Source: Rhodanobacter sp. FDAARGOS 1247
Lineage (GTDB): Bacteria > Pseudomonadota > Gammaproteobacteria > Xanthomonadales > Rhodanobacteraceae
Direction: 5' to 3'
Length of the DNA stretch: 64,000 bases
NCBI RefSeq assembly: GCF_016889805.1
Contig: NZ_CP069535.1
Location: forward strand, 2,852,001 to 2,916,000
Shown here: positions 1 to 64,000 of the stretch, one piece after another
Layout of the letters: every line of letters begins with the position of its first letter
Position numbering within the stretch: the first letter of the stretch is position 1
Notes under the pieces: generated by a model
What the model saw: only the letters and a program-made list of their open reading frames with translations
Told to the model about the DNA's origin: nothing
The model's database searches: none
Made by a program: the position numbers and the translations under genes

Positions 1-128
1 ACGTTAAAATGGGAAGATGCCATGGTAATGGAAATACGCTGGCGCAGAAATGACGAGGGCTCGGCAGCAGGCGGAACCGGCCCGCTTTCCATCGCCCTCC
101 GTGTCCCCGCCACCTTGCCTGAGCCCCC

Positions 129-1139
129 ATGAACGCACGCACCGCCCCACCCCTCCCGACCTCGCTGGATGCCGACCTGGTCACCCGTAGCGCACGCACG
201 GTGGTCGCCACCGAAGCGGCCGCCGCGCTGGCGCTGGAATCGCGGATCGGGCCGGAGTTCGTCGAGGCCTGCCGGTTGATCCTGGGCTGCAAGGGCCGCG
301 TCGTGGTCAGCGGCATGGGCAAGTCCGGCCATATCGGGCGCAAGGTCGCCGCCACCCTGGCCTCCACCGGCACCCCGGCATTCTTCGTGCATCCGGGCGA
401 GGCCAGCCATGGCGACCTCGGCATGATCCTGCCGCAGGACGTGGTGCTGGCGCTGTCCTATTCCGGCGAGACCGACGAACTGCTGCTGATCCTGCCGGTG
501 ATCAAGCGCCAGGGCATCCCGCTGATCGCGATCACCGGACGCCCCACCTCCTCGCTGGCGACCCAGGCCGACGTGCACCTGGACGGCAGCATCTCCAGCG
601 AAGCCTGCCCGCTGGGCCTGGCGCCGACCACCAGCACCACGGTGGCGCTGGTGTGGGGTGACGCGCTGGCGATCGCCCTGCTCGAGGCGCGCGGGTTCAC
701 CTCGGACGACTTCGCCCGCTCGCACCCGGCCGGTGCGCTGGGCCGCCGCCTGCTGTTGCACATCAGCGACGTCATGCATACCGGCGACGACGTGCCGAAG
801 GTCTCGCCCGACGCCGGCATCACCGCCGCCCTGGTCGAGATGACCCGCAAGCACCTGGGCATGACCGCCGTGGTCGACGCCGATCAGCGCCTGCTGGGCG
901 TATTCACCGACGGCGACCTGCGCCGCGCGCTGGACGACGAAGGCGTGGACCTGCGCGGGGCCACCGTGGCCGAGCTGATGACCCGCGGTCCGAAAACCAT
1001 CGGCGCCGACAAGCTGGCGGCCGAGGCGGCGCAGCTGATGGAGAAATACCAGATCCACGCCCTGCTGGTGGTCGACGACGAACAGCGCGTGGTCGGCGCG
1101 TTGAACATTCATGATCTGCTCCGGGCGCGTGTGGTCTGA
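129..1139 (+). CDS. kdsD: Arabinose-5-phosphate isomerase KdsD
   Basis: Cytoplasmic isomerase that converts ribulose 5-phosphate to arabinose 5-phosphate, the first step of Kdo synthesis for LPS. The 336 residues show an N-terminal SIS domain (about 45-180) with the sugar-phosphate segment SGMGKSGHIG (61-70, Lys65), EASHGD (91-96), SYSGETDE (110-117) and SEACPLGLAPT (157-167). A linker SHPAGALGRR leads into two CBS domains (about 211-336). Length and order match the KdsD/GutQ family. The neighbouring kdsC and lpt genes favour KdsD over GutQ. The SD upstream of the ATG is weak. It is the first gene of the kdsD-kdsC-lptCAB run. Confidence 0.95.
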   Translation: MNARTAPPLPTSLDADLVTRSARTVVATEAAAALALESRIGPEFVEACRLILGCKGRVVVSGMGKSGHIGRKVAATLASTGTPAFFVHPGEASHGDLGMILPQDVVLALSYSGETDELLLILPVIKRQGIPLIAITGRPTSSLATQADVHLDGSISSEACPLGLAPTTSTTVALVWGDALAIALLEARGFTSDDFARSHPAGALGRRLLLHISDVMHTGDDVPKVSPDAGITAALVEMTRKHLGMTAVVDADQRLLGVFTDGDLRRALDDEGVDLRGATVAELMTRGPKTIGADKLAAEAAQLMEKYQIHALLVVDDEQRVVGALNIHDLLRARVV

Positions 1140-1212
1140 TCCCGATTTGCCCTGGCAAATCGGAAAGCCGGCAAACCCGCCTTTCGAGGCTTTTCACAGC
1201 AACCATGGACTC

Positions 1213-1755
1213 ATGCCTTACCTCGCCAACCTCTCCGCCGACATCCTCACCCGCGCCGCGAAAATTCGCCTGGCCGTGTTCGACGTGGATGGCACGCTGA
1301 CCGACGGCCGCCTGTGGTACGGCGAGGACGGCCGCGAAACCAAGGTCTTCCACGTGCATGACGGCCTGGGCCTGAAGCGGCTGCAGGCGAACGGCGTGCA
1401 GGTGGCCATCATCACGGCACGCATCAGCCACCCGGTGTCGCTGCGCGCCGAGGAACTGGGCATCAGCCACGTCTACCAGGGCCAGGGCGACAAGCGCGGC
1501 TGCCTGCAGCAATTGCTCGATGCCCTGCAGCTGACGCCCGAACAGGCCGCCTTCGTCGGCGACGACCTGCCCGACCTGCCGCCGATGCACATCGCCGGGC
1601 TCGCCGTGGCGGTGGCCAACGCCCACCCCTGGGTGGCCGAGGCGGCGCACTGGCAGACCACCCGCAGCGGCGGCATGGGCGCGGCGCGCGAGGCCTGCGA
1701 CCTGATCCTGCACGCCCAGGGCAAGAGCGACGCCGAACGGGAGCGCTGGCAGTGA
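1213..1755 (+). CDS. kdsC: Kdo-8-phosphate phosphatase KdsC
   Basis: HAD-superfamily phosphatase that removes phosphate from Kdo 8-phosphate in the cytoplasm. The protein has 180 residues, the normal size. Motif I is VFDVDGTLTDG (Asp24 nucleophile, Asp26 acid), and the late motif FVGDDLPD supplies the Mg-binding aspartates. The reading frame is open upstream to 1111, but that extension (inside kdsD and the spacer) has no family match; the ATG at 1213 gives the standard N terminus. Its TGA overlaps the GTG start of lptC, so the two are probably translationally coupled. Confidence 0.94.
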   Translation: MPYLANLSADILTRAAKIRLAVFDVDGTLTDGRLWYGEDGRETKVFHVHDGLGLKRLQANGVQVAIITARISHPVSLRAEELGISHVYQGQGDKRGCLQQLLDALQLTPEQAAFVGDDLPDLPPMHIAGLAVAVANAHPWVAEAAHWQTTRSGGMGAAREACDLILHAQGKSDAERERWQ

Positions 1756-2348
1756 GCCTGCGGCTGTGGCTGCGCGACCGGCGCCTGCCGGCCGCGACCA
1801 TCGCGATCGCGCTGGCCGCCGGCGTCGCCCAGATCCTGCTGTGGTGGTTCGGTCCGGCGCCCAGGACCAACGACTTCGTGGGCCCGCCCCGCTCGGGCTA
1901 CACCCTGACCGACGCCCGCATGACCGAGTTCAACGCCGAGGGGAAGCCCAGCTTCCACCTGCAGTCGCCGCACCTGGAACGCCGCGAGGGAGACGACTCG
2001 CTGTACCTGAATTCACCCACGTTCCAGCTGCCGGCGAACCAGGCCGGCGTACCCGACTGGCAGGGCGAATCGTTGTATGGCTGGGTCAACAAGAGCGGTA
2101 CCGAACTGAAGCTGCAAGGTCCGGTGGACATGCGCCGGGCAGCCTTCCGCGACGCGCCCGCCGCACAGATCCAGACCGCCGACATCACCGCCTGGCCGAA
2201 ACAGAACCGGCTGGAAACCGCCGCGCCCGCGCAGATGGTGCAAGGCGGCACTAGAATCAGCGGCATCGGCATGCGCGCCGACCTGAATGACAAACACCTG
2301 GAGCTGCTCGATGACGTTCATGCCACCTTCCCGCCGCGCAAGCGCTAG
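1752..2348 (+). CDS. lptC: LPS export ABC transporter periplasmic protein LptC
   Basis: Bitopic inner-membrane component of the Lpt bridge; it takes LPS from LptBFG and hands it to LptA. The 198 residues have one N-terminal membrane segment (about 12-33, Ala/Leu rich, ending LLWWFG) followed by a periplasmic beta-jellyroll of LptC type (YTLTDARMTEFNAEGKP near the start). The GTG start overlaps the kdsC stop. The identification rests on size, topology and position between kdsC and lptA, because the family is weakly conserved in sequence. Confidence 0.9.
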   Translation: MSLRLWLRDRRLPAATIAIALAAGVAQILLWWFGPAPRTNDFVGPPRSGYTLTDARMTEFNAEGKPSFHLQSPHLERREGDDSLYLNSPTFQLPANQAGVPDWQGESLYGWVNKSGTELKLQGPVDMRRAAFRDAPAAQIQTADITAWPKQNRLETAAPAQMVQGGTRISGIGMRADLNDKHLELLDDVHATFPPRKR

Positions 2349-2904
2349 GTTCGCGCTCGGCATTGCCGCTCTGGGCCTGCTCGCGGCACAACCTGCCCTG
2401 GCGAAAAAGAGCGACCGCCAGCAGGAAATGCACGTCGGCGCGAAACATTTCGACGGTTTCCAGAAGCCCAACAGCGTCAGCACGCTGAGCGGCAGCGTGG
2501 TGATCACCCAGGGCACCCTGAAAGCCACCGGGGCGCAGGCCAAGGTGTATTTCGACGGCGACAGCCAGATCAGCCGCGTGGTGATCACCGGCAGCCCGGC
2601 CCATCTCGAGCAACTGGACGAGAACAACAACCTGGTGTTGGGCGACGCCGCCACGCTCGACTACGACAACCTCAAGGGGATCGCCGTGCTCAGCGGCAAC
2701 GCCTCGATCACCCAGAAGGGACGTGGCGACGCCCACGGCGACAAGCTCACCTACAACACCGAGACCAGCCAGATGACCGGTGAAAGCAACGGTGACGGCC
2801 TGGTCCACATGACCTTCAAGCCCAAGGCGAAACCTGCCGACGACGCGGCGCCCGCCGCATCCTCGAGCGCACCGGCCAAGCCGGCCACGCAGGGACAGCC
2901 GTAA
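2311..2904 (+). CDS. lptA: LPS transport periplasmic protein LptA
   Basis: Periplasmic bridge protein that carries LPS from LptC to LptD in the outer membrane. An N-terminal signal peptide (FALGIAALGLLAAQPALA) precedes the OstA-like jellyroll with NSVSTLSGSVVITQGTLKATG. The C-terminal tail is rich in Ala/Pro/Lys. The ATG at 2311 is preferred to the in-frame ATG at 2287 because GGAG stands 7 nt upstream and the signal peptide then has normal length (197 residues in total). The gene overlaps the end of lptC and stops 3 nt before lptB. Confidence 0.92.
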   Translation: MTFMPPSRRASARFALGIAALGLLAAQPALAKKSDRQQEMHVGAKHFDGFQKPNSVSTLSGSVVITQGTLKATGAQAKVYFDGDSQISRVVITGSPAHLEQLDENNNLVLGDAATLDYDNLKGIAVLSGNASITQKGRGDAHGDKLTYNTETSQMTGESNGDGLVHMTFKPKAKPADDAAPAASSSAPAKPATQGQP

Positions 2905-2907
2905 CCG

Positions 2908-3627
2908 ATGCTCTCCGCCGAAGGTCTGCAAAAGAGTTTCAAGTCGCGCCAGGTCGTGCGCGAATTCGGTTTCTCGATCCGCGAGGGCGAAGTGGTCGGC
3001 CTGCTCGGCCCCAACGGCGCGGGCAAGACCACCTGCTTCTACATGGTGGTGGGACTGATCGAGGCCGACGCGGGCAGCATCAAGCTGGACAAGCTCGACA
3101 TCACCGGCCTGCCGATGCATGCGCGCGCCAAGCTCGGCATCGGCTACCTGCCACAGGAAGCGTCGGTATTCCGCCGGCTCAGCGTGTCCGACAACATCAT
3201 GGCGGTGCTGGAACTGCGCGACGGCCTGACCGCGCAGCAGCGCGAGACCGAACTGGAAAGCCTGCTGGACGAGCTGAAGATCGCCCACATCGCCGAACAG
3301 AAAGGCATCAGCCTGTCCGGCGGCGAGCGGCGCCGGGTGGAAATCGCCCGGGCGCTGGCCGCCAACCCCCGTTACATGCTGCTGGACGAACCGTTCGCCG
3401 GCGTCGATCCGATCTCCGTGGGCGAAATCCAGCGCATCGTGCGCCACCTCAAGGAACGCGGCATCGGCGTGCTGATCACCGACCACAACGTGCGCGAGAC
3501 CCTGGGCATCTGCGACCGCGCCTACATCCTCAACGAGGGCGAAGTGCTGTCGCGGGGCACGCCGGCGCACATCCTGGCCGACGACAAGGTGCGCGAGGTG
3601 TACTTGGGCCGCGAGTTCCGACTCTGA
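2908..3627 (+). CDS. lptB: LPS export ABC transporter ATP-binding protein LptB
   Basis: Cytoplasmic ATPase that powers LptFG extraction of LPS from the inner membrane. It has 239 residues: Walker [10 protein letters not shown] (34-42), Q-loop in [14 protein letters not shown], signature LSGGERRR, Walker [14 protein letters not shown] and switch His in [19 protein letters not shown] and the VDPISV segment after Walker B are typical of LptB rather than branched-chain amino acid ATPases. lptF and lptG are not in the window, as usual for this order. Confidence 0.96.
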
Positions 3628-3724
3628 AAAAGCTGTCGCGGCATCTTTCGGCGCCACGGGAATCTATGGCCGCGCCCGCAGGCTCGGGTTACGATGGCCC
3701 GCGTCCCCTTCCGATCCGGCTGGC

Positions 3725-5182
3725 ATGAAACCCGCACTGCAGTTTCGCCTCCACCAGCAGCTGACGCTGACGCCGCAATTGCAGCAGGCGATACGCCTGC
3801 TGCAGCTGTCGCAACTGGAGCTGGAGACCGAACTGCGGCAGATCGCCGAAAGCAATCCGCTGCTGGAATTCGCCGAGGAGATCGAGGACGAGGAAGCCCC
3901 CGAGGTCAGCGAGGCCGAATTCGACTACCCCAGCGTCGAGGCGGTGGCCACGGCCGGCAGCAACGACGAGGGCGAAAGCAGCGAGTGGGCTGACGGCGGC
4001 GGCACGGCGGAAGCGCCCATCGACTTCTCCAGCAGCAGCTCGGGCAGCAGCTCCGGCTCGCGTGGCGACGACGACTTCGAGCCGCAGAGCGTCGCGCCGG
4101 AAACGCTGCAGCAACATCTGCTGTGGCAGCTCAACCTCGCCTCGTTCAACCCGCGCCAGCACCTGATCGCCACGGTGCTGATCGATGCGCTGAACCCCGC
4201 CGGCTATCTGGCCGAGGGTCTCGATGCGGTCATCGCCGCCCTGCCCGCCGGTTTCGATGCCAGCATGATCGAGATCGAGACCGTGCGCCGCCAGTTGCAG
4301 GGATTCGATCCCACCGGCGTGGCCAGCCTCGACCTGCGCGACTGCCTGCGCGTGCAGCTGGAACAGTTCGATGCCGCCACGCCGCAGCGCGAACTGGCGT
4401 TGCACATCGTGGACAGCGAACTGGACCTGCTGGCCCGCAACGACATCGCCCGGCTGGCCCGGCGCCTGCGCGCCAGCGAGGACGACGTGGCCGAGGCGGC
4501 GGTATTGATCCGCAGCCTGGACCCGCGCCCCGGCGCGGCGCTGGACACCACGCCGGTGGAATACGTGGCGCCGGACGTCTACGCCCTGCGCGACGGCCCC
4601 CGCTGGCGGGTCAGCCTGAATGCCGACGCGCAGCCGCGGCTGGGCCTCAACCAGCACTACTGCGGGCTGATCGCCAAGGCGCGCGGCGAGGATGCCAGCT
4701 GGATGCGCGGCCAGCTGCAGGAAGCGCGCTGGCTGATCAAGAGCCTGGAATCGCGCGCCGAGACGCTGCTGAAAGTGGCCGACGCGATCGTGCGGCGGCA
4801 AAGCGCCTTCCTCGACTACGGCCCCGAGGCGATGCACCCGCTGGTGCTGCGCGAGGTGGCCGAGGAGGTCGGCATGCACGAATCGACCATCTCGCGGGTC
4901 ACCACGCGCAAGTACCTGCATACGCCACGCGGCACCTTCGAGCTGAAATACTTCTTTTCCAGTGGCGTATCCACCGAGGACGGCGGCAGCGCCTCGGCCA
5001 CCGCCATCCAGGCCATGCTGCGCAAACTCATCGACGCCGAAGACGTGCGCAAGCCGTTGTCCGACCTCGCCATCACGGAGGAGCTCAAGCGCAAGGGCAT
5101 CCAGGTTGCCCGTCGCACCGTCGCCAAGTACCGGGAAGGCCTGCGCATTCCCACCTCCAGCGAGCGCCAGCGCGCGGGCTGA
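3725..5182 (+). CDS. rpoN: RNA polymerase sigma-54 factor RpoN
   Basis: Alternative sigma factor that needs AAA+ enhancer-binding proteins. The 485-residue protein starts with the Gln/Leu-rich region I (QQLTLTPQLQQAIRLLQLS), continues with an acidic, Ser/Gly-rich region II (about 60-120), then the core-binding domain and HTH (HESTISRVTTRKYLHTPRG). It ends with the RpoN box ARRTVAKYRE (462-471). Position after lptB and before hpf is the common proteobacterial order. Confidence 0.97.
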   Translation: MKPALQFRLHQQLTLTPQLQQAIRLLQLSQLELETELRQIAESNPLLEFAEEIEDEEAPEVSEAEFDYPSVEAVATAGSNDEGESSEWADGGGTAEAPIDFSSSSSGSSSGSRGDDDFEPQSVAPETLQQHLLWQLNLASFNPRQHLIATVLIDALNPAGYLAEGLDAVIAALPAGFDASMIEIETVRRQLQGFDPTGVASLDLRDCLRVQLEQFDAATPQRELALHIVDSELDLLARNDIARLARRLRASEDDVAEAAVLIRSLDPRPGAALDTTPVEYVAPDVYALRDGPRWRVSLNADAQPRLGLNQHYCGLIAKARGEDASWMRGQLQEARWLIKSLESRAETLLKVADAIVRRQSAFLDYGPEAMHPLVLREVAEEVGMHESTISRVTTRKYLHTPRGTFELKYFFSSGVSTEDGGSASATAIQAMLRKLIDAEDVRKPLSDLAITEELKRKGIQVARRTVAKYREGLRIPTSSERQRAG

Positions 5183-5327
5183 ACCGCCTCGTCGCGGCGG
5201 GAACTTGGTTAACGAAAATTCGCTCCCATACCTGTTACAGAATGACTGACGATGTGTCGGCGCCTGCGGCCCGACGCGTCCACCCCGCCGCGACAACGCG
5301 GCACTGCACCACCAGAGGAGGCGACCC

Positions 5328-5651
5328 ATGCAATTCCAACTCAGCGGCCAGCAGATTGAAGTCACCCCGGCCTTGCGCGAACACGCCACGGCCAAGCTCG
5401 ACCGCCTCACTCGCCTCGACGACAAGCTGATGAGCCTCGCGATCGTGCTTTCGGTCGACAAGCTGCAGCAGCGCGCCGATGGCACGCTCAATGCGGTCGG
5501 CGCCACGTTGCATGCCGAGGCCACCGAGGCCGACATGTATGCCTCGATCGACGTGCTGTTCGACAAGCTGGTCGCCCAGTTGCGCAAGCACCGCGAGAAA
5601 GTGGCCGACAAGCATCAACGCGAAGCGCGCGAGGAGCGCCAGTACGGCTGA
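5328..5651 (+). CDS. hpf: Ribosome hibernation-promoting factor (HPF/YfiA family)
   Basis: Small ribosome-binding protein that blocks the A/P sites and helps form inactive ribosomes in stationary phase. The 107 residues show the short-HPF fold with QLSGQQIEVTPALREHATAKL at the N terminus and a basic C-terminal helix (KHREKVADKHQREAREERQ). The start has a strong GAGGAGG SD 5 nt upstream of the ATG. It is the short form, without the dimerisation tail of long HPF. A perfect terminator follows 24 nt after the stop. Confidence 0.93.
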   Translation: MQFQLSGQQIEVTPALREHATAKLDRLTRLDDKLMSLAIVLSVDKLQQRADGTLNAVGATLHAEATEADMYASIDVLFDKLVAQLRKHREKVADKHQREAREERQYG

Positions 5652-5675
5652 TCCCGTCGCTTGAACGCCACCCGG

Positions 5676-5700
5676 AACGGCCCGCCACGTGCGGGCCGTT
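5676..5700 (+). terminator. Rho-independent terminator after hpf
   Basis: A perfect 10-bp stem AACGGCCCGC / GCGGGCCGTT (5676-5685 and 5691-5700) with a 5-nt loop CACGT is followed by TCCTTTTCT. It ends the rpoN-hpf transcript and separates it from hprK. It also argues against the upstream GTG (5689) as the hprK start, since that codon lies in the stem-loop. Confidence 0.85.
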
Positions 5701-5796
5701 TCCTTTTCTGAACACGTACCACCGTCCAAGCTGGCACAATGGCCGCGTCGCCGCGAAGCCCCGCCGGGCAACGACACGCGGCGCAGAGGACTGAGC

Positions 5797-6747
5797 TTGG
5801 ACCGGATCAGCGCGCGACAACTCTACGATGGTGTCCACGAACGCATGGCCCTGCGCTGGGTGTCGGGCATGCGTGGCGAATCGCGCGTGCTGGAGCCGGG
5901 CGTGGCGCAGTCGCGGCGGCCTTCGCTGATCGGCTACCTCAACGTGATCTACCCGAACAAGGTGCAGATCATCGGCTCGGAGGAGCTGAACTTCCTCGAC
6001 GGGCTGGACTCGCGCCAGCGCTGGGAGGTGATGCACAAGATCGCCGCCTACCAGCCGGTGGCCCTGATCGTGACCAAGGACCAGCCGATCCCCGCCGACC
6101 TGCGCGAGGTCGCCGAGGAAACCGGCACGCCGCTGTGGACCAGTTCCAAGCGCGGCCACGAACTGCTGACCTACCTGCAATACCACCTGGCGCGCATGCT
6201 GGCGGCGAAGATCACCCTGCATGGCGTGTTCATGGAGGTTTTCTCGATCGGCGTGCTGATCACCGGCGAAGCCGGCTCGGGCAAGAGCGAGCTGGCGCTG
6301 GAACTGATCAGCCGCGGCCACCGGCTGGTCGCCGATGACGCCACCGAATTCACCCTGATCGCGCCGGACGTGATCGACGGCACCTGCCCCGAGCTGCTGC
6401 AGGACCTGCTGGAAGTGCGTGGCCTGGGCGTGCTCAACGTGCGCGAGATGTTCGGCCACATGTCGGTAAAGCCGTCCAAATACCTGCGCCTGGTGGTCCA
6501 CCTGAAGCCGCTGCGCGACGGCGAGGACATCGACGCGCTGACCCGTCTGACCGGCGACATCGGCCATCGCGAGGTGTTCGACGTGCAGGTGCCGATGATC
6601 ACCCTGCCGGTCGCCTCCGGCCGCAACCTCGCCGTGCTGGTCGAGGCCGCCGTGCGCAGCCATGCGCTCAAGAGCAAGGGCATCGATCCGGCGCAGACCT
6701 TCATTGACCGCCAGGCGCACCAGCTGCGCCGGCTGCCGCCATGGTGA
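5797..6747 (+). CDS. hprK: HPr kinase/phosphorylase HprK
   Basis: Bifunctional enzyme that phosphorylates HPr on Ser46 and removes that phosphate. Walker A GEAGSGKS (157-164 from the chosen start) follows [15 protein letters not shown], which carries the family His. The later segment [14 protein letters not shown] matches the HprK signature. A TTG start at 5797 is chosen because AGAGGA lies 6 nt upstream, the product then has the usual 316 residues, and the only upstream alternative (GTG 5689) lies in the hpf terminator. The downstream HPr keeps Ser46, so the kinase has a substrate here. Confidence 0.93.
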
Positions 6748-6751
6748 ACGC

Positions 6752-7651
6752 ATGAACGGAAACACGCCCCTGCTCGACCTGCAGGTCGACCCCAGCGAGA
6801 TCCACCTGATCGTGCTCACCGGCATGTCCGGCGGCGGCAAGACGGTGGCGCTGCGCGCGATGGAGGACCTGGAGTTCTACTGCGTCGACAACCTGCCATC
6901 GGCCCTGCTGCCGCAGCTGGTCAACGCGGTGATCCAGGGCAACAGCAAGCACCGGCGCATCGCGGTGGGCGTGGACGTGCGCAATCGCGGCACCGACTTC
7001 GCCCACATGCCGACCGTGCTGTCCGAGCTGGCCGCCGCCGGCGTGCAGGTGCACCTGGTGTTCCTGGACTGCCGCGACGAGGTGCTGATCAAGCGCTACT
7101 CGGAAACCCGCCGCCGCCATCCGTTGGCCACCCGCGGCGTGTCGCTGGCCGACGCGATCGTCGAGGAGCGCCGGCTGCTGCGCCCACTGATGGCTATCGC
7201 CGAGAAGGTGATCGACTCCAGCGAACTCAACGTGCATCAGTTGCGTCGCCTGGTGGCCACCGGCTACGCCCAGGCCACCGAGGGACTGACCCTGATGTTC
7301 CAGTCGTTCGCCTTCAAGCGCGGCCTGCCACTGGACGCCGATTTCGTGTTCGACGCGCGCTGCCTGCCCAATCCGCACTGGCAGGCCCACCTGCGTCCGC
7401 TGTCGGGCAAGGACGCGCCGGTGCGCGAGTTCCTCGAAGCCGAACCCCTGGTCGGCGAATACTTCGCCGACACCGCGCGCTGGCTGGATGCCTGGCTGCC
7501 CCGCTTCGAACAGGACGACCGCAGCTACGTGACCATCTCGATCGGCTGCACCGGCGGCCGGCATCGTTCGGTCTACCTGGTCGAAAAGCTGGCCGCCTAT
7601 TATCGTGACCGCCGCGAGGGCGTGCTCGCCTTCCATCGCGAGCTGGAGTGA
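6752..7651 (+). CDS. rapZ: RNase adapter protein RapZ (YvcJ family nucleotide-binding protein)
   Basis: P-loop protein. In enterobacteria RapZ delivers small RNAs controlling glucosamine-6-phosphate synthase to RNase E; the role in this lineage is less certain. The 299 residues carry Walker A GMSGGGKT (24-31), LEFYCVDNLP, the core SETRRRHPL and the C-terminal SIGCTGGRHRSVYLVE, the family hallmark. The ATG at 6752 lies 4 nt after the hprK stop; an open frame upstream to 6662 is inside hprK and is not used. Linkage to the PTS genes is the usual arrangement. Confidence 0.93.
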   Translation: MNGNTPLLDLQVDPSEIHLIVLTGMSGGGKTVALRAMEDLEFYCVDNLPSALLPQLVNAVIQGNSKHRRIAVGVDVRNRGTDFAHMPTVLSELAAAGVQVHLVFLDCRDEVLIKRYSETRRRHPLATRGVSLADAIVEERRLLRPLMAIAEKVIDSSELNVHQLRRLVATGYAQATEGLTLMFQSFAFKRGLPLDADFVFDARCLPNPHWQAHLRPLSGKDAPVREFLEAEPLVGEYFADTARWLDAWLPRFEQDDRSYVTISIGCTGGRHRSVYLVEKLAAYYRDRREGVLAFHRELE

Positions 7652-7689
7652 ACCGGCATGACTTCGGCAACCCGCAGGAAACAGCAGCC

Positions 7690-8082
7690 ATGAGCGTGGG
7701 CGTGCTGCTGATGACCCACGAAGCGGTTGGTCACGCGATCATCTCGGCCGCGCACCACGTGATGCCGAAGCTGCCCTTGCGGGTGGACGCGGTGGAGGTG
7801 CCGCCCAATGCCGATCCCGACGTGATGCGCACGCTCACCGCGCATCACGCCCGCGAACTCGACCACGGCGATGGCGTGCTGATCCTTGCCGACCTGTACG
7901 GCGCCACGCCGTGCAACATCGGGCTGTCGCTGGGTGCGCTGGGCGTGCGCCTGCGCTGCGTCTCCGGGCTCAACCTGCCGATGTTGCTGCGCGTACTCAA
8001 CTATGCGGAAAAACCGCTGGACGAACTGGCCGAGATCGCGGCCAGCGGTGGCCGCGGGGGAATTTTCATCGACCATGCCTGA
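7690..8082 (+). CDS. PTS mannose-family EIIA domain protein
   Basis: Single-domain EIIA of the mannose/sorbose family, a phosphoryl acceptor from HPr. The 130 residues begin MSVGVLLMTHEAVG; His10 fits the phosphorylation site of this family. The segment GVLILADLYGATPCNIGLS matches the conserved core around the second half of the domain. AGGAAACAG gives an SD. No sugar EIIB/EIIC is nearby, so a regulatory role is more likely than transport. The stop is only 4 nt before the palindromic element at 8087. Confidence 0.9.
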   Translation: MSVGVLLMTHEAVGHAIISAAHHVMPKLPLRVDAVEVPPNADPDVMRTLTAHHARELDHGDGVLILADLYGATPCNIGLSLGALGVRLRCVSGLNLPMLLRVLNYAEKPLDELAEIAASGGRGGIFIDHA

Positions 8083-8086
8083 CCTC

Positions 8087-8377
8087 AAGGATGCCCTGAT
8101 CCATTCCACGCAGGCGTCACCGGCTCTGTCTGCCCGCAGGTTCGCGGTGCGTCGACGAAGCCAGGCCGGCCGCCTGTCGAGGAGGCGCGCCGCGGAGATG
8201 CGGGCAGACAGAGCCGGCCCCCACCGGCTGACAAATAATGACGGGGTGATGTCCAGAAGGCCCGCAGCCGGCAGCGCGCGGCTTGCCAAGGCGGCCGGCC
8301 TTGGCTGCGCCACGCGCCACCATCTGCGAACCTTCTGGACATCATGCCGCCTGTGCGGAATGGATCAGGGCATCCTT
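8087..8377. repeat. Nested palindromic element between EIIA and HPr
   Basis: The whole intergenic region is one nested inverted repeat. The outer arms are 8087-8107 and 8357-8377 (21 bp, perfect, core GGATGCCCTGATCCATTCC on the left). Inside are two further domains: arms 8120-8138 / 8199-8217 (CCGGCTCTGTCTGCCCGCA and its exact complement, 19 bp) and arms 8247-8260 / 8331-8344 (TGATGTCCAGAAGG and complement, 14 bp). The second encloses a smaller GCCAAGG/CCTTGGC hairpin. As RNA or extruded DNA it would form a three-way junction. No ORF inside looks real. It resembles a dispersed palindromic repeat or MITE; I cannot count genomic copies. Confidence 0.9.
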
Positions 8378-8381
8378 TCTC

Positions 8382-8651
8382 ATGCTTGAACAAGAAGTCG
8401 TCATCTCCAACAAACTCGGGCTGCACGCCCGCGCCTCGGCCAAGCTGGTGCAGCTGGTGCAGGGCTTCAAGTCCACCGTGTGGCTGATCAGCAAGGGCCG
8501 CGAGGTCAACGCCCAGAGCATCATGGGCGTGATGATGCTGGCCGCCGGCCTGGGCAGTCCGCTGACCATCCGCGCCGAAGGCCCCGACGAGGAACCTGCG
8601 CTCGCCGCCGTGGTCGAGCTGTTCGAGCGCAAGTTCGACGAGGGGGCGTAG
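8382..8651 (+). CDS. ptsH: Phosphocarrier protein HPr
   Basis: Histidine phosphocarrier between EI and EIIA. The 89-residue protein has the active-site motif NKLGLHARAS with His15, and QSIMGV with Ser46, the target of HprK. The start ATG at 8382 is set by homology; no clear purine-rich SD is visible because the right arm of the palindromic element (8357-8377) occupies that position. Expression may therefore depend on how that element folds. Co-directional with EIIA, EI, hprK and rapZ. Confidence 0.95.
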   Translation: MLEQEVVISNKLGLHARASAKLVQLVQGFKSTVWLISKGREVNAQSIMGVMMLAAGLGSPLTIRAEGPDEEPALAAVVELFERKFDEGA

Positions 8652-8654
8652 TGA

Positions 8655-8781
8655 TGCAGGGAATCGGGAATCTGGAACCGGGAATCGGCAAAGCCGACTG
8701 CACCAGGTTGACGGTACATCGCCGGCCTGCGCGCGCCCTGCTCCTGACCATTCTCCATTCCCCATTGCCCATTCCCGACTC
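8655..8781. repeat. Degenerate GGGAATC/GATTCCC-type repeats between ptsH and ptsI
   Basis: The spacer carries three near copies of GGGAATCnGG in direct order near its left end (8655-8692). A cluster of CCATTCYCCATTCCC-like units, the inverted sense, lies near its right end (about 8749-8781). The arrangement could fold into an imperfect stem. It ends before the ptsI SD (AAGGAG, 8785-8790). Confidence 0.55.
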
Positions 8782-8796
8782 CGCAAGGAGCCAAGC

Positions 8797-10542
8797 GTGA
8801 GACACATCCTTCCCGGCACCGTCGCCGCCCACGGCATGGCGCTTGGCCGTGCGCGGCTGGTGCAGCCCAGTCGTTACGCGGTCGACAACCGTCCGCTGGG
8901 CGAGGACGAGATCGAGGGCGAGCTGGAACACCTGCACCGCGCACTCGACACGGCGCGGCAGGAACTGCGCGAACTGCGCAACCGGCTGCACGGCGCGCTG
9001 GCCCGCGAGGTCAACGAATTCATCGACGCGCACAGCCTGCTGCTGGACGACGCCGAACTGCTGCGCGGGCTGGACGACCTGGTCCGGATCGGCCACTACC
9101 GCGCCGGCGCCGCGCTGAAGAAGCAGCGCGATCGCCTGTCCGCCGTGTTCGAGGCGATGGACGACCCCTACCTGCGCAGCCGCAAGGAAGACGTCGAGCA
9201 GGTGATCAACCGGGTGATCTCGGCGCTGCAGCGGCAGACCAGCCCGGAAGAGCGCAAGCTGGCCGCCCGCGTGGGCGAAATCCTGGTGGCCGATTCGATC
9301 GCGCCGGGCGACATGGCGCAGCTGGCCGGCAACGGCCTGCTCGGCGTGGTCGCCAGTTCCGGCAGCGCCTATTCGCACAGCGCCATCCTGGCGCGCAGCC
9401 TGGGCCTGCCGATGCTGGTGGGCACCCGCGATGCGCTGTCCAACATCCACGACGACGACCTGATCCTGCTCGACGCCGAACGGGGCGAGGCGATCGTCCA
9501 TCCGACCGCGCAGGACCTGTCGCGCTACCGCGCCTGGCAGCGCGAGGCGGCCATCGAGGGGCGCCGCCTGGCCAAGCTGGCCAACGCGCCCACCCGCACC
9601 CGCGACGGCGTCGAGATCGCCCTGCTGGCCAACGCCGAAACGCCATCGGACGTGGCCATGGCCCGCGCCCGCGGCGCCGACGGCGTGGGCCTGTACCGCA
9701 CCGAATTCCTGTTCCTCAAGCACAAGGGCCTGCCCTCGGAAGACGAACAGTTCATCGCCTATCGCGACCTGGTGATGGGCATGGGCGGCCTGCCCGTCAC
9801 CATCCGCACGCTGGACCTGGGCGCCGACAAGGCCGACGCCGCCGGGCTCAGCCTGCGCGGCGAGGACAACCCCGCGCTGGGCGTGCGCGGCGTACGCCTG
9901 TCGCTGCGCTATCCCGCGGTGTTCACCACGCAGATCCGCGCGATCCTGCGCGCGGCCTGCTACGGCCCGGTGCGCGTGCTGGTGCCGATGGTGACCCAGC
10001 CCGACGAACTGATCGCGGTGCGCACGCTGTTCAAGCTGGCGCGCCAGGACCTGAAGCGCGAGAACATCGACCTGCCCGAGAAACTGCCGCTGGGCGCGAT
10101 GATCGAGGTGCCGGCGGCGGCGATCAACGTGCGTGCCCTGCTGGAGCACGCCGACTTCCTCGCCATCGGCACCAACGACCTGGCCCAGTACGTGCTGGCC
10201 GCCGACCGCGGCAACGACGCGCTGGAGAACATCTACAACCCGCTGCAACCGGCGCTGCTGCGACTGATCTCGCACGTGCTCGGCGCCGGCCGCCGCGCGA
10301 AGAAGCCGGTCAGCCTGTGCGGCGAGATCGCCGGCGACGTGAACTTCACCGCGCTGCTGCTGTTGCTGGGCCTCAACGAATTCAGCATGCACCCGGCGCA
10401 GATCCTGCAGGTGCGCGACCGCCTGGCCACGCTCGACCACGCCGACCTGCGCCGCCACGCCGCGCAGCTGCTGCGCGCGCCTACGCACGAGCAGGTCGAA
10501 GCCCTGTTGAACGACGTCGTGGGCGCGACGGCTCACCACTGA
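8797..10542 (+). CDS. ptsI: Phosphoenolpyruvate-protein phosphotransferase (PTS enzyme I)
   Basis: EI takes phosphate from PEP and passes it to HPr. It has 581 residues: an HPr-binding helical part (about 25-145), the phosphohistidine domain with GSAYSHSAILAR (His194 as nucleophile), and the PEP-binding TIM barrel with GLYRTEFLFL, IRTLDLGADK and the C-terminal SLCGEIAGD (catalytic Cys). The GTG start has SD AAGGAG 6 nt upstream. It lacks extra N-terminal GAF (EI-Ntr) domains, so it is a sugar-type EI although no sugar permease is nearby. Confidence 0.95.
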   Translation: MRHILPGTVAAHGMALGRARLVQPSRYAVDNRPLGEDEIEGELEHLHRALDTARQELRELRNRLHGALAREVNEFIDAHSLLLDDAELLRGLDDLVRIGHYRAGAALKKQRDRLSAVFEAMDDPYLRSRKEDVEQVINRVISALQRQTSPEERKLAARVGEILVADSIAPGDMAQLAGNGLLGVVASSGSAYSHSAILARSLGLPMLVGTRDALSNIHDDDLILLDAERGEAIVHPTAQDLSRYRAWQREAAIEGRRLAKLANAPTRTRDGVEIALLANAETPSDVAMARARGADGVGLYRTEFLFLKHKGLPSEDEQFIAYRDLVMGMGGLPVTIRTLDLGADKADAAGLSLRGEDNPALGVRGVRLSLRYPAVFTTQIRAILRAACYGPVRVLVPMVTQPDELIAVRTLFKLARQDLKRENIDLPEKLPLGAMIEVPAAAINVRALLEHADFLAIGTNDLAQYVLAADRGNDALENIYNPLQPALLRLISHVLGAGRRAKKPVSLCGEIAGDVNFTALLLLLGLNEFSMHPAQILQVRDRLATLDHADLRRHAAQLLRAPTHEQVEALLNDVVGATAHH

Positions 10543-10741
10543 GAGGCTCGCCGCGCGCAGGCGCCGCGAAACCGGCCCGGCCACGCAATTTGTCACGAAT
10601 TGTTTCGGTGCGCTTTACATGTCCCGGCGCACTGTCGCCGGTCAGGGGAAACCAGCCGCATGCATGCCCAGACCGTCCGGAACGCCGGCACGGCAGCGGT
10701 GCATGCTGATCGGCCGATCGACGGCCATGGAGAACGTCATC

Positions 10742-11545
10742 ATGAACAAACCACGTTTTGCCGGATTGCTGACCGCGCTGCTGGGGGTATGCCTGATACC
10801 CCCGCTGGCCATGGCGCAGAGCGCCATCGAGGGCACCTGGAAGATCGACCTGAAGCGGATGCAGATGCCGAAGAAGCCCGATGTCCTGCTGCTGCAGGAC
10901 GGCATGTACCAGTGCAAGACCTGCGTCCCGCCCGTCAGCGTCAAGGCCGACGGCACCGACCAGCCCGTTACCGGCCATCCGTATTACGACATGTTGGCGG
11001 TCAAGGTCATTGACGACCACACGATCCAGGAGACCGAGAAGAAGGACGGCAAGGTCATCTCGACGTCCACCACCACCGTCGCCGATGACGGCAAGACCGC
11101 CAGCTTCAACTTCACCGAAAACAACAACAACAATGCCGATCCCATCACCGGCCAGGGAAGCATGACCCGCGTGGCCAAGGGTCCGGCCGGGTCGCACGCG
11201 ATATCCGGCTCGTGGCGCACATCCGGTTACGGCGACGTCTCGGACAATGCGCTCACCCGCACGTACAAGGTTGAAGGCGACAGCCTCAGCATGAGCGCGC
11301 CGACCGGCGAGTCCTACACCGCGAAGATGGACGGCAGCGATGCCCCGTACAACGGCGACCCGGGCACGACCAGCGTCTCGGTGGTGAAGCTCGGCAAGCA
11401 TGTCGTGCAGGAAACCAGCAAGCGCGACGGCAAAGTGGTCAGCGTCGCGAAGATGACCATTTCGGCCGACGGCAAGAGCATGACGATCGCGATCAACGAC
11501 AAGCTGCACGGCTCGAACATGTCGTTTGTGGCGATGAAGCAGTAG
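10742..11545 (+). CDS. Secreted protein with two homologous repeats, function unknown
   Basis: I do not recognise a named family. A signal peptide MNKPRFAGLLTALLG...PPLAMAQS is followed by two related halves (about 29-150 and 151-267). Each starts with IEGTWK or ISGSWR, contains KADGTDQPVTG or KMDGSDAPYNG, and ends with VQET/IQET, a KDGKV or RDGKV turn and VADDGKT or ISADGKS. The layout suggests tandem lipocalin-like beta domains in the periplasm. The first half has a CKTC pair. The ATG at 10742 is preferred to the longer open frame because it begins the signal peptide. It stands alone. Confidence 0.75.
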   Translation: MNKPRFAGLLTALLGVCLIPPLAMAQSAIEGTWKIDLKRMQMPKKPDVLLLQDGMYQCKTCVPPVSVKADGTDQPVTGHPYYDMLAVKVIDDHTIQETEKKDGKVISTSTTTVADDGKTASFNFTENNNNNADPITGQGSMTRVAKGPAGSHAISGSWRTSGYGDVSDNALTRTYKVEGDSLSMSAPTGESYTAKMDGSDAPYNGDPGTTSVSVVKLGKHVVQETSKRDGKVVSVAKMTISADGKSMTIAINDKLHGSNMSFVAMKQ

Positions 11546-11599
11546 GACCGGCGGCAGGCCACACCTGGCTTCCGCTGCGCAACCGTCGACGGCCGCGGC

Positions 11600-12511
11600 T
11601 CAGCGTCGGCGGTTGCCACCTTGGCCGTGATCGGGATCGACTTCGTCGAGGAAGGCATCCAGCAACGCGCCGCGATACTTCTGCCGGTGCAACAACAGCG
11701 AAAGCTTGCGCCGCAGGTCGAGGAACGGCGTCTTCAGCGCCTTCAGCCGTCCGGTCGCCAGGGCATCGGTGACCGCCACCGAAGGCAGGCAGGCGATGCC
11801 CAGGCCGGCGACCACGGCCTGCTTGATCGCCTCGATCTGGTCCAGCTCCAGCACCGTCTCGCCCGGCGGCAGCTGTGACAGCACCCGCTCGCTGGTGGCG
11901 CGCGTGGCCGAACCCGGCTCGCGCAACACCCAGCGGGCACCGGCGAAATCGGCGGGTTTCAAGCCCCGCTTGCGCGCCAGCGGATGCTCCGGCGGCGCGC
12001 ACACCACCAGCGAATCGTCGCGCCACGGTCGCACTTCCAGCAATGGATGGGCCACCGGCCCCTCGACGCAGCTGATGTCCAGGCTGTGCTCCAGCATGCC
12101 TGCGGTGATCGTCTCGGTGTTGGCCACGCGCAGCCGGATCGCCACCTGCGAATGCGCGCGCACGAAGCCGCCCAGCAATTCGCCGACCAGGTAATTGCCC
12201 ACCGTGTTGCTGGCGCCGATGCGCAGCTCGCCGCCCAGTTCGGCACCGTCCTCGCGGCCGCGGCGACCGAACTCGGCGTGTCGCTCCAGCAGCTCCTGCG
12301 CCAGCGGCAACAACTCGCGGCCACGGGCGTTGAGGTGCAAGCGGCCGCGCTCGCGGTCGAACACCGGCCCGTCCAGCTGTCGCTCCATCTCGGCCAGCGC
12401 CATGCTGGCCGCCGGCTGGGTCAGGTGCAGTCGTTCGGCCGCGGCACGCACGCTGCCGAGCAGCGCGATCTGCACGAACACGTCCATCTGTCGCGGGCTG
12501 ATGTTGATCAT
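11600..12511 (-). CDS. LysR-family regulator, YeiE/CysB-like
   Basis: 303 residues. N-terminal winged HTH (about 1-65: ISPRQMDVFVQIALLGSVRAAAERLHLTQPAASMALAEME) followed by a LysR effector domain (about 90-295) with LRIGASNTVGNYL at its start, typical of the YeiE/CysB-like group. It is divergent from the YeiH-type transporter with 87 bp between the two starts, the same pairing as yeiE-yeiH in enterobacteria. It probably controls that gene. Its 3' end faces the secreted-protein gene. Confidence 0.88.
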   Translation of the reverse strand: MINISPRQMDVFVQIALLGSVRAAAERLHLTQPAASMALAEMERQLDGPVFDRERGRLHLNARGRELLPLAQELLERHAEFGRRGREDGAELGGELRIGASNTVGNYLVGELLGGFVRAHSQVAIRLRVANTETITAGMLEHSLDISCVEGPVAHPLLEVRPWRDDSLVVCAPPEHPLARKRGLKPADFAGARWVLREPGSATRATSERVLSQLPPGETVLELDQIEAIKQAVVAGLGIACLPSVAVTDALATGRLKALKTPFLDLRRKLSLLLHRQKYRGALLDAFLDEVDPDHGQGGNRRR

Positions 12512-12598
12512 CAGCGGAGTTTATACGACCAATCACATATTCCAAGTTCTGGTTATGGACTGCACGGCGGACAATGGCCGCCATTCCAGGAGTCCAGC
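12512..12598. promoter_or_regulatory. Divergent yeiE-like/yeiH-like promoter region
   Basis: An AT-richer 87-bp spacer between divergent genes. It holds several T-N11-A type arrangements and the imperfect palindrome around CCAAGTTCTGG (about 12542-12552), a plausible LysR site. The yeiH-like SD is AGGAG at about 12588-12592. Site assignments are inferred. Confidence 0.4.
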
Positions 12599-13636
12599 AT
12601 GTCCGCCCCCGCTTCCGTCGCCACGCCCAACCCCTTGCTGCAACGCGCGCCCGGCTTGTTGCTGGCGGTGGCGATCGCGCTGCTGGCCTGGTTGCTGGGC
12701 CGCTGGGCGCCGCTGATCGGCGGGCCGGTGATCGGCATCGTGCTGGGCATCGTGGTCGGCAACACGTTGCCGCTGGGCGCGCGTTACGCGCCGGGCATCG
12801 CCTTCGCCGGCAAGAAGGTGCTGCAGTGGTCGATCATCGCGCTGGGCTTCGGGCTCAGCCTGGACCAGGTGGCGAAGACCGGCCTGGAGTCGCTCTCGGT
12901 CACCCTGATCACGATGACGATGGCCTTCCTTTCCGCCTGGGCGCTGGGCCGCTGGCTCGGCGTGCACGACAAGCTGATGGTGCTGATCGGCGTGGGCACC
13001 GCGATCTGCGGCGGCTCGGCGATCGCCGCGGTGACGCCGATCATCCGTCCCGACGACCACGACACCGCCTTCGCGATCTCCACCATCTTCCTGTTCAACG
13101 TGATCGCCGTGTTGCTGTTCCCCCTGCTCGGCCACCTGATGCATCTGTCCGACCTCGGTTTCGGCCTGTGGGCCGGCACCGCGATCAACGACACCTCGTC
13201 GGTGGTCGCCGCCGGCTACAGCTACAGCCACGCCGCCGGCGACTACGCCACCATCGTCAAGCTGACCCGCGCCACCCTGATCATCCCGATCTGCCTGGTG
13301 CTGGCCTTCGTGGTCGCCACCCGCGAGAAGCGCAAGCACGCCGAAGCCGGCAGCGGCGGACATTTCAGCCTGGCCAGCATCTTCCCGTGGTTCATCCTGT
13401 GGTTCCTGGTCGCCTCGGCGCTGCGCACCGCCGGCCTGATTCCCGTGGCCATCCAGCCGTCCATTCACCTGCTCGCCGAATTCCTGATCATCGTGGCGCT
13501 CACCGCGATCGGCCTGTCCGCCAACCTGCGCAAGATGATCTCCAGCGGCCCCCGCCCGATCCTGCTCGGCCTGGGCGTGTGGATCGCGGTGGCGGTGAGC
13601 AGCTTGCTGGTGCAGTTCGTGATCGGGCAGCTCTGA
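12599..13636 (+). CDS. YeiH/YadS-type putative sulfate exporter family membrane protein (UPF0324)
   Basis: 345-residue polytopic inner-membrane protein with about ten hydrophobic segments. It contains GIAFAGKKVLQWSIIALGFGLSL, GVGTAICGGSAIAAVTPII and GTAINDTSSVVAAG, which are hallmarks of the UPF0324 (putative sulfate exporter) family. The start is ATG 12599 with an AGGAG SD; a long upstream open frame reads through the antisense of the LysR gene and is not coding. Transported substrate is unproven; a sulfur anion is the usual guess. Confidence 0.88.
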   Translation: MSAPASVATPNPLLQRAPGLLLAVAIALLAWLLGRWAPLIGGPVIGIVLGIVVGNTLPLGARYAPGIAFAGKKVLQWSIIALGFGLSLDQVAKTGLESLSVTLITMTMAFLSAWALGRWLGVHDKLMVLIGVGTAICGGSAIAAVTPIIRPDDHDTAFAISTIFLFNVIAVLLFPLLGHLMHLSDLGFGLWAGTAINDTSSVVAAGYSYSHAAGDYATIVKLTRATLIIPICLVLAFVVATREKRKHAEAGSGGHFSLASIFPWFILWFLVASALRTAGLIPVAIQPSIHLLAEFLIIVALTAIGLSANLRKMISSGPRPILLGLGVWIAVAVSSLLVQFVIGQL

Positions 13637-13764
13637 TCTCCCACCTTTCGCCGGACCCTATCCCGCTTATGGCGCGGATCCGTGCCACAGGGATGATGCC
13701 TCAAAGCAACTGGAAGAATTCAAGCGTGACGCCGGGGTCGGAAGCAGCCATTTCACCCGAATGT

Positions 13765-14277
13765 CTAACGCGGTGCTCCCGCCACCACCGAGTCGAGCTT
13801 CGGTGGCGTCGAACGCCAATCAATGGAAGCCTTGAGATTGCATGTCGTCAAGGCATGCATGATGGACGCCGCACTCGCGAAGTGTGGCAAGCCTCTGCCT
13901 ACGGAAAGGTAAATGTACACATTGGGATAGGCGTCACCCGAATGGGATCGTTTTATTCCAACGTAGCTGTCCTTGTCCTTTACGAGGACAACCTCGCCAT
14001 GGCGCCAGCGCTCGATTTCGTTGCGGGGTACTTCTTGGTCCGGCCCCAGAATGGTGATCTGGAACTGCCCGACAACGCGCCCTTCGTAGATGAGACTCGC
14101 AAACTCCACGTCTACGGGCCCATCGACCTCGATATTGAAATCGTCCAGTCCTGCGAGACAGATTCCCTCGCTTGCAGATACCGGCCTGAGGCTGGCTGCA
14201 TGACAACACTGCGAGCCTATGAACAGAAGGGATGCCAGAAGCAACGCCCACGGCCTGATTTCGCCGCCCTCACTCAC
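13765..14277 (-). CDS. Hypothetical exported protein
   Basis: 170 residues, not recognised. The N terminus (WALLLASLLFIGSQCCHAAS) looks like a signal peptide, possibly with lipidation at one of two adjacent cysteines, though the lipobox is poor. Codon use is less GC-biased than its neighbours. Its ATG overlaps the stop of the upstream EF-hand gene as ATGA, so the two form a coupled pair. Confidence 0.6.
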   Translation of the reverse strand: MSEGGEIRPWALLLASLLFIGSQCCHAASLRPVSASEGICLAGLDDFNIEVDGPVDVEFASLIYEGRVVGQFQITILGPDQEVPRNEIERWRHGEVVLVKDKDSYVGIKRSHSGDAYPNVYIYLSVGRGLPHFASAASIMHALTTCNLKASIDWRSTPPKLDSVVAGAPR

Positions 14278-14588
14278 TTCGACGAAGCAGGCATCGGCTG
14301 GCGCTGCATCAGCCAGTTCCTGATGAAGGCGTGGACGTCGTCCTTCGATACCAGGCCGCGCCTGGCGGCATCGATGCCGTCGAAGTTGCTGACGATGAAG
14401 CCGACATGCCCGGCTTGCGCCTCTTGCTTGCTGAGCAGGCCATCGTGATTCCTGTCAGCGGCGTCGAAGTTCCGATCCAGCTTGTCCACCGTGGCGACAA
14501 TGCCGCCGAACCCGCTTTGCGCGGAGGACGCCACGGGCGCGCCGATGCAGAAGCCGAACACGGACAGGATGAGCATCATGCGAAGCAT
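14274..14588 (-). CDS. Small exported EF-hand protein
   Basis: 104 residues: signal peptide (MLILSVFGFCIGAPVASSAQS), then an EF-hand loop DRNHDGLLSKQE that supplies the expected Asp/Asn/Asp/Glu calcium ligands, and a second, degenerate one (FDGIDAARRGLVSKDDV) lacking several ligands. Probably a periplasmic calcium-binding protein. GGGAG 6 nt upstream of the ATG defines the start. It is translationally coupled to the next exported protein, which suggests that they work together. Confidence 0.7.
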   Translation of the reverse strand: MLRMMLILSVFGFCIGAPVASSAQSGFGGIVATVDKLDRNFDAADRNHDGLLSKQEAQAGHVGFIVSNFDGIDAARRGLVSKDDVHAFIRNWLMQRQPMPASSK

Positions 14589-14633
14589 CGCGATCTCCCT
14601 CGGAAACGTTGGAAAGCAGGATAACGCACGCTG

Positions 14634-14655
14634 GCCGCACGCACGACCGTGCGGC
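14634..14655 (-). terminator. Hairpin directly after the tsaB stop
   Basis: GCCGCACG / CGTGCGGC (14634-14641 and 14648-14655) with loop CACGAC abuts the tsaB stop codon at 14656-14658. No T tract follows on the minus strand, so termination would be weak or Rho-assisted. Confidence 0.4.
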
Positions 14656-15348
14656 TCAGGCCTTGCCCTGCTCCACCAACGTCAACGCCACCTTGTCGCG
14701 CAGATACACCGGCAAGGCCAGCTCGGGCGCCTGTGCATGGCCAGCCGCAAACTCGCGCATGGCCAGTTCGGCGACGTGCGCAGCTTGCGGGTAGCAATGG
14801 CCATCGGCCGAATGCAGGGTGCCAGTAAGGCGCTGGCTCAGCACGGTGGCGTAGGTGGCCCAGCCGCTGCCGACCACCTGCCAGGCATCCGCTTCAGGCA
14901 ACACCAGGGTATCGGCGGTGCAGATGCGTTCGTCGTCCAGCGCGACCAGGCCGCCGTTGTCGTCGCGGCGGTAGCAGGCAGCGTAGATTTCGCCCATCCT
15001 CGCGTCGATCACCGCGAGGATGGCGGTGCCTTCCTCCTCCGGCGCCTCCAGCGCCAGCGCGGCGAGCGAGGAGACGGTGATCACCGGCAGGTCCAGCGCC
15101 AGCGCCATGCCCTGCGCCAGCGACACGCCCAGGCGCACGCCGGTGAACGCGCCGGGGCCGCGGCCCACGGCGATCGCATCGAGCGCGTGGCGGCCGATGC
15201 CGGCTTCGGCCAGCAGTTCGTCGGCCATCGGCAACACCAGTTCGGTGTGCCGGCGCGGCGCGATTTCGCTGCGGGCGATCAGCTCGTCGCCGTGGATCAG
15301 GGCGACGGAGCAGGCTTCGGTGGCGGTTTCGATCGCGAGCAGATTCAT
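14656..15348 (-). CDS. tsaB: tRNA threonylcarbamoyladenosine biosynthesis protein TsaB
   Basis: Partner of TsaD in forming t6A37 of ANN-decoding tRNAs. The 230 residues show the ASKHA-type N terminus NLLAIETATEACSVAL, the RRHTELVLP segment and GRGPGAFTGVRLG, both hallmarks of TsaB. The start at 15348 overlaps the creD stop (ATGA), and the open frame further upstream is the shadow of creD. Confidence 0.94.
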   Translation of the reverse strand: MNLLAIETATEACSVALIHGDELIARSEIAPRRHTELVLPMADELLAEAGIGRHALDAIAVGRGPGAFTGVRLGVSLAQGMALALDLPVITVSSLAALALEAPEEEGTAILAVIDARMGEIYAACYRRDDNGGLVALDDERICTADTLVLPEADAWQVVGSGWATYATVLSQRLTGTLHSADGHCYPQAAHVAELAMREFAAGHAQAPELALPVYLRDKVALTLVEQGKA

Positions 15349-16691
15349 GATTGTCCCATGATAGCCGCTGGCGGCTCGGTCGAGGTCGGTACGTACGCAT
15401 ACCAGTCGATGCGGCGGGTCAGGTACATCATCAGCGCGACCATCGCCAGCAGCACCAGGGCGCCGATCAGCAGCGCGTACTGCTCGGCCGCGATCAGCCC
15501 GTACAGCATCGCGTAGATCAGCCCCAGCACGCCGCCCAGCAGCAGGCAGGCGCGCCGTGCATGCAGCACCGCCATCGCATAGCCACCGACCAGCACGACC
15601 ACCGCGGCCGCCGCCAGTGCGTAGGCCAGACCGAAACCGATCTGCTCGGACAACGCCAGCAGCACCACGTAGAACGTGGCCAGCGCCGCGCCGACCAGCA
15701 GGTATTGCACCGGGTGCACGCGCAGCCGCTTGAGCACCTCGAACAGGAAGAACGCCACGAAGGTCATCGCGATGAACAGCAGGCCGTACTTCCCCGCGCG
15801 CACGTTGCGCTGGTACACGTCGACCGGCTGGTACAGCTGCACGCCGAAGGTCGACGCCTGCAGCGCGGCCTTCATGTCGTCGCCTTCCGTCCAGTGCTGG
15901 CCGTAGCTGCGATTGAGATCCAGCAGGTGCCAGTGGGCGCTGAAGCCGCTGGCATCGATCGCGTGTTCCAGCGGCAGCGCGGCACCGATGAAGCTGGGGT
16001 CGCTCCACGGCGCGCGCATGGTCACGTCGGTGCCACGCGCCAGCGGCAGCATCTGCAGCGCCTCGGTGCCAGCCAGCTTCAGGCTGATCTGCACGTCGAT
16101 CGGCTGGTCGCCCAGCACGTCGAGGTCGATCGGCACCACCACGTTCGGCCATCCGCCCAGGCGATCGGCCGACGATTCGAAACGGGCCGGCTGACCGTTG
16201 ACCCGCAGGTCGGAAATTTCCTGCAGCCCCCGCAAGTCACCGATCGGCAGCCGCAGCTCGGCCTTGCCGCCCTGCCATGGCGCGTCGCTGGCATGGCGAT
16301 ACTGGGCAATGTCCTGCGCCCGGAATTGCGCGCCGAGCTTCACCGTGGCGACGAATACCGGGGCGGTGTAGATGCCATAACTGCGCGTGGTCACAGCCAT
16401 CGCCACGTCCAGCTTCAGCGCGTCGGCCAGCATGCTTTCGCTGCCCGCCTGCCAGCGCGGCGTCGCCTGACCTTCCGCCGCCACCTGACGCAACGTGGGC
16501 ACCACCAGCACCGGCCCGCCCAACACCTGCTTGCCGCCCCAGCCTTGCGCGATCTGGCTGATCGCATCGGTGCGCAATTGCTGCCGCTCGCCCACCAGCC
16601 CGCGTACCTGCATCAGCGGTATCGTCATCAGCAAGGCCAGCACCCCGACGCCAAGCACCTTGGCGGTTACCGTCTGTGTCCAAGCAATCAT
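15345..16691 (-). CDS. creD: Inner-membrane protein CreD
   Basis: CreD family inner-membrane protein, 448 residues from ATG 16691 (GGGGAG SD 9 nt upstream), close to the 450 of E. coli. It has one N-terminal membrane segment, a large periplasmic beta-rich region with GGPVLVVP and the ARGTDVTMRAPWSDPSFIGA stretch, and about five C-terminal segments starting at KYGLLFIAMTFVAFFLFEVL. In E. coli it belongs to the CreBC regulon; no creB or creC is visible here. The ATGA overlap with tsaB is an unusual linkage. Confidence 0.9.
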   Translation of the reverse strand: MIAWTQTVTAKVLGVGVLALLMTIPLMQVRGLVGERQQLRTDAISQIAQGWGGKQVLGGPVLVVPTLRQVAAEGQATPRWQAGSESMLADALKLDVAMAVTTRSYGIYTAPVFVATVKLGAQFRAQDIAQYRHASDAPWQGGKAELRLPIGDLRGLQEISDLRVNGQPARFESSADRLGGWPNVVVPIDLDVLGDQPIDVQISLKLAGTEALQMLPLARGTDVTMRAPWSDPSFIGAALPLEHAIDASGFSAHWHLLDLNRSYGQHWTEGDDMKAALQASTFGVQLYQPVDVYQRNVRAGKYGLLFIAMTFVAFFLFEVLKRLRVHPVQYLLVGAALATFYVVLLALSEQIGFGLAYALAAAAVVVLVGGYAMAVLHARRACLLLGGVLGLIYAMLYGLIAAEQYALLIGALVLLAMVALMMYLTRRIDWYAYVPTSTEPPAAIMGQS

Positions 16692-16837
16692 GCGTCCACA
16701 CTCCCCGGATGGAGCGTGCATCAGAGCAGACGCAACGGGCCGCAACGCGTCGCAAACAGGCCGTTCGGGGGCACGGGCATGACATCCACAAGGCAGTGGG
16801 GGATCGCGGATTTACCGACAGGCAGGCTGGTTGGGTG

Positions 16838-18466
16838 TCACCGCTGAAGATCCTCCACCCACCGACCATCCACGAGCTCGACCCACCGGGTGATGCCGAT
16901 CCCGGCCAGGAAGGCAGGATCATGACTGACCACGACCAGGGCTCCTTCGTACGCGCGCAACGCCTGCGCCAGCAAATCGACGCCGGGAAGATCGAGGTTG
17001 TTGGTCGGCTCGTCCAGCAACAGCAATTGCGGCGCCGGCGTGGCGTGCAGCACGCAGGCCAGCACCGCACGCAGTCGTTCGCCGCCGGACAGCACGCTGG
17101 CGGGAAGGTCCATCCGATCGCCCTGGAACTGCAACCGCGCCAGCAGGTTTGCACGTTGCTGCGCGGGCATGTCCGGGGCGGCGAGCGCAAGGTTCTCGCT
17201 GACCGTACGGTCCGGATCGAGCAGCTCCAGCCGCTGCGACAAGTAGGCGACCCGACCCGCGCCATGCCGCACGTCGCCATGGCCTGGCCTGCACTCGCCC
17301 GCGATCACTCGCAGCAGGGTGGTCTTGCCCGCACCGTTGGCACCACGCAACGCAATGCGTTGCGGACCGTGGATGGTGAAGCTCAGGCCGTGCCTGCCAA
17401 AAAGATCGCGACCGCCCTGCTCCACCCGCAAGCCCTCGGCCGAAAACAGCAACCGATCGACCGCCACCCGCGTAGCCGGCAATGAAAAATCCGGCACCGC
17501 CGCTTCGTTCAGTGCCTGCCTTGCTTCGTGCAGGCGCGAGCCCGCCTGTTCCATCCGCGTGGCATGGGTCGCGTCGGCCTTTGCCGCGGAAGCCTGCGCC
17601 GCGCTTCTGCGATTGCCGGCCACGATCCGCGGCAGCCCGGCGTCGGCCAGGTTGCGCGAGGCGTTGCCCGACCGGCGCGCGGCGCGTTCGCGGGCCTGCT
17701 GCATGTCGCGCTTCTCCCGCTTCCATTCGCTGCGCAGGTTGCGCACCAGCTGTTCGGTCGCGCGCTGTTCGGCTGCCAGCGCTTCGCGATAGAACGCGAA
17801 ACCACCGCCGTACAAGCACAACGCGGACGGCGTCAGTTCGGCGATCTGATCCATCCGCTCAAGCAATTCCCGATCATGGCTGGCGATCAGCAGACAGCCC
17901 TTCCATTCCTGCAGCACGGCATAAAGCCGCAAGCGCGCAGCGTGGTCGAGATTGTTGGTGGGCTCGTCCAGCAGCAGTACATCCGGACGCCGCAACAGCT
18001 GCGCCGCCAGACCCAGCGACATCGCCTCGCCGCCGCTGAAGGTATCGAGGCGGCGCTCCAACGCCACGTCAGCCAGACCCAGCCGCGCGAGCGCCGCCAT
18101 GCTGCGCTCGCGCACATGCCAGTCGCCATCGACCGCATCGAAGTGCGCGGAATCGACCTTGCCGTCGGCGATCGCATCCAGCGCCTGCAACCTGGCCGCG
18201 ATGCCCAGCACCTCGGCCACCGTGGCCTCGCCATCCAGCGGCAGGTTTTGCGGCAGATACCCGACGACACCGTCGATCGCCACCTGACCGGACAGCGGTG
18301 ACAGCTCGCCCGCCAGCAGTTTCAGCAGGCTGCTCTTGCCCGCACCGTTGGGCGCGACCAGGCCGGTGCGAACCGGCCCCAGCGCGAACGAAAGACCATC
18401 CAGCACCGGCGTGCCGTCGGGCCACGAGAAAACGAGATTGGCGACGCGAATGCGTGCATCCGACAT
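16838..18466 (-). CDS. ABC-F family ATP-binding protein
   Basis: Soluble tandem ATPase of 542 residues with no membrane domain. Domain 1 has Walker A APNGAGKSS, signature FSGGEAMSLGLA and Walker B VLLLDEPTNNLDH. A charged linker rich in Arg/Glu (about 230-290) leads to domain 2 with GANGAGKTT, LSGGERLRAVLA and LLLLDEPTNNLDL. ABC-F proteins act at the ribosome in translation or antibiotic protection. I cannot assign a subfamily. Start ATG 18466 has GGAGAG 5 nt upstream. Confidence 0.9.
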   Translation of the reverse strand: MSDARIRVANLVFSWPDGTPVLDGLSFALGPVRTGLVAPNGAGKSSLLKLLAGELSPLSGQVAIDGVVGYLPQNLPLDGEATVAEVLGIAARLQALDAIADGKVDSAHFDAVDGDWHVRERSMAALARLGLADVALERRLDTFSGGEAMSLGLAAQLLRRPDVLLLDEPTNNLDHAARLRLYAVLQEWKGCLLIASHDRELLERMDQIAELTPSALCLYGGGFAFYREALAAEQRATEQLVRNLRSEWKREKRDMQQARERAARRSGNASRNLADAGLPRIVAGNRRSAAQASAAKADATHATRMEQAGSRLHEARQALNEAAVPDFSLPATRVAVDRLLFSAEGLRVEQGGRDLFGRHGLSFTIHGPQRIALRGANGAGKTTLLRVIAGECRPGHGDVRHGAGRVAYLSQRLELLDPDRTVSENLALAAPDMPAQQRANLLARLQFQGDRMDLPASVLSGGERLRAVLACVLHATPAPQLLLLDEPTNNLDLPGVDLLAQALRAYEGALVVVSHDPAFLAGIGITRWVELVDGRWVEDLQR

Positions 18467-18751
18467 GGGGACTCTCCATGACAGCACGCGGGCAGCTGCT
18501 GCCCGCGGCAATGAACCAGGAGGATGCCGACTCGCCGCGCCTGACTGGCGACGCCCGGAATCCAGGATGGGTCTATGGATGAATCATGTCGCTCACATGC
18601 CGCCGCGCTCTCCGTCGTGCGGGTGCATTCTATGACCTTCGGCACCAGTCTGTCCGATCCTGAAACTTCACCGCCAAGCCGCGGTCATGTCCATGACGTG
18701 CCTGCGTGGTCCGCGCATCGCACTGCCCATACGACAAGACTGGAGATCTGC

Positions 18752-19426
18752 ATGCACAGGCTCGTCCGCTTTCTGACCCGCAACCGGGGCTTCATCACCT
18801 TCATGCTGTGCATGGTCGTTTTCCGCAGCGCGGTGGCCGACTGGAACGTGGTGCCGACCGGCTCGATGCAGCCAACCATCCGCATCGGCGACCGCATCAT
18901 GGTCGACAAGCTGGCCTATGACCTGCGCCTGCCGCTGACCCATGTCTCGCTGCGCCACCTGGCCGATCCGCAACGCGGCGACATCGTGGTGCTGGATTCA
19001 CCGGCCGCGCACGAGCGCCTGGTGAAGCGGGTGGTCGGCCTGCCCGGCGACGAGGTGGCGATGCGCGCCAACGTGCTCTTCATCAACGGCCGCGCGGCCA
19101 GCTACGCGGCCAGCGGCTACCAGGGCATCCACGACGACCTGCGCGATCCCGCGCATTACGAAACCGAACGCTACGGCGCGCTGCGCCACGCGATCCGCCT
19201 GTCCAACCGCCACCCCAGCCCGCTCAGCAACTTCGGCCCGACCAGGGTTCCGCCCGGCCAGTACCTGCTGCTGGGCGACGACCGCGACAACAGCATGGAC
19301 TCGCGCTACTTCGGCTTCTTCGCCCGCGGCGAGATCGTCGGCCGCGCGCACCACGTCCTCGTCTCGCTGGACCCGCAACGACATTACCTGCCGCGCAAGG
19401 ATCGCTTCGGCGCCGCGCTGCACTGA
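18752..19426 (+). CDS. lepB: Signal peptidase I
   Basis: Inner-membrane serine protease that removes signal peptides. It has 224 residues, with a single N-terminal anchor (about 13-30), box B VPTGSMQPT (Ser38 nucleophile), box D RLVKRVVGLPGDEV (Lys92 general base) and the C-terminal GDDRDNSMDSR. It is shorter at the N terminus than E. coli LepB (one rather than two anchors) and not next to rnc-era, so it may be a second signal peptidase; a paralogue elsewhere is likely. GGAG 6 nt upstream of the ATG fixes the start. Confidence 0.88.
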   Translation: MHRLVRFLTRNRGFITFMLCMVVFRSAVADWNVVPTGSMQPTIRIGDRIMVDKLAYDLRLPLTHVSLRHLADPQRGDIVVLDSPAAHERLVKRVVGLPGDEVAMRANVLFINGRAASYAASGYQGIHDDLRDPAHYETERYGALRHAIRLSNRHPSPLSNFGPTRVPPGQYLLLGDDRDNSMDSRYFGFFARGEIVGRAHHVLVSLDPQRHYLPRKDRFGAALH

Positions 19427-19508
19427 GGCCGCGGTGATGCCGGCCTGACCCGTCCGGGCCGTTCGCCATGCAGCTACACTGGCGCGCTTCGGCTTCCACG
19501 GTTTCCGC

Positions 19509-20627
19509 ATGCAGGCTTGGGTGATCATCTACGCCAGCGCCGCCACCCAGGCGATGCTGCTCGCACTGGCGCTGTGGCGGCGCCCGGCCAATGCTGCCGC
19601 CAACCGCGTCCTGTCCGCATGGACCGGCCTGGTCGGCGTGGACCTGGCGGTCAAGGCCGTCCATCTGGCCGGGGCCGATGATCGCTGGTCGCTGACCTAC
19701 GCGGTCGTCAGCCTGTTTCCGTTCCTGCACGCCAGTCTGTTCTATGTCTACGTGCGTGCACTCACCACCGGCAGTCGCCTGCGCATGCGCGACCTGGTGC
19801 ATTTCGCCGGCTTCGCGCTGGCGCTGGTGGTGGCCTGGCCGCGGCTTGCCGGCAACGCCGGTTGGGAAGGACCCGGACCGTGGTTCACGCTGTTCCTGTT
19901 CGGCTATGCATTGGCCTACGTCGCCGCGGCCCTGGTGCGGATCGCCCGGTTCCGGCAGGAATTGCGCGCGCGGCGTGCCGACGCCGACCGCCAGTCGCTG
20001 CAATGGCTCGGCGCGATGGCGTTCTCGCAGGCATTGATCTGGTGCATCGCCGCCTTGCGGGAAATCGCGCACATTCCGTTCATCGACTTTCACCTGATCT
20101 ACGGTGCCGTGGCCTTGTGGATCTTCGTGATCGGCTGGTTCAGCCTGGCGCAACCGCAGGTGCCAGCCCAGCCGATGGCTGGTGCCGAACACGATGCGGC
20201 GAGGCCCGACGAAAGCGACGCGCCACCCGATCGCTCGCGCGACGAGGCGGAAGACGACCCGCGCTTTCCCGAAGTCGAGGTCCGGCTCACCCAACTGATG
20301 AGCGGCGAACAGCTCTACCGCGAGCCCGCCTTGACGATCGGCCAGCTGGCGCGACGCAGCGGTTACCCGGAGTACCTGGTATCGGTGGTGATCAACCGCC
20401 GCTTCGGCGCCACTTTCTGGGACTACGTCAACCGCCTGCGCATCGACGCGATGCGCGATCATCTGGCCGATCCGGGCGAGACGCGCACGATTCTGGACCT
20501 CGCCTACGCCTGCGGATTCACCTCGAAATCGACCTTCAACGCGGCGTTCAAGCGCCAGTTGGGCGAAACGCCCAGCGACTACCGCCGGCGGCACGCGCGC
20601 GACGCCACGACGGCCAGCGCAGGATGA
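19509..20627 (+). CDS. AraC-family regulator with N-terminal membrane domain
   Basis: 372 residues. The first about 215 form six or seven hydrophobic segments (LALALWRRPANAAANRVLSAW, SLFPFLHASLFYVYV and others), and the C-terminal about 100 are an AraC HTH (LTIGQLARRSGYPEYLVSVVINRRFG and ILDLAYACGFTSKSTFNAAFKRQLGETP). It is a membrane-bound one-component regulator that probably senses a membrane or external signal. Its last 80 bp overlap the end of the convergent DUF2306 gene. Confidence 0.88.
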   Translation: MQAWVIIYASAATQAMLLALALWRRPANAAANRVLSAWTGLVGVDLAVKAVHLAGADDRWSLTYAVVSLFPFLHASLFYVYVRALTTGSRLRMRDLVHFAGFALALVVAWPRLAGNAGWEGPGPWFTLFLFGYALAYVAAALVRIARFRQELRARRADADRQSLQWLGAMAFSQALIWCIAALREIAHIPFIDFHLIYGAVALWIFVIGWFSLAQPQVPAQPMAGAEHDAARPDESDAPPDRSRDEAEDDPRFPEVEVRLTQLMSGEQLYREPALTIGQLARRSGYPEYLVSVVINRRFGATFWDYVNRLRIDAMRDHLADPGETRTILDLAYACGFTSKSTFNAAFKRQLGETPSDYRRRHARDATTASAG

Positions 20628-21213
20628 GTTCGCACACAGCAAGGTTGAGCAGCCAGGAAGCCCACGCCATCGTGATGTAGACCGCCAGGAACGGCAGGTG
20701 CAGCACGCCCGCGCCCACGCCGAGTCCCACCCTCAGCGTGACGGCAGCGAAGGTCAATGCCACGCTGCGGCACATCCAGCGTCGGTGGCTGGCGGTGTCG
20801 CCAGCGACCGCCAGCAACACGCCACGCAAGGTGACCACTGGCCATAGCAGCGCCAGCAGGGCGAAGCCGACGCCGCTGGCTGCGCCGCCTTGCGCATGGA
20901 ACGCCAGCGACAGTCCCGACGGCGCACCGATCAGGATCGCGGCCACGTACAACCAGCCCGCGGTGCGATGCAGCGCCGGCAGGCGTCGGCGCACGCCGGC
21001 GCTGAGCTGCAACGGCGCCAGCAGCAACGCCAGCCCGGCCAAGAACATGTGCAGCGGCACGTCCCATCCGGAAATCGCGAACTGGGCGGCGAATGGATTA
21101 CCGGCCGCGTGGCTGCGATAGAGATAGCCGAAGGCGTAGATGGCGACCGCCACCGACGTGAGCGAGAACAGAAACCGGGCAGTCCAGCGAACGAGAGACA
21201 GCAGATGGGACAT
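20548..21213 (-). CDS. DUF2306-type membrane protein
   Basis: 221 residues with about six hydrophobic segments. HMFLAGLALLLAPLQL, LHRTAGWLYV and SHRRWMCRSVALTFAAVTLR match the DUF2306/YozB-like pattern with conserved histidines. Function is unknown. It may be the last member of the DoxX-dioxygenase-esterase set, separated from the esterase by 130 bp. The 3' end overlaps the convergent AraC gene by 80 bp. Confidence 0.8.
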   Translation of the reverse strand: MSHLLSLVRWTARFLFSLTSVAVAIYAFGYLYRSHAAGNPFAAQFAISGWDVPLHMFLAGLALLLAPLQLSAGVRRRLPALHRTAGWLYVAAILIGAPSGLSLAFHAQGGAASGVGFALLALLWPVVTLRGVLLAVAGDTASHRRWMCRSVALTFAAVTLRVGLGVGAGVLHLPFLAVYITMAWASWLLNLAVCELILRWPSWRRARAAGGSRWAFRPTGA

Positions 21214-21343
21214 GGTGGTCTACCTGGGCGGAATGCGAACTCCAGCCTCGCTCCACCGGGGCGTTCGGTCGCCCGAGACCGTCGGACCGGACGTCCGACC
21301 CGGCCGGATCGGACGTCCCGCACGCCGCAAGTGCAGGATCGAC

Positions 21344-22048
21344 CTATCGCCCGGTGGTGGGCCGGTTCCCGCGCGGCTCTTCCCGGGACAGCCAGGCGAG
21401 GAAGTCGGCGCACATTGGCGCGCCCAGTTCGTGACCGGTCGGATAGAGCTTCGTCTCGTGGGCGACGCCAAGGCGGGTCAGCCAGTCATCGCTGCGCTGT
21501 GCCCAGCTCACCGGGAGTTTGTCGTCGTGCGTGCCATGCGCGATGTAGCCCCGCAAGGCGGACAGATGTTCCGGGCTCGCCAACAGCGGCTCGAGCTCCG
21601 GCAGGATGCGCCCGGCCAGCACGGCGAATGCGGTGACGCGTTCGGGCGCGGTCAACGCCACGCTGGCGCTGAGGATGCCGCCCTGGCTGAAGCCGGCCAC
21701 GACGGTATGCGCCGCGTCGATGCCTTGGGCCTGCTGCAGTTGTCCGATGAAGTCGATCAGGCTGCGACGGCTGGCGTCGGCTTCGCTGGCCACGATCTGC
21801 GGACCGTTGCCGGTGAAGGCCACGCGGAACCAGCCGAACGCCGTCGGGCCCAGCGTGATCCGGCCGCGCGGCAAGACCACCAGCGTGTGGCTGTCGACCT
21901 CGGTGCCGAGCGCGGCGAGGTTGCTCTCGTTGCCACCCACGCCGTGCAGCAGCACCAGCAGCGACGTCGGCTGTGCCGGCGGCGGCTGCAGGGTGCGGAA
22001 GGCCAGCGCGAAGGCCGGATCGTTCGACAACGGTGACAAGGTCTTCAT
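21344..22048 (-). CDS. Alpha/beta-hydrolase, phospholipase/carboxylesterase family
   Basis: 234 residues. LLVLLHGVGGNESNL gives the oxyanion region, VAGFSQGGI the Ser nucleophile, and the Asp and His are in HGTHDDKLP and YPTGHELGAP. The family includes the MhqD-type esterases of quinone detoxification. Its start overlaps the dioxygenase stop (ATGA), so it is coupled to that gene. The longer open frame upstream is the shadow of the dioxygenase. Confidence 0.88.
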   Translation of the reverse strand: MKTLSPLSNDPAFALAFRTLQPPPAQPTSLLVLLHGVGGNESNLAALGTEVDSHTLVVLPRGRITLGPTAFGWFRVAFTGNGPQIVASEADASRRSLIDFIGQLQQAQGIDAAHTVVAGFSQGGILSASVALTAPERVTAFAVLAGRILPELEPLLASPEHLSALRGYIAHGTHDDKLPVSWAQRSDDWLTRLGVAHETKLYPTGHELGAPMCADFLAWLSREEPRGNRPTTGR

Positions 22049-22857
22049 GCTGCTTTCCCGAGCGCGGACTGCGCGGCATCGGGCAAACCGAACGCGAACG
22101 AGTCCATCGACAGCACGCCGTAGGTCATGCCGCCCTCGACCAGTTGTGCCGTGTCCGTCGCGGCGCTTGCGCCCACGGCCACCAGCAGCGGCAGGTAGTG
22201 TTCCTCGGTCGGATGCGCACGCTCGCCGTGCGGGGCGCGACGACGGTAGTCGAGCAGCGCTTCGACATCGCGTGCGGCTATCGCGTCGCGAACCCAGTCG
22301 ACGAATTGCCGGGCGTATTCCGGGTCGCGGATGTGCTGGCGGAATCCGTACAGGTTGTGGGTGAGGCTGCCGGAGCCGACCACCAGCACGCCGCGCTGGC
22401 GCAGCGGCGCCAGCGCCTGGCCCAGTCGCAAGGCGCCGGCCGCATCGATGCCCTGCGGCAGCGACACCTGGAACACCGGCACGTCGGCGTCGGGGAACAG
22501 ATAGCGCATCGGCACCCATGCGCCGTGGTCGAGGCCGCGACGTTCGTCGAGGGTCACTTCAAGGCCCGCCGACGCGAGCAGATGCGCCGCGTCCCGCGCC
22601 AGCGCCGGTGCGCCCGGCGCGGGGTAATGCAACTGGTACAGCGGCTCGGGGAAGCCGCCGAAGTCGTGGATCGTTTCCGGCGCGGCGCTGCTGCCGATGC
22701 GCACGCCCCGCGTCTGCCAGTGCGGCGACACCACCAGCACGGAGGTGATGCCGCTCAGCGACTGGCCGATGGCGCGCAGGTTCGGGCCCAGCAGGCCCGG
22801 TTCCAGCGCGAACATCGGCGAACCGTGGGAGATGAAGAGCGAAGGGGTGGTAGTCAT
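22045..22857 (-). CDS. Extradiol ring-cleavage dioxygenase, DODA/YgiD type
   Basis: 270 residues, class III extradiol dioxygenase (LigB fold). FISHGSPMFALE, VVSPHWQTRGV and DHGAWVPMRYLFPDADVPVFQ carry the metal-binding histidines, and SGSLTHNL and HPTEEHYLPLLVA follow. Homologues cleave 4,5-DOPA or other catechols. Start ATG 22857 (MTTTPSLF) is chosen over the frame extension that runs over the DoxX gene end. Part of a four-gene minus-strand set. Confidence 0.9.
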   Translation of the reverse strand: MTTTPSLFISHGSPMFALEPGLLGPNLRAIGQSLSGITSVLVVSPHWQTRGVRIGSSAAPETIHDFGGFPEPLYQLHYPAPGAPALARDAAHLLASAGLEVTLDERRGLDHGAWVPMRYLFPDADVPVFQVSLPQGIDAAGALRLGQALAPLRQRGVLVVGSGSLTHNLYGFRQHIRDPEYARQFVDWVRDAIAARDVEALLDYRRRAPHGERAHPTEEHYLPLLVAVGASAATDTAQLVEGGMTYGVLSMDSFAFGLPDAAQSALGKAA

Positions 22858-22919
22858 GGTGTTTTCTCCATCGGCAACGGGCGCGAGGCGCCCGTTGCGT
22901 GACTGCGGGATGGCGGCAC

Positions 22920-23309
22920 TTAGGCGTTGCGACGCTTGTTCCACAAGTGGTCGAGGCTGAAGGCGCCGGCACCGTGGGCGGCAACCATCAGGAAGCCGCC
23001 GGCCATCGCCACGTTCTTCCAGAAATTGATCGCTTGGGCGGCATCGTCGAAGTGGGCGTGGAACACCACGGCACTGACCAGCGAGAACGCGGCCATCGCC
23101 AGCGCGATCCAGCGGGTGAAAGCACCGGTGAGGATGGCCAGGCCACCGCCGAGTTCCAGCGCGATCACCAGCGGCAGCAGTGCCCCCGGCAAACCTGCGG
23201 ATTCCATGTACTGCTGGGTGCCGGCGTAGGCGGCTATCTTGCCCCAGCCGGAGATGATGAAGATCAGCGAAAGACCGATGCGGCCAAACAGCGCGAGCGA
23301 AGCGTTCAT
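22920..23309 (-). CDS. DoxX-family membrane protein
   Basis: 129 residues with four hydrophobic segments: GRIGLSLIFIISGWGKI, LPLVIALELGGGLAILTG, FSLVSAVVFH and NVAMAGGFLMVAAHG. The DoxX/YphA type is often linked with catechol dioxygenases and thiol or quinone stress. It is the first gene of the minus-strand set and diverges from the LysR regulator. Confidence 0.9.
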   Translation of the reverse strand: MNASLALFGRIGLSLIFIISGWGKIAAYAGTQQYMESAGLPGALLPLVIALELGGGLAILTGAFTRWIALAMAAFSLVSAVVFHAHFDDAAQAINFWKNVAMAGGFLMVAAHGAGAFSLDHLWNKRRNA

Positions 23310-23436
23310 GACGATTCCTTTGGTGATGGGGTGATGGAGCGAGTTGATGGGAGATACTCTATTCGCCAACGGAATGCCGATAAACTGAATATGGATTGAC
23401 TTACTGTTTCGAAAAACGAGACAAAAGGACCGTGCC
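23310..23436. promoter_or_regulatory. Divergent doxX/LysR control region
   Basis: 127-bp spacer, AT-richer than the genes. It contains TTGACT at 23395-23400 and ATTCAGTTTAT-like sequence on the minus strand. LysR regulators usually bind such spacers and control both directions; exact operators were not resolved. Confidence 0.4.
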
Positions 23437-24345
23437 GTGGACAAATTCCAGGAGATGGCCAGCTTCGTGGCGGTGGTCGAAGCCGGCAGTTTCGTCGGCG
23501 CCGCGGAGGTCACCGGCCTGTCCAAGGCGGCGGTGTCGCGCCATGTCGGCGAGCTCGAACAGCGCCTGGGCGCGCGCCTGCTGCACCGGACCACGCGGCG
23601 GCTGTCGCTGACCGACGACGGCCAGCTGTTCTTCGCCCGGGCGAAGGAAATGCTGGCCGCCGTCGACGAAGCGGAATCGGAAATCAGCTCGCGCAGCGGC
23701 GAGCCCAGCGGAAGGCTGCGCATCAATGCGCCGCTCACCTTCGGCGTGCTGCACCTGGCCCCGCTATGGGGGCGCTTCACGCAGCGGTATCCGAAGGTGT
23801 CGCTGGACATCGAACTCAGCGATCGCGTCGTCGATCTTGTCGAGGAGGGCTACGACCTTGCCGTGCGCATCACCAACCTGGCCAACTCCCAACTGGTCAG
23901 CCGGCAACTCGCCACCACCCGCATGATCGCCTGCGCCTCACCGGCCTATCTGGCGCAGCACGGCACGCCCACCCACCCCGCCGAGCTGGCGCAGCACGAA
24001 GTGATCTCCTACAGCTACTTTGCCGCCCGCGACGAATGGACCTTCACCGCGCCCGACGATGCCCCCGTCGTGGTGCGCACCCACGCCCGCATCCACGCCA
24101 ACAACGGCGACACCTGCCGCGCCGCCGCGCTCGACCACCAGGGCATCATCCTGCAACCGGACTTCATCATCGCCGACGACCTGCGCCGCGGCGACCTGGT
24201 CGAACTGCTGCCGACCTACAGGACGATGACACTCGGCATCCACGCGGTGTATCCGTCGCGCAAGCACCTGCCGATCAAGACGCGCAGGCTGGTGGATTTT
24301 CTGGTGGAGGCGTTTGCGGTGCCGGGGTGGGATGTGGCGCGGTGA
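23437..24345 (+). CDS. LysR-family transcriptional regulator
   Basis: 302 residues; GTG start with AAAGGA upstream. HTH: MASFVAVVEAGSFVGAAEVTGLSKAAVSRHVGELEQRLGARLLHRTTRRL. Effector domain from GRLRINAPLTFGVLHLAPL to ELLPTY. This is the CrgA-like subgroup. Position divergent from doxX-dioxygenase-esterase suggests it senses the aromatic or quinone substrate and controls that set. Confidence 0.9.
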   Translation: MDKFQEMASFVAVVEAGSFVGAAEVTGLSKAAVSRHVGELEQRLGARLLHRTTRRLSLTDDGQLFFARAKEMLAAVDEAESEISSRSGEPSGRLRINAPLTFGVLHLAPLWGRFTQRYPKVSLDIELSDRVVDLVEEGYDLAVRITNLANSQLVSRQLATTRMIACASPAYLAQHGTPTHPAELAQHEVISYSYFAARDEWTFTAPDDAPVVVRTHARIHANNGDTCRAAALDHQGIILQPDFIIADDLRRGDLVELLPTYRTMTLGIHAVYPSRKHLPIKTRRLVDFLVEAFAVPGWDVAR

Positions 24346-24479
24346 TCGCCGCCCTGAGTGATCCATCGACTTCGGCAATCGAATCACCTCGCCTGCAGGA
24401 GCGCGCTTGCGCGCGATGTTCGGCGCGGAGCTGAGGCATTCAACGCCGTGTCACCCGCACCCGCCATGTGAGCTCCTGT

Positions 24480-25223
24480 TCATGGCACCCCGGCCACCGC
24501 CACCGCGTCCGCACCCGCTGGAATGCGAAGCGGGCACGCGGGATCGTTCACCGCACGCCACACCGCTTCGGCCACGTCGCGTGACAGCGTGATCTCGGAC
24601 GACTGCTGCGACTCCGCAAGAACCCGCTGCGCAAAGCTGCCGTAGGCCTCGGGAAAGCCGTCCTGCATCAGGGGCCGTGCGTTGTCGCCAAAGGCCGTGT
24701 CCGGAGCCCGCCCCGGCAACACCAGGTTCACCTGCACATGGAACGGCTGCAGTTCCAGCGCCAACGATTCGGTGAACGCATTGATGGCCGCCTTGCTGGC
24801 GGTGTAGACGGAAAGCAGCGGCAGCGGTTTCAGCGTCACACTGGAGGTGATGTTCACGATGCGCCCCGCCTGCCGCTCGCGAAATCGGGGCAGCACCGCG
24901 CGGGTCATCGCGATCGTGCCCAGCGTGTTCGTTTCGAAGACCATGCGCGCGATGTCCATGGTGGTGCCCTCCAGTGCGTTCAGCACGCCGATCCCCGCGT
25001 TGTTCACCAGCACGTCAATCGGCCCCGCCGCGTCCACTGCTGCAGCAATGCTTTGCGGATCGGTCACGTCGAGGGGGAGCACGCGCAGGCGTGCGGAGCG
25101 GGGCAGCAGGTCCTCGCGCGGCGTGCGCATCGTGGCGATGACATTCCAGTCGCGGTCGAGGAAATGGCGGGCAATCTCGAGACCGAAGCCGGACGAGCAG
25201 CCGGTGATCAGGATGGTTTTCAT
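24480..25223 (-). CDS. Short-chain dehydrogenase/reductase
   Basis: 247-residue classical SDR. The cofactor motif is TGCSSGFGLEIA, NNAGIGVLNALEG follows, and the catalytic Ser-Tyr-Lys are in NITSSV and YTASKAAIN. Start ATG 25223 begins MKTILITG; the in-frame extension beyond it enters the intergenic region. It diverges from an AraC-family gene 96 bp away, which probably controls it. Substrate unknown. Confidence 0.88.
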   Translation of the reverse strand: MKTILITGCSSGFGLEIARHFLDRDWNVIATMRTPREDLLPRSARLRVLPLDVTDPQSIAAAVDAAGPIDVLVNNAGIGVLNALEGTTMDIARMVFETNTLGTIAMTRAVLPRFRERQAGRIVNITSSVTLKPLPLLSVYTASKAAINAFTESLALELQPFHVQVNLVLPGRAPDTAFGDNARPLMQDGFPEAYGSFAQRVLAESQQSSEITLSRDVAEAVWRAVNDPACPLRIPAGADAVAVAGVP

Positions 25224-25319
25224 GATGACTCCGTAGTGGTGGGCGGAGTCAAAACGATAGGTCGGTGCGACAGGACTTGCTATGATTGACAGTCCATTAT
25301 TTCTTTGCAGGAGTCCGGC

Positions 25320-26219
25320 ATGATCGACCCACTTGCGGAGATTGTCACGCTGCTGCAGCCAGCCGCCCGTTTCTCCAAAGTCGTGGTGGGCGCCGGTCGC
25401 TGGCGTGTCCGTCGCGAGGAAGTCGGGCAGCCGTTCTACTGCGTGGTCATCGATGGATCGTGCCGCCTGACGGTCGGCGACGACGCGCCGATCACGCTTC
25501 ACGCGGGCGCTTTCGTGCTGATCCCGGCGGCGCAGAACTTCACCATGACCAGCCAGGAACCGCTGGCCCCGGAAGACGTCGACTCACCGCCAATGCCATT
25601 GCCTGATGGCGAATTCCGGCTCGGCATGCCTGCCGGCCCGCCCGATGTCCGATTGCTGGTGGGCCACTGCAGCTTCGTTTCACCGGATGCGGCCTTGCTG
25701 GTTTCGCTGCTGCCGCGGCTGGTGCACGTGCGCGACGACAACAGGCTGGCCACCGTGGTGCAGCTTGTCGCCGACGAGTCCCGTGCCCGTCGCCCCGCAC
25801 GCGACGTCATCCTCTCCCGCCTGCTGGAAGTGCTCTTCATCGAAGCGCTTCGATCCGGCGCGGGGACGGTTGCGTCACCCGGTCTCCTGCACGGCCTTGC
25901 CGACACGCGCCTCGCCGAGGCGATACGGCAAATGCACGAAAATCCCGCTCGGCCATGGACGGTCGCGCAGCTGGCGAAAGCGGCGGCGCTATCCCGCTCG
26001 GCATTCTTCGAACGCTTCAGCCGCACTGTCGGCATCGCCCCGATGGCCTATCTGCTCGCCTGGCGCATGGCGCTGGCCAAGCAACTGCTGCGGCGCCGGG
26101 AAGGCGCACTGACCGAAGTAGCCGAACGCGTCGGCTACAGCTCCGCCAGCACCTTCAGCGTCGCCTTCGCCCGCCACGTCGGACAGTCGCCGATGCGGTA
26201 TGCGAGGGCGCAAGCATAA
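25320..26219 (+). CDS. AraC-family regulator with N-terminal cupin
   Basis: 299 residues from ATG 25320 (AGGAG SD). The N-terminal cupin_6-type domain (FYCVVIDGSCRLTVGDDAPITLHAGAFVLIPAA) binds an effector, and the C-terminal HTH (PWTVAQLAKAAALSRSAFFERFSRTVG, LTEVAERVGYSSASTFSVAFARHVGQSP) binds DNA. Regulators of this type are very often next to and divergent from an oxidoreductase they control, here the SDR. Confidence 0.9.
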   Translation: MIDPLAEIVTLLQPAARFSKVVVGAGRWRVRREEVGQPFYCVVIDGSCRLTVGDDAPITLHAGAFVLIPAAQNFTMTSQEPLAPEDVDSPPMPLPDGEFRLGMPAGPPDVRLLVGHCSFVSPDAALLVSLLPRLVHVRDDNRLATVVQLVADESRARRPARDVILSRLLEVLFIEALRSGAGTVASPGLLHGLADTRLAEAIRQMHENPARPWTVAQLAKAAALSRSAFFERFSRTVGIAPMAYLLAWRMALAKQLLRRREGALTEVAERVGYSSASTFSVAFARHVGQSPMRYARAQA

Positions 26220-26551
26220 AAGGCGGAGCAAGAGCATCACGCACAAGCTCCGGCAAGTAGCCGCGGCAGCGTGAAAACAGGCCGCGCTCCAGATTCCGCC
26301 CCAGGTTTCGGGCGCCCGTCTGTTTCCTTCGATCCCGATAGCTGCGGATCTTCTCGTCTCCTACCCCACGACGCCGCTCTCGCGGGCGATGCTTTTGTCT
26401 GCTCCTTAGTATCAAGGCAGGAGCTTCTGTCTGCCTGCGGCAGCCGGTCAGTTTCTCCTTGCGTGGCCACGCACGCACAGGATGCGCGTGCGAACAGCGA
26501 AGCTGGCCCCGAAGGGCGGAGGGCAGAATGCCCGTAGTGAGTTCCCGATGC
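26220..26551. other. Intergenic region without recognised gene
   Basis: 332 bp between a plus-strand and a minus-strand AraC gene. Short open frames on both strands lack an SD and resemble no family. GC is lower than in the genes. No clear terminator was found. Confidence 0.5.
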
Positions 26552-27166
26552 TCACGCGGGCACCTCGCCGCCTGCGGCGGGAGTCATGGGAAAATCCGCG
26601 AGGTGGGACCAGAGCTCTGACGCACCTGCCTGCTTGCCGATCGAGGTGACAGGTTCGCGATCGGGATGGCCGCGACGCTCGCGCCGCCAGAACCCGGGCG
26701 CGCAGCCCACCTTGCGCCGGAACGCCCGGGAGAAATGCGCCTGGTCGGCGAAGCCGCAGGCGGCGGCGATCTGGCTCATCTGCTCGTCGCTCTCCAGCAT
26801 CAGTGCGCGCGCACGCGCAAGCCGCAGCGCGATGACGTAGGCGTGCGGAGACACGTGGAAGCTCAGCTTGAAGGCGCGGGAGAAATGGCTCGTGCTCAGC
26901 CGCGTCACGCCGGCCAGATCCTCGACCCGGATCGGCATATCGAGATGGGCCAGGACGTGGTCGATCACCCTTCGCGCCTGCCATGACGCGAGCCCGTGGA
27001 TCGGACGATCGAACGGCGTCTGCGCGACCGAGTCCAGAAGCAGTTCCAGCGCCCGGTGGATTTCGCGCCTGGCGGCGCGCACGTCATTGTCCAGTGCCAG
27101 GCATGCGCGCCGGAGAAGTTGGACGGCGATGGGAACGGCCTCCTCACTCTGTGCTTGTTCGTGCAT
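26552..27166 (-). CDS. AraC-family transcriptional regulator
   Basis: 204 residues. The HTH pair lies at about 75-170 (IRVEDLAGVTRLSTSHFSRAFKLSFHVSPHAYV, MSQIAAACGFADQAHFSRAFRRKVGCAPG). The N-terminal about 60 residues are helical, without a recognisable sensor domain. Isolated from its possible target. The tail after the HTH is Gly/Pro rich and weakly supported. Confidence 0.85.
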   Translation of the reverse strand: MHEQAQSEEAVPIAVQLLRRACLALDNDVRAARREIHRALELLLDSVAQTPFDRPIHGLASWQARRVIDHVLAHLDMPIRVEDLAGVTRLSTSHFSRAFKLSFHVSPHAYVIALRLARARALMLESDEQMSQIAAACGFADQAHFSRAFRRKVGCAPGFWRRERRGHPDREPVTSIGKQAGASELWSHLADFPMTPAAGGEVPA

Positions 27167-27319
27167 GGCTTTGGCCCCGGCCCCGGATCGCTTCCGGTTG
27201 GGGAACGCTACCGCTGGCGGTGCCGGTCCACCATTGATCGCTTGGGCGGTCTTTTCGCGCCGCGAATGGACGAGGCGAGGGTCGTCCGTTCGAACGGTTG
27301 GCGGGAGTGTGGCTTTTTG

Positions 27320-27540
27320 CTCGTCATCCCAGCGAACGCTGGGATCCAGTGTCTTTGGAACGTCTCAAGGCACTAGATCCCAGCGTTCGCTGGGATGACG
27401 AGCAAGGGGCATTCCCAGCTTTCACTGGGGTGACGAGCAAGGAGCGCTCCCAGCTTTCGCTGGGATGACGAGCAAGGGGCGTCCCCGGCTTTCGCTGGGA
27501 TGACGAGCGAGGAGCATGCCCGGCGTTGGCTGGGATGACG
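27320..27540. repeat. Inverted pair plus 35-bp tandem repeat array
   Basis: GCTCGTCATCCCAGCGAACG begins an inverted pair at about 27319-27346 whose complement lies at 27376-27403. From 27391 the sequence TGGGATGACGAGCAAGGGGC recurs every 35 bp (27391, 27426, 27461, 27496, 27531) with substitutions but constant spacing. Each unit has a small hairpin CCCAGC-TTTC-GCTGGG. This is a repetitive-extragenic-palindrome cluster. There are no unique spacers, so it is not CRISPR. Confidence 0.9.
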
Positions 27541-27557
27541 GATTGTTCGGGCCTGTC

Positions 27558-28214
27558 CTAGAGGTGGATCAGGCCGCGGCGGCTGGCCACCGCGATGGCC
27601 TCGGTGCGGCTCAGCACCTGCAGCTTGTTGAAGACGCTGCGCAGGTGCGACTTGACCGTGGTCTCGCTGATGTTCAACTGCTGCGCGATGAACTTGTTGC
27701 TGCAGCCCCGCGCCAGCAGGGCAAGGACCTCCAGCTCGCGGTTCGTCAGCGCCTCGCCGCTGACTTCCGCGGCAAGCTTGGCGACCAGCAAGGGCGGAAT
27801 GCGCGTTTCGCCGGCATGCACGGCGCGGATGCAGTCGAGCAGTTCCTCGCGCTGGGCATCCTTGAGCATGTATGCCTTGGCGCCCGCCCTGATGGCCCGG
27901 GAGATGTCGTGGTCGGTGCCGAACGTGGTCAGCACGATGAGCCGCGCCGACGGCGCCGCGCGACGGATCGCCTCGATGGCCGCGATGCCGTCGAGCAACG
28001 GCATGCGCAGGTCAAGCAGGGTCACGTCGGGACGGCACTGCAGCCAGCGCTCGACGCATGCCCGGCCATCGGCGGCCTCCCCGACCACCAGCATGTCCGG
28101 TTGTCGCCCGATGATGGCCGCGAGCCCCTCCCGCACGGTGACGTGGTCGTCGGCGATCAGCACGCGTATCGGCGCGAGTGGGTGCGTGTCGTCAGGAGAT
28201 GCGGGCGACTCCAT
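27558..28214 (-). CDS. NarL/FixJ-family response regulator
   Basis: 218 residues. Receiver domain with DDH acidic pocket (IADDHVTVREG, Asp22-23), phosphoacceptor Asp68 in VTLLDLRMP, Thr in VLTTFG and Lys in YMLKDA. The C-terminal LuxR HTH is LTNRELEVLALLARGCSNKFIAQQLNISETTVKSHLR. Its start overlaps the kinase stop by one base (TGATG), so kinase and regulator are coupled. Targets unknown; the adjacent hydrolase genes are candidates. Confidence 0.93.
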   Translation of the reverse strand: MESPASPDDTHPLAPIRVLIADDHVTVREGLAAIIGRQPDMLVVGEAADGRACVERWLQCRPDVTLLDLRMPLLDGIAAIEAIRRAAPSARLIVLTTFGTDHDISRAIRAGAKAYMLKDAQREELLDCIRAVHAGETRIPPLLVAKLAAEVSGEALTNRELEVLALLARGCSNKFIAQQLNISETTVKSHLRSVFNKLQVLSRTEAIAVASRRGLIHL

Positions 28215-29830
28215 CAGTCCGCTCCCGGTGCGGAGAACATGGGCAGGCGGATCGAAACCGTCGTACCGCCTTCGGTCGTGCTTTGCACGATGATCTGCCC
28301 GCCCATGGCATCGACCCGCTCGCGCATGCCCATGAGTCCATAGCCTTCGCTTTTCGCGGCAGGATCGAAGCCGCGGCCATCGTCGGCGAACTCGAGCCGC
28401 ACCTCGCCCGGGCCGTAGCCGATGCTGCCGCTGACCCGGGACGCATGCGCATGGCGGAGGACGTTGGTCAGGCACTCCTGCGCGATCCGGAACAGGTTCT
28501 CTTCCCACTCCGCCGGCAGCTCCACCGGCTCGCCCAGCACCTTGAAGTCGCTGTGCAGCGCCACGCCCTCGGTCGCCTTTTCGAACATCGCCTGCAGGGC
28601 ATGGGCGATGCCACCCGATTCCAGCGGACGGGGTCGCAGTGCCCGCAAGGAGCGACGGGCTTCGCTCAGGCTCTCGCGTGCCAGCTTGCGCGCGGTGATG
28701 ACGTGCAGTTCCGCCTCGTCGCCGAGCCCGCGCCGGCTGGCATCCTCGGCCGCCTCGAGCTGGATGATGATGCCGGTGAAACCCTGGGCCAGGGTGTCGT
28801 GGATGTCGCGCGCAATGCGGTTGCGTTCTCCCGCCACGGCCGCTTCGCGTCCCTGCGCGGACAACTCGGCGAGGCGGATCATCAGCATCGCCTGGTTGGC
28901 GAGCGACTGGGCCAGTTCGATCTCCTCGGTGCGGAAATGACGCCGGCACTGGAAGCGCAGTCCGATCGCACCTTCCAGACGCCCGGCGACGACCAGGGGC
29001 AGCAGCAGCACGGTGACCACGCCCAGCGGTAGCAGCCGGTCGCGCAGGCCGAACGGTGGCACGTCGCGGATGTCCTCGATGACGCTGGGCTTGCCGGAGC
29101 GGAACACCTCGGGCCACGGCCAGATGTCCTCCATCGGCAGCACCAGGTCGATCCCGGCGAAGCGGGGATCGCTCTTGGGTACGACATGATCGTCCTCGAA
29201 GACGAACTCGATGCCTACCGTGTCGCCCGCCGGCCCCCGGCGCCAGACACTCGCGCTGTGCGCACCGAACTGCGTGGTGAGCGTGCGCAGGATGTGCGCC
29301 ACCAGCTGGTCGGGGTCCGATTCCACCGCCAGCACGTCCAGCGAACTTTTCAGCGCGTTGACCTGCCCGCGGATCAGCTGCTCCGACGCCAGCAAGGCCT
29401 TCTCGGCTCGCTTGCGTGCCTCGATGTCGGTGTTGGCGCCGTACCACTTGAGCACCCGGCCGGTGTCGTCCAGCAGCGGCGCGTAACGGAACAGGAACCA
29501 GCGGTATTCGCCGTCGCTCCGGCGCACCCGTGCCTCGAGTTCGCCCGGTGCGCCCTGTTCCAGCGCACCCCGCCACTGCGTTTCGAGGCTCGACATGTCG
29601 TCCGGGTGGATAGTGGCCGTCCATCCCCAGCCCAAGGCGGCGTCCATCGATATGCCCGTGTATTCGCACCACTGCTTGTTGAGGAATTCGACCGGACCCT
29701 CCGCGCTGCCGAACCAGGCCAGCCCGGGAATGGTGTCGATCGCGATGCGGAAGCTTTCCTCCCACGCCTGCAGGTTGCCGGCAAGGGTTGCCCCGGCAGG
29801 CTCGGCGGTCTGGTCGGCCGACTCGCTCAT
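28214..29830 (-). CDS. PAS-GAF sensor histidine kinase (HisKA_3 type)
   Basis: 538 residues, cytoplasmic, no membrane segment. PAS domain about 20-140 (FRIAIDTIPGLAWFGSAEGPVEFLN), GAF domain about 165-325, then the HisKA_3 phosphoacceptor ERNRIARDIHDTLAQGF (His344) and an ATPase with ECLTNVLRHAHASRV, FADDGRGFD and GYGLMGMRERV. It pairs with the NarL-type regulator that follows. The SD is weak; a short upstream frame ends in ATGA at the kinase start. Confidence 0.93.
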   Translation of the reverse strand: MSESADQTAEPAGATLAGNLQAWEESFRIAIDTIPGLAWFGSAEGPVEFLNKQWCEYTGISMDAALGWGWTATIHPDDMSSLETQWRGALEQGAPGELEARVRRSDGEYRWFLFRYAPLLDDTGRVLKWYGANTDIEARKRAEKALLASEQLIRGQVNALKSSLDVLAVESDPDQLVAHILRTLTTQFGAHSASVWRRGPAGDTVGIEFVFEDDHVVPKSDPRFAGIDLVLPMEDIWPWPEVFRSGKPSVIEDIRDVPPFGLRDRLLPLGVVTVLLLPLVVAGRLEGAIGLRFQCRRHFRTEEIELAQSLANQAMLMIRLAELSAQGREAAVAGERNRIARDIHDTLAQGFTGIIIQLEAAEDASRRGLGDEAELHVITARKLARESLSEARRSLRALRPRPLESGGIAHALQAMFEKATEGVALHSDFKVLGEPVELPAEWEENLFRIAQECLTNVLRHAHASRVSGSIGYGPGEVRLEFADDGRGFDPAAKSEGYGLMGMRERVDAMGGQIIVQSTTEGGTTVSIRLPMFSAPGAD

Positions 29831-30232
29831 GACGTGATCCGTCCGGCGAGGGTGGTCGCCGGTCGGCCGGGCAGCGCATCGGCGGCGCTGGGGGCGGTGG
29901 ATAACCGGGCGCCCTGCACCACGTCTTGTTGTCGTGTCATTCGTTCCCCCAACCTGCTCCGCGCAAGTGCCTTCTGCTGCCAGCCGGCGATAGACACGAT
30001 GAAATGGCAAACCTGACCCACCTTCCCCGGTGATACCACCCCCGCCCTGCCCGGCGGACATCATATGCCTGAACCCGCGGAACGGCGCATGGCGGCAAAC
30101 GCGGGTTGCCATCGGACCAGCTCGGGGTAACGCACGCAGGAGCACTGATCGCCAAATCCGGCACTTCCGATCAAGCCACCAGGCTGCGCGGCACCTAAGT
30201 TCGCTGCACCCACAGCGGAAGAGGTGCCCTCC
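29831..30232. other. Intergenic region between divergent kinase and hydrolase genes
   Basis: About 400 bp that must hold the promoters for the two-component pair (minus) and the hydrolase run (plus). A possible 37-codon leader frame (29827-29940, minus) precedes the kinase. AGAGG upstream of 30233 is the hydrolase SD. No other supported feature. Confidence 0.5.
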
Positions 30233-31147
30233 ATGAACCGAGCCATCAGGTTTTTCATCACATGCGGCATGTTGCTGGCCGCATGCGCGTGCCTGGCCGC
30301 CGTCCAGCCCTACCCCAGCAGTTTCAGGACGCAGACGGTCGCCGCCAACGGAACGCAGTTCTTCGTCCGCGTCGGCGGGCATGGCCCGGCCGTGGTCATG
30401 CTGCACGGCTACGGCGAAAGCGGCGACATGTGGCAGCCGCTGGCCGTCGCCATGGCCCAGGATCACACCGTGATCGTGCCCGACCTGCGCGGCATGGGGC
30501 TGTCCGCCCATCCGCCCGGCGGCTACGACAAGAAGAACCAGGGCCGCGACATCGCCGGCGTGCTGGACGCGCTGCACGTGGGCAAGGTCGACGTGGTCGC
30601 CCATGACATCGGCAACATGGTCGCCTTCGCCTTCGTCGCCGAGCAGCCGCAGCGGGTCGGACGGCTGGTGCTGATGGATGCGCCCATCCCCGGCGTCGGT
30701 CCGTGGGAGGAGATCCTGAAGAATCCCCTGCTCTGGCACTTTCGCTTCTACGGGCCGGACATGGAGCGGCTGGTGAAGGGGCGCGAACGGATCTACCTCG
30801 ACCGCTTCTGGAACGAGTTCTCGGCCGACCCGAAGCATTTCGACGAGGCCAGCCGCGCGCACTACGCCAAGCTGTATGCGCTGCCCAACGCGATGCACGA
30901 CGGCTTCGAACAATTCCACGCCTTCGACCAGGACGCGCTGGACAACCATGCATTCCTGGCGGCCGGTCCGTTGTCGACTCCGGTGCTGGCCATCGGCGGC
31001 GAAAAATCCTTCGGCGCGGAAATGGCGGTGGTAACCCGGGCTGCCTTCAGCAACGTCCAGGGTGCGGTGATTCCCGATTCCGGCCACTGGCTGATGGAAG
31101 AAAACCCCGACGCGACCGTCGCCGCCATACGGAAGTTCATCCCGTGA
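30233..31147 (+). CDS. Exported alpha/beta-hydrolase, epoxide hydrolase/dehalogenase-like
   Basis: 304 residues. The signal peptide (FFITCGMLLAACACLAAVQP) could also be a lipoprotein signal. The catalytic core has HGYGES, VVAHDIGNMV with Asp as the likely nucleophile (the epoxide hydrolase/haloalkane dehalogenase type), and the His in PDSGHWLMEE. Substrate unknown. Start ATG 30233 has AGAGG 8 nt upstream. Its stop overlaps the GTG of the cupin gene (GTGA), so the pair is coupled. Confidence 0.85.
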   Translation: MNRAIRFFITCGMLLAACACLAAVQPYPSSFRTQTVAANGTQFFVRVGGHGPAVVMLHGYGESGDMWQPLAVAMAQDHTVIVPDLRGMGLSAHPPGGYDKKNQGRDIAGVLDALHVGKVDVVAHDIGNMVAFAFVAEQPQRVGRLVLMDAPIPGVGPWEEILKNPLLWHFRFYGPDMERLVKGRERIYLDRFWNEFSADPKHFDEASRAHYAKLYALPNAMHDGFEQFHAFDQDALDNHAFLAAGPLSTPVLAIGGEKSFGAEMAVVTRAAFSNVQGAVIPDSGHWLMEENPDATVAAIRKFIP

Positions 31148-31635
31148 GCGGCCGCATCCACGCACGGGGCGCAGGTGTCGTGCTCCTGCTGCTGGCCTCG
31201 TCGATCGCTTCGGCGGCGACGCCCGCCGGCCAGCTCAGGCTCGACCCGAAGGACATCGCCGCCCTGTCGACGCAGCACGCCGGCGCCGGCACCTCCGGCG
31301 TGGCCGGTATCCAGACCACCCGGCTCTCCGGCGACCCCGCGGCCGCCGGGCCCTACACCATCGCGCTGCGGGTGCCGGCCCACACGGTGATCGCGGCGCA
31401 CACCCACCGCGACGACCGTTCCGCGGTGGTGGTTTCCGGCATCTGGTGGTTCGGCTACGGGCCGGCCAATACCCGGGAGCATCTCAAGGCCCTGGGCCCG
31501 GGCAGCTTCTACACCGAGCCGGGCGGCCAGGCCCACTTCGCCCGCACCGGCGACCAGGCGGTGGTCGTGTACATCACCGGAGTGGGGCCTACCGACACCC
31601 GCTACCTCGACGCCTCCAACGCGCCGCGGCCGTAA
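31144..31635 (+). CDS. Exported cupin-domain protein
   Basis: 163 residues from the GTG at 31144. Signal peptide HARGAGVVLLLLASSIASAA, then a cupin barrel with AAHTHRDDRSAVVVSG (metal-binding His-X-His) and PGSFYTEPGGQAHFARTG. Probably a periplasmic small-molecule binding protein or enzyme. Coupled to the preceding hydrolase. Confidence 0.8.
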   Translation: MSGRIHARGAGVVLLLLASSIASAATPAGQLRLDPKDIAALSTQHAGAGTSGVAGIQTTRLSGDPAAAGPYTIALRVPAHTVIAAHTHRDDRSAVVVSGIWWFGYGPANTREHLKALGPGSFYTEPGGQAHFARTGDQAVVVYITGVGPTDTRYLDASNAPRP

Positions 31636-31681
31636 GCGCACGCGCGCGCTCCGCCATCCCTCCACCACACGGATCCATGCC

Positions 31682-32293
31682 ATGACTTCCTATGCAACCG
31701 TACGTGATCCCGTCTCCGACCACCTCCTGACGCCGCAGAACGCCGCCGTCTTGATCATCGACTACCAGCCGGTGCAGGTCAGCTCCATCGCCTCGCGCGA
31801 CAAGCGCCAACTGGTGGCCAACATCACCGCGCTCGCCCGCATCGCGAAGCTGTACAGGCTCCCGGTCGTGCTCGCGACGGTGAACGTTTCCACCGGACGC
31901 AACCAGCCGACCATCCACCAGATCACCGAGGTGCTGGGCGACGTGCCGATCATCGACCGCACCTCGATCAACGCCTGGGAAGACAAGGATTTCGTCGACG
32001 CGGTCAAGGCGACCAGGCGCAGGAAGCTGATCATGGCGGCGCTGTGGACCGAGGTATGCCTGGTCCACCCCGCGCTCGATGCGCTCGCCGACGGCTACGA
32101 GGTCTACCCCGTCGTCGACGCCTGCGGCGGCACCTCGCTGGAGGCCCACAACGCGGGCCTCGACCGACTGCAGCAGGCCGGCGCCAGGCCGACCGGCTGG
32201 GTGCAACTGATCTGCGAACTGCAGCGCGACTGGAACCGCGAAGCGACCGTACCCGGCTTCGGCGAGATCCTGTTCGCGATCGAAGGCCATTGA
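31682..32293 (+). CDS. Isochorismatase-family cysteine hydrolase (YcaC-like)
   Basis: 203 residues. [13 protein letters not shown] carries the catalytic Asp, [12 protein letters not shown] holds the catalytic Cys after the usual cis-peptide segment, and a Lys is in TRRRKL. The overall pattern matches YcaC-like hydrolases of unknown substrate. Co-directional in the hydrolase run. Confidence 0.88.
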
Positions 32294-32337
32294 CCGGCCG
32301 AGCATTCCATCAACGCGTTATCGCGGGGAGACACGAC

Positions 32338-33162
32338 ATGAGTTTCATCACCACCACCGACGGCACCGATATCTTCTACAAGGACTGGGGTTCGGGCCCG
32401 CCGATCGTGTTCCACCACGGCTGGCCGCTGTCCGGCGACGACTGGGATGCCCAGATGCTGTTTTTCCTCGGCCAGGGCTACCGCGTCATCGCGCACGACC
32501 GGCGCGGCCATGGACGTTCGGCGCAGGTGGACGGCGGCCACGACATGGACCACTACGCGGCCGACGTGGCCGCGCTGGCGGAGCACCTGGACCTGCGCGA
32601 TGCGATCCACGTCGGCCACTCCACCGGAGGCGGCGAAGCCGCGCGCTATGTCGCGCGGCATGGCCAGGGCCGCGTCGCCCGGCTGGTGCTGATCAGCGCG
32701 GTGCCGCCGCAGATGTTGAAGACCTCGAAGAATCCGGGCGGGCTGCCGATGGAGGCGTTCGATGGCCTGCGCGCGGCGCTGGCGGCAAACCGTTCGCGCT
32801 TCTATCGCGAGCTGGCGTCGGGACCGTTCTACGGATTCAACCGCCCGGGCGCCACACCGGACACCGCGATCATCGACAACTGGTGGCGGCAAGGCATGAT
32901 GGGCGGCGCGCGGGCCCACTACGAGGGCATCAAGGCCTTCTCCGAAACGGACTTCAGCGACGACCTGGCGGCGATCGACGTGCCCACGCTGGTCATGCAC
33001 GGCGACGACGACCAGGTGGTGCCGATCGCGGACTCGGCGCTGCTTTCCGTGAAGCTGCTCAAGCGCGGCGGCCTCAAGGTCTATCCGGGGCTTTCGCACG
33101 GCATGCTGACGATCAATGCCGATGCCATCGATCGCGACATGCTGGCGTTCTTTCGCAGTTGA
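32338..33162 (+). CDS. Alpha/beta-hydrolase, non-haem chloroperoxidase-like
   Basis: 274 residues. [13 protein letters not shown] (oxyanion), [14 protein letters not shown] with Ser nucleophile, Asp in HGDDDQVVP and His in YPGLSHGM. The segment [17 protein letters not shown] is typical of cofactor-free chloroperoxidases/arylesterases. In this family perhydrolase activity is usually a side reaction of an esterase. GGGGAG is the SD. Confidence 0.9.
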
Positions 33163-33214
33163 CCGGCACGGTTTCGCGTCGCCGGCACGTGCAACAACAT
33201 CAGGGAGCGCCAGC

Positions 33215-34009
33215 ATGCACATCCGCCTCGACACCCGCCGCGCCATCGTCACCGGCTCCACCGCCGGCATCGGCCTGGCCATCGCCTCCGGCCTTGCCGC
33301 CGCCGGCGCGCACGTCACTCTCACTGGCCGCACGCAAGCGCGCGTGGACGAGGCCATCGCCACCATCAGACGGCAGATGCCGGACGCGCGACTGGCCGGC
33401 GTGGCCGGCGATCTCGGTACGGGCGATGGCGCCCAACGGCTGATCGCCGAAGTGCCGGAGACCGACATCCTGGTGAACAACCTGGGCATCTTCGAACCGA
33501 AGGCATTCTTCGACATCCCCGACGAGGACTGGCTGCGCTTCTTCGAGGTGAACGTGATGAGCGGCGTGCGCCTGTCGCGTCACTACGCGCAAAGCATGGC
33601 CAGACGCGGCTGGGGCCGCGTGCAGTTCATCTCCAGCGAGTCGGCGCTGCAGATTCCCGCCGAGATGGTCCAGTACGCCACCACCAAGACGGCCCAGCTC
33701 GCCGTCTCGCGCGGCCTGGCCGAGACGCTCGCCGGCACTGGCGTCACGGTGAACGCGGTGTTGCCTGGCCCCACGCGCTCCGAGGGCGTGGGCGGCTTCT
33801 TCGGCAAGATCGCCGCCGAACGGGGCGTGTCGCAGGAAACCGTGGAGCGCGACTTCATCGCCACGCACCGGCCCACCTCGCTGATCCGGCGGCTGGCCTC
33901 GGTCAAGGAAGTGGCCAACCTGTGCGTCTACCTCGCCTCCGAACAGGCCTCGGCCACCACCGGCGCCGCCATGCGCGTGGATGGCGGCGTGGTGCGGTCG
34001 ATCGCGTGA
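33215..34009 (+). CDS. Short-chain dehydrogenase/reductase
   Basis: 264-residue classical SDR. TGSTAGIGLAIASGLA binds NAD(P), VNNLGIFEPK is the NNAG-like motif (altered to NNLG), and the catalytic Ser and Tyr-X3-Lys are in FISSESAL and YATTKTAQL. GGGAG supplies the SD of ATG 33215. Last gene of the plus-strand run that starts at 30233. Confidence 0.9.
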   Translation: MHIRLDTRRAIVTGSTAGIGLAIASGLAAAGAHVTLTGRTQARVDEAIATIRRQMPDARLAGVAGDLGTGDGAQRLIAEVPETDILVNNLGIFEPKAFFDIPDEDWLRFFEVNVMSGVRLSRHYAQSMARRGWGRVQFISSESALQIPAEMVQYATTKTAQLAVSRGLAETLAGTGVTVNAVLPGPTRSEGVGGFFGKIAAERGVSQETVERDFIATHRPTSLIRRLASVKEVANLCVYLASEQASATTGAAMRVDGGVVRSIA

Positions 34010-34028
34010 TCCGGTCTGGCACCGGCGC

Positions 34029-34346
34029 TCAGCCCCCAGCCTGCGCCACCGACGCCGATGCCTCGCCCAGCAGGTGGTCGCAGATCGTGTCGATGTCACC
34101 ATCGACAAGCAGGTCGTAGGCCGAGCGACCACCAAATACGCGCTGGCGCATGCACATCCAGCGCACTGCACGCTGCCGGTCGCCGAAGAACTGCAGCACC
34201 AGCTGCGCGACGGCAGCATGCTGTTCCTCCAGCACGCGGAAGCCGCGCTGGACGACGGCTTCGCGAGTGCGTTCCAGTTCGCGCAACTCCTCGACCACGG
34301 CGGCGAGACCGTGGCCCGGCGTAAGCTTGCGCAACGCGTCCCTCAT
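34029..34346 (-). CDS. Small protein with a DUF2384-like C terminus (second of a coupled pair)
   Basis: 105 residues from ATG 34346. The C-terminal WMCMRQRVFGGRSAYDLLVDGDIDTICDHLL resembles the antitoxin/Xre-MbcA-ParS toxin-binding motif (W...GG.....L..GD.......L). The N-terminal part is helical and charged. The start overlaps the stop of the upstream gene (ATGA). No RES-domain toxin is adjacent. The family call is tentative. Confidence 0.5.
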   Translation of the reverse strand: MRDALRKLTPGHGLAAVVEELRELERTREAVVQRGFRVLEEQHAAVAQLVLQFFGDRQRAVRWMCMRQRVFGGRSAYDLLVDGDIDTICDHLLGEASASVAQAGG

Positions 34347-34639
34347 CGCGGTGTCTGCCGTTCGGTTCGATCGATCTCGATCGCGGCGCACAGGAAGGCG
34401 AGCACGGCATACGCCCTGCCCTGCCTCACCAGGATCGCGGCGGTGAGTCCATCCAGCACCGCGATCGGTACGCTGCGGTACCAGGCCATGGCTTCCAGCG
34501 GGTCAGGCTCCAGCGCCGCGGCCATCCGCAGCACGGCCAGCGCGGGCGACATGAAACCTTCCGCCGGCGCCGGGGTGCGCCGGCCCTGCACTGCCGGCCG
34601 CGGCCTCGCCGCCGGCCACATCAGGAACGTTGATCGCAT
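34343..34639 (-). CDS. Small protein with a DUF2384-like motif (first of a coupled pair)
   Basis: 98 residues with a strong SD (AGGAGG, 6 nt from ATG 34639). WYRSVPIAVLDGLTAAILVRQGRAYAVLAFL resembles the toxin-binding domain of parDE/RES-type antitoxins (W...PI....G.TA..L...GR...V...L). Coupled to the next gene by an ATGA overlap. The two neighbours may be paralogous halves of one complex. Tentative. Confidence 0.5.
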   Translation of the reverse strand: MRSTFLMWPAARPRPAVQGRRTPAPAEGFMSPALAVLRMAAALEPDPLEAMAWYRSVPIAVLDGLTAAILVRQGRAYAVLAFLCAAIEIDRTERQTPR

Positions 34640-34995
34640 GTGACACCTCCTGCCATGGCCTGCGACGCAAACAGTAGTCCGCGCCGCCCGTCGTGACTTG
34701 CGTTTTCCTGCTTTCGTTTGGCCGTTTCTTCCGCGCCGTCAGGCCGGCGCCTTGCGGGAGTTGATGGAGAAACGGTTCCAGCCGTTGATCGCAATGAAAG
34801 GCCTTCGTACCGGCCAGAAGGACGAGAGTTCCTCGCTCTGCATGCCACCAACGCATCGCGCACTGCGTCTGCCCCTGACCTGAAGGGCTTGATGGCGATC
34901 ACCACCGTCGACGGCAGGCGCGGTTACGATCTGGCCTGCACCCTGCCCGCCACCGGGCGGCCCGAGCCGACCGCGACATTCCGATAGGCGCCACG
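34640..34995. other. Intergenic region between divergent transcripts
   Basis: 356 bp between the small-protein pair (minus) and the MFS gene (plus). Open frames on both strands here lack SDs and show no family features. It should hold both promoters. Confidence 0.45.
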
Positions 34996-36240
34996 ATGAG
35001 CCAGTCCCCGGAAGCAACCCGCAGCACCACGGTGAAAGCGCCTTCCGTGCTGCGCCGGATTCCGCCCGGCATCTGGGCGCTGGGCATGGTCTCGATGCTG
35101 ATGGACACCTCCTCGGAGATGATCCATGCGCTGCTGCCGGTGTACCTGGTCGGCGCGCTGGGCGCGTCAGCGCTGGCGGTCGGCGTGATCGAGGGCATCG
35201 CCGAATCCACCGCGGCGATCACCAAGGTGTTCTCCGGCGCGCTGTCGGACTGGCTGGGACGGCGCAAGCTGCTGGTGGCGATCGGCTACGGCCTGGCCGC
35301 GTTCACCAAGCCGGTCTTTCCGCTGGCGGGCACGCTCGGCTGGGTGGTCGGCGCACGCTTTGTGGACCGCGTCGGCAAGGGTATCCGCGGCGCACCGCGC
35401 GACGCGCTGATCGCCGACCTGGCGCCGGCCGAATTGCGCGGCGCCTCGTTCGGCCTGCGCCAGTCGCTGGACACCACCGGCGCGTTTCTCGGCCCCGCGC
35501 TGGCGATCGCCTTGATGTGGCTGACCGCCGACAACATTCCGCTGGTGTTCTGGTTCGCGGTGGTACCGGGCTTTGCCGCGTTCGCGCTGGTGCTGTTCGG
35601 CGTGCACGACGCGCCGGGCGGCCGGGAAAGCCGACGGGCGCGTTCGCCGTTGTCGCGCGCCGAGCTGGCGCGCCTGCCGCCGCTGTACTGGGGCGTGGTG
35701 GTGATCGCCGCAGTGTTCACCCTGGCCCGTTTCAGCGAGGCGTTCCTGGTGCTGCGCGCGCAGGAACTGGGCCTGGGGCTGGTGCTGATTCCGCTGGTGC
35801 TGGTGGTGTTGAACGTGGTGTATGCGCTGTCGTCCTATCCGGTCGGCGTGCTGGCCGACCGCTTCGACCACGGCAGCCTGCTTGCGCTGGGCGTGCTGGT
35901 GCTGGTGCTGTCGGATCTGGCGCTGGCCTTCGTCGGCGGACTGGCCGGACTGGCGCTGGGCGTGGCGTTGTGGGGGCTGCACATGGGCATGACCCAGGGT
36001 TTGCTGGCCGCGATGGTCGCCGACGCGGCGCCGACCGACCTGCGCGGCACGGCGTACGGCATGTTCAACCTGGTCAGCGGACTGGCCCTGCTGGCGGCCA
36101 GCGTGGTCGCCGGCGGGCTGTGGGACGCGTTCGGTTCGCGCGCCACCTTCCTCGCCGGCGCGGGCTTCGCGATCGTGTCCTTGCTCGCGCTGGTGCCGGT
36201 GGCGCGGGGCGTGCGCGGGAACCGGCCGGCGCCGCACTGA
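34996..36240 (+). CDS. MFS transporter
   Basis: 414-residue polytopic protein with about twelve hydrophobic segments. The loop 2-3 motif is SGALSDWLGRRKLLV and the corresponding second-half loop is PVGVLADRFDHG. KGIRGAPRDALIADLAP and SLDTTGAFLGPALAI match a group of uncharacterised bacterial MFS proteins. Substrate unknown. Confidence 0.88.
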   Translation: MSQSPEATRSTTVKAPSVLRRIPPGIWALGMVSMLMDTSSEMIHALLPVYLVGALGASALAVGVIEGIAESTAAITKVFSGALSDWLGRRKLLVAIGYGLAAFTKPVFPLAGTLGWVVGARFVDRVGKGIRGAPRDALIADLAPAELRGASFGLRQSLDTTGAFLGPALAIALMWLTADNIPLVFWFAVVPGFAAFALVLFGVHDAPGGRESRRARSPLSRAELARLPPLYWGVVVIAAVFTLARFSEAFLVLRAQELGLGLVLIPLVLVVLNVVYALSSYPVGVLADRFDHGSLLALGVLVLVLSDLALAFVGGLAGLALGVALWGLHMGMTQGLLAAMVADAAPTDLRGTAYGMFNLVSGLALLAASVVAGGLWDAFGSRATFLAGAGFAIVSLLALVPVARGVRGNRPAPH

Positions 36241-36324
36241 AGGAAGCGGCGCGGCGTTCGCCAGCGTCGCTGCCTGGGATAGCTGTGGAACCCATGACGG
36301 GAGGAAGTCAGCGCGAGGGCGTCT

Positions 36325-37449
36325 TCATCCCGTGGGCCCGCCGCTGGCCTCGCGGGTCAGGGTCTGGAATGCCTGCATGATCTGCTCCGGCGCAAAGCCG
36401 CAATGGCCTTCGCCGACCGACGGCAGCACGGTCGGCGCGCGGCCGTGCGCGGACTGCACCATGGCCGGATACACCGACTGGTAGCGCACGGGGATGAGGA
36501 AGTCGTCGTGGTTGTACTGCAGCACCAGCGGCTTGTGGATCTTGCCGCTGAGCGAGGTGGCCGCGGCCAGGTAGCGCATCGCCTGCGGGTCGCCGGTGTA
36601 GCGGTGCACGCCCCGATTGAATGCCGCATCGTCGCCGAAGCCGGCGTACACCGTCGCGCGATTGTCGACCGGCATGCCCTTCGCGCGTTGCTGCATCTGG
36701 TGCAGCACCAGGTAATGCACGCCGATGGCTCCGGCCAGGCGTTCGCGCGATACGTGCAGGTGCGTGGCGAGCAGCTGCGCGGCGTGTTCGTCGGTCTTCA
36801 GCGCCGTGTCTACCGCATGCATCACTTCCATCTGGCCCAGCGCGGGTGCGGCGGGGTCGGCGAGGCCGCTCGGCGGCAAGCCGGCCGTACGGGGAAAGAA
36901 GTAGTCGAACGCGACGACGGAGGTCAGGATGTCGTCGAACACGCGCGTGCCGGGTACATTGGCACCGCACAGCGAGAGCCCGCCGTCGTAGTGCTGGCCG
37001 TGATGTTCCAGGCTGGTCAGCACGATATAGCCACCCATCGAGAAACCCACGACGTAGGTATGCCGGGGCTGGCCGTGCCGCTGCACGAACCAGGCGCGCA
37101 GGCGTTCGTTGTCGCGCAGCGCGTCATCCACCGCCCAGCCCTGCGAGGCATAGCTGCTCTGCGCCAGCGCGTAGCCGGCCGCGAGAAACGGTGACGCTTC
37201 GTCGCCCAGCGGTTTCGGCGTGGGGCGCGGCGTGCCGATCGGCTCGAAGCCGTGCAGTTGCATGACCAGGTCGCCATTCCAGTGCGCGGGGATGTCCACC
37301 CGGTACGGCGCGCCGTCCAGCACGCCGGTGTCCACCTTGGCGGTGGAGGTCGCCTTGCTCTCGGGGTCGGCATCGTACGCGGACGCCATCAGCGGACCGA
37401 GGGCGAGGATGGTCAGGAACAGCCATGCAACGTGGGGCTTGCGCATCAT
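36325..37449 (-). CDS. Exported alpha/beta-hydrolase
   Basis: 374 residues from ATG 37449 (AGGAG 9 nt upstream), with signal peptide HVAWLFLTILALGPLMASAY. VVGFSMGGYIVL provides the Ser nucleophile, a C-terminal Asp lies in YNHDDFLIP and the His in GEGHCGF. LQLHGF-like oxyanion segment MQLHGFEP. Probably a periplasmic or secreted esterase/peptidase; substrate unknown. Confidence 0.82.
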   Translation of the reverse strand: MMRKPHVAWLFLTILALGPLMASAYDADPESKATSTAKVDTGVLDGAPYRVDIPAHWNGDLVMQLHGFEPIGTPRPTPKPLGDEASPFLAAGYALAQSSYASQGWAVDDALRDNERLRAWFVQRHGQPRHTYVVGFSMGGYIVLTSLEHHGQHYDGGLSLCGANVPGTRVFDDILTSVVAFDYFFPRTAGLPPSGLADPAAPALGQMEVMHAVDTALKTDEHAAQLLATHLHVSRERLAGAIGVHYLVLHQMQQRAKGMPVDNRATVYAGFGDDAAFNRGVHRYTGDPQAMRYLAAATSLSGKIHKPLVLQYNHDDFLIPVRYQSVYPAMVQSAHGRAPTVLPSVGEGHCGFAPEQIMQAFQTLTREASGGPTG

Positions 37450-37532
37450 CGACAGCCACTCCTTCACCTGGACGGGAAACATGGGGCAACCGAAGACCGG
37501 CTTCGCGTTTGCAGCAGGCACGGGTTGCCGGC

Positions 37533-37970
37533 TCAGGATACGGCCACCAGCGTCCCCTGGTGAAACAGGATCACCCAGTCATCCGCCCGGCGCCGCCAGA
37601 TCGTGCTGCGACGGCTCACGCGTTCGCCCTGTTCCAGGGTGTAGGTGAGCAGGTAGGTGTCGGGGCCGAGCTCGCGGCAGTGGAAGTCGCGGGTTGTCCA
37701 GCCGTGCCCGGCGGGCTCGGGAGTGCGGTGTTCGAGGACGTCGAGGACGTGGGCACGGCTGTAGCGCTGGCCGGAGGCGCCGACTTCCCAAAAATCCGCT
37801 TCGACCATGTGTTCGAAGTCGGCGCGGCTGCTGCCGAATTCGGGCCGGTGGAAGATCGGCTCGCGTCGACGCAGGGCTTCCAGCACGGGAAGCAACCCGG
37901 GGGCCGTGACCAGCTCGGGCTCCGCCGGATGGCTGGTCCGCTCGCGGCCACGGTGCGATGTCGGGTTCAT
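37533..37970 (-). CDS. DUF4440/SnoaL-like protein
   Basis: 145 residues from ATG 37970. RREPIFHRPEFG, DFEHMVEADFWEVGASGQRYSR and TRDFHCRELGPDTYLLTYTLEQ match the NTF2-like DUF4440 cone fold. Such proteins are small cytoplasmic enzymes or ligand binders. 31 bp downstream of the VOC gene and probably co-transcribed. Confidence 0.82.
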   Translation of the reverse strand: MNPTSHRGRERTSHPAEPELVTAPGLLPVLEALRRREPIFHRPEFGSSRADFEHMVEADFWEVGASGQRYSRAHVLDVLEHRTPEPAGHGWTTRDFHCRELGPDTYLLTYTLEQGERVSRRSTIWRRRADDWVILFHQGTLVAVS

Positions 37971-38001
37971 GGCATGGTTCCGCTGCGACAGGAACGAACG
38001 C

Positions 38002-38370
38002 TTACCGGGGCGGCTGCCACAGCTCGACGCGCGTGCCTTCGGGGTCGGTGATCCAGCCGAAGCGGCCGAACTCGCTCTGCTCGACGCGCTCGTCCACCGC
38101 GACGCCGGCGGCACGCATTTGCGCCAGCAGCGTGTCGAGGTCGTCGACGCGGAAGTTGATCATGTACGCCTGCGGGCCGGGGCCGAAGTATTCGGTGTCG
38201 GCCGCGAACGGCGACCACAGCGTGTAGCCCGGACGCTGTTCGTCTTCGACGAAGCGCGCGCCGCCCCATGCCTCGGCATCGAGGCCGAGATGCTTCGCGT
38301 ACCACGCGGTGAGCGCCGCGGGATCGCGCGACTTGAAGAAGATGCCGCCGAGTCCGGTGACCTTGGCCAT
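38002..38370 (-). CDS. VOC-family (glyoxalase-like) protein
   Basis: 122 residues: GIFFKSRDPAALTAWYAKHLGLD at the start and FGWITDPEGTRVELWQPP at the end are the two betaalphabetabetabeta halves. The terminal Glu is a metal ligand, but the usual first-position His is replaced (GIFFKS). Function unknown. Confidence 0.87.
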   Translation of the reverse strand: MAKVTGLGGIFFKSRDPAALTAWYAKHLGLDAEAWGGARFVEDEQRPGYTLWSPFAADTEYFGPGPQAYMINFRVDDLDTLLAQMRAAGVAVDERVEQSEFGRFGWITDPEGTRVELWQPPR

Positions 38371-38434
38371 GGTGCGATGCTCTCCCGATCGGGTTGTGGG
38401 CGGGATCAGGGTAATCCTGTTCGACTTCGCTGCG

Positions 38435-40417
38435 CTACGCTCGGGGCGAACCGCTTGTGCCGAATGACGCGGCCGCCGCGTCGGGCAGGTCAGCGAAGAA
38501 CGCCTGCACGTCCGCCAGCTCGCGGGTGCGCGGCATCGGCGGCACGCTGGCGAGGAACAGCTTGCCGTAGCCCTTGCCGGTCAGGCGCGGGTCGCACAGC
38601 ACCAGCACGCCGCGGTCATGCACGTCGCGGATCAGGCGGCCGGCGCCCTGCTTCAGCGCGATCACCGCGCTGGGCACCTGCCAGCCCATGAACGGGTTGA
38701 TGCCGGATTGTTCGAGCGCGGCGAGCCGCGCCATCAGCACCGGATCGTCGGGCGCGGCGAACGGCAGCTTGTCGATCACCACCACGCTGAGCGCCTCGCC
38801 GACCACGTCGACGCCTTCCCAGAAACTGGCCGCGCCCAGCAGCACGCCGTGGCCGCTGGCGCGGAATTCCTCCAGCAGTCGGGGACGCGGCGCGGTGCCC
38901 TGCACGAACAGCGGCCACGGCACCTTGTCCTGCAGCAACTCGGCGGCGCGGCGCAGCGCGCGGTGCGAGGTGAACAGCAGGAAGGCCCGGCCATTCGATG
39001 CGTGCAGCACCGGCAGCACGGCGTCGATCACCTGCTCGGTGTAGTCGCGCGCATTGGGATCGGGCAAGCCCGACGGCAGGTAGCACAGCGCCTGGTGCGC
39101 GTAGTCGAACGGGCTTTCCAGGCTCAGCGTCTGCGGCTCGTCCAGGCCGAGCTGGCGTGCGAAATGGTCGAAGTTGCCGGCCACCGACAAGGTGGCCGAG
39201 GTGTGTATCCACGCCGCCTGGGTGCGCTCGCGCAGGCTGCACATCGGCGCGGCCAGGTCCAGCGGCGTGGCATACAGCGCAAAGCCGCGCGGGAAGGTTT
39301 CATACCAGCGCACGTCCTGGTCGCCGTGCCGTTCGACGATGCGCTCCAGCCGCTCGCTGAACAGCGCGGCGCGCTCGTGCAGGTTGGCGAAGCCGCGCGA
39401 GCGCTCGGCCTGCGACGACAGCAGCTCGGCCAGCGTGGCCAGCAGTTCGCCCAGGTCATGCAGCGCGGTGCGCACGTCGGCGCGATCCTCCAGCAGCGCG
39501 AAGGCGCCACGCGAGGGCAGCGGGTCCATCGCGAGGCGCAGCTTGCGCAGCGCGTCCTGCAGCGCCTCGACCGGTTCCAGCAGCAGGCCGATCGCACCGG
39601 TGACGCCGCTGCATTCGGTCAGCGCGTCCTGCGCCATGTCGGTGAGCTGGCGCGCGCTGAGGCTTTGCGAGAAGAACTGGCCGGCCAGTTCGGGAATCTG
39701 GTGCGCCTCGTCGAGGATGAAGGCCGCCGCGCCGGGCAGGATCTCGCCGAAGCCCTCCTGCTTCAGCGCGAGGTCGGCAAACAGCAGGTGATGGTTGACC
39801 ACCACCACGTCCGCCTCCATCGCCTCGCGGCGTGCCTTGAACACGTGGCAGTCCTCGTAGAACGGGCACTCCACGCCCAGGCAGTTCTCCGAGGTCGAGG
39901 TCACCCGTGGCCACAGCGGCGATTCCTCCGGCACCTCGGCCAGTTCCATGCGATCGCCACGACGGGTGCGTGCGGACCAGGCCCGGATCGTGGCGAGCTG
40001 GGCGGCCTGGGCGCGTTCGAAGGTGGCGCCCTCGCGCACGGTCTGGTCGAGCCGGTACAGGCACAGGTAATTCGCGCGGCCTTTCAGCAAGGCCGTCTTC
40101 AGCCGTGCGTCCAGCACCGAGCGCACCTTCGGCAGGTCGCGGAAATACAGCTGGTCCTGCAGCGCCTTGGTGCCGGTGGAGATGATCACCCGCTCGCCCG
40201 ACAGCAGCGCCGGCACCAGGTAGGCGTAGGTCTTGCCGGTGCCGGTGCCGGCCTCGGCGACCAGCGTGTCGCGCCCCGCGATCGCCTGCTGCACGGCACG
40301 CGCCATCACCTGCTGGGCCAGCCGCGGCGCGAAGTTCGGCAGCTCGCGGGCGAACGGGCCCTCGGCACCGAGCAGGGCGTCGATGTCGTCGGACTCGGTG
40401 TCGTCGAGGGCAGTCAT
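38435..40417 (-). CDS. ATP-dependent DNA helicase YoaA/DinG family
   Basis: XPD-like iron-sulfur helicase, 660 residues from ATG 40417, closer in length to YoaA (636) than to DinG (716). Walker A EAGTGTGKTYAYL, Fe-S cysteines in NYLCLYRL and CLGVECPFYEDC, VVVNHHLL, DEAH box LDEAHQIPE, and late helicase motifs VLLGAASFWEGVD and IVIDKLPF-like VVIDKLPFAAP. YoaA works with the polymerase subunit HolC in replication repair in E. coli. The open frame upstream of 40417 lacks family match. Confidence 0.93.
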   Translation of the reverse strand: MTALDDTESDDIDALLGAEGPFARELPNFAPRLAQQVMARAVQQAIAGRDTLVAEAGTGTGKTYAYLVPALLSGERVIISTGTKALQDQLYFRDLPKVRSVLDARLKTALLKGRANYLCLYRLDQTVREGATFERAQAAQLATIRAWSARTRRGDRMELAEVPEESPLWPRVTSTSENCLGVECPFYEDCHVFKARREAMEADVVVVNHHLLFADLALKQEGFGEILPGAAAFILDEAHQIPELAGQFFSQSLSARQLTDMAQDALTECSGVTGAIGLLLEPVEALQDALRKLRLAMDPLPSRGAFALLEDRADVRTALHDLGELLATLAELLSSQAERSRGFANLHERAALFSERLERIVERHGDQDVRWYETFPRGFALYATPLDLAAPMCSLRERTQAAWIHTSATLSVAGNFDHFARQLGLDEPQTLSLESPFDYAHQALCYLPSGLPDPNARDYTEQVIDAVLPVLHASNGRAFLLFTSHRALRRAAELLQDKVPWPLFVQGTAPRPRLLEEFRASGHGVLLGAASFWEGVDVVGEALSVVVIDKLPFAAPDDPVLMARLAALEQSGINPFMGWQVPSAVIALKQGAGRLIRDVHDRGVLVLCDPRLTGKGYGKLFLASVPPMPRTRELADVQAFFADLPDAAAASFGTSGSPRA

Positions 40418-40521
40418 CCGGCAAGTATGGCGGAGCGGCCACGCGCCACAAAACCCTGGGCGGAACCTTGGCGCGCTCCGCTGCATCAACTTGCCTGACA
40501 CCGAACCCAGGGAGAATCCTC

Positions 40522-41070
40522 GTGAGACTGTTCGCACCCGCCGCCGCACCCGCGCTTGACCTGGTCGACATCCACGGCCGTCCGATCGCAATCCATCGCG
40601 CGGGGCGACTGACCCTGCTCTCGTTTTTCCGCGACGCGGCCTGCCCGTTCTGCAACTTCCGCATCTACGAACTGACCAGCGAACACGCGGCGCTGGCCGC
40701 GCGCGGACTGGACATCGTGGCGGTATTCAGCGCCTCGCAGGCGGACGTGCTGCGCTTCGCCGGACATCGGCCGCGGCCGTTCCCGCTGGCCGCCGACCCC
40801 ACCTCGCGCGCGCACGAGATCTACGGCATCGAGCGCTCGCTGTGGCGCAAGCTGAAGGCGATCGTGACGCGCGTGCCGACCCTGCTGAGGGGCATGCGTC
40901 TGGTCGGCCTGGCCGGGCTCAACACCAGCAACCTGATGCCGGCCGACTTCGTGATCGACGAGCACGGCCGCATCGTCGAGGCGTACTACGGCCGTGACGC
41001 CGGCGACCGCATTCCGCTGGAACGGGTGCAACAGCTGCTGCCGGCCGGTCGACTTCGGAAGGTGGCCTGA
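40522..41070 (+). CDS. Peroxiredoxin-like thioredoxin-fold protein
   Basis: 182 residues from GTG 40522 (AGGGAGAA SD). LLSFFRDAACPFCNFRIYEL places a CPFC site in the thioredoxin fold, DIVAVFSASQADVLRF follows, and DFVIDEHGRIVEAYYGRDAGD ends the fold. It belongs to the AhpC/TSA-like family with an atypical active site. Probably a cytoplasmic thiol peroxidase or reductase. Divergent from yoaA. Confidence 0.85.
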   Translation: MRLFAPAAAPALDLVDIHGRPIAIHRAGRLTLLSFFRDAACPFCNFRIYELTSEHAALAARGLDIVAVFSASQADVLRFAGHRPRPFPLAADPTSRAHEIYGIERSLWRKLKAIVTRVPTLLRGMRLVGLAGLNTSNLMPADFVIDEHGRIVEAYYGRDAGDRIPLERVQQLLPAGRLRKVA

Positions 41071-41144
41071 GCCGCATCGGCGTCACTGGCCGCGCCCGCG
41101 ACAATCGTTCACCATGCGGGCACCGCCACCGGGAAATGTGCCGC

Positions 41145-41534
41145 ATGACGACCGAACTTTGCATGCTGTTGTGGAGCGTGGCGCTGGGCCTGGTGCAGAT
41201 CGCACTGGCCGCCACCGGCTCGGTGAGCCAGCGCGGCCTGGGCTGGGCCGCCAGCGCCCGCGACGGTGAACCGAAGGCGCTGACCGGCATCCCCGCGCGG
41301 CTGTGCCGCGCCAGCCACAACTTCCTGGAAACCTTCCCGCTGTTCGCGGTGGTCGTGCTGCTCGCCCTGGTGCTGCAGCGCCACGACGGCACGATCGCGC
41401 TCGGTGCCCAGCTGTATTTCTGGAGCCGACTGGTCTACCTGCCGGTATACGCCGCCGGCATCCCCTACCTGCGCACGGTGGTCTGGGCAGTGAGCATCGT
41501 CGGCATCGTGCTGGTGCTGACGGCGCTGTTCTGA
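41145..41534 (+). CDS. MAPEG-family membrane protein
   Basis: 129 residues with four hydrophobic segments. RASHNFLETFPLFAVVVLLA and SRLVYLPVYAAGIPYLRTVVW match the MAPEG pattern (E-F-P in the second segment, R-Y-P-like in the third). The family includes glutathione S-transferases; this bacterial branch is uncharacterised. An upstream in-frame ATG at 41136 is possible. Confidence 0.88.
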   Translation: MTTELCMLLWSVALGLVQIALAATGSVSQRGLGWAASARDGEPKALTGIPARLCRASHNFLETFPLFAVVVLLALVLQRHDGTIALGAQLYFWSRLVYLPVYAAGIPYLRTVVWAVSIVGIVLVLTALF

Positions 41535-41566
41535 GTCACCACCTCGTCGGCTGACCCAGTACCGCC

Positions 41567-42094
41567 TCAGTACCGCGGCACGCCGGCCTTGTGGCACTGC
41601 CCCACCCACTTGCGGGCGGTGGCGGCACCGGCCTGGTCGCGGGCCTGCAGGCGCATCTCGACGATGGTCTGCCAGTTGCGTGCGCACAGCGGGCCCAGCC
41701 GCGGACCCAGGGTCCACGAGCGATGCGCAAGCCGCTCGGCGGTGCCGAAATCCTTCAGTCGCACGGCCACCTCGGCGCGTTCCTGCAGCAGTTCCGGCGA
41801 ATCGGGACTCAGTTTCAGGGCCTGATCGAGCTTGCCGGCGGCATCGCCGTACTTGCCGGTCTGTTCATCCTGCTTCGCGGCGTCCTGCAGCGCGCCGACG
41901 CCGGGGTCGCGCAGCGGATTGACGTCGATGATCGACTTCTCCCGCGCGCCCGCCGCGCGGATCGCCGCGACCTGGTCGTAGCTGGGCAGCGGTGCCTGCG
42001 CCGGCGCCGGTGGCGTGGTGGCGAACATGCCGCAGCCGGCGAGCAGGCCGGCGGCAAGCAGGGGCAGCAGCAGATGTCTGGCACGGAACAGCAT
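41567..42094 (-). CDS. Lipoprotein with a TPR-like region, linked to PBP1b
   Basis: 175 residues. A signal sequence with lipobox LLAGC (lipid on Cys21) is followed by a Pro/Ala linker and a helical part including YGDAAGKLDQALKLSPDSPELLQERAEVAVRLKDFGTAERLAHRSW, which resembles TPR units. It begins 2 nt after the mrcB stop. By position it may be a lipoprotein partner of PBP1b, but it has no clear similarity to LpoB. Confidence 0.8.
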   Translation of the reverse strand: MLFRARHLLLPLLAAGLLAGCGMFATTPPAPAQAPLPSYDQVAAIRAAGAREKSIIDVNPLRDPGVGALQDAAKQDEQTGKYGDAAGKLDQALKLSPDSPELLQERAEVAVRLKDFGTAERLAHRSWTLGPRLGPLCARNWQTIVEMRLQARDQAGAATARKWVGQCHKAGVPRY

Positions 42095-42096
42095 GA

Positions 42097-44448
42097 TCAG
42101 TTTCCATTCGGTATGGCAGGCGCCGCGACAGGCGCGTCGGCACGCGGCGGGTTGTCGCCGCTGCCGAACAGGTTCTGCCAGAAGCAGCCTTCGGTGTCGG
42201 CCGACACGGTGCCGGCGATCACCGGCACCTGCTGGGCCCCTTCGCATTGCGGTTCGGTGCGCTTGCCGGTGGCGGGGTTGAGCCAGGCCATCTCCAGGCC
42301 GGTGCCGGGCGCCGCCGACAGCGGTCGCGTGGGCAACTTGGCGAACAGGTCGCGCCACGCGCGCAGGCCGCCGCTGGCGCCGAACAGGGTAGTCGGCTTG
42401 TTGTCGTCGCGGCCCATCCAGAACACCGCCAGGTGCTCGCCGGTGAAGCCGGCGAACCAGCTGTCGCGCATGTCGTTGCTGGTGCCGGTCTTGCCCGCGG
42501 CATGCAGCGAAGCCAGCGCGGAATTGCCCAGCGCGCTGGCGGTGCCGTATTCGGCCACCTGCTGCATCGCCCAGGTGGTCAGCCGCACGGCTTCCTGGTA
42601 TTCGCCCGCGCCACCCTGCACCTGGTAGCGCTTGATCGTGCGGCCATTGCCGTCGAGCACGCCGCGCACCGCCACCAGCGGCAGCGCGTGGCCGTCGGCG
42701 GCGAGGTACTGGTAGAGCTGGGTCAGTTGCAGCGGCGCCAGGTCCAGCGCGCCGATCAGCAGCGACGGGCTGGGATTGATGTCGCCGATGCCGAACGACT
42801 TCAGGAACGCCTGGATGCGCGGCAGGCCCACGTCCATGCCCAGGTGGATCGTGGCCAGGTTCCACGAGTGCGCCAGCGCGTCGACCATGATCAGCGGGTC
42901 GTGGCTGCGGTGGTCGTCGTTCTGCGGTGTCCACTGGCTGCCGTCGGGCTGGCGCATGCTGACCGGGCTGTCGTCCACCAGGCTGGCCAGGTTCCAGCGC
43001 TCGGGCTGGGTCAGCGCCACCAGGTAGACGAAGGGCTTGATCGTCGAGCCGATCGGCCGGCGCGCATCGAGTGCCCGGTTGAAACCCGGATCACCGGGGA
43101 TCTTGCTGCCGACCACGGCCAGCACGCTGCCGCTGTGTGCATTGGTCACCACCGCCGCCGCCTGCACGCCGTCGCCACGCTTGCCCAGACCCTTGAGCGT
43201 GCTGGTGATCGCCTGCTCGGTGTAGATCTGCGCCGCCGGATCGAGCGTGGTGAAGATCGACAGGTTGCCTTCGCGCAGCGCGTCCTCGTCGAAGTCGGCG
43301 GTGATCTGCTTGCGCACCAGGTCCATGAAGGCCGGGAAGCGGTTGTGCGGCAACTGGCCGTTGCTGACGATGTCCAGCGGCGCGGCCTGGGCCGCGTTGA
43401 GCTGGGCCGCGGTGATCAGGTTGGTCTCGAAGAATTCCCTCAGCACCAGGTTGCGGCGGGTCAGCGCGCGCTGCGGCGAGCGGCGCGGATCGTAGAAGCT
43501 CGGGCCCTTGACCATGCCGACCAGCAAGGCGATCTCCTGCGGGCGCAGGTCCTCGAGTCGCCGGCCGAAGTAGAACTCCGACGCGGCCGCGAAGCCGTGC
43601 ACGGCCTGGCTGCCCTGCTGGCCCAGGAAGACGTCGTTGACGTAGGCCTCGAGAATCCGCCCCTTGCTGTAATGCGCCTCCAGCAGCAGCGACATCAGCG
43701 CTTCGTTGATCTTGCGGGTGAAGTTCTGGTCGCGGCTGAGGAACAGGTTGCGCACCAGCTGCTGGGTCAGCGTGGAGCCGCCCTGCACGGTGTGCCCGGC
43801 GCGCAGGTTGGCGAACGCCGCCCGCGCGATCGCGCTGAAGTCGATGCCGATGTGATGGTTGAAGTCGCGATCCTCGACCGCCTGCAGGCCGCTGACCAGC
43901 AGCGGCGGCACGTCGGCCAGGCGCACGAAGCGGCGTTCTTCCTGGCTGGCGCCATACAGCGTGGCGATGCGCGCCGGGTCCAGGTGGGCCAGCTCGATCG
44001 CCTTGCCGCTGGACGCGTCCTGCACGGACCTGATCGAGCCGCCACCCAGGCTGACGCGGATGCGCTTGGGCAGTTCGCCGCCATCCGGGCCCGCGTAGCC
44101 GCGCGAGGAAATCGTGTAGCGCAGGCCTTCCTTCTGCCAGCTGCCGGCCACCTGGCCCTTGCCGTCATGGCTGTAGCCGGCGAAGGTGAGCTCCAGCTCC
44201 AGCGCGGAAGACGTCATCGGCGCGCCGGCGGCCAGCGGCAGCGGACGGGCGTAGACGCGGGTCGGCACCGCGAACACCAGTTCGTTGAAGCGATCCTGGA
44301 CACGCTTGTTCAACACCAGGGTGTACGGCAGCACGAAGCCCACCAGCAAACCCATGCCGATCCAGAACGGGATGCGCAGCCACGGCCAGCAGCGTCGGGC
44401 GAACAGGCGAATGCGGGTCAGAAAGGCCAACGTGGGGAATTCCGGCAA
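42097..44448 (-). CDS. mrcB: Penicillin-binding protein 1b (bifunctional)
   Basis: Glycosyltransferase/transpeptidase of peptidoglycan synthesis, 783 residues. One membrane anchor (about 25-45), UB2H-like region, GT51 domain with EDRDFNHHIGID (catalytic Glu), QGGSTLTQQLVRNLFLS and KINEALMSLLLE; transpeptidase with SxxK RPIGSTIKPFVY, SxN-like HSWNLATIH and KTGTSNDMRDSWF. The frame starts at a TTG (44448); no ATG precedes the anchor, so the exact start is uncertain. Followed by a lipoprotein gene. Confidence 0.93.
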   Translation of the reverse strand: MPEFPTLAFLTRIRLFARRCWPWLRIPFWIGMGLLVGFVLPYTLVLNKRVQDRFNELVFAVPTRVYARPLPLAAGAPMTSSALELELTFAGYSHDGKGQVAGSWQKEGLRYTISSRGYAGPDGGELPKRIRVSLGGGSIRSVQDASSGKAIELAHLDPARIATLYGASQEERRFVRLADVPPLLVSGLQAVEDRDFNHHIGIDFSAIARAAFANLRAGHTVQGGSTLTQQLVRNLFLSRDQNFTRKINEALMSLLLEAHYSKGRILEAYVNDVFLGQQGSQAVHGFAAASEFYFGRRLEDLRPQEIALLVGMVKGPSFYDPRRSPQRALTRRNLVLREFFETNLITAAQLNAAQAAPLDIVSNGQLPHNRFPAFMDLVRKQITADFDEDALREGNLSIFTTLDPAAQIYTEQAITSTLKGLGKRGDGVQAAAVVTNAHSGSVLAVVGSKIPGDPGFNRALDARRPIGSTIKPFVYLVALTQPERWNLASLVDDSPVSMRQPDGSQWTPQNDDHRSHDPLIMVDALAHSWNLATIHLGMDVGLPRIQAFLKSFGIGDINPSPSLLIGALDLAPLQLTQLYQYLAADGHALPLVAVRGVLDGNGRTIKRYQVQGGAGEYQEAVRLTTWAMQQVAEYGTASALGNSALASLHAAGKTGTSNDMRDSWFAGFTGEHLAVFWMGRDDNKPTTLFGASGGLRAWRDLFAKLPTRPLSAAPGTGLEMAWLNPATGKRTEPQCEGAQQVPVIAGTVSADTEGCFWQNLFGSGDNPPRADAPVAAPAIPNGN

Positions 44449-44578
44449 TCAAGTGGTTCGATGATAGGGCCTGCCACCCGGCGGGCATATGAACGTGGCG
44501 GGCGGTTTTGGGGCGAAATGCGGGCGATTGGGGATTCGGGGAGCGCCGAGGGTCACGCGTGGGCCGGCCGTGCCTGCG

Positions 44579-45418
44579 CTACGGAAGCGGTTGCCACGTC
44601 GCGGGCTCGGGGCGGAACGATCGCGGGTGGACGCCAAGCAGGCGCTGCAGTTCGCCGTTGTCGGCGACCAGGTCGCTGTCCAGTCGATCCAGCGCGCCGC
44701 GCAGGCGTGGCAGCGCCAGCTTCCCCGCGCGCAGCAGCCACGCGGGCAGCGGCAGGGGCATGGTGGCGACCGGCAGGCTGCGACGCACCCGCGCGAACAT
44801 CTCGGTCGCGGACAGACGTTCGCCGCCGCCGATCTGCAGCACGCGCCCGGCCGATGCCGGACATTCCAGCGCCGCCAGCGCGGCCTGGACGATGTCTTCC
44901 GCATGCACCGGCTGGCGCAGGCCGCGGCCGCAAGGCAGCGGGAAGACGCGCAGGCGCATCGCCCGGCGCGCCAGCGGAGTGAGGCTCTTGTCCAGCCCGG
45001 CGCCGTAGACCAGGGTGGGACGCAGCACGGTCCACGCGCTGCCGTGACGCTCGCATGCAGCCGCCAGTTGCGCCTCGCTTTCGCGCAACTGGCGCGAGAC
45101 GTCGCGCTCGCCGGATACCAGCGAGTCGCGCTTGCTCTCGGCGCTCATCGAACTGGTGGCAATCACCCTCGGGGCGTCGACCACGTCGGCGTGCGCCAGC
45201 CAGTCGGCCAGGCCCGTCAGTGGTCCGAAGCTGATGATCGCCGACAGCGGCGGCAGGCTCGGTGGCCGGTCGGGCAGCCAGCCATGCAACCAGGTGACGC
45301 CAGCGGATGCGGGACGCGGCTGCCGGCTCAGGGCGACCACCGGCTCGCCACTGGCGATCAGTCGTGGCAGCAGGAATCGGCCGATCTGGCTGCTGGCGCC
45401 GATCACCAGAACCGTCAT
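44579..45418 (-). CDS. NAD(P)-dependent epimerase/dehydratase-family protein
   Basis: 279 residues. Rossmann start TVLVIGASSQIGRFLL, substrate region VIATSSMSAES, and WTVLRPTLVYGAGLDKS in the extended-SDR position. The usual YxxxK is not clear, so it may be a non-catalytic NAD-binding member. The open frame upstream is the shadow of the TPR gene, which ends 7 nt before this start; the two are probably co-transcribed. Confidence 0.82.
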   Translation of the reverse strand: MTVLVIGASSQIGRFLLPRLIASGEPVVALSRQPRPASAGVTWLHGWLPDRPPSLPPLSAIISFGPLTGLADWLAHADVVDAPRVIATSSMSAESKRDSLVSGERDVSRQLRESEAQLAAACERHGSAWTVLRPTLVYGAGLDKSLTPLARRAMRLRVFPLPCGRGLRQPVHAEDIVQAALAALECPASAGRVLQIGGGERLSATEMFARVRRSLPVATMPLPLPAWLLRAGKLALPRLRGALDRLDSDLVADNGELQRLLGVHPRSFRPEPATWQPLP

Positions 45419-45425
45419 GGGCGAC

Positions 45426-47135
45426 TCACCCGCCACCCTGCAGACGGGCGTCCAGGTCCTGCACGCGCGGATTCGCCGGCGCCAGCTTGCGTGCGCGCAG
45501 CAGCGACTGACCGGCGCCGATGCGGTCGCCGCGACCCAGTTGCTGTTCGGCCTGGTCCAGCCAGGCACCGGCGAGGCGGTTGCCGAGGGCGCCCTGCGCC
45601 GCATCGCCCGGCGCCAGCTCGGCGAGGTTGGCCAGCATGTCGCTGGCCTGCCCCAGCTTGCCCGCGGCGAGCGCCTGCTCGAACTGCTGGCGAACCTTGC
45701 CGGGCAAGGCCTGCAATCCGCGCACCGCCGCCTCGTTGTTGCCATCGATGGCCAGCGCGCTGCGGTAGAGGTCGTAGGCGCTGTCGCCGGGCGGCATCAT
45801 GATGTCGCCGTGGCTGGTCGCCTGTTCGGCGCGCTGCACCAGTTGCGCCACGGCCGCGCTCTGCTGCGGCGTCAACACGGCTTCCGGCATCGCCGGCTCG
45901 CTGGTCGGGGCGACTGCGGGCGTGGTCTTGCCGGCATCGGGAACGGCGGCGGCCGCCGCACTGCCCAGGCGTGCCCGCGTCGCCGCCAGGTCGGCCGATT
46001 TCGGCGCCAGCTGCGCGGCCTGGTCCAGCAGTTTTTCCGCCTGCAGGTCGTCGCCCGCATCGACCGCCGCGCTCGCCTGCACGGTCAGCGCCTGCGCCAC
46101 GTTGCCGAGGCCGGCGTGGGCCTGGGCGTTGTCGGGGTCCAGCTTGAGCACGGCCTGGAAGTGCACCAGGGCGGTGTCGTCGCCGCTGCCGACGATGCGG
46201 CCGGCGCGCAGCGCCTCCTGGCCGGCCTTCAGTTCCGCCGCCAGTGCGCTGTTGTCCTGCTTGCGTGTCTGCGCCTGCAACGCGCGCAGCGCCGGCAGCG
46301 CGCCGTTGTTCGGCTGCAGTGCGGCGAGCTGTTCGATGCTGGCATCGGCCTTCGTGTTGTCCTTCGCATCCAGCGCCTGGCGTGCATCGACTGCCAGCGC
46401 GTAGCCGACCTGGTCCAGCCCGTGCCTGGCCACCGCGTTGTCGGGGTCGGCCTGCAGCACGCGCCGATACAGCGCGCCGGCACCATCGGGCCCGGCCAGC
46501 TTGCCGGCGGCGAAGGCCTGCTGCGCCTGGTCGACCAGATCCACCGCGTGCACCTGTCCGGCACGCGCGCTGCTGATCGCGTGATCGAGCCGATCGATGT
46601 CGCTGCCGCCACCGAGCAGTTCGCGGGCCACCGTGGCCTGCTGTGCGGCCTGGCTCAGGTTGCCCGCCTGCAGCGAGGCATCGGCCTGCGACAGCATCGC
46701 CTGGCCCACCTGGCGCAGGCCGTCGCGGGCGCGATCGTTGTCCGGCTCCAGCGCCGCGGCGGCCTGGAACAGCTCGCGGGCGCTGCTGCCGTCCTGGCCG
46801 TCCAGACGTCCATCCTGCAAGGCCTGCTGCGCCTGGGTGAGCAAGGTGTTGAAGTCGGTGCGCGGCACCATGCCGCGCAGGCGGTTCTGGTTGATCCACA
46901 GCGCCGCCAGCAAGGCGATCACCACCAGCAGCAGGACCGGCACCAGCCAGCCGCGGCGTGTCTTCGGTCGCGCCGACGAGGACGCCCGGCCATGTGGCCG
47001 GCGTGCTTCCACCGCAACCCGCGGCAGGCCATCCGACACCGGCGCGCGCGGCGCGTCCAGCCGATCGAGATCGCCGAGGGTGGGCTCGGTGCGCATCGGG
47101 GGGTGTGCGTCGTGCTGGTCGCGGCGTCCGCTCAT
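45426..47135 (-). CDS. TPR-repeat protein with one membrane segment
   Basis: 569 residues. A charged cytoplasmic N terminus of about 60 residues, one hydrophobic segment (WLVPVLLLVVIALLAALWI), then a long Ala/Gln-rich array of TPR-like repeats (AVLKLDPDNAQAHAGLGNVAQAL is a good example, with others at about 150, 200, 300). Probably a periplasm-facing scaffold. Function not recognised; it lies between relA and an epimerase gene. Confidence 0.8.
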   Translation of the reverse strand: MSGRRDQHDAHPPMRTEPTLGDLDRLDAPRAPVSDGLPRVAVEARRPHGRASSSARPKTRRGWLVPVLLLVVIALLAALWINQNRLRGMVPRTDFNTLLTQAQQALQDGRLDGQDGSSARELFQAAAALEPDNDRARDGLRQVGQAMLSQADASLQAGNLSQAAQQATVARELLGGGSDIDRLDHAISSARAGQVHAVDLVDQAQQAFAAGKLAGPDGAGALYRRVLQADPDNAVARHGLDQVGYALAVDARQALDAKDNTKADASIEQLAALQPNNGALPALRALQAQTRKQDNSALAAELKAGQEALRAGRIVGSGDDTALVHFQAVLKLDPDNAQAHAGLGNVAQALTVQASAAVDAGDDLQAEKLLDQAAQLAPKSADLAATRARLGSAAAAAVPDAGKTTPAVAPTSEPAMPEAVLTPQQSAAVAQLVQRAEQATSHGDIMMPPGDSAYDLYRSALAIDGNNEAAVRGLQALPGKVRQQFEQALAAGKLGQASDMLANLAELAPGDAAQGALGNRLAGAWLDQAEQQLGRGDRIGAGQSLLRARKLAPANPRVQDLDARLQGGG

Positions 47136-47220
47136 GGTTCGTGGCTTTGAAAATGTCGGCTCAGCTTACCATCGGGCCAGCAGCCCCTGCCCCGCACGGG
47201 GGCAGGCATTGCGTGGGCAT

Positions 47221-49353
47221 TCAGCCGACGCCGACGCGGCGCACGTCGATCACGTTGGGCAGCGCCAGCAGCTTGCCGAGCAGGGCCGACAGCTGTTCGA
47301 AGTCGCGCACGCGCAGGGTGAAGCGCATTTCGACCTCGCCGGTGCGCACGAACTGCCGGCTGGACGAGGCGATGATGTGGGTGGCCGCGTTGCTGATCAC
47401 GCTGGTGACGTCCTTCTGCAGGCCCTTGCGATCGTAGCCGCGCAATTCGATGTCGACCTCGTAGGCCTGCGCCGCCGCACTGCCCCAGCTCACCTCGATC
47501 ACCCGGTCCGGATCGCGCCGGGCCAGCCGCGCCAGGCTGGCGCAGTCGGCGCGATGCACCGACACGCCGCGACCCCGGGTGATGAAGCCGCGCACCGGAT
47601 CGCCCGGCAGCGGCTGGCAGCAGCGCGCCAGCGTGGTCAGCAGGTTGCCGATGCCCTCGATGCTGAGTGCGCTGTGGTCGAGCGTGCTGTGGCGCGAGGC
47701 GACCGGCGTGCTCGATTGCGTCACCGCCGGCTGCGCCGGTTGCGCCGCTTCCTGCACCACGCGGGCGATCTGGCCGGGCGTGATCTCGCCCAGCGCCAGT
47801 GCGATCAGCAACTCGTCCTGATTCTTCAGGTGGAAATGCGCCGGCAGCTTGCCCACGTCGGCACTGGTCAGCGCCAGGCGCCGCAGCTCGCGCTCGAACA
47901 TGCTGCGGCCGACCGCGAGGTTGGTGTCGTGGGCGATCCTGCGGAACCAGTTGCGCAGCTTGTCCCTGGCCCGCGAGGTGTTGAGGTAGCCGTGATGGGG
48001 CGACAGCCAGTCGCGGCTGGGATCGGCCACCTTGCCGGTGAGGATCTCCACCCGGTCGCCGCTCTGCGGCTGGAAGGTCAGCGGCACGATGCGGCCGTTG
48101 ACCTTGGCACCGCGACAGCGATGGCCGACTTCGGTGTGCACCAGGTAGGCAAAGTCCAGCACGGTGGCGCCGCGGGCCAGGTCGAACACCTCGCCCTTGG
48201 GCGTCAGCAGGTAGACGCGGTCTTCCAGCAGCTCGGTATGCAGGTCGGCGGCCAGCGTGCTGTCGTCGTCGCCGCGCGGTTCCAGCAGCTTGCGCATCCA
48301 GGCGATCTTCGCCTCGAACTCGGCATCGCCGCTGCCGCCTTCCTTGTAGCGCCAGTGCGCCGCCACGCCCAGCTCGTTGGCGCGATGCATCTCGTGGGTG
48401 CGGATCTGCACTTCCAGGGTCTTGCCGGCCGGACCGATCACCGCGGTGTGCAGTGACTGGTAGCCGTTCGCCTTGGGCCGCGCGATGTAGTCGTCGAACT
48501 CGTTCGGCAGATGCGGCCAGCGCCCGTGCACCACGCCCAGCGCGGCGTAGCAGTCGGTGATGTTGTCGACCAGGATGCGCACGGCGCGGATGTCGTACAG
48601 GTCGGAGAAGTCCAGCGACTTGCGCTGCATCTTCTTCCAGATCGAATAGATGTGCTTCGGCCGGCCGGCCAGGTCGGCGCGGATGTCGGCGGCGGCCAGC
48701 GCCCGCTGCAGTTCGCCCAGCGATTCGCGGATGAACGCCTCGCGATCGGCGCGGCGCTCGTCGAGCAACCTGGCGATGCGGCGATAAGTGTCGGGCTGCA
48801 GGTAGCGGAAGGCGAGGTCCTCCAGCTCCCATTTCAGCTGCCAGATGCCGAGCCGGTTCGCCAGCGGCGCGTGGATGTCGCGGGTCAGCCGTGCCAGCGC
48901 CTGGCGCTCGTCGTCGGCCAGGTTCGCCGCCGCCCGCATGCGCGCCAGCTGGCGCGCCAGCAGCACGAACACCACGCGCAGGTCGCGCACGATCGCTAGC
49001 AGCAGGCGGCGCAAGCCTTCGGCGGCACCTTGCGGCGGCCGCTGCGCGTGCAGCGCCCACACCTGTTCGGCCGCCTGCTGCCCGTCCACCAGCCGCTGCA
49101 GTTCCGCCGGCAGTTTCGCGCGACGCTCCTGCCACAGCGCCGGATCGGCGCGCGCCAGTTCGAACCACAACGCGGCAGCCTGGGTCTGCGCGTCGCAGCC
49201 GAGCATGCCCAGCAGATCCAGCACGTCGGTGCACTCGGCTTCATGCAGCTTGCGCGAGACACAGGCGTCGAGCGCCTCGCCCAGCACCGGCGGCAGCGTG
49301 CCGACGCGCTCGCGCCAGGACTGCAGGCTGCCGGTGTTGGCGATGGGAGGCAT
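47221..49353 (-). CDS. relA: GTP pyrophosphokinase RelA
   Basis: Ribosome-associated (p)ppGpp synthetase, 710 residues. The N-terminal hydrolase domain lacks the HD...ED metal motif (LARLTRDIHAPLANRLG remains), as in RelA. Synthetase: SDLYDIRAVRILV, IARPKANGYQSLHTAV and EVQIRTHEMHRANELGVAAHWRYKEG. Then TGS (VYLLTPKGEVFDLARGATVLDFAYLVHT), helical and C-terminal ACT domains (VEMRFTLRVRDFEQL). A spoT should exist elsewhere. Confidence 0.95.
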   Translation of the reverse strand: MPPIANTGSLQSWRERVGTLPPVLGEALDACVSRKLHEAECTDVLDLLGMLGCDAQTQAAALWFELARADPALWQERRAKLPAELQRLVDGQQAAEQVWALHAQRPPQGAAEGLRRLLLAIVRDLRVVFVLLARQLARMRAAANLADDERQALARLTRDIHAPLANRLGIWQLKWELEDLAFRYLQPDTYRRIARLLDERRADREAFIRESLGELQRALAAADIRADLAGRPKHIYSIWKKMQRKSLDFSDLYDIRAVRILVDNITDCYAALGVVHGRWPHLPNEFDDYIARPKANGYQSLHTAVIGPAGKTLEVQIRTHEMHRANELGVAAHWRYKEGGSGDAEFEAKIAWMRKLLEPRGDDDSTLAADLHTELLEDRVYLLTPKGEVFDLARGATVLDFAYLVHTEVGHRCRGAKVNGRIVPLTFQPQSGDRVEILTGKVADPSRDWLSPHHGYLNTSRARDKLRNWFRRIAHDTNLAVGRSMFERELRRLALTSADVGKLPAHFHLKNQDELLIALALGEITPGQIARVVQEAAQPAQPAVTQSSTPVASRHSTLDHSALSIEGIGNLLTTLARCCQPLPGDPVRGFITRGRGVSVHRADCASLARLARRDPDRVIEVSWGSAAAQAYEVDIELRGYDRKGLQKDVTSVISNAATHIIASSSRQFVRTGEVEMRFTLRVRDFEQLSALLGKLLALPNVIDVRRVGVG

Positions 49354-49438
49354 GATCTTCGGGTATCCGCTGGATGCTTCATCTTAACTGCAGGGTCGGG
49401 CCGTTCACTGACCGGCGACCCAATGCCGCGCGGGGGAA

Positions 49439-52400
49439 TCAGCCCAGCGCCGCCAGCGCCTTCGCCAGCCGCTTGGCCGAGACCGGCTCGGCGGTCTTCA
49501 GCTCCTGGGCGAACAGCGACACGCGCCATTCCTCGATCAGCCAGCGCAGTTCGGCCAGGTCGGCCGGATCTCCCCCGGCGGCGCGATGCTGCAGCCAGGC
49601 GCGCCAGTACGGCAGCACCTGCAGCATGCGTTGCTGGTCCTTCGCCGGGTCTTGGCGCAGGCGTTCGCCACGCAGGCGCATCGCCTTGAGGTAGCGCGGG
49701 TAGTGCGCCAGCCGCGCGGTCGGCAACTCGCGCAGGAAGCCCGGCGTCAGCAGCGCGTCGAACTGTTCACCCAGGTCGTCGTAGCTGGCGCGGGCGAAAC
49801 CCAGCAGCGGCGGCGCCAGCCACGGCTTCATCTCGGCCTGGGCCTCGATGATCGGCTCGGCCAGTTTCAGCCGTTCGACGCCGGCGCCGAACAGCTCGCG
49901 CGAGAACTGCGTGCGCAGTGCCTCGAACGCACCGGCGGTGCGCGCGTCCAGCTCATGGCGTTCCAGCAGATCCTGGAAACCGCCTTCGAGCAGGTCCTCG
50001 CGCAGGCCGTCGACGCCACCGAGCGGCGCGTATTTCAGCGCCAGCGCATTGCCGATCGGCAGGCGTCGGCGCGCCTGCTTCGCCTCGCTGGCCAGCGCGT
50101 TGCGCAACAGCCGCACCACGCCCTGCCGATGGGCGGCGCGGGCCTCGTCGCTGCGCTCGAACACGCGCAGCGCCACCGTCTCGCCCAGGTCGACCAGGGC
50201 CGGGAACGCGGTGAGCCCGCCATCGGAACGCACCTGCGCCGGGATCGCCTCAAAGTCCCAGCTGGCCACGTCTTCGCGGGTCAGCTCGATGTCGGTCTTG
50301 CGCGAGAACGCCTCGCGCGCCTGACCTTCCCACTGCCCGCGCAGCGCGGCCAGGTCGCGGCCGCTGGCCAGTGTCCTGCCGCGTTCGTCGTGCAGGCGAT
50401 AACGCATCAGGAAGTGCGGCGACAGTTCGATGCCGGCAAACTCGCCGGCGCCGATGTCCACGCCGGTGGTGCGTTTCAGGAACGCGGCCAGCACCTTGGC
50501 CAGCGACTCCTCGCGGGGCGATTCCGCCTCGACGAAGGCGCGCGCGAAATCCGGCGCGGGCACGAAGTTGCGGCGCAGCGCCTTGGGCAAGCCGCGGATC
50601 AGCTCGGCCACCTTGTCGGCGAGCAGGCCGGGCACCAGCCACTGGCAACGCGCGGCGGGCAGCGCGTTCAACATCGCCAGCGGCAGCTGCAGGGTCACGC
50701 CGTCGGCCTCGTCGCCGGGGACGAAGCGGTATTCCAGCTTGTACTTCTGCGGCGGGATATCCAGCGCGACCGGAAACGCCTTTACATCCAGCCCCGCGCC
50801 GCCGGCCATCACGTCGTCCAGCGACCAGCGCAGCGCGGCCTGCTCGGCGGGACGCGCCTTGCGATACCACGCATCCAGCGCACGACTGCTGGCGATGTCC
50901 TCGGGCAACTTGCCCTCGAAGAACGCGACCAGCTCGTCTTCGTGGCGGATCAGCCCTTCGCGGCGCTGCTTCGCCTCGATGCCCAGCGCTTCTTCCAGCA
51001 CACGCTGGTTGGCGCGCACGAAATCCGCCTTGGTGTCGATGTCGCCGCGTACCAGCGCCTCGCGCAGGAAGATCGCATGCGCCAGCGCCGGGTCCTGCTG
51101 CTGGAACGTGACCGGTCGCTTCTCCACCAGCACCAGGCCGAACAGGCTGACCTGCTCGTACGCCACCACGCAGCCGCGCTTCTTCGACCAGTGCGCCTCG
51201 CGACAACTCGTGCGCAGCAGATGCGCCGCCTGCTGCTCGATCCACAGCGGTTCCACCCGCGCGTTCGCCATGCCCCACACGCGCCCGCCCACGTCGAGGA
51301 TCTGCGCGGAGAAGATCCAGTTCGGCGGCGCCTTCGACAAGGCCGAACCGGGGAAGGCCTGGAACTTGCGCTCGCGGGTGCTCTGGTAGATGCCCTTTTC
51401 GTCCTTGCGGCCGACCTGGGTGGGCAGGCCTGCCAGCAGTGAGCGATGCACGGATTCGTAAAGACGATCGGCGGAGTCGCCGGCTTCGCTCCCTCCCCTG
51501 CTCGCCCCAACGGGACTTCCTTCGGTCGCAGGGGAGGGTTGGGGTGGGGTCCGCTCTTGACTTTGTGCAGCAACGTCAAGAGCTCTACCCCCTCCCGACC
51601 TCCCCCTGCCAGCAGGGGGAGGAGCAGAGCGTGCGGCTTGCGGCTGTCCTTCCAGCTTCCAGCCCAGCTCCCCCACCACCAGCAGCAACTGCCGATGCAG
51701 CTCGCGCCATTCGCGCATGCGCATGAAGCTGAGGAAGTGCCGCGAGCACCAGTCGCGCAGCTTCGACTGGGTCAGTTCCTCGTGCGCGTCGTGGTAGGCG
51801 CGCCACAGGTTCAGCACGCCGGCGAAGTCGGACTTCGGATCGGCGAACACGGCATGCGCCGTATCGGCCTGCTGTCGTGCCTCGCCGGGCCGCTCGCGCG
51901 GGTCCTGGATGCTGAGGAAGCTGACGATGACGAGCAGTTCGCGCAGGGCGTGCAGTTGCTCACCCTCGACCAGCATGCGCGCCAGTTGCACGTCGATCGG
52001 CAGGCGTGCCAGGGTGCGGCCGATCGCGGTGAGCTTGCGCGCCTCGTCGATCGCGGAAATCTCGGTGAGCCGGCGGAAGCCGTCGGCGATCACGCGCGGG
52101 TCGGGTGCCTCCAGGAACGGGAAGTCGTCGACCTCGCCCAGTTTCAGCGCCAGCATGCGCAGGATCACGTTGGCCAGCGACGAGCGCAGCAGTTCGGGAT
52201 CGGTGAATGCGGCGCGGCTGGCAAAGTCCGCCTCGTCGTACAGGCGGTAGCAGACGCCCGGCCCCACGCGGCCGCAGCGGCCCTTGCGCTGGTCGGCCGC
52301 CGCCTGCGAGACCGGCTCCACATGCAGCCGTTCGAGCTGGCTGCGCTGGCTGTAGCGCTTGACCCTCGCGGTGCCGGTGTCGACCACGTAGCGGATGCGC

Positions 52401-53485
52401 GGCACGGTGAGCGAGGTCTCGGCCACGTTGGTGGCCAGCACCACGCGGCGTTTCACGCCGGGCTTGAACACGCGGTCCTGGTCGCCGGCGGAGAGCCGTG
52501 CGTACAGCGGCAGGATCTCGGTTTCACGATATTGCCGGCGTGACAGCAGCTGGTGCGCGTCGCGGATCTCGCGCTCGCCGGGCAGGAACACCAGCACGTC
52601 GCCGCGCGGATCGTCGTGGCTGATTTCGTCGACCACGGCAGCGATGTGTTCGGTGCTGCCCTGCTGCATGTTTTTGGCCACGGCCTCCGCCGGCCGCCAG
52701 CGCGTTTCCACCGGATACGCGCGCCCTTCCACCTCGACCACCGGCGCGCCGCCGAAGTGCTCGGCGAAGCGCGCGGTGTCGATCGTGGCCGAGGTGACGA
52801 TGATCTTCAGATCCGGCCGCCTGACCGCCAGCCGCTTCAGGTAGCCCAGCAGGAAGTCGATGTTGAGGCTGCGCTCGTGCGCCTCGTCGATGATCAGCGT
52901 GTCGTACGCACTGAGCCACGGATCGCCCTGGGTTTCGGCAAGCAGGATGCCGTCGGTCATGAACTTCACCAGGCTGCGCTCGGACACCTGGTCGTTGAAG
53001 CGCACCTGGAAACCCACCACCTCGCCCAGCGGCGTGCCCAGCTCCTCGGCCACGCGACGTGCCACCGAGCGGGCGGCCAGCCGGCGCGGCTGGGTGCAGC
53101 CGATCATGCCGGCCTCGCCGCGACCGGCGGCCAGGCAGAGTTTCGGCAGCTGGGTGGTCTTGCCCGAACCGGTCTCGCCGGCGATCACCACCACCTGGTG
53201 GTCGCGGATCAGCTTGACGATGTCCTCGCCGCGGGCGCTGATCGGCAGCGCATCGTCCAGCCGGATCTCGGGCTTGGCCGCGGCGCGGGCGCGGCGTTTG
53301 GCCGCGGAACGCTGGATATCGGCGCGCAGCGCCTCCAGCTTGCCTTCGTCGGGCCGGCGCGACAGCGTGCGCCAACGCCCCAGCAGGCGACCGAAGTCGC
53401 GGCTGGACACGCCATCCAGTTGGCGGCGCAGGTCGCGCAGGCCGACGGCGGCGGAATCAGGCGGTGGTGGCGGATGGTCATTCAT
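49439..53485 (-). CDS. hrpA: ATP-dependent RNA helicase HrpA
   Basis: DEAH-box helicase, 1348 residues from ATG 53485. Motif I GETGSGKTTQ, II IIDEAHERS, III VTSATIDT, then LRFNDQ-type segments, HA2 and OB-like regions and the long DUF3418 C terminus specific to HrpA. Between about residues 612 and 668 an in-frame insertion (GRGRSGGGRAL...SPATEGSPVGASRGGSE) is encoded by a palindromic repeat; it probably sits in a surface loop. HrpA resolves stalled ribosomes or mRNA structures in E. coli. Confidence 0.93.
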   Translation of the reverse strand: MNDHPPPPPDSAAVGLRDLRRQLDGVSSRDFGRLLGRWRTLSRRPDEGKLEALRADIQRSAAKRRARAAAKPEIRLDDALPISARGEDIVKLIRDHQVVVIAGETGSGKTTQLPKLCLAAGRGEAGMIGCTQPRRLAARSVARRVAEELGTPLGEVVGFQVRFNDQVSERSLVKFMTDGILLAETQGDPWLSAYDTLIIDEAHERSLNIDFLLGYLKRLAVRRPDLKIIVTSATIDTARFAEHFGGAPVVEVEGRAYPVETRWRPAEAVAKNMQQGSTEHIAAVVDEISHDDPRGDVLVFLPGEREIRDAHQLLSRRQYRETEILPLYARLSAGDQDRVFKPGVKRRVVLATNVAETSLTVPRIRYVVDTGTARVKRYSQRSQLERLHVEPVSQAAADQRKGRCGRVGPGVCYRLYDEADFASRAAFTDPELLRSSLANVILRMLALKLGEVDDFPFLEAPDPRVIADGFRRLTEISAIDEARKLTAIGRTLARLPIDVQLARMLVEGEQLHALRELLVIVSFLSIQDPRERPGEARQQADTAHAVFADPKSDFAGVLNLWRAYHDAHEELTQSKLRDWCSRHFLSFMRMREWRELHRQLLLVVGELGWKLEGQPQAARSAPPPAGRGRSGGGRALDVAAQSQERTPPQPSPATEGSPVGASRGGSEAGDSADRLYESVHRSLLAGLPTQVGRKDEKGIYQSTRERKFQAFPGSALSKAPPNWIFSAQILDVGGRVWGMANARVEPLWIEQQAAHLLRTSCREAHWSKKRGCVVAYEQVSLFGLVLVEKRPVTFQQQDPALAHAIFLREALVRGDIDTKADFVRANQRVLEEALGIEAKQRREGLIRHEDELVAFFEGKLPEDIASSRALDAWYRKARPAEQAALRWSLDDVMAGGAGLDVKAFPVALDIPPQKYKLEYRFVPGDEADGVTLQLPLAMLNALPAARCQWLVPGLLADKVAELIRGLPKALRRNFVPAPDFARAFVEAESPREESLAKVLAAFLKRTTGVDIGAGEFAGIELSPHFLMRYRLHDERGRTLASGRDLAALRGQWEGQAREAFSRKTDIELTREDVASWDFEAIPAQVRSDGGLTAFPALVDLGETVALRVFERSDEARAAHRQGVVRLLRNALASEAKQARRRLPIGNALALKYAPLGGVDGLREDLLEGGFQDLLERHELDARTAGAFEALRTQFSRELFGAGVERLKLAEPIIEAQAEMKPWLAPPLLGFARASYDDLGEQFDALLTPGFLRELPTARLAHYPRYLKAMRLRGERLRQDPAKDQQRMLQVLPYWRAWLQHRAAGGDPADLAELRWLIEEWRVSLFAQELKTAEPVSAKRLAKALAALG
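51491..51622. repeat. Palindromic repeat inserted in frame in hrpA
   Basis: Three consecutive inverted repeats: CCCTCCCCTGC (51491-51501) with its complement at 51528-51538; GCTCTTGAC (51553-51561) with 51575-51583; CCTCCCCCTGC (51599-51609) with 51612-51622. The composition (G/C-rich, CCTCCC) differs from the flanking coding sequence. The hrpA frame stays open through all of it and translates to a Gly/Ser/Pro linker. Confidence 0.8.
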
Positions 53486-53631
53486 CGAACCGCGCATGAT
53501 ACCTGTTGGACGCGGGTCAACCCGATAGCCACCAGCTATCGCAGGCATACGAAGGTTTCATTTCACCGGCGGGCTGGCACCCGCTACTGTGGACCCATTG
53601 CATTCACCCACCCGTCAAGGAGCAGCAGCAC

Positions 53632-54099
53632 ATGGCCATTTCCATCGGCATTGCCAAGAAGGACCGCGAAGCGGTCGCCAAGCATCTGTCCAAGCTGCTG
53701 GCCGACACCTATTCGCTGTACCTGAAGACGCACAGTTTCCACTGGAACGTCACCGGTCCGCAGTTCAACAGCCTGCACCTGATGTTCGAGACCCAGTACA
53801 ACGAGCTGTGGCTGGCCGCCGACGAAGTGGCCGAGCGCATCCGCACGCTGGACGTGTTCGCCCCGGGTTCGTACAGCCAGTTCGGCAAGCTCAGCTCGAT
53901 CAAGGAAGAATCGGGCGTGCCGGAATGGAAGGAGATGGTGAACCAGCTGGTCGAAGGCCACGAGATCGCCGCCGCCACCGCCCGCGATACGCTCAAGGCC
54001 GCCAACGCCGCCGGCGATGACGGCACCGCCGACATGGTCACCGGCCGCCTGCAGGCGCACGAAAAGACCGCGTGGATGCTGCGCTCGCTGCTGCGTTGA
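53632..54099 (+). CDS. dps: Dps-family ferritin-like DNA-protection protein
   Basis: 155 residues. Ferroxidase-type pattern [38 protein letters not shown] with metal-binding His/Asp/Glu at the dimer interface. The lysine-containing N terminus is short. Dodecamer that oxidises iron with peroxide and shields DNA in stress. AAGGAG 9 nt upstream of the ATG fixes the start. Ends in a clear terminator shared with the convergent gene. Confidence 0.95.
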
Positions 54100-54123
54100 T
54101 CGCCAGCGCCCTGGGTATAGACA

Positions 54124-54148
54124 GAAACCCGGCCTTGCGCCGGGTTTC
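54124..54148. terminator. Bidirectional terminator between dps and the LTA-synthase-like gene
   Basis: GAAACCCGGC / GCCGGGTTTC (54124-54133 and 54139-54148) with loop CTTGC, followed by TCTTTTA on the plus strand and preceded by A-rich bases for the minus strand. A perfect 10-bp stem. Confidence 0.85.
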
Positions 54149-54152
54149 TCTT

Positions 54153-56123
54153 TTACAGCTGGCGCGTGGCGCAGCACTTGTCCGGCTCCATCGGCTTCAG
54201 CACCGTTGCTGGCGGAGCAGGCGCGGGCTGGAGGGATTTCGGCGGCAAGCCATAACGCTGGTTGAAGTAGGCCCAGCTGGGCCACAACGCGTGGGCCAGC
54301 GCCAGTCGCGACAGCGCCGGATCGACCGCCACCGGCGCCAGCTGATGGTCGGCCACGTCATAGCGGAACTGCGCCGCGGGCTGGCCGGGCTGCAGCACCA
54401 GCAACTGGTCACCTTTCAGATAACCGTAGTTATCGCCGTACTGCATGATGGCGCGGCCCGGGTAATGCACGGTGAGATCGGCACCGAGCATCGGCTGGAC
54501 GCTGCTGATGCCGATCAGCGACAGCAGGGTGGGCGCCAGGTCGATCTGGCTGACGAGGTGTTCGTCACGCTGGGCCGGCACGCCCGCACCCAGGATCAGC
54601 GCGGGAATGTGGAAGTGCCGCACCGGCACCAGGCTGGCGCCGAACACTCGCGAATCGTGGTCGGCCACGATCAGGAACACGGTGTTCTTCCAGTACGGCG
54701 ACAGCTTCGCCTTCGCAAAGAACCGGCCGATCGCCCAATCGGCGTAGCGCACCGTGTTCTGCACGCTCGCCGCCGGCTCGCTCGCCTCGATCCGTCCGCT
54801 CGGGTATTCCCACGGCGTGTGGTTGGAGACGCTGAAGGCCAGCGTGAACTGCGGCTGCGTGCCGCCCTGCATCAGGCGATGGTGCAGCTCGTTGAACATG
54901 TCCTCGTCGGACGCGCCCCACGAGCCCACGAAGGCGGGCTTCACCTCGAACTTCGGCTGGTCGATCACTTCGTCGAAACCGTTGCCCAGGAAGAACGACT
55001 TCATGTTGTCGAAGTGCGCCTCGCCGCCGTAGATGAAGCGCGAGTGGTAGCCGAACTCGCCGAGCAGGCCGGCCAGGGTGAAGAAGCCGCGCTGGCTGCG
55101 CGGCTGCTTCAGCACGGCTTCGGCCGGCGTGGGCAGGAAACCGGTGGTGATCGCCTCCAGCCCGCGCACCGAGCGCGTGCCGGTGGCGTAGGTCCGCGCC
55201 AGCAGCCAGCCATCCTTCGCCAGCGCATCGAACTGCGGCGACAGCTGCTCGCCGCCCAGCGTGCCGATGTACTGCGCCCCCAGGCTTTCCTCGACGATGA
55301 TGACCAGGTTGAGCGGCTCGGCCGGCCGCTTCGAGGCGTGCTGCACATGCCAGCTGGGATGCTGCGGATCGAGCATCGGTCCCTCGAACCCCGACGCCTC
55401 GCGCACCAGCTGCTGCATTTCCGCTTCGGGCATCGGCCCGTACAGAGTCGCCGACGAACGCTCGTTGTGCATGCCGCGGATCGCATTGATCACGCTGTAC
55501 AGCGAATTCAGCGGCAGCGTGTTGACCATCGCGTCATCGCTGAACGCCACCATCGACGCATTCAGCGGGCGATGCTCCAGCGTGCCGCGCCCGGCCAGGA
55601 ACAGCAGCGGAAACATCATCACGGTCAGCAACGGCCGCCAGCGCAGGCGCAGGCGCGCATCGGCCAGTTGCGTGCGCAACACACGAAAGCCGACCCAGCC
55701 GAGCAGCAGCAGGCCCACCAGGGCGAACAGCAGCACGCCCTTGTAGCCATGCCACAACATCGCCGACACCTCGTGCGGACTGTTGAGGTACTCCACGTAC
55801 AGGCGATTGGGCCGGGTGTCGTATTCCAGGATGAACTGCGGCGTGGACAGCTCCAGCAGCACGAACAGCATCCACCACAGCCGGTACCACCACACGGTGA
55901 TGCGCGCGGCCCAGGGCCGATGCCCCAGCCACGGCGACAGCAGGGCCGGCAGCGCACAGATCATCGCCAGCAGGCTCAGATCGATGCGCAGCCCTCCCAG
56001 CAGCACCAGCCACAATCCGCCCGCCGGCTCCACCCGCGGCCACAGCCACAGCGCAAGACCGAGCCGGCTCAGCCCCAGAAAAACCAGGGCGAGCAAAAGG
56101 AAACGCCAGGTAAGTTGTCGCAA
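54153..56123 (-). CDS. LTA synthase-family sulfatase/phosphoglycerol transferase-like protein
   Basis: About 656 residues. Five N-terminal hydrophobic segments (about 5-175), then a periplasmic alkaline-phosphatase-fold domain: NLVIIVEESLGAQY (metal Glu), ATGTRSVRGLEA in the nucleophile position, ADHDSRVFG (metal Asp/His) and HTPWEYP. Gram-negative members transfer phosphoglycerol or phosphoethanolamine-type groups to glycans or lipids. No ATG is near the first membrane segment; a TTG at 56123 with GAGG 8 nt upstream is preferred to the GTG at 56177. Confidence 0.83.
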   Translation of the reverse strand: MRQLTWRFLLLALVFLGLSRLGLALWLWPRVEPAGGLWLVLLGGLRIDLSLLAMICALPALLSPWLGHRPWAARITVWWYRLWWMLFVLLELSTPQFILEYDTRPNRLYVEYLNSPHEVSAMLWHGYKGVLLFALVGLLLLGWVGFRVLRTQLADARLRLRWRPLLTVMMFPLLFLAGRGTLEHRPLNASMVAFSDDAMVNTLPLNSLYSVINAIRGMHNERSSATLYGPMPEAEMQQLVREASGFEGPMLDPQHPSWHVQHASKRPAEPLNLVIIVEESLGAQYIGTLGGEQLSPQFDALAKDGWLLARTYATGTRSVRGLEAITTGFLPTPAEAVLKQPRSQRGFFTLAGLLGEFGYHSRFIYGGEAHFDNMKSFFLGNGFDEVIDQPKFEVKPAFVGSWGASDEDMFNELHHRLMQGGTQPQFTLAFSVSNHTPWEYPSGRIEASEPAASVQNTVRYADWAIGRFFAKAKLSPYWKNTVFLIVADHDSRVFGASLVPVRHFHIPALILGAGVPAQRDEHLVSQIDLAPTLLSLIGISSVQPMLGADLTVHYPGRAIMQYGDNYGYLKGDQLLVLQPGQPAAQFRYDVADHQLAPVAVDPALSRLALAHALWPSWAYFNQRYGLPPKSLQPAPAPPATVLKPMEPDKCCATRQL

Positions 56124-56418
56124 AATACTGACCTCGGAACAGGGAACGCCCTGCCCCCCGGGCCAGACGACAACCACGAAGATCCATGCCGGCTGCGGTT
56201 GTGACGCGACTCTAGCGCAAAAGGCCGGCCATCCTCTGCCGATTCAGGCAAACCTCAAGCCATTCCTCGGGAAACGGCCGCGCCAGGTTGGCTGCAGCCT
56301 GACGATGGGGAAGCGCAAGACGCACGCGCCGACCAGGCAGCCAGCACTCCCTGCCAAGATGGCGCGCGCCTCGAGCAAACCGGTTTGTCAAACAGCGCCC
56401 TGACGCCTCTTGAACCAT

Positions 56419-57141
56419 CTACCCATGGTGCGCCAGGCATGTTTCCGCGTAGTCATGGGGAACAACTTCATCGGGATTGTTTTCGCTGACAATGCCCTTG
56501 ACTCCGAACGATCTGAGCTTGTTGATGCTCCATGGCCAGAAGACCACTTCTCCGGCGTCCAGTTTTCTTTGTACCTCAGCCGGCGGCTTGTTGATCATGT
56601 CCAGGCTTACCTGGCGCTCATCGTAAAAATCATGGATCTGCCAGACGTCTGCCACCAGTCGCTGTTTGACATCGTCGGCGATCTTTCTGGTCAGAATGTC
56701 ATCAATCGACCACAGTCCGCGGTGCATTACCACGTCAGCGCAATGAAGAAGAACGCGGTGACGACCCATCAGAAACAGGAATGACGCGCAGGCTGATGCG
56801 CACATGTCGCCGGCAACGGGCACGGGATCGTATTCATCGAGCATCCTGACAATATAGATGGCTGAATCCACGTAACCGCCCTCGCCGGACACGATCACGT
56901 ATGGATTGTTTTTGATCTTGCCTCTCAGCTTCGCAACGCTCAAAAACATGGCTGGGTCGATCTTTCCGCGGAGACAAACCACACGCCCATCGGCAACAAC
57001 ATTTACCCCCTGCAATCCGCGGCACGAGGAAAAATCCTTCTGCGCCTCATGCAGCATCTCGCTTTCAGCGACATCCGCCGCTCTGCAGTGACTGGAGGCG
57101 CAAGAAAGAAAGATGAAGAAAACCGGACGCAAAAATTTCAT
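56419..57141 (-). CDS. Periplasmic ClpP-like protein A
   Basis: 240 residues with signal peptide LRPVFFIFLSCASSHCRAAD and strong SD (GGAGG, 8 nt from ATG 57141). The core shows the ClpP/crotonase-like pattern: GEGGYVDSAIYIV (oxyanion Gly pair), CASACASFLFLMG with Ser116 as likely nucleophile, and VVMHRGLW with His140. It fits a COG3904-like periplasmic protease group. Unequal to ClpP itself: no hexamer-binding features. It is paralogous in layout to the protein at 58281 and follows peptide 1, from which it is separated by an IS5 remnant. Confidence 0.75.
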   Translation of the reverse strand: MKFLRPVFFIFLSCASSHCRAADVAESEMLHEAQKDFSSCRGLQGVNVVADGRVVCLRGKIDPAMFLSVAKLRGKIKNNPYVIVSGEGGYVDSAIYIVRMLDEYDPVPVAGDMCASACASFLFLMGRHRVLLHCADVVMHRGLWSIDDILTRKIADDVKQRLVADVWQIHDFYDERQVSLDMINKPPAEVQRKLDAGEVVFWPWSINKLRSFGVKGIVSENNPDEVVPHDYAETCLAHHG

Positions 57142-57239
57142 TGACACAACCTCCAAAAGTGGCGCCAAAGGCTGGAATAGATGATGTCTTCAGCACCGCT
57201 CACATCGCGGATCAACATGTTGATGATTAGAAGGACCGA

Positions 57240-57815
57240 TTACTCATTTGCAGGTACCGGCAAAGCCCGGGGATCTGAATAGGCCATCGTCGAATGGCCT
57301 TCCAAATGACTTGTCGAAAAGTTAGACAAGGCGGACAGGGCAGTATCTGCACCGTGTTTTTGACCAGCCCCATGAAGCGAACCTTCTGAAGGCCGAACTG
57401 ACGTTTTGCGACGCGGAACGGATGCTCAACCTTTGAGCGAACTGCGGCCTTCATGTGCTCCGAATGCCTGACGGCATCCTTGAGTTCGCCTTCGGGCATC
57501 GCGTCCGTGACGCTGCCACGCGCCAGCAGCAAGCCCGCGAAGCAGCGAAGTGGCACGACCTCGTATAACGCCTGCTCCATCGCTGTAACCGAACCAGTTC
57601 TGCACCAAGTGGATGCGCAGCATCGACTTGAGAGCATACGGCCGCCGGCCGTTGCCTGCCTTGGGACAGACCGGCCCGATCACTGCCAGCAACGCCTTCC
57701 ACAGCACCACTTGTTCCATCTCATCCAGGAACTCATGACAGGCACCTCGCGTTTGGACGGCCAGTTGCAACCTAGAGGACGGGACTTGCTCAGACTTTCC
57801 CCAGGCGTGGATTGA
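57240..57815 (-). pseudogene. Degenerate IS5-family transposase
   Basis: Fragments in two frames. The upstream piece (EFLDEMEQVVLWKALLAVIG, PKAGNGRRPYALKSMLRIHL, VQNWFGYSD) is the DUF772 N-terminal part of IS5-type transposases. It continues in another frame as MEQALYEVVPLRCFAGL. An internal deletion then removes most of the DDE domain, and the C-terminal part AVRSKVEHPFRVAKRQFG and VRFMGLVKNTVQ remains. A further shift leads to ALSALSNF. The element lies between peptide 1 and its ClpP-like partner. Ends were not resolved to terminal repeats. Confidence 0.8.
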
Positions 57816-57881
57816 TTAGCCCGCCCACTTTGTCCTATCGATCCGGCCACCGACTCATTGCTTTCACCAAGCTACGCGACA

Positions 57882-57911
57882 CCACTGCCGGACCTGCAGT
57901 TCCGGCAATGG
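57882..57911 (-). terminator. Hairpin downstream of peptide 1
   Basis: CCACTGCCGGA (57882-57892) pairs with TCCGGCAATGG (57901-57911) with one G-T wobble across an 8-nt loop. It lies 14 nt after the peptide 1 stop. It matches the hairpin after peptide 2 (59043-59072), so the hairpin duplicated with the module. It may act as attenuator or mRNA stabiliser. Confidence 0.6.
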
Positions 57912-57925
57912 CACCGCCTAATCGG

Positions 57926-58072
57926 TTACTCGTGCGAGATGTGACATTCCTTCTTCGTCGTGGTCGTGGTCGAACCGTCCTTGTTCGTGGTCGTGGTGGT
58001 GGTGGTGGAGCAACCTGCCTCCGTCTTCCCGCCGTTGACGAGTTCCAGTTCGCTGATGGTCATCTCACGCAT
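57926..58072 (-). CDS. Double-glycine leader peptide 1 with Thr-rich, two-Cys core
   Basis: 48 residues, too short for routine calling. SD AGGAG stands 7 nt before ATG 58072. Leader MREMTISELELVNGG ends in the double glycine cut by C39 exporters. The core (33 residues) is KTEAGC (Cys21), a Ser and seven Thr, the turn-forming NKDGS (30-34), five Thr, KKEC (Cys43) and HISHE. Two Thr strands around a turn, closed by the two Cys, suggest a disulfide-bonded beta-hairpin. Near-twin of the peptide at 59088. I know of no named family. Exporter C39-ABC is downstream in the same locus. Confidence 0.8.
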   Translation of the reverse strand: MREMTISELELVNGGKTEAGCSTTTTTTTNKDGSTTTTTKKECHISHE

Positions 58073-58092
58073 TGTCTCTCTCCTTTTGGATC

Positions 58093-58133
58093 GGTGCATA
58101 CCGTGCACCTGCGGGTCATGATGCACATGCATC
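58093..58133 (-). promoter_or_regulatory. Two palindromes in the leader of peptide 1
   Basis: GGTGCA-TACCG-TGCACC (58093-58109) and GATGCA-CA-TGCATC (58120-58133) lie about 20 and 48 nt before the start of peptide 1. The same pair, with altered spacers or arm ends, precedes peptide 2 (59253-59293). They may be operators or RNA hairpins. Confidence 0.6.
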
Positions 58134-58280
58134 ATTCGGGTCGGACATGCGCCCCAACAATTTCCAGTCCTGGCGCACGTCCCGCATATTTTTCGGAACA
58201 CCCGACGTCGCCAGTTCCGGCGAGCGGGTGGCAACCACCGAAGCACTCGTTCACTTCAGGGCTGCCACTGGCATCGCGAA

Positions 58281-59024
58281 TCACCGAAGCGCGGCGGTGG
58301 AAAATTTCACCTGGTAACCGTTCCTCTTCAGGATTTCCCCGATCCGATCCGGGCTGTAATCGTGGCAATACTTCAGCTTCTTCACGCCGTAGTTCCTCAG
58401 CGACTTCATCGAGGGCACCCACACCCCGGCGGACGTCGAGTAGGAGTACTCGCCGGTCACCGGATCCAGCGTGTAGCTTTCTTTCAGATCAAGGGCGTTG
58501 ACGGCCTTCTCCGAGTCCGCCAACAAGGCGATATCGACGCTGGCGCCTGCATAGAATGCTGATTCGTCGGCATGAAACGCGTCGAGCCAGGCTGCATACT
58601 CGACCACAAGCCCCTCCGGAATGCCCTCGGCCCGCATCGAACGAGCCTCGTCCTCGGCCTTGCCGAGGCCGCCGTGCCACGCAACCACCGAGTCGCACTC
58701 GATATTCAGGCGCTTTCCGGCTATGGCCAGATAGCTTGCGCATGCGGAAATGCATACTCCCTTCACGTCAATCTCGACATCCGGACGTCCCTGGATATCT
58801 CTGGCGATCTTCAAGGCCACGGACGGGTAACCACCGCTGCTGTTGAGCAGCACTCTGGTAAAGCCACCCCTGGCGACCGCCAGATATTGTTCGTACGAAC
58901 CTTTTTCGATATCCCCCTCGAACCGTATGGTCGAGCTGGAGGACCTGGTCCATCCGGCCCATGCGCACTGACTGAACAGCACGCCCGTCATCAGGATCAA
59001 ATGGATAAAGCCATGCTTGTTCAT
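58281..59024 (-). CDS. Periplasmic ClpP-like protein B
   Basis: 247 residues with signal peptide FIHLILMTGVLFSQCAWAGW. ClpP-like core: LLNSSGGYPSVALKIARDI (oxyanion glycines), GVCISACASYLAIAGKRL with Ser93 as likely nucleophile and VVAWHGGL with His117. The order and spacing match protein A, although overall identity is low; the last about 60 residues differ. Follows peptide 2 by 63 bp and precedes peptide 1. Role unknown: maturation, degradation of the peptide, or immunity. Confidence 0.75.
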   Translation of the reverse strand: MNKHGFIHLILMTGVLFSQCAWAGWTRSSSSTIRFEGDIEKGSYEQYLAVARGGFTRVLLNSSGGYPSVALKIARDIQGRPDVEIDVKGVCISACASYLAIAGKRLNIECDSVVAWHGGLGKAEDEARSMRAEGIPEGLVVEYAAWLDAFHADESAFYAGASVDIALLADSEKAVNALDLKESYTLDPVTGEYSYSTSAGVWVPSMKSLRNYGVKKLKYCHDYSPDRIGEILKRNGYQVKFSTAALR

Positions 59025-59042
59025 GAGTCGTCCCGGTCAGAT

Positions 59043-59072
59043 CCATTGCCGGAGCCGCAGCTCCGGCAATGG
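59043..59072 (-). terminator. Hairpin downstream of peptide 2
   Basis: A perfect 13-bp stem CCATTGCCGGAGC (59043-59055) / GCTCCGGCAATGG (59060-59072) with loop CGCA, between peptide 2 and ClpP-like protein B. No T tract follows, so partial termination or 3'-end protection of the abundant peptide mRNA is more likely than full termination. Confidence 0.65.
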
Positions 59073-59087
59073 CGTCAAATCACCCGC

Positions 59088-59234
59088 TTACGAATGCGAA
59101 ATGTGACATTCCTTCGTCTTGGTGGTGGTCGTGGAACCGTCCGGGTTCTTGGTGGTGGTGGTGGTGGTGGAGCAACCTGCCTCGGTCTTGCCGCCGTTCA
59201 CCAGCTCGACTTCCTGGGTCGTAATCTCGCGCAT
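59088..59234 (-). CDS. Double-glycine leader peptide 2 with Thr-rich, two-Cys core
   Basis: 48 residues, SD AAGGAG 7 nt from ATG 59234. Leader MREITTQEVELVNGG (15) is like that of peptide 1. Core: KTEAGC (Cys21), Ser and six Thr, KNPDGS, four Thr, KTKEC (Cys43), HISHS. The turn keeps Asn30, Asp32, Gly33 and Ser34. Cys positions, core length and both ends (KTEAGCS, KECHISH) are identical to peptide 1, while the middle differs only at turn and a few Thr, which argues for selection on shape. First of the duplicated peptide/ClpP modules, 127 bp after the exporter. Confidence 0.8.
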   Translation of the reverse strand: MREITTQEVELVNGGKTEAGCSTTTTTTKNPDGSTTTTKTKECHISHS

Positions 59235-59252
59235 TGCATTTCTCCTTGTTGT

Positions 59253-59293
59253 GGGTGCACACCCTGCACCCTGGGTCACGATGCATGTGCATC
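59253..59293 (-). promoter_or_regulatory. Two palindromes in the leader of peptide 2
   Basis: GGGTGCA-CACCC-TGCACCC (59253-59271) and GATGCA-TG-TGCATC (59280-59293) lie about 18 and 46 nt upstream of the start. Arms are conserved relative to peptide 1 while spacers differ, and the first has an extra base pair. Confidence 0.6.
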
Positions 59294-59360
59294 ACGAATC
59301 CGCATCCGGGGCCGCGAAGCCCGTCGTTCGTCAGCCGTCCCTTTCGGGACACCAACGCGA

Positions 59361-61487
59361 TCAAACCGACCGATCCATGCCCAACTGGATGACCCTTCCC
59401 GCCGCGGCTACCGTCTCCGGCCGGTGCGCGATCACGATCCGGGTGATCCGCAACCGCTGAACCGCCGCGTTGACCAGGCGTTCCCGCTCCAGATCCAGAT
59501 GGCTGGTCGCCTCGTCGAGCACCAACAGCCGCGGTCGCCGATACAGCGCCCGCGCCAGGATCACCCGCTGCTTCTGTCCGCCAGACAGGCTGGAACCCAT
59601 GTCGCCGACGAGGCTCTGGTAAGCCATCGGCATCGCGGCGATATCGTCATGGACGGCGGCGAGCCGCGCGGCGGCTTCGATCCGCATCGGCGTTGCCTCG
59701 GGGTCGAAGAAACTGATGTTGTCCGCGATGCTGCCCGCGAACAGCTGGTCGTCCTGCATCACCGCGCCGATCCAGCGGCGATAGACATCGAGCCCCAGCT
59801 TGCGGATGTCGACACCGCCAAAGCGCACCTCGCCTTCCGTGGGCGCAAGCAGCCCGAGCATGATCTTGGCGAGCGTGCTCTTGCCGCAGCCACTGGGCCC
59901 GACGAAAGCCACGGACTCGCCCGCATCGATGCGCAAGTTGCAATGGCGAACTATCCACGGCTCGCCTTCGGCGTAGCGGAAGCTGACGTTGCACAGCTCG
60001 ATGCTCGCCTCGGGAGCCGGCCCGTCCCATGACGACGACGAATTTTCTTCCGGCGCGGTCAGCGCGATATCCGCCACCCGCTCGGCATGCAGCCGAAGCA
60101 TGCAAAAGTCCACGTACTTGTCGATCAGCCCGGCCGCGCGACTGAGGAACTGGTCGGCGTACGCGATGAAGGCGATCAGCATGCCCGCGGAGAACTCGTT
60201 CTTCAGCGCCAGCGTGGCGGCGATCCAGATCATCGCCACCCGACCCATGCCGAACATCAGCTGGTTGCTGAGGACGAAGGCGATGCCCAGCCGCTGGATG
60301 GCGATGTCGCGGTTGGTCGTGGACACCGTGGCATTGGCGTAGCGCGACAGCCGCTCGTCCTGCTTGCTGGCCAGCTTGATCGGCATCGCGCCACGGATGG
60401 ATTCCAGCAACTCGCTCTGCTGGCGGGCGCCGTAGACGATCTGCTCCTCGCTGGCGCGCCGCAACGGACCGAAGAAGCCCCAGCGGACCAGCCCATAGAC
60501 AAGGAACAGGCCGGCCACCAGCGCAGTGAGCCCGATGCTGTAGAACGCCATCACCACCAGGGTCACCAGTGACATCAGGCCGTCCAGCAGGGACCCGATG
60601 AACTGTGTGGTCAGGGTGCGCTGGATGGTCTGGATCGAGCCGAAGCGGGACACCACGTCACCGACATGCCGCTTCTCGAACCAGTCCAGCGGCAGCCGCA
60701 TCAGGTGGGCGAACAGGTTGCTGGCCCATTGCACGTTGAGCGTGGCGCCCAGCCAGGTGACCGCCCATGAACGCGCCGCCGTGACCAGCGCCGAAAAGAT
60801 CGCGATGCCGATGAAGCCCAGGCCCAGCAAGGTCAGCAGGTCGCGATCGGCCGATACCAGGACCTGATCCATCACCCATTGCAGATAGAACGGCGCAGCC
60901 AGCGCGAACACTTCCAGCGCCAGGGCCAGCATCAGGATCTGTGCCAGCGCGGGAACGAGTCCGCGCACCCGGCCGGTCAGCGCGCGCATGGATACCGCCT
61001 GGCGTTCGCGCACCGGAGCGAAGTCGGCGGCGGGACTCAGCTCGAGCGCGACGCCGGTGAAATGGTCGGACGCCTCCTTCATGCCGAGTTTGCGCAGGCC
61101 ACGCGCCGGGTCGTGGATGACGATGCCACGCTTGCCCACGCTCTTCAGCACTACGAAGTGGTTGAGATCCCAGTGCAGCACGCAAGGCGTCCTGAGCCGG
61201 GAGAGGTCGCCCATGTCCAGTTTCAACGGGCGACAGGCAAGGCCCAGTTGCCCGGCCATCGTCATCACGCGGGCCAGCGTGGCGCCCTTGAGCGAACTGG
61301 AGAAACGCCGACGCAGACCGGCCAGATCCACGTCGTGGCCATGATGATTGGCGATCATGGCCAGGCAGGCCAGGCCGCATTCGGCAGCCTCGGTCTGCAG
61401 GACCACCGGCAGGTGACGCGACCAGCCGAACTGCAGCGGAAGGCTCGCGGCGGCCGCCACGGGAACGGAACGGTTGCCGTCAGCCAT
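59361..61487 (-). CDS. Peptidase-containing ABC transporter (C39 type)
   Basis: 708 residues from ATG 61487 (GGAAGAG 9 nt upstream). The N-terminal C39 peptidase has Gln31 and Cys37 (LQTEAAECGLAC), His110 (DLNHFVVLKS) and Asp126 (IHDPARG), so it should be active on double-glycine leaders. Six membrane helices follow (about 160-440) and an ABC ATPase with Walker A GPSGCGKST, signature LSGGQKQR and Walker B LLVLDEATSHLD. It cuts and exports peptides across the inner membrane; HlyD (63075) is its adaptor. An ATG at 61514 is an alternative start. Confidence 0.93.
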   Translation of the reverse strand: MADGNRSVPVAAAASLPLQFGWSRHLPVVLQTEAAECGLACLAMIANHHGHDVDLAGLRRRFSSSLKGATLARVMTMAGQLGLACRPLKLDMGDLSRLRTPCVLHWDLNHFVVLKSVGKRGIVIHDPARGLRKLGMKEASDHFTGVALELSPAADFAPVRERQAVSMRALTGRVRGLVPALAQILMLALALEVFALAAPFYLQWVMDQVLVSADRDLLTLLGLGFIGIAIFSALVTAARSWAVTWLGATLNVQWASNLFAHLMRLPLDWFEKRHVGDVVSRFGSIQTIQRTLTTQFIGSLLDGLMSLVTLVVMAFYSIGLTALVAGLFLVYGLVRWGFFGPLRRASEEQIVYGARQQSELLESIRGAMPIKLASKQDERLSRYANATVSTTNRDIAIQRLGIAFVLSNQLMFGMGRVAMIWIAATLALKNEFSAGMLIAFIAYADQFLSRAAGLIDKYVDFCMLRLHAERVADIALTAPEENSSSSWDGPAPEASIELCNVSFRYAEGEPWIVRHCNLRIDAGESVAFVGPSGCGKSTLAKIMLGLLAPTEGEVRFGGVDIRKLGLDVYRRWIGAVMQDDQLFAGSIADNISFFDPEATPMRIEAAARLAAVHDDIAAMPMAYQSLVGDMGSSLSGGQKQRVILARALYRRPRLLVLDEATSHLDLERERLVNAAVQRLRITRIVIAHRPETVAAAGRVIQLGMDRSV

Positions 61488-61677
61488 GCGCAACTGCTCT
61501 TCCGCAAGCCACATGACCGACAGAAGGCAGGAGGCCCATGGCCATCATGCTGGTGTCGCCTGAAGTCCTCAGCACGGTCTCGACTCCATGCATTCTGCGA
61601 CCCGTCCTGCGAAATCATCAGACGCCCACCGGGTCGCTCGACAGCGAGCCACCGCCGCACAACGAACCGGTGCGGTA

Positions 61678-62253
61678 TCAGCCGTGGCGAAACCCATAGA
61701 ACTCTCCCATAACGACCGCGCGGCGCGGTACTTTGCAGAGCAGCAGAAAGATGATGCACACGTCACCGCTCGCGGCGGTTCCATTCAATATGGACAACGA
61801 CGAAAGCATGGGCAGGTATGGGGCGGGCACCATCCAGGCCAGGGGAAATGGCAGCAGCGTCAGCACCAGCATCGGCATGAATGCCACCATCACCGCTTTT
61901 GGCCGGCTCAATTCGCCCAGATAGGCCACATAGGGAAGATGCGTTTTCGGATCAAATCCCATGTATGAGCGTTCGCCACGACCGGAACCGGGCAATGCCA
62001 GCAGGTGAATGAACTCATGCACGATGACGATGCCGACCAGAGTCCCGATGAAGATGCCGGGAGGTTGGTCAAAGACGCCAAGAGCCCAGCTGTGCGGCCA
62101 CAGCAGCGACCAGGCTAGGTAAAGGCATGGCCCGACCATGAGCAGTCCGAGCAGTGTTGCCACGACGTGCAGTCGCCCATAACTCTCGATCAGCCGATTC
62201 GCGCCTGACAGATCGCAGCCAACCTGAGGCGGAAAACCATACTTGAACTTCAT
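61678..62253 (-). CDS. DUF3267-like membrane metalloprotease
   Basis: 191 residues from ATG 62253; an in-frame ATG at 62319 would add 22 residues, and neither has a good SD. Hydrophobic segments at about 35-60 and 75-100. The second ends in IVIVHEFIHLLAL, an HExxH zinc site (His-Glu-Phe-Ile-His), and two more follow. Matches DUF3267-type putative zincin peptidases. In this locus it may process a peptide, the exporter or a signal. Substrate unknown. Confidence 0.72.
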   Translation of the reverse strand: MKFKYGFPPQVGCDLSGANRLIESYGRLHVVATLLGLLMVGPCLYLAWSLLWPHSWALGVFDQPPGIFIGTLVGIVIVHEFIHLLALPGSGRGERSYMGFDPKTHLPYVAYLGELSRPKAVMVAFMPMLVLTLLPFPLAWMVPAPYLPMLSSLSILNGTAASGDVCIIFLLLCKVPRRAVVMGEFYGFRHG

Positions 62254-62497
62254 GCTGTCAGCCCGCAAGGATTCATTGAAACCGCCCCATGAATTGAATG
62301 CATGTGGTGGCAACGTCATTCAATCATTGAATGGCACGCAGTGTGTCGCCCGATTCCAGCCGCGGCTGAATCTCCGCCCGCTCTTACAGCGTGAGTTCGT
62401 TGTACGTCCTCATCGCAACAACCCATGTCAGATTTGGCATGGTGTTGCACGTGGAGTTTGAGACGGCCCAGCCAAGTAAATCGTCCGCCTCCTTTTA

Positions 62498-62671
62498 TCA
62501 AAGGCTCGGGCGACCCTGCCTCGACTCGATTTTTCGCCAGATCCACACCGTGATGCCCATGAACAGGGCATTTAGGAGCAGCCAATATTCGCCAGCCATG
62601 ACTCTGCAGATCGGCGGAAATATGAAAGCGCCGGACACAAAGATGAACAGTGGGAGGATTGTAGTTTTCAC
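62498..62671 (-). CDS. Small membrane protein
   Basis: 57 residues starting at GTG 62671 with an excellent SD (AAGGAG, 6 nt). Two hydrophobic segments: TTILPLFIFVSGAFIFPPI and YWLLLNALFMGITVWIW, with a short Arg/Lys-rich end. No family recognised. Small two-segment proteins next to bacteriocin genes are often immunity proteins; this is inference from position between the bacteriocin-like peptide and the metalloprotease gene. Confidence 0.65.
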   Translation of the reverse strand: MKTTILPLFIFVSGAFIFPPICRVMAGEYWLLLNALFMGITVWIWRKIESRQGRPSL

Positions 62672-62728
62672 GAAAATCTCCTTGCAAATTGAGGATCCCC
62701 CACCTCACGATGAGGAATCAAAATCGGA

Positions 62729-62962
62729 TCAACCCAAGGGAGTCACACCAATACCGAAGTCCATGTATCCGATATTGCCGTTGGCATAGCCCCCACTGAT
62801 CGAGTTGGCCGCGTCGCCACCGACGATGCACCCCGCAGCTGCTCCCCACGGACCAAGTTCCGAAAGCATCGCTCCGCCAATGGCGCAACCGATGGTCTCC
62901 GAGCTAACCATTTGCAGACCACCGGAAACGTTGTGAATTTCCTTCGCAATCAAGTCTTTCAT
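62729..62962 (-). CDS. Bacteriocin-like double-glycine peptide
   Basis: 77 residues, ATG 62962 with GGAAG upstream. Leader MKDLIAKEIHNVSGG (15) ends in Gly-Gly. Core of 62 residues, Gly/Ala-rich and hydrophobic: ETIGCAIGGAML, GPWGAAAGCIVGGDAANS (Cys26 and Cys45 in the precursor), then SGGYANGNIGYMDFGIG. GxxxG-like spacing fits two-peptide class II bacteriocins, although it is unlike the Thr-rich peptides of the same locus. It lies between HlyD and the exporter. Confidence 0.8.
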   Translation of the reverse strand: MKDLIAKEIHNVSGGLQMVSSETIGCAIGGAMLSELGPWGAAAGCIVGGDAANSISGGYANGNIGYMDFGIGVTPLG

Positions 62963-63074
62963 ATCATTCTTCCTGTTGATGGCAGTAGACCCTGCCGGTG
63001 TTAGTCGTCGATCTGACAACCAAATCTTGAGTCTCGTTTTCAATATCCTTGCCCAACCATTTTGTCAGGCGCGC

Positions 63075-64000
63075 TCAACCGCGCGACTCGTCTTCTCCCA
63101 GTTGATGGGCCATGCCGTACAGTGGCTCGAACACCCACTCGATCAGGCGACGACGTTCCATCAGCACGTCGGCCTCCAGAGCCATTCCGGGCTTGACCGG
63201 CTCGGGCCGCCCGTAAGCCATCACCTGCTGGCTGTCCAGCTTCACTTCGATGCGATACAGCGGCTCGCGTGGCTGCTGCCCGATCAGGGCATTGATCTCC
63301 GCCACGCCCAGAGCGCTGCGCGAGATGTCGCTGACCCTGCCGTACTGCTGGCCGAACTTCTGGTAGGGGAACGCCTGGTAGCGCAAGACCACCCGGCTGC
63401 CCGGTTCGATGAAGCCGATGGCCCGGCTCGGCACCAGCAACTGCGCCTGCAGCGAGGAGCCCGCCGGAAGGATGGAAAGCAGCGGCTGGCCGGCGGCGAC
63501 CATCTGCCCCTCCTTCAACAGCACGGTGGAAACCACGCCATCGCGCGGCGCGCGCAACACCACCGCCCGCTGCATTTCGTTTTGCGCCGTCGACTGGGCC
63601 AGGGCGGCGAGTTGTCGTTCGGTTTCGTTGCGCTTGCCTGCCTCGTCCAGCGGCAGGCGCGCCAGCTGCTGTTGTGCCTCGTCGAACTGCTGGCGGGCAT
63701 CGAGTTGCTGGCGCAGCAGCGTCTTGTATTGCGCCTGTGCGTTCAGCACCGCCGCTTCCTGCTGCTGGATCTGCACCGCAGATACGAAGCCCCGTGCGGC
63801 CAGCGGCTTGATCTTCACCAGCATCTGCCGGTTGCTGGTCACCTGTTGCTGCTGGATCGCCAGCTGCCCCGCGATCTGGGCCAGCTGGCCCTGCAACAGG
63901 GCCATCCGCGACTGCAGGGCGTCGCCCTGCTGCTCGCCCAGTTGCTGCTGATTGACCAGATCGGCCTGCAGGCGCGCGCGCTGGATCTCCAGCTGCCTGC
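63075..64000 (-). CDS. HlyD-family membrane fusion protein (partial)
   Basis: Cut by the window edge; the N-terminal part lies beyond 64000. At least 308 residues are visible. Coiled-coil region rich in Gln/Leu (QLAQIAGQLAIQQQQ, AGKRNETERQLAALAQST), then the lipoyl/barrel part with VVLRAPRDGVVSTVLLKEGQMVAAGQPLLSI and VPSRAIGFIEPGSRVVLRY. Links a C39 ABC exporter to an outer-membrane channel, as in CvaA/HlyD. The outer-membrane protein itself is not in the window. Confidence 0.93.
   Translation of the reverse strand, partial: RQLEIQRARLQADLVNQQQLGEQQGDALQSRMALLQGQLAQIAGQLAIQQQQVTSNRQMLVKIKPLAARGFVSAVQIQQQEAAVLNAQAQYKTLLRQQLDARQQFDEAQQQLARLPLDEAGKRNETERQLAALAQSTAQNEMQRAVVLRAPRDGVVSTVLLKEGQMVAAGQPLLSILPAGSSLQAQLLVPSRAIGFIEPGSRVVLRYQAFPYQKFGQQYGRVSDISRSALGVAEINALIGQQPREPLYRIEVKLDSQQVMAYGRPEPVKPGMALEADVLMERRRLIEWVFEPLYGMAHQLGEDESRG

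What the first reader, a model, noticed from the sequence alone, without database searches (positions are those of the whole stretch)
56419..64000. Peptide export locus with a duplicated module: Thr-rich GG peptide plus ClpP-like protein
Seen: on the minus strand HlyD, a bacteriocin-like GG peptide, a 57-residue membrane protein, a DUF3267 HExxH protein, a C39-ABC exporter, then peptide 2/ClpP-like B and peptide 1/ClpP-like A. Known: C39 exporters cut after Gly-Gly. Inference: all three peptides are exported, and the ClpP-like proteins process, clear or give immunity to the Thr-rich peptides. The pairing of a Cys-Thr peptide with a periplasmic ClpP-like protein is not one I know.
Basis: partly seen in the sequence, partly recalled or inferred. 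Interest (0 to 1): 0.92.

Follow-up and report, generated by a model that had tools for sequence, protein, structure and literature searches.

The report
Exported threonine hairpin peptides with protease partner
A soil bacterium and some plant-associated relatives carry a gene for a tiny threonine-rich, hairpin-shaped export peptide, and in most genomes examined it sits right before a gene for a ClpP-like protease sent to the cell envelope, which suggests a new kind of exported peptide with a protease as its guard or processor.

Summary
The window (Rhodanobacter, by kinship to R. spathiphylli) carries a C39-ABC/HlyD peptide exporter and two 48-residue GG-leader peptides. Only the peptide cassette (about 252 bp, 77.8% identical) is duplicated. 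The two ClpP-like proteins are not copies (28% identity), and ClpP-A is separated from its peptide by an IS5 remnant.

The peptide/ClpP-B pairing is conserved. It stands in 8 of 10 genomes with a strong ClpP-B match, in two families and at different sites, and in 0 of 14 genomes with weak matches. Of the two exceptions, R. spathiphylli keeps ClpP-B but has lost the peptide, and the other has a broken ClpP-B.

Best reading: a PCAT-exported hairpin peptide, probably microcin-like, degraded or handled by its periplasmic ClpP-fold protease. Export, toxicity and proteolysis are inferred, not shown.

The parts
63075..63998 (-). HlyD-type membrane fusion protein (3' part; start lies beyond the window)
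   Evidence: PF13437 E 9.1e-17; TIGR01843 E 8.9e-36, below cut-off; full ORF 451 aa in L016
62729..62962 (-). GG-leader, Gly-rich bacteriocin-like peptide (leader MKDLIAKEIHNVSGG)
   Evidence: ORF (start MKDLIAK read inside the longer ORF 62729-63043); weak TIGR03949 match, E 0.0012, below cut-off
62498..62671 (-). 57-aa hydrophobic protein, candidate immunity protein of the Gly-rich peptide (inference)
   Evidence: ORF; no family above cut-off
61678..62319 (-). DUF3267 putative zincin peptidase, HEFIH motif
   Evidence: PF11667 64 bits, cut-off 27.1
59361..61514 (-). C39 peptidase-containing ABC exporter (PCAT)
   Evidence: PF03412 2.3e-34, PF00664 2.8e-31, PF00005 1.3e-31
59088..59234 (-). 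peptide p1, 48 aa: GG leader plus 33-aa Thr-rich core with two Cys and central NPDG
   Evidence: AlphaFold helix 6-13, strands 17-29 and 35-47
59025..59087 (-). 63-bp intergenic stretch with a 13-bp-stem hairpin between peptide and ClpP-B, terminator-like
   Evidence: a hairpin follows the peptide gene in 9 of 9 copies folded
58281..59024 (-). ClpP-like B, 247 aa, signal peptide (AWA-GW, by eye), ClpP fold, Ser93/His117
57926..58072 (-). peptide p2, 48 aa, diverged copy of p1 (81% identical)
57882..58134 (-). repeat unit 2 (5' inverted repeat, peptide p2, terminator-like hairpin); unit 1 is 59043-59294
   Evidence: blastn 77.8% over 257 columns
57426..57770 (-). IS5-family transposase remnant
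   Evidence: NF033581 E 5.9e-11 and DUF772 E 2.6e-4, both below cut-off
56419..57141 (-). ClpP-like A, 240 aa, signal-peptide-like start, Ser116/His140 (own numbering, by alignment); 76% identical to one other Rhodanobacter protein

Best explanation
The locus is a peptide-export island. A 48-residue precursor with a double-glycine leader is cut and exported by the C39-ABC/HlyD pair. The released 33-residue core folds in the oxidising periplasm or outside into a two-stranded beta-hairpin: an N-x-D-G turn at the tip, a Thr ladder, and the two Cys closing the open end as a direct cross-strand disulfide. The gene directly downstream, behind a terminator-like hairpin that should let the peptide be made in excess, encodes a Sec-exported ClpP-fold serine protease (ClpP-B). 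The peptide is most likely a microcin-like antibacterial or signalling peptide, and ClpP-B is its dedicated periplasmic protease, giving immunity by degrading peptide that stays in or re-enters the producer's periplasm. Shown: gene content, conserved pairing, equal arm lengths, ClpP fold (predicted model), invariant Ser/His. Inferred: export by this exporter, the disulfide, proteolysis of the peptide, antibacterial effect, immunity.
Against: No activity, export or cleavage was measured. Only one intact ClpP-B without peptide is known, so the asymmetry is thin. For 5 of 9 metagenome ClpP-B clusters no peptide cluster of equal contig length was found, and the genomic neighbours of most database peptides (Massilia, named Xanthomonas) were not seen. 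The usual immunity protein of class II microcins is an inner-membrane protein (PMC13101503, passage). The mature core is shorter than usual microcins (recalled). The two window peptides share one adjacent ClpP-B, so one-to-one pairing is not strict. G1149 has the pair without an exporter in the 19 kb fetched, and its peptide lacks Cys. The third catalytic residue was not identified. The peptide model is moderate (mean pLDDT 76.2, pTM 0.38).
Confidence: 0.42

Rival explanations
1. ClpP-B is a maturation or quality-control protease: it trims or activates the hairpin, or clears misfolded or reduced peptide, and the peptide is a signal or surface-binding factor rather than a toxin.
For: Same pairing data. 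ClpP-B lies directly downstream of the peptide in 8 of 10 loci. Thr-rich, weakly charged strands look unlike cationic membrane-active peptides. GG peptides with other roles exist (biofilm, Synechococcus; PMC4997328, abstract start in the search listing).
Against: R. spathiphylli keeps ClpP-B without the peptide; a maturation enzyme without substrate should decay, though the loss may be recent.
Confidence: 0.27
2. ClpP-B no longer cuts; it is a binding or chaperone-type immunity protein that kept the ClpP fold.
For: No conserved Asp was found for the third catalytic place (D164 and D170 are Asn in G854). Conservation outside the active site is also high, such as W202 (invariant in 11 of 11; at least 90% in 25).
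Against: Ser93, His117 and Gly64-Gly65 (oxyanion strand of ClpP, recalled) are invariant in 25 of 25 sequences.
Confidence: 0.13
3. The Thr ladder is a binding face (ice, polysaccharide or cell-wall glycan) and the peptide is an exported structural or cryoprotective element; ClpP-B is turnover machinery.
For: The face away from the Cys is nearly pure Thr/Ser (87% T/S; mean entropy 0.56 bit) against 70% and 1.31 bit on the Cys face. Regular TxT arrays resemble ice-binding surfaces (recalled).
Against: A single hairpin is very small for ice binding; exporter loci also carry bacteriocin-like cargo.
Confidence: 0.08
4. Hitch-hiking: peptide and ClpP-B travel together only because both sit in a cargo island and have no functional link.
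For: The exporter site varies in content between Rhodanobacter strains (L011, L015), and C39 N-terminal fragments show rearrangement.
Against: The pair stays adjacent and in the same order where the rest differs: other family, other site, and even without an exporter nearby (G1149).
Confidence: 0.1

Closest known systems
Class II microcins (colicin V type) with PCAT/MFP type I secretion
   Same: GG leader, C39-ABC plus HlyD-type adaptor, a conserved neighbour gene
   Different: 33-residue Thr hairpin core instead of a longer domain (recalled); the conserved neighbour is a periplasmic ClpP-fold protein, whereas the canonical immunity protein is an inner-membrane protein (PMC13101503, passages)
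Vibrio cholerae microcin with 'proteolytic immunity' (Kim et al. 2024; title only, seen in reference lists; paper not held)
   Same: by its title a precedent for protease-based immunity to a microcin
   Different: its protease could not be compared here; whether it is ClpP-like is unknown to me
ClpP serine protease
   Same: ClpP fold, Ser/His positions, Gly-Gly strand
   Different: signal peptide; no cytosolic unfoldase expected in the periplasm; Cys91 and Cys95 invariant in 25 of 25, Cys110 in 11 of 11
Caulobacter glycine-zipper two-protein bacteriocin (PMC5380434; title and abstract start in the listing)
   Same: a bacteriocin with type I secretion outside enterobacteria
   Different: glycine-zipper proteins, not Thr hairpins; closer to the window's other GG peptide
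Disulfide-closed beta-hairpin antimicrobial peptides such as thanatin or protegrin (recalled, no call)
   Same: predicted disulfide hairpin
   Different: those are cationic and animal-made; this core is Thr-rich

Membership tests
Class II microcin | double-glycine leader on a small precursor | tested here: met
   Gly14-Gly15 invariant in 29 of 29 aligned peptides
Class II microcin | C39-ABC exporter and membrane fusion protein near the gene | tested here: met
   window; 9 of 10 strong ClpP-B loci; not in the 19 kb of G1149
Class II microcin | match to a curated bacteriocin model above its cut-off | tested here: not met
   best for p1: plantaricin C 19.4 bits, cut-off 29; CTB 17.7, cut-off 32; no Pfam family for p1 or p2. 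No dedicated microcin model was run
Class II microcin | antibacterial activity | not testable with these tools
   needs an assay
Class II microcin | adjacent small inner-membrane immunity protein | tested here: inconclusive
   the conserved neighbour is ClpP-B; very small membrane ORFs were not searched for systematically
ClpP-fold serine protease | ClpP fold | tested here: met
ClpP-fold serine protease | nucleophile Ser and catalytic His | tested here: met
   S93 and H117 invariant in 25 of 25; assigned by alignment, geometry not measured
ClpP-fold serine protease | third catalytic residue (Asp) | tested here: inconclusive
   D164 and D170 are Asn in G854; E154 invariant in the 11 of A6
ClpP proper (cytosolic Clp protease subunit) | cytosolic; curated ClpP model above cut-off | tested here: not met
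   N-terminal signal peptide by eye; no Pfam hit; only NF045542 at 21.3 bits, cut-off 120
ClpP proper (cytosolic Clp protease subunit) | tetradecamer working with an AAA+ unfoldase | not testable with these tools
   monomer model only
C39 peptidase-containing ABC transporter | C39, membrane and ATPase domains in one chain | tested here: met
   PF03412, PF00664, PF00005 all above cut-off

The most novel reading that the evidence does not exclude
A ClpP-type protease has been moved into the periplasm, freed of ATP-driven unfolding, and turned into the dedicated immunity (or processing) enzyme of one exported family of disulfide-clasped Thr-ladder beta-hairpins. More widely, each cargo peptide of these exporter islands may have its own protease-fold guard (ClpP-like, DUF3267 zincin, rhomboid, possibly retropepsin-like), so that proteolytic immunity is a general principle of PCAT peptide islands in this order.
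Probability: 0.3. Interest if true: 0.88.

Novelty: new variant of a known kind. Interest (0 to 1): 0.72.

Why it matters
It gives a ready test of protease-based immunity in Gram-negative peptide export: two small genes, one exporter, clear predictions. The peptides examined match no Pfam or NCBIfam model at its cut-off (seven peptides scanned in Pfam, two of them in NCBIfam), follow a simple geometric rule that makes them easy to find, and reach several genera, including plant-associated Xanthomonas. If the ClpP-fold partner is the guard, it would be a new job for one of the best-known protease folds.

Tried and rejected
Weak ClpP-B relatives: 14 of the 18 genomes have only weak matches (E 1e-5 to 1e-16). 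Loci of all 14 were scanned (G641, G715, G747, G759, G824, G716, G720, G738 and G089 with wider flanks, as far as the contigs allow; G781, G710, G694, G632 and G062 with 1.5 kb or less; a second place in G759 was not scanned). None had a Thr-turn peptide or HlyD; the only exporter matches were two ATPase-like ones in L043. These are general ClpP-like proteins. The scan found the peptide in its positive controls L036 and L056.

Seven of the 13 peptide-profile hits (E 1.6e-5 to 9.8e-4) cover only the leader or a Thr run and were dropped. So were the two other-genus hits (E 0.006-0.007).

The named-genome scan gave only R. spathiphylli and one 28% match in a Pseudaestuariivita MAG (L012), which has no peptide or exporter in its 5.7 kb.

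A duplicated peptide+ClpP module was rejected. A low-complexity DNA artefact was rejected: mixed Thr codons and many synonymous changes. Phage or plasmid carriage: no close relative in viral contigs (2 weak) or plasmids (2 Pantoea records, 38% identity over 39% of the query).

Fold search of the peptide gave nothing significant (best E 1.0), as expected for a lone hairpin. Equal arms: exception P0025 (8/9); P0036, P0038 and P0040 lack the two-Cys pattern. P0037-P0040 had E 0.14-0.55; P0037 is supported by its contig length, P0039 (the 7/7 case) is doubtful. Counts for P0012 and P0014 were wrong because gapped rows were read; one search corrects them.

Print searches: searches showed no paper on this peptide/ClpP pair in their listings. 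The library is open-licence PMC only, listings were capped, and supplements could not be read (among them the microcin candidate table of PMC13174018, of which I saw passages only).
Full report
What is there. On the minus strand lie HlyD, a Gly-rich GG peptide, a 57-aa hydrophobic protein, a DUF3267 zincin, a C39-ABC exporter, peptide p1, ClpP-B, peptide p2, an IS5 remnant and ClpP-A. The HlyD gene continues past the window.

The duplication. blastn finds one long repeat, 59043-59294 against 57882-58134, 77.8% identical. It holds a short 5' inverted repeat, the peptide gene and a terminator-like hairpin, and ends before ClpP-B begins. ClpP-A and ClpP-B are 28% identical. ClpP-A has one close relative in the genus (76%; G186; 2 of 45 genomes incl. 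our own), in a locus with another GG peptide and a 460-aa protein with a weak retropepsin match below cut-off. So the peptide is duplicated, not the module.

The pairing elsewhere. Ten distinct genomes have E <= 1e-20: G000, G190, G071, G854, G1108, G1073, G1039, G1004, G1149, G1013. In eight the Thr peptide lies directly upstream of ClpP-B: G000; G071 in another genus, as HlyD - exporter - peptide - ClpP-B; G854, as HlyD - peptide - ClpP-B - exporter; G1108, G1073, G1039, G1004; and G1149, whose peptide lacks Cys and whose 19 kb show no exporter. The two without: G190, where similarity to our locus resumes in the last codons of the peptide gene, so I infer a deletion that left ClpP-B intact; and G1013, where ClpP-B itself is broken (4 stops). 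As a contrast, the 14 genomes with only weak matches show no such peptide near the match. The reverse search with a peptide profile, 395 genomes of the same family with the same tallies, gives six strong hits, E 5.5e-24 to 1.3e-11, all in genomes with ClpP-B adjacent. In 45 Rhodanobacter genomes only our own has the peptide. The hypergeometric value 1.4e-12 ignores kinship; the six genomes fall in three genera.

Metagenomes. Among the nine ClpP-B clusters other than our own, four have the same longest-contig length as a peptide cluster: 8455, 2753, 2321 and 6603; five have none. I infer the same contigs; I did not see them. P0015 and P0021 share contig length 9678, which hints at tandem peptides elsewhere too.

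The peptide. Thirty proteins at E <= 1 (26 at E < 0.01) match the eight-sequence profile; named ones are from Xanthomonas oryzae, X. vasicola, X. graminis and Massilia sp. The core reads C-(Thr-rich arm)-N-x-D-G-(Thr-rich arm)-C. Of 37 unique peptides 34 have this two-Cys pattern, and in 33 of these the two arms are equal: 28 at 9/9, 4 at 11/11, 1 at 7/7; the exception is P0025 at 8/9. Arms grow by two on both sides at once, which is what a hairpin with a fixed turn and paired Cys requires: in a type I turn with G1 bulge (recalled from ubiquitin), residue 30 pairs with 34 and so 21 pairs with 43, the two Cys. The face away from the Cys is the conserved one: mean entropy 0.56 against 1.31 bit, 87% against 70% Thr/Ser. 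AlphaFold gives leader helix 6-13 and strands 17-29 and 35-47, with pLDDT 87 over residues 21-40 (overall 76.2, pTM 0.38). Thr codons are mixed and many changes are synonymous, so selection acts on the protein.

Regulation. In 9 of 9 peptide copies folded, a stable hairpin follows the peptide gene, in several with a T run, before ClpP. A small inverted repeat around GCA(G/C)GGT(N)TGC lies just before the ribosome-binding site in 7 of 9 copies.

Mechanism. A C39 exporter with GG peptides supports export of the core into or across the envelope. A Sec-exported protease next to the gene would meet the peptide only in the periplasm. With the peptide profile the peptide was never seen without ClpP-B in whole genomes (7 of 7), while ClpP-B survives once intact without the peptide; that is the pattern of toxin and immunity gene, but on one case. 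I therefore prefer proteolytic immunity or clearance (0.42), then maturation/turnover of a non-toxic peptide (0.27).

A wider pattern. Other GG peptides in these islands also come with protease-fold proteins: DUF3267 in our window, rhomboid proteins just before the exporter in G1108 and in the peptide region of G1004 (proteins with a like N-terminus in G1073 and G1013), and perhaps a retropepsin-like protein in G186 (below cut-off). This may be chance in a small sample, but it is worth testing.

Print. The listings of nine searches showed no paper with this pair. The nearest idea is a 2024 paper whose title speaks of proteolytic immunity to a Vibrio cholerae microcin; I saw the title only.

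Noticed in passing
window 59250-59275 and 58090-58112; L036, L052-L055 upstream of the peptide: A short inverted repeat with loop around GCA(G/C)GGTNTGC just before the ribosome-binding site of 7 of 9 Thr-peptide genes; possible regulatory hairpin or operator.
   Followed up: partly
L036 9086-8865, L052 9217-9059, L055 8545-8724: Fragments of a C39 N-terminus beside the peptide/ClpP pair in three Xanthomonadaceae loci: signs of rearrangement or exchange of exporters in the island.
   Followed up: no
L052 7507-8550, L055 7518-8561 (rhomboid); L015 9721-11103 (retropepsin-like, below cut-off); window 61678-62319 (DUF3267): Exporter islands carry different protease-fold proteins near GG peptides.
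   Followed up: partly
L054 5648-6703 and 6766-7026: An MvdD-type ATP-grasp protein (PF21068, 48 bits) with a GG-leader precursor in the same exporter island, a likely graspetide pair.
   Followed up: no
L015 11770-13965: The C39-ABC gene of G186 is split into two abutting ORFs by a stop while one tblastn match spans both; possibly inactive.
   Followed up: no
L011 5704-6130: R. spathiphylli has at the same chromosomal site two other GG-type peptides (MQTLSFEDIEKVSGG.., MREITLEEIESVSGA..) beside the exporter and a DUF3267 remnant: cargo of the island is swapped between strains.
   Followed up: partly
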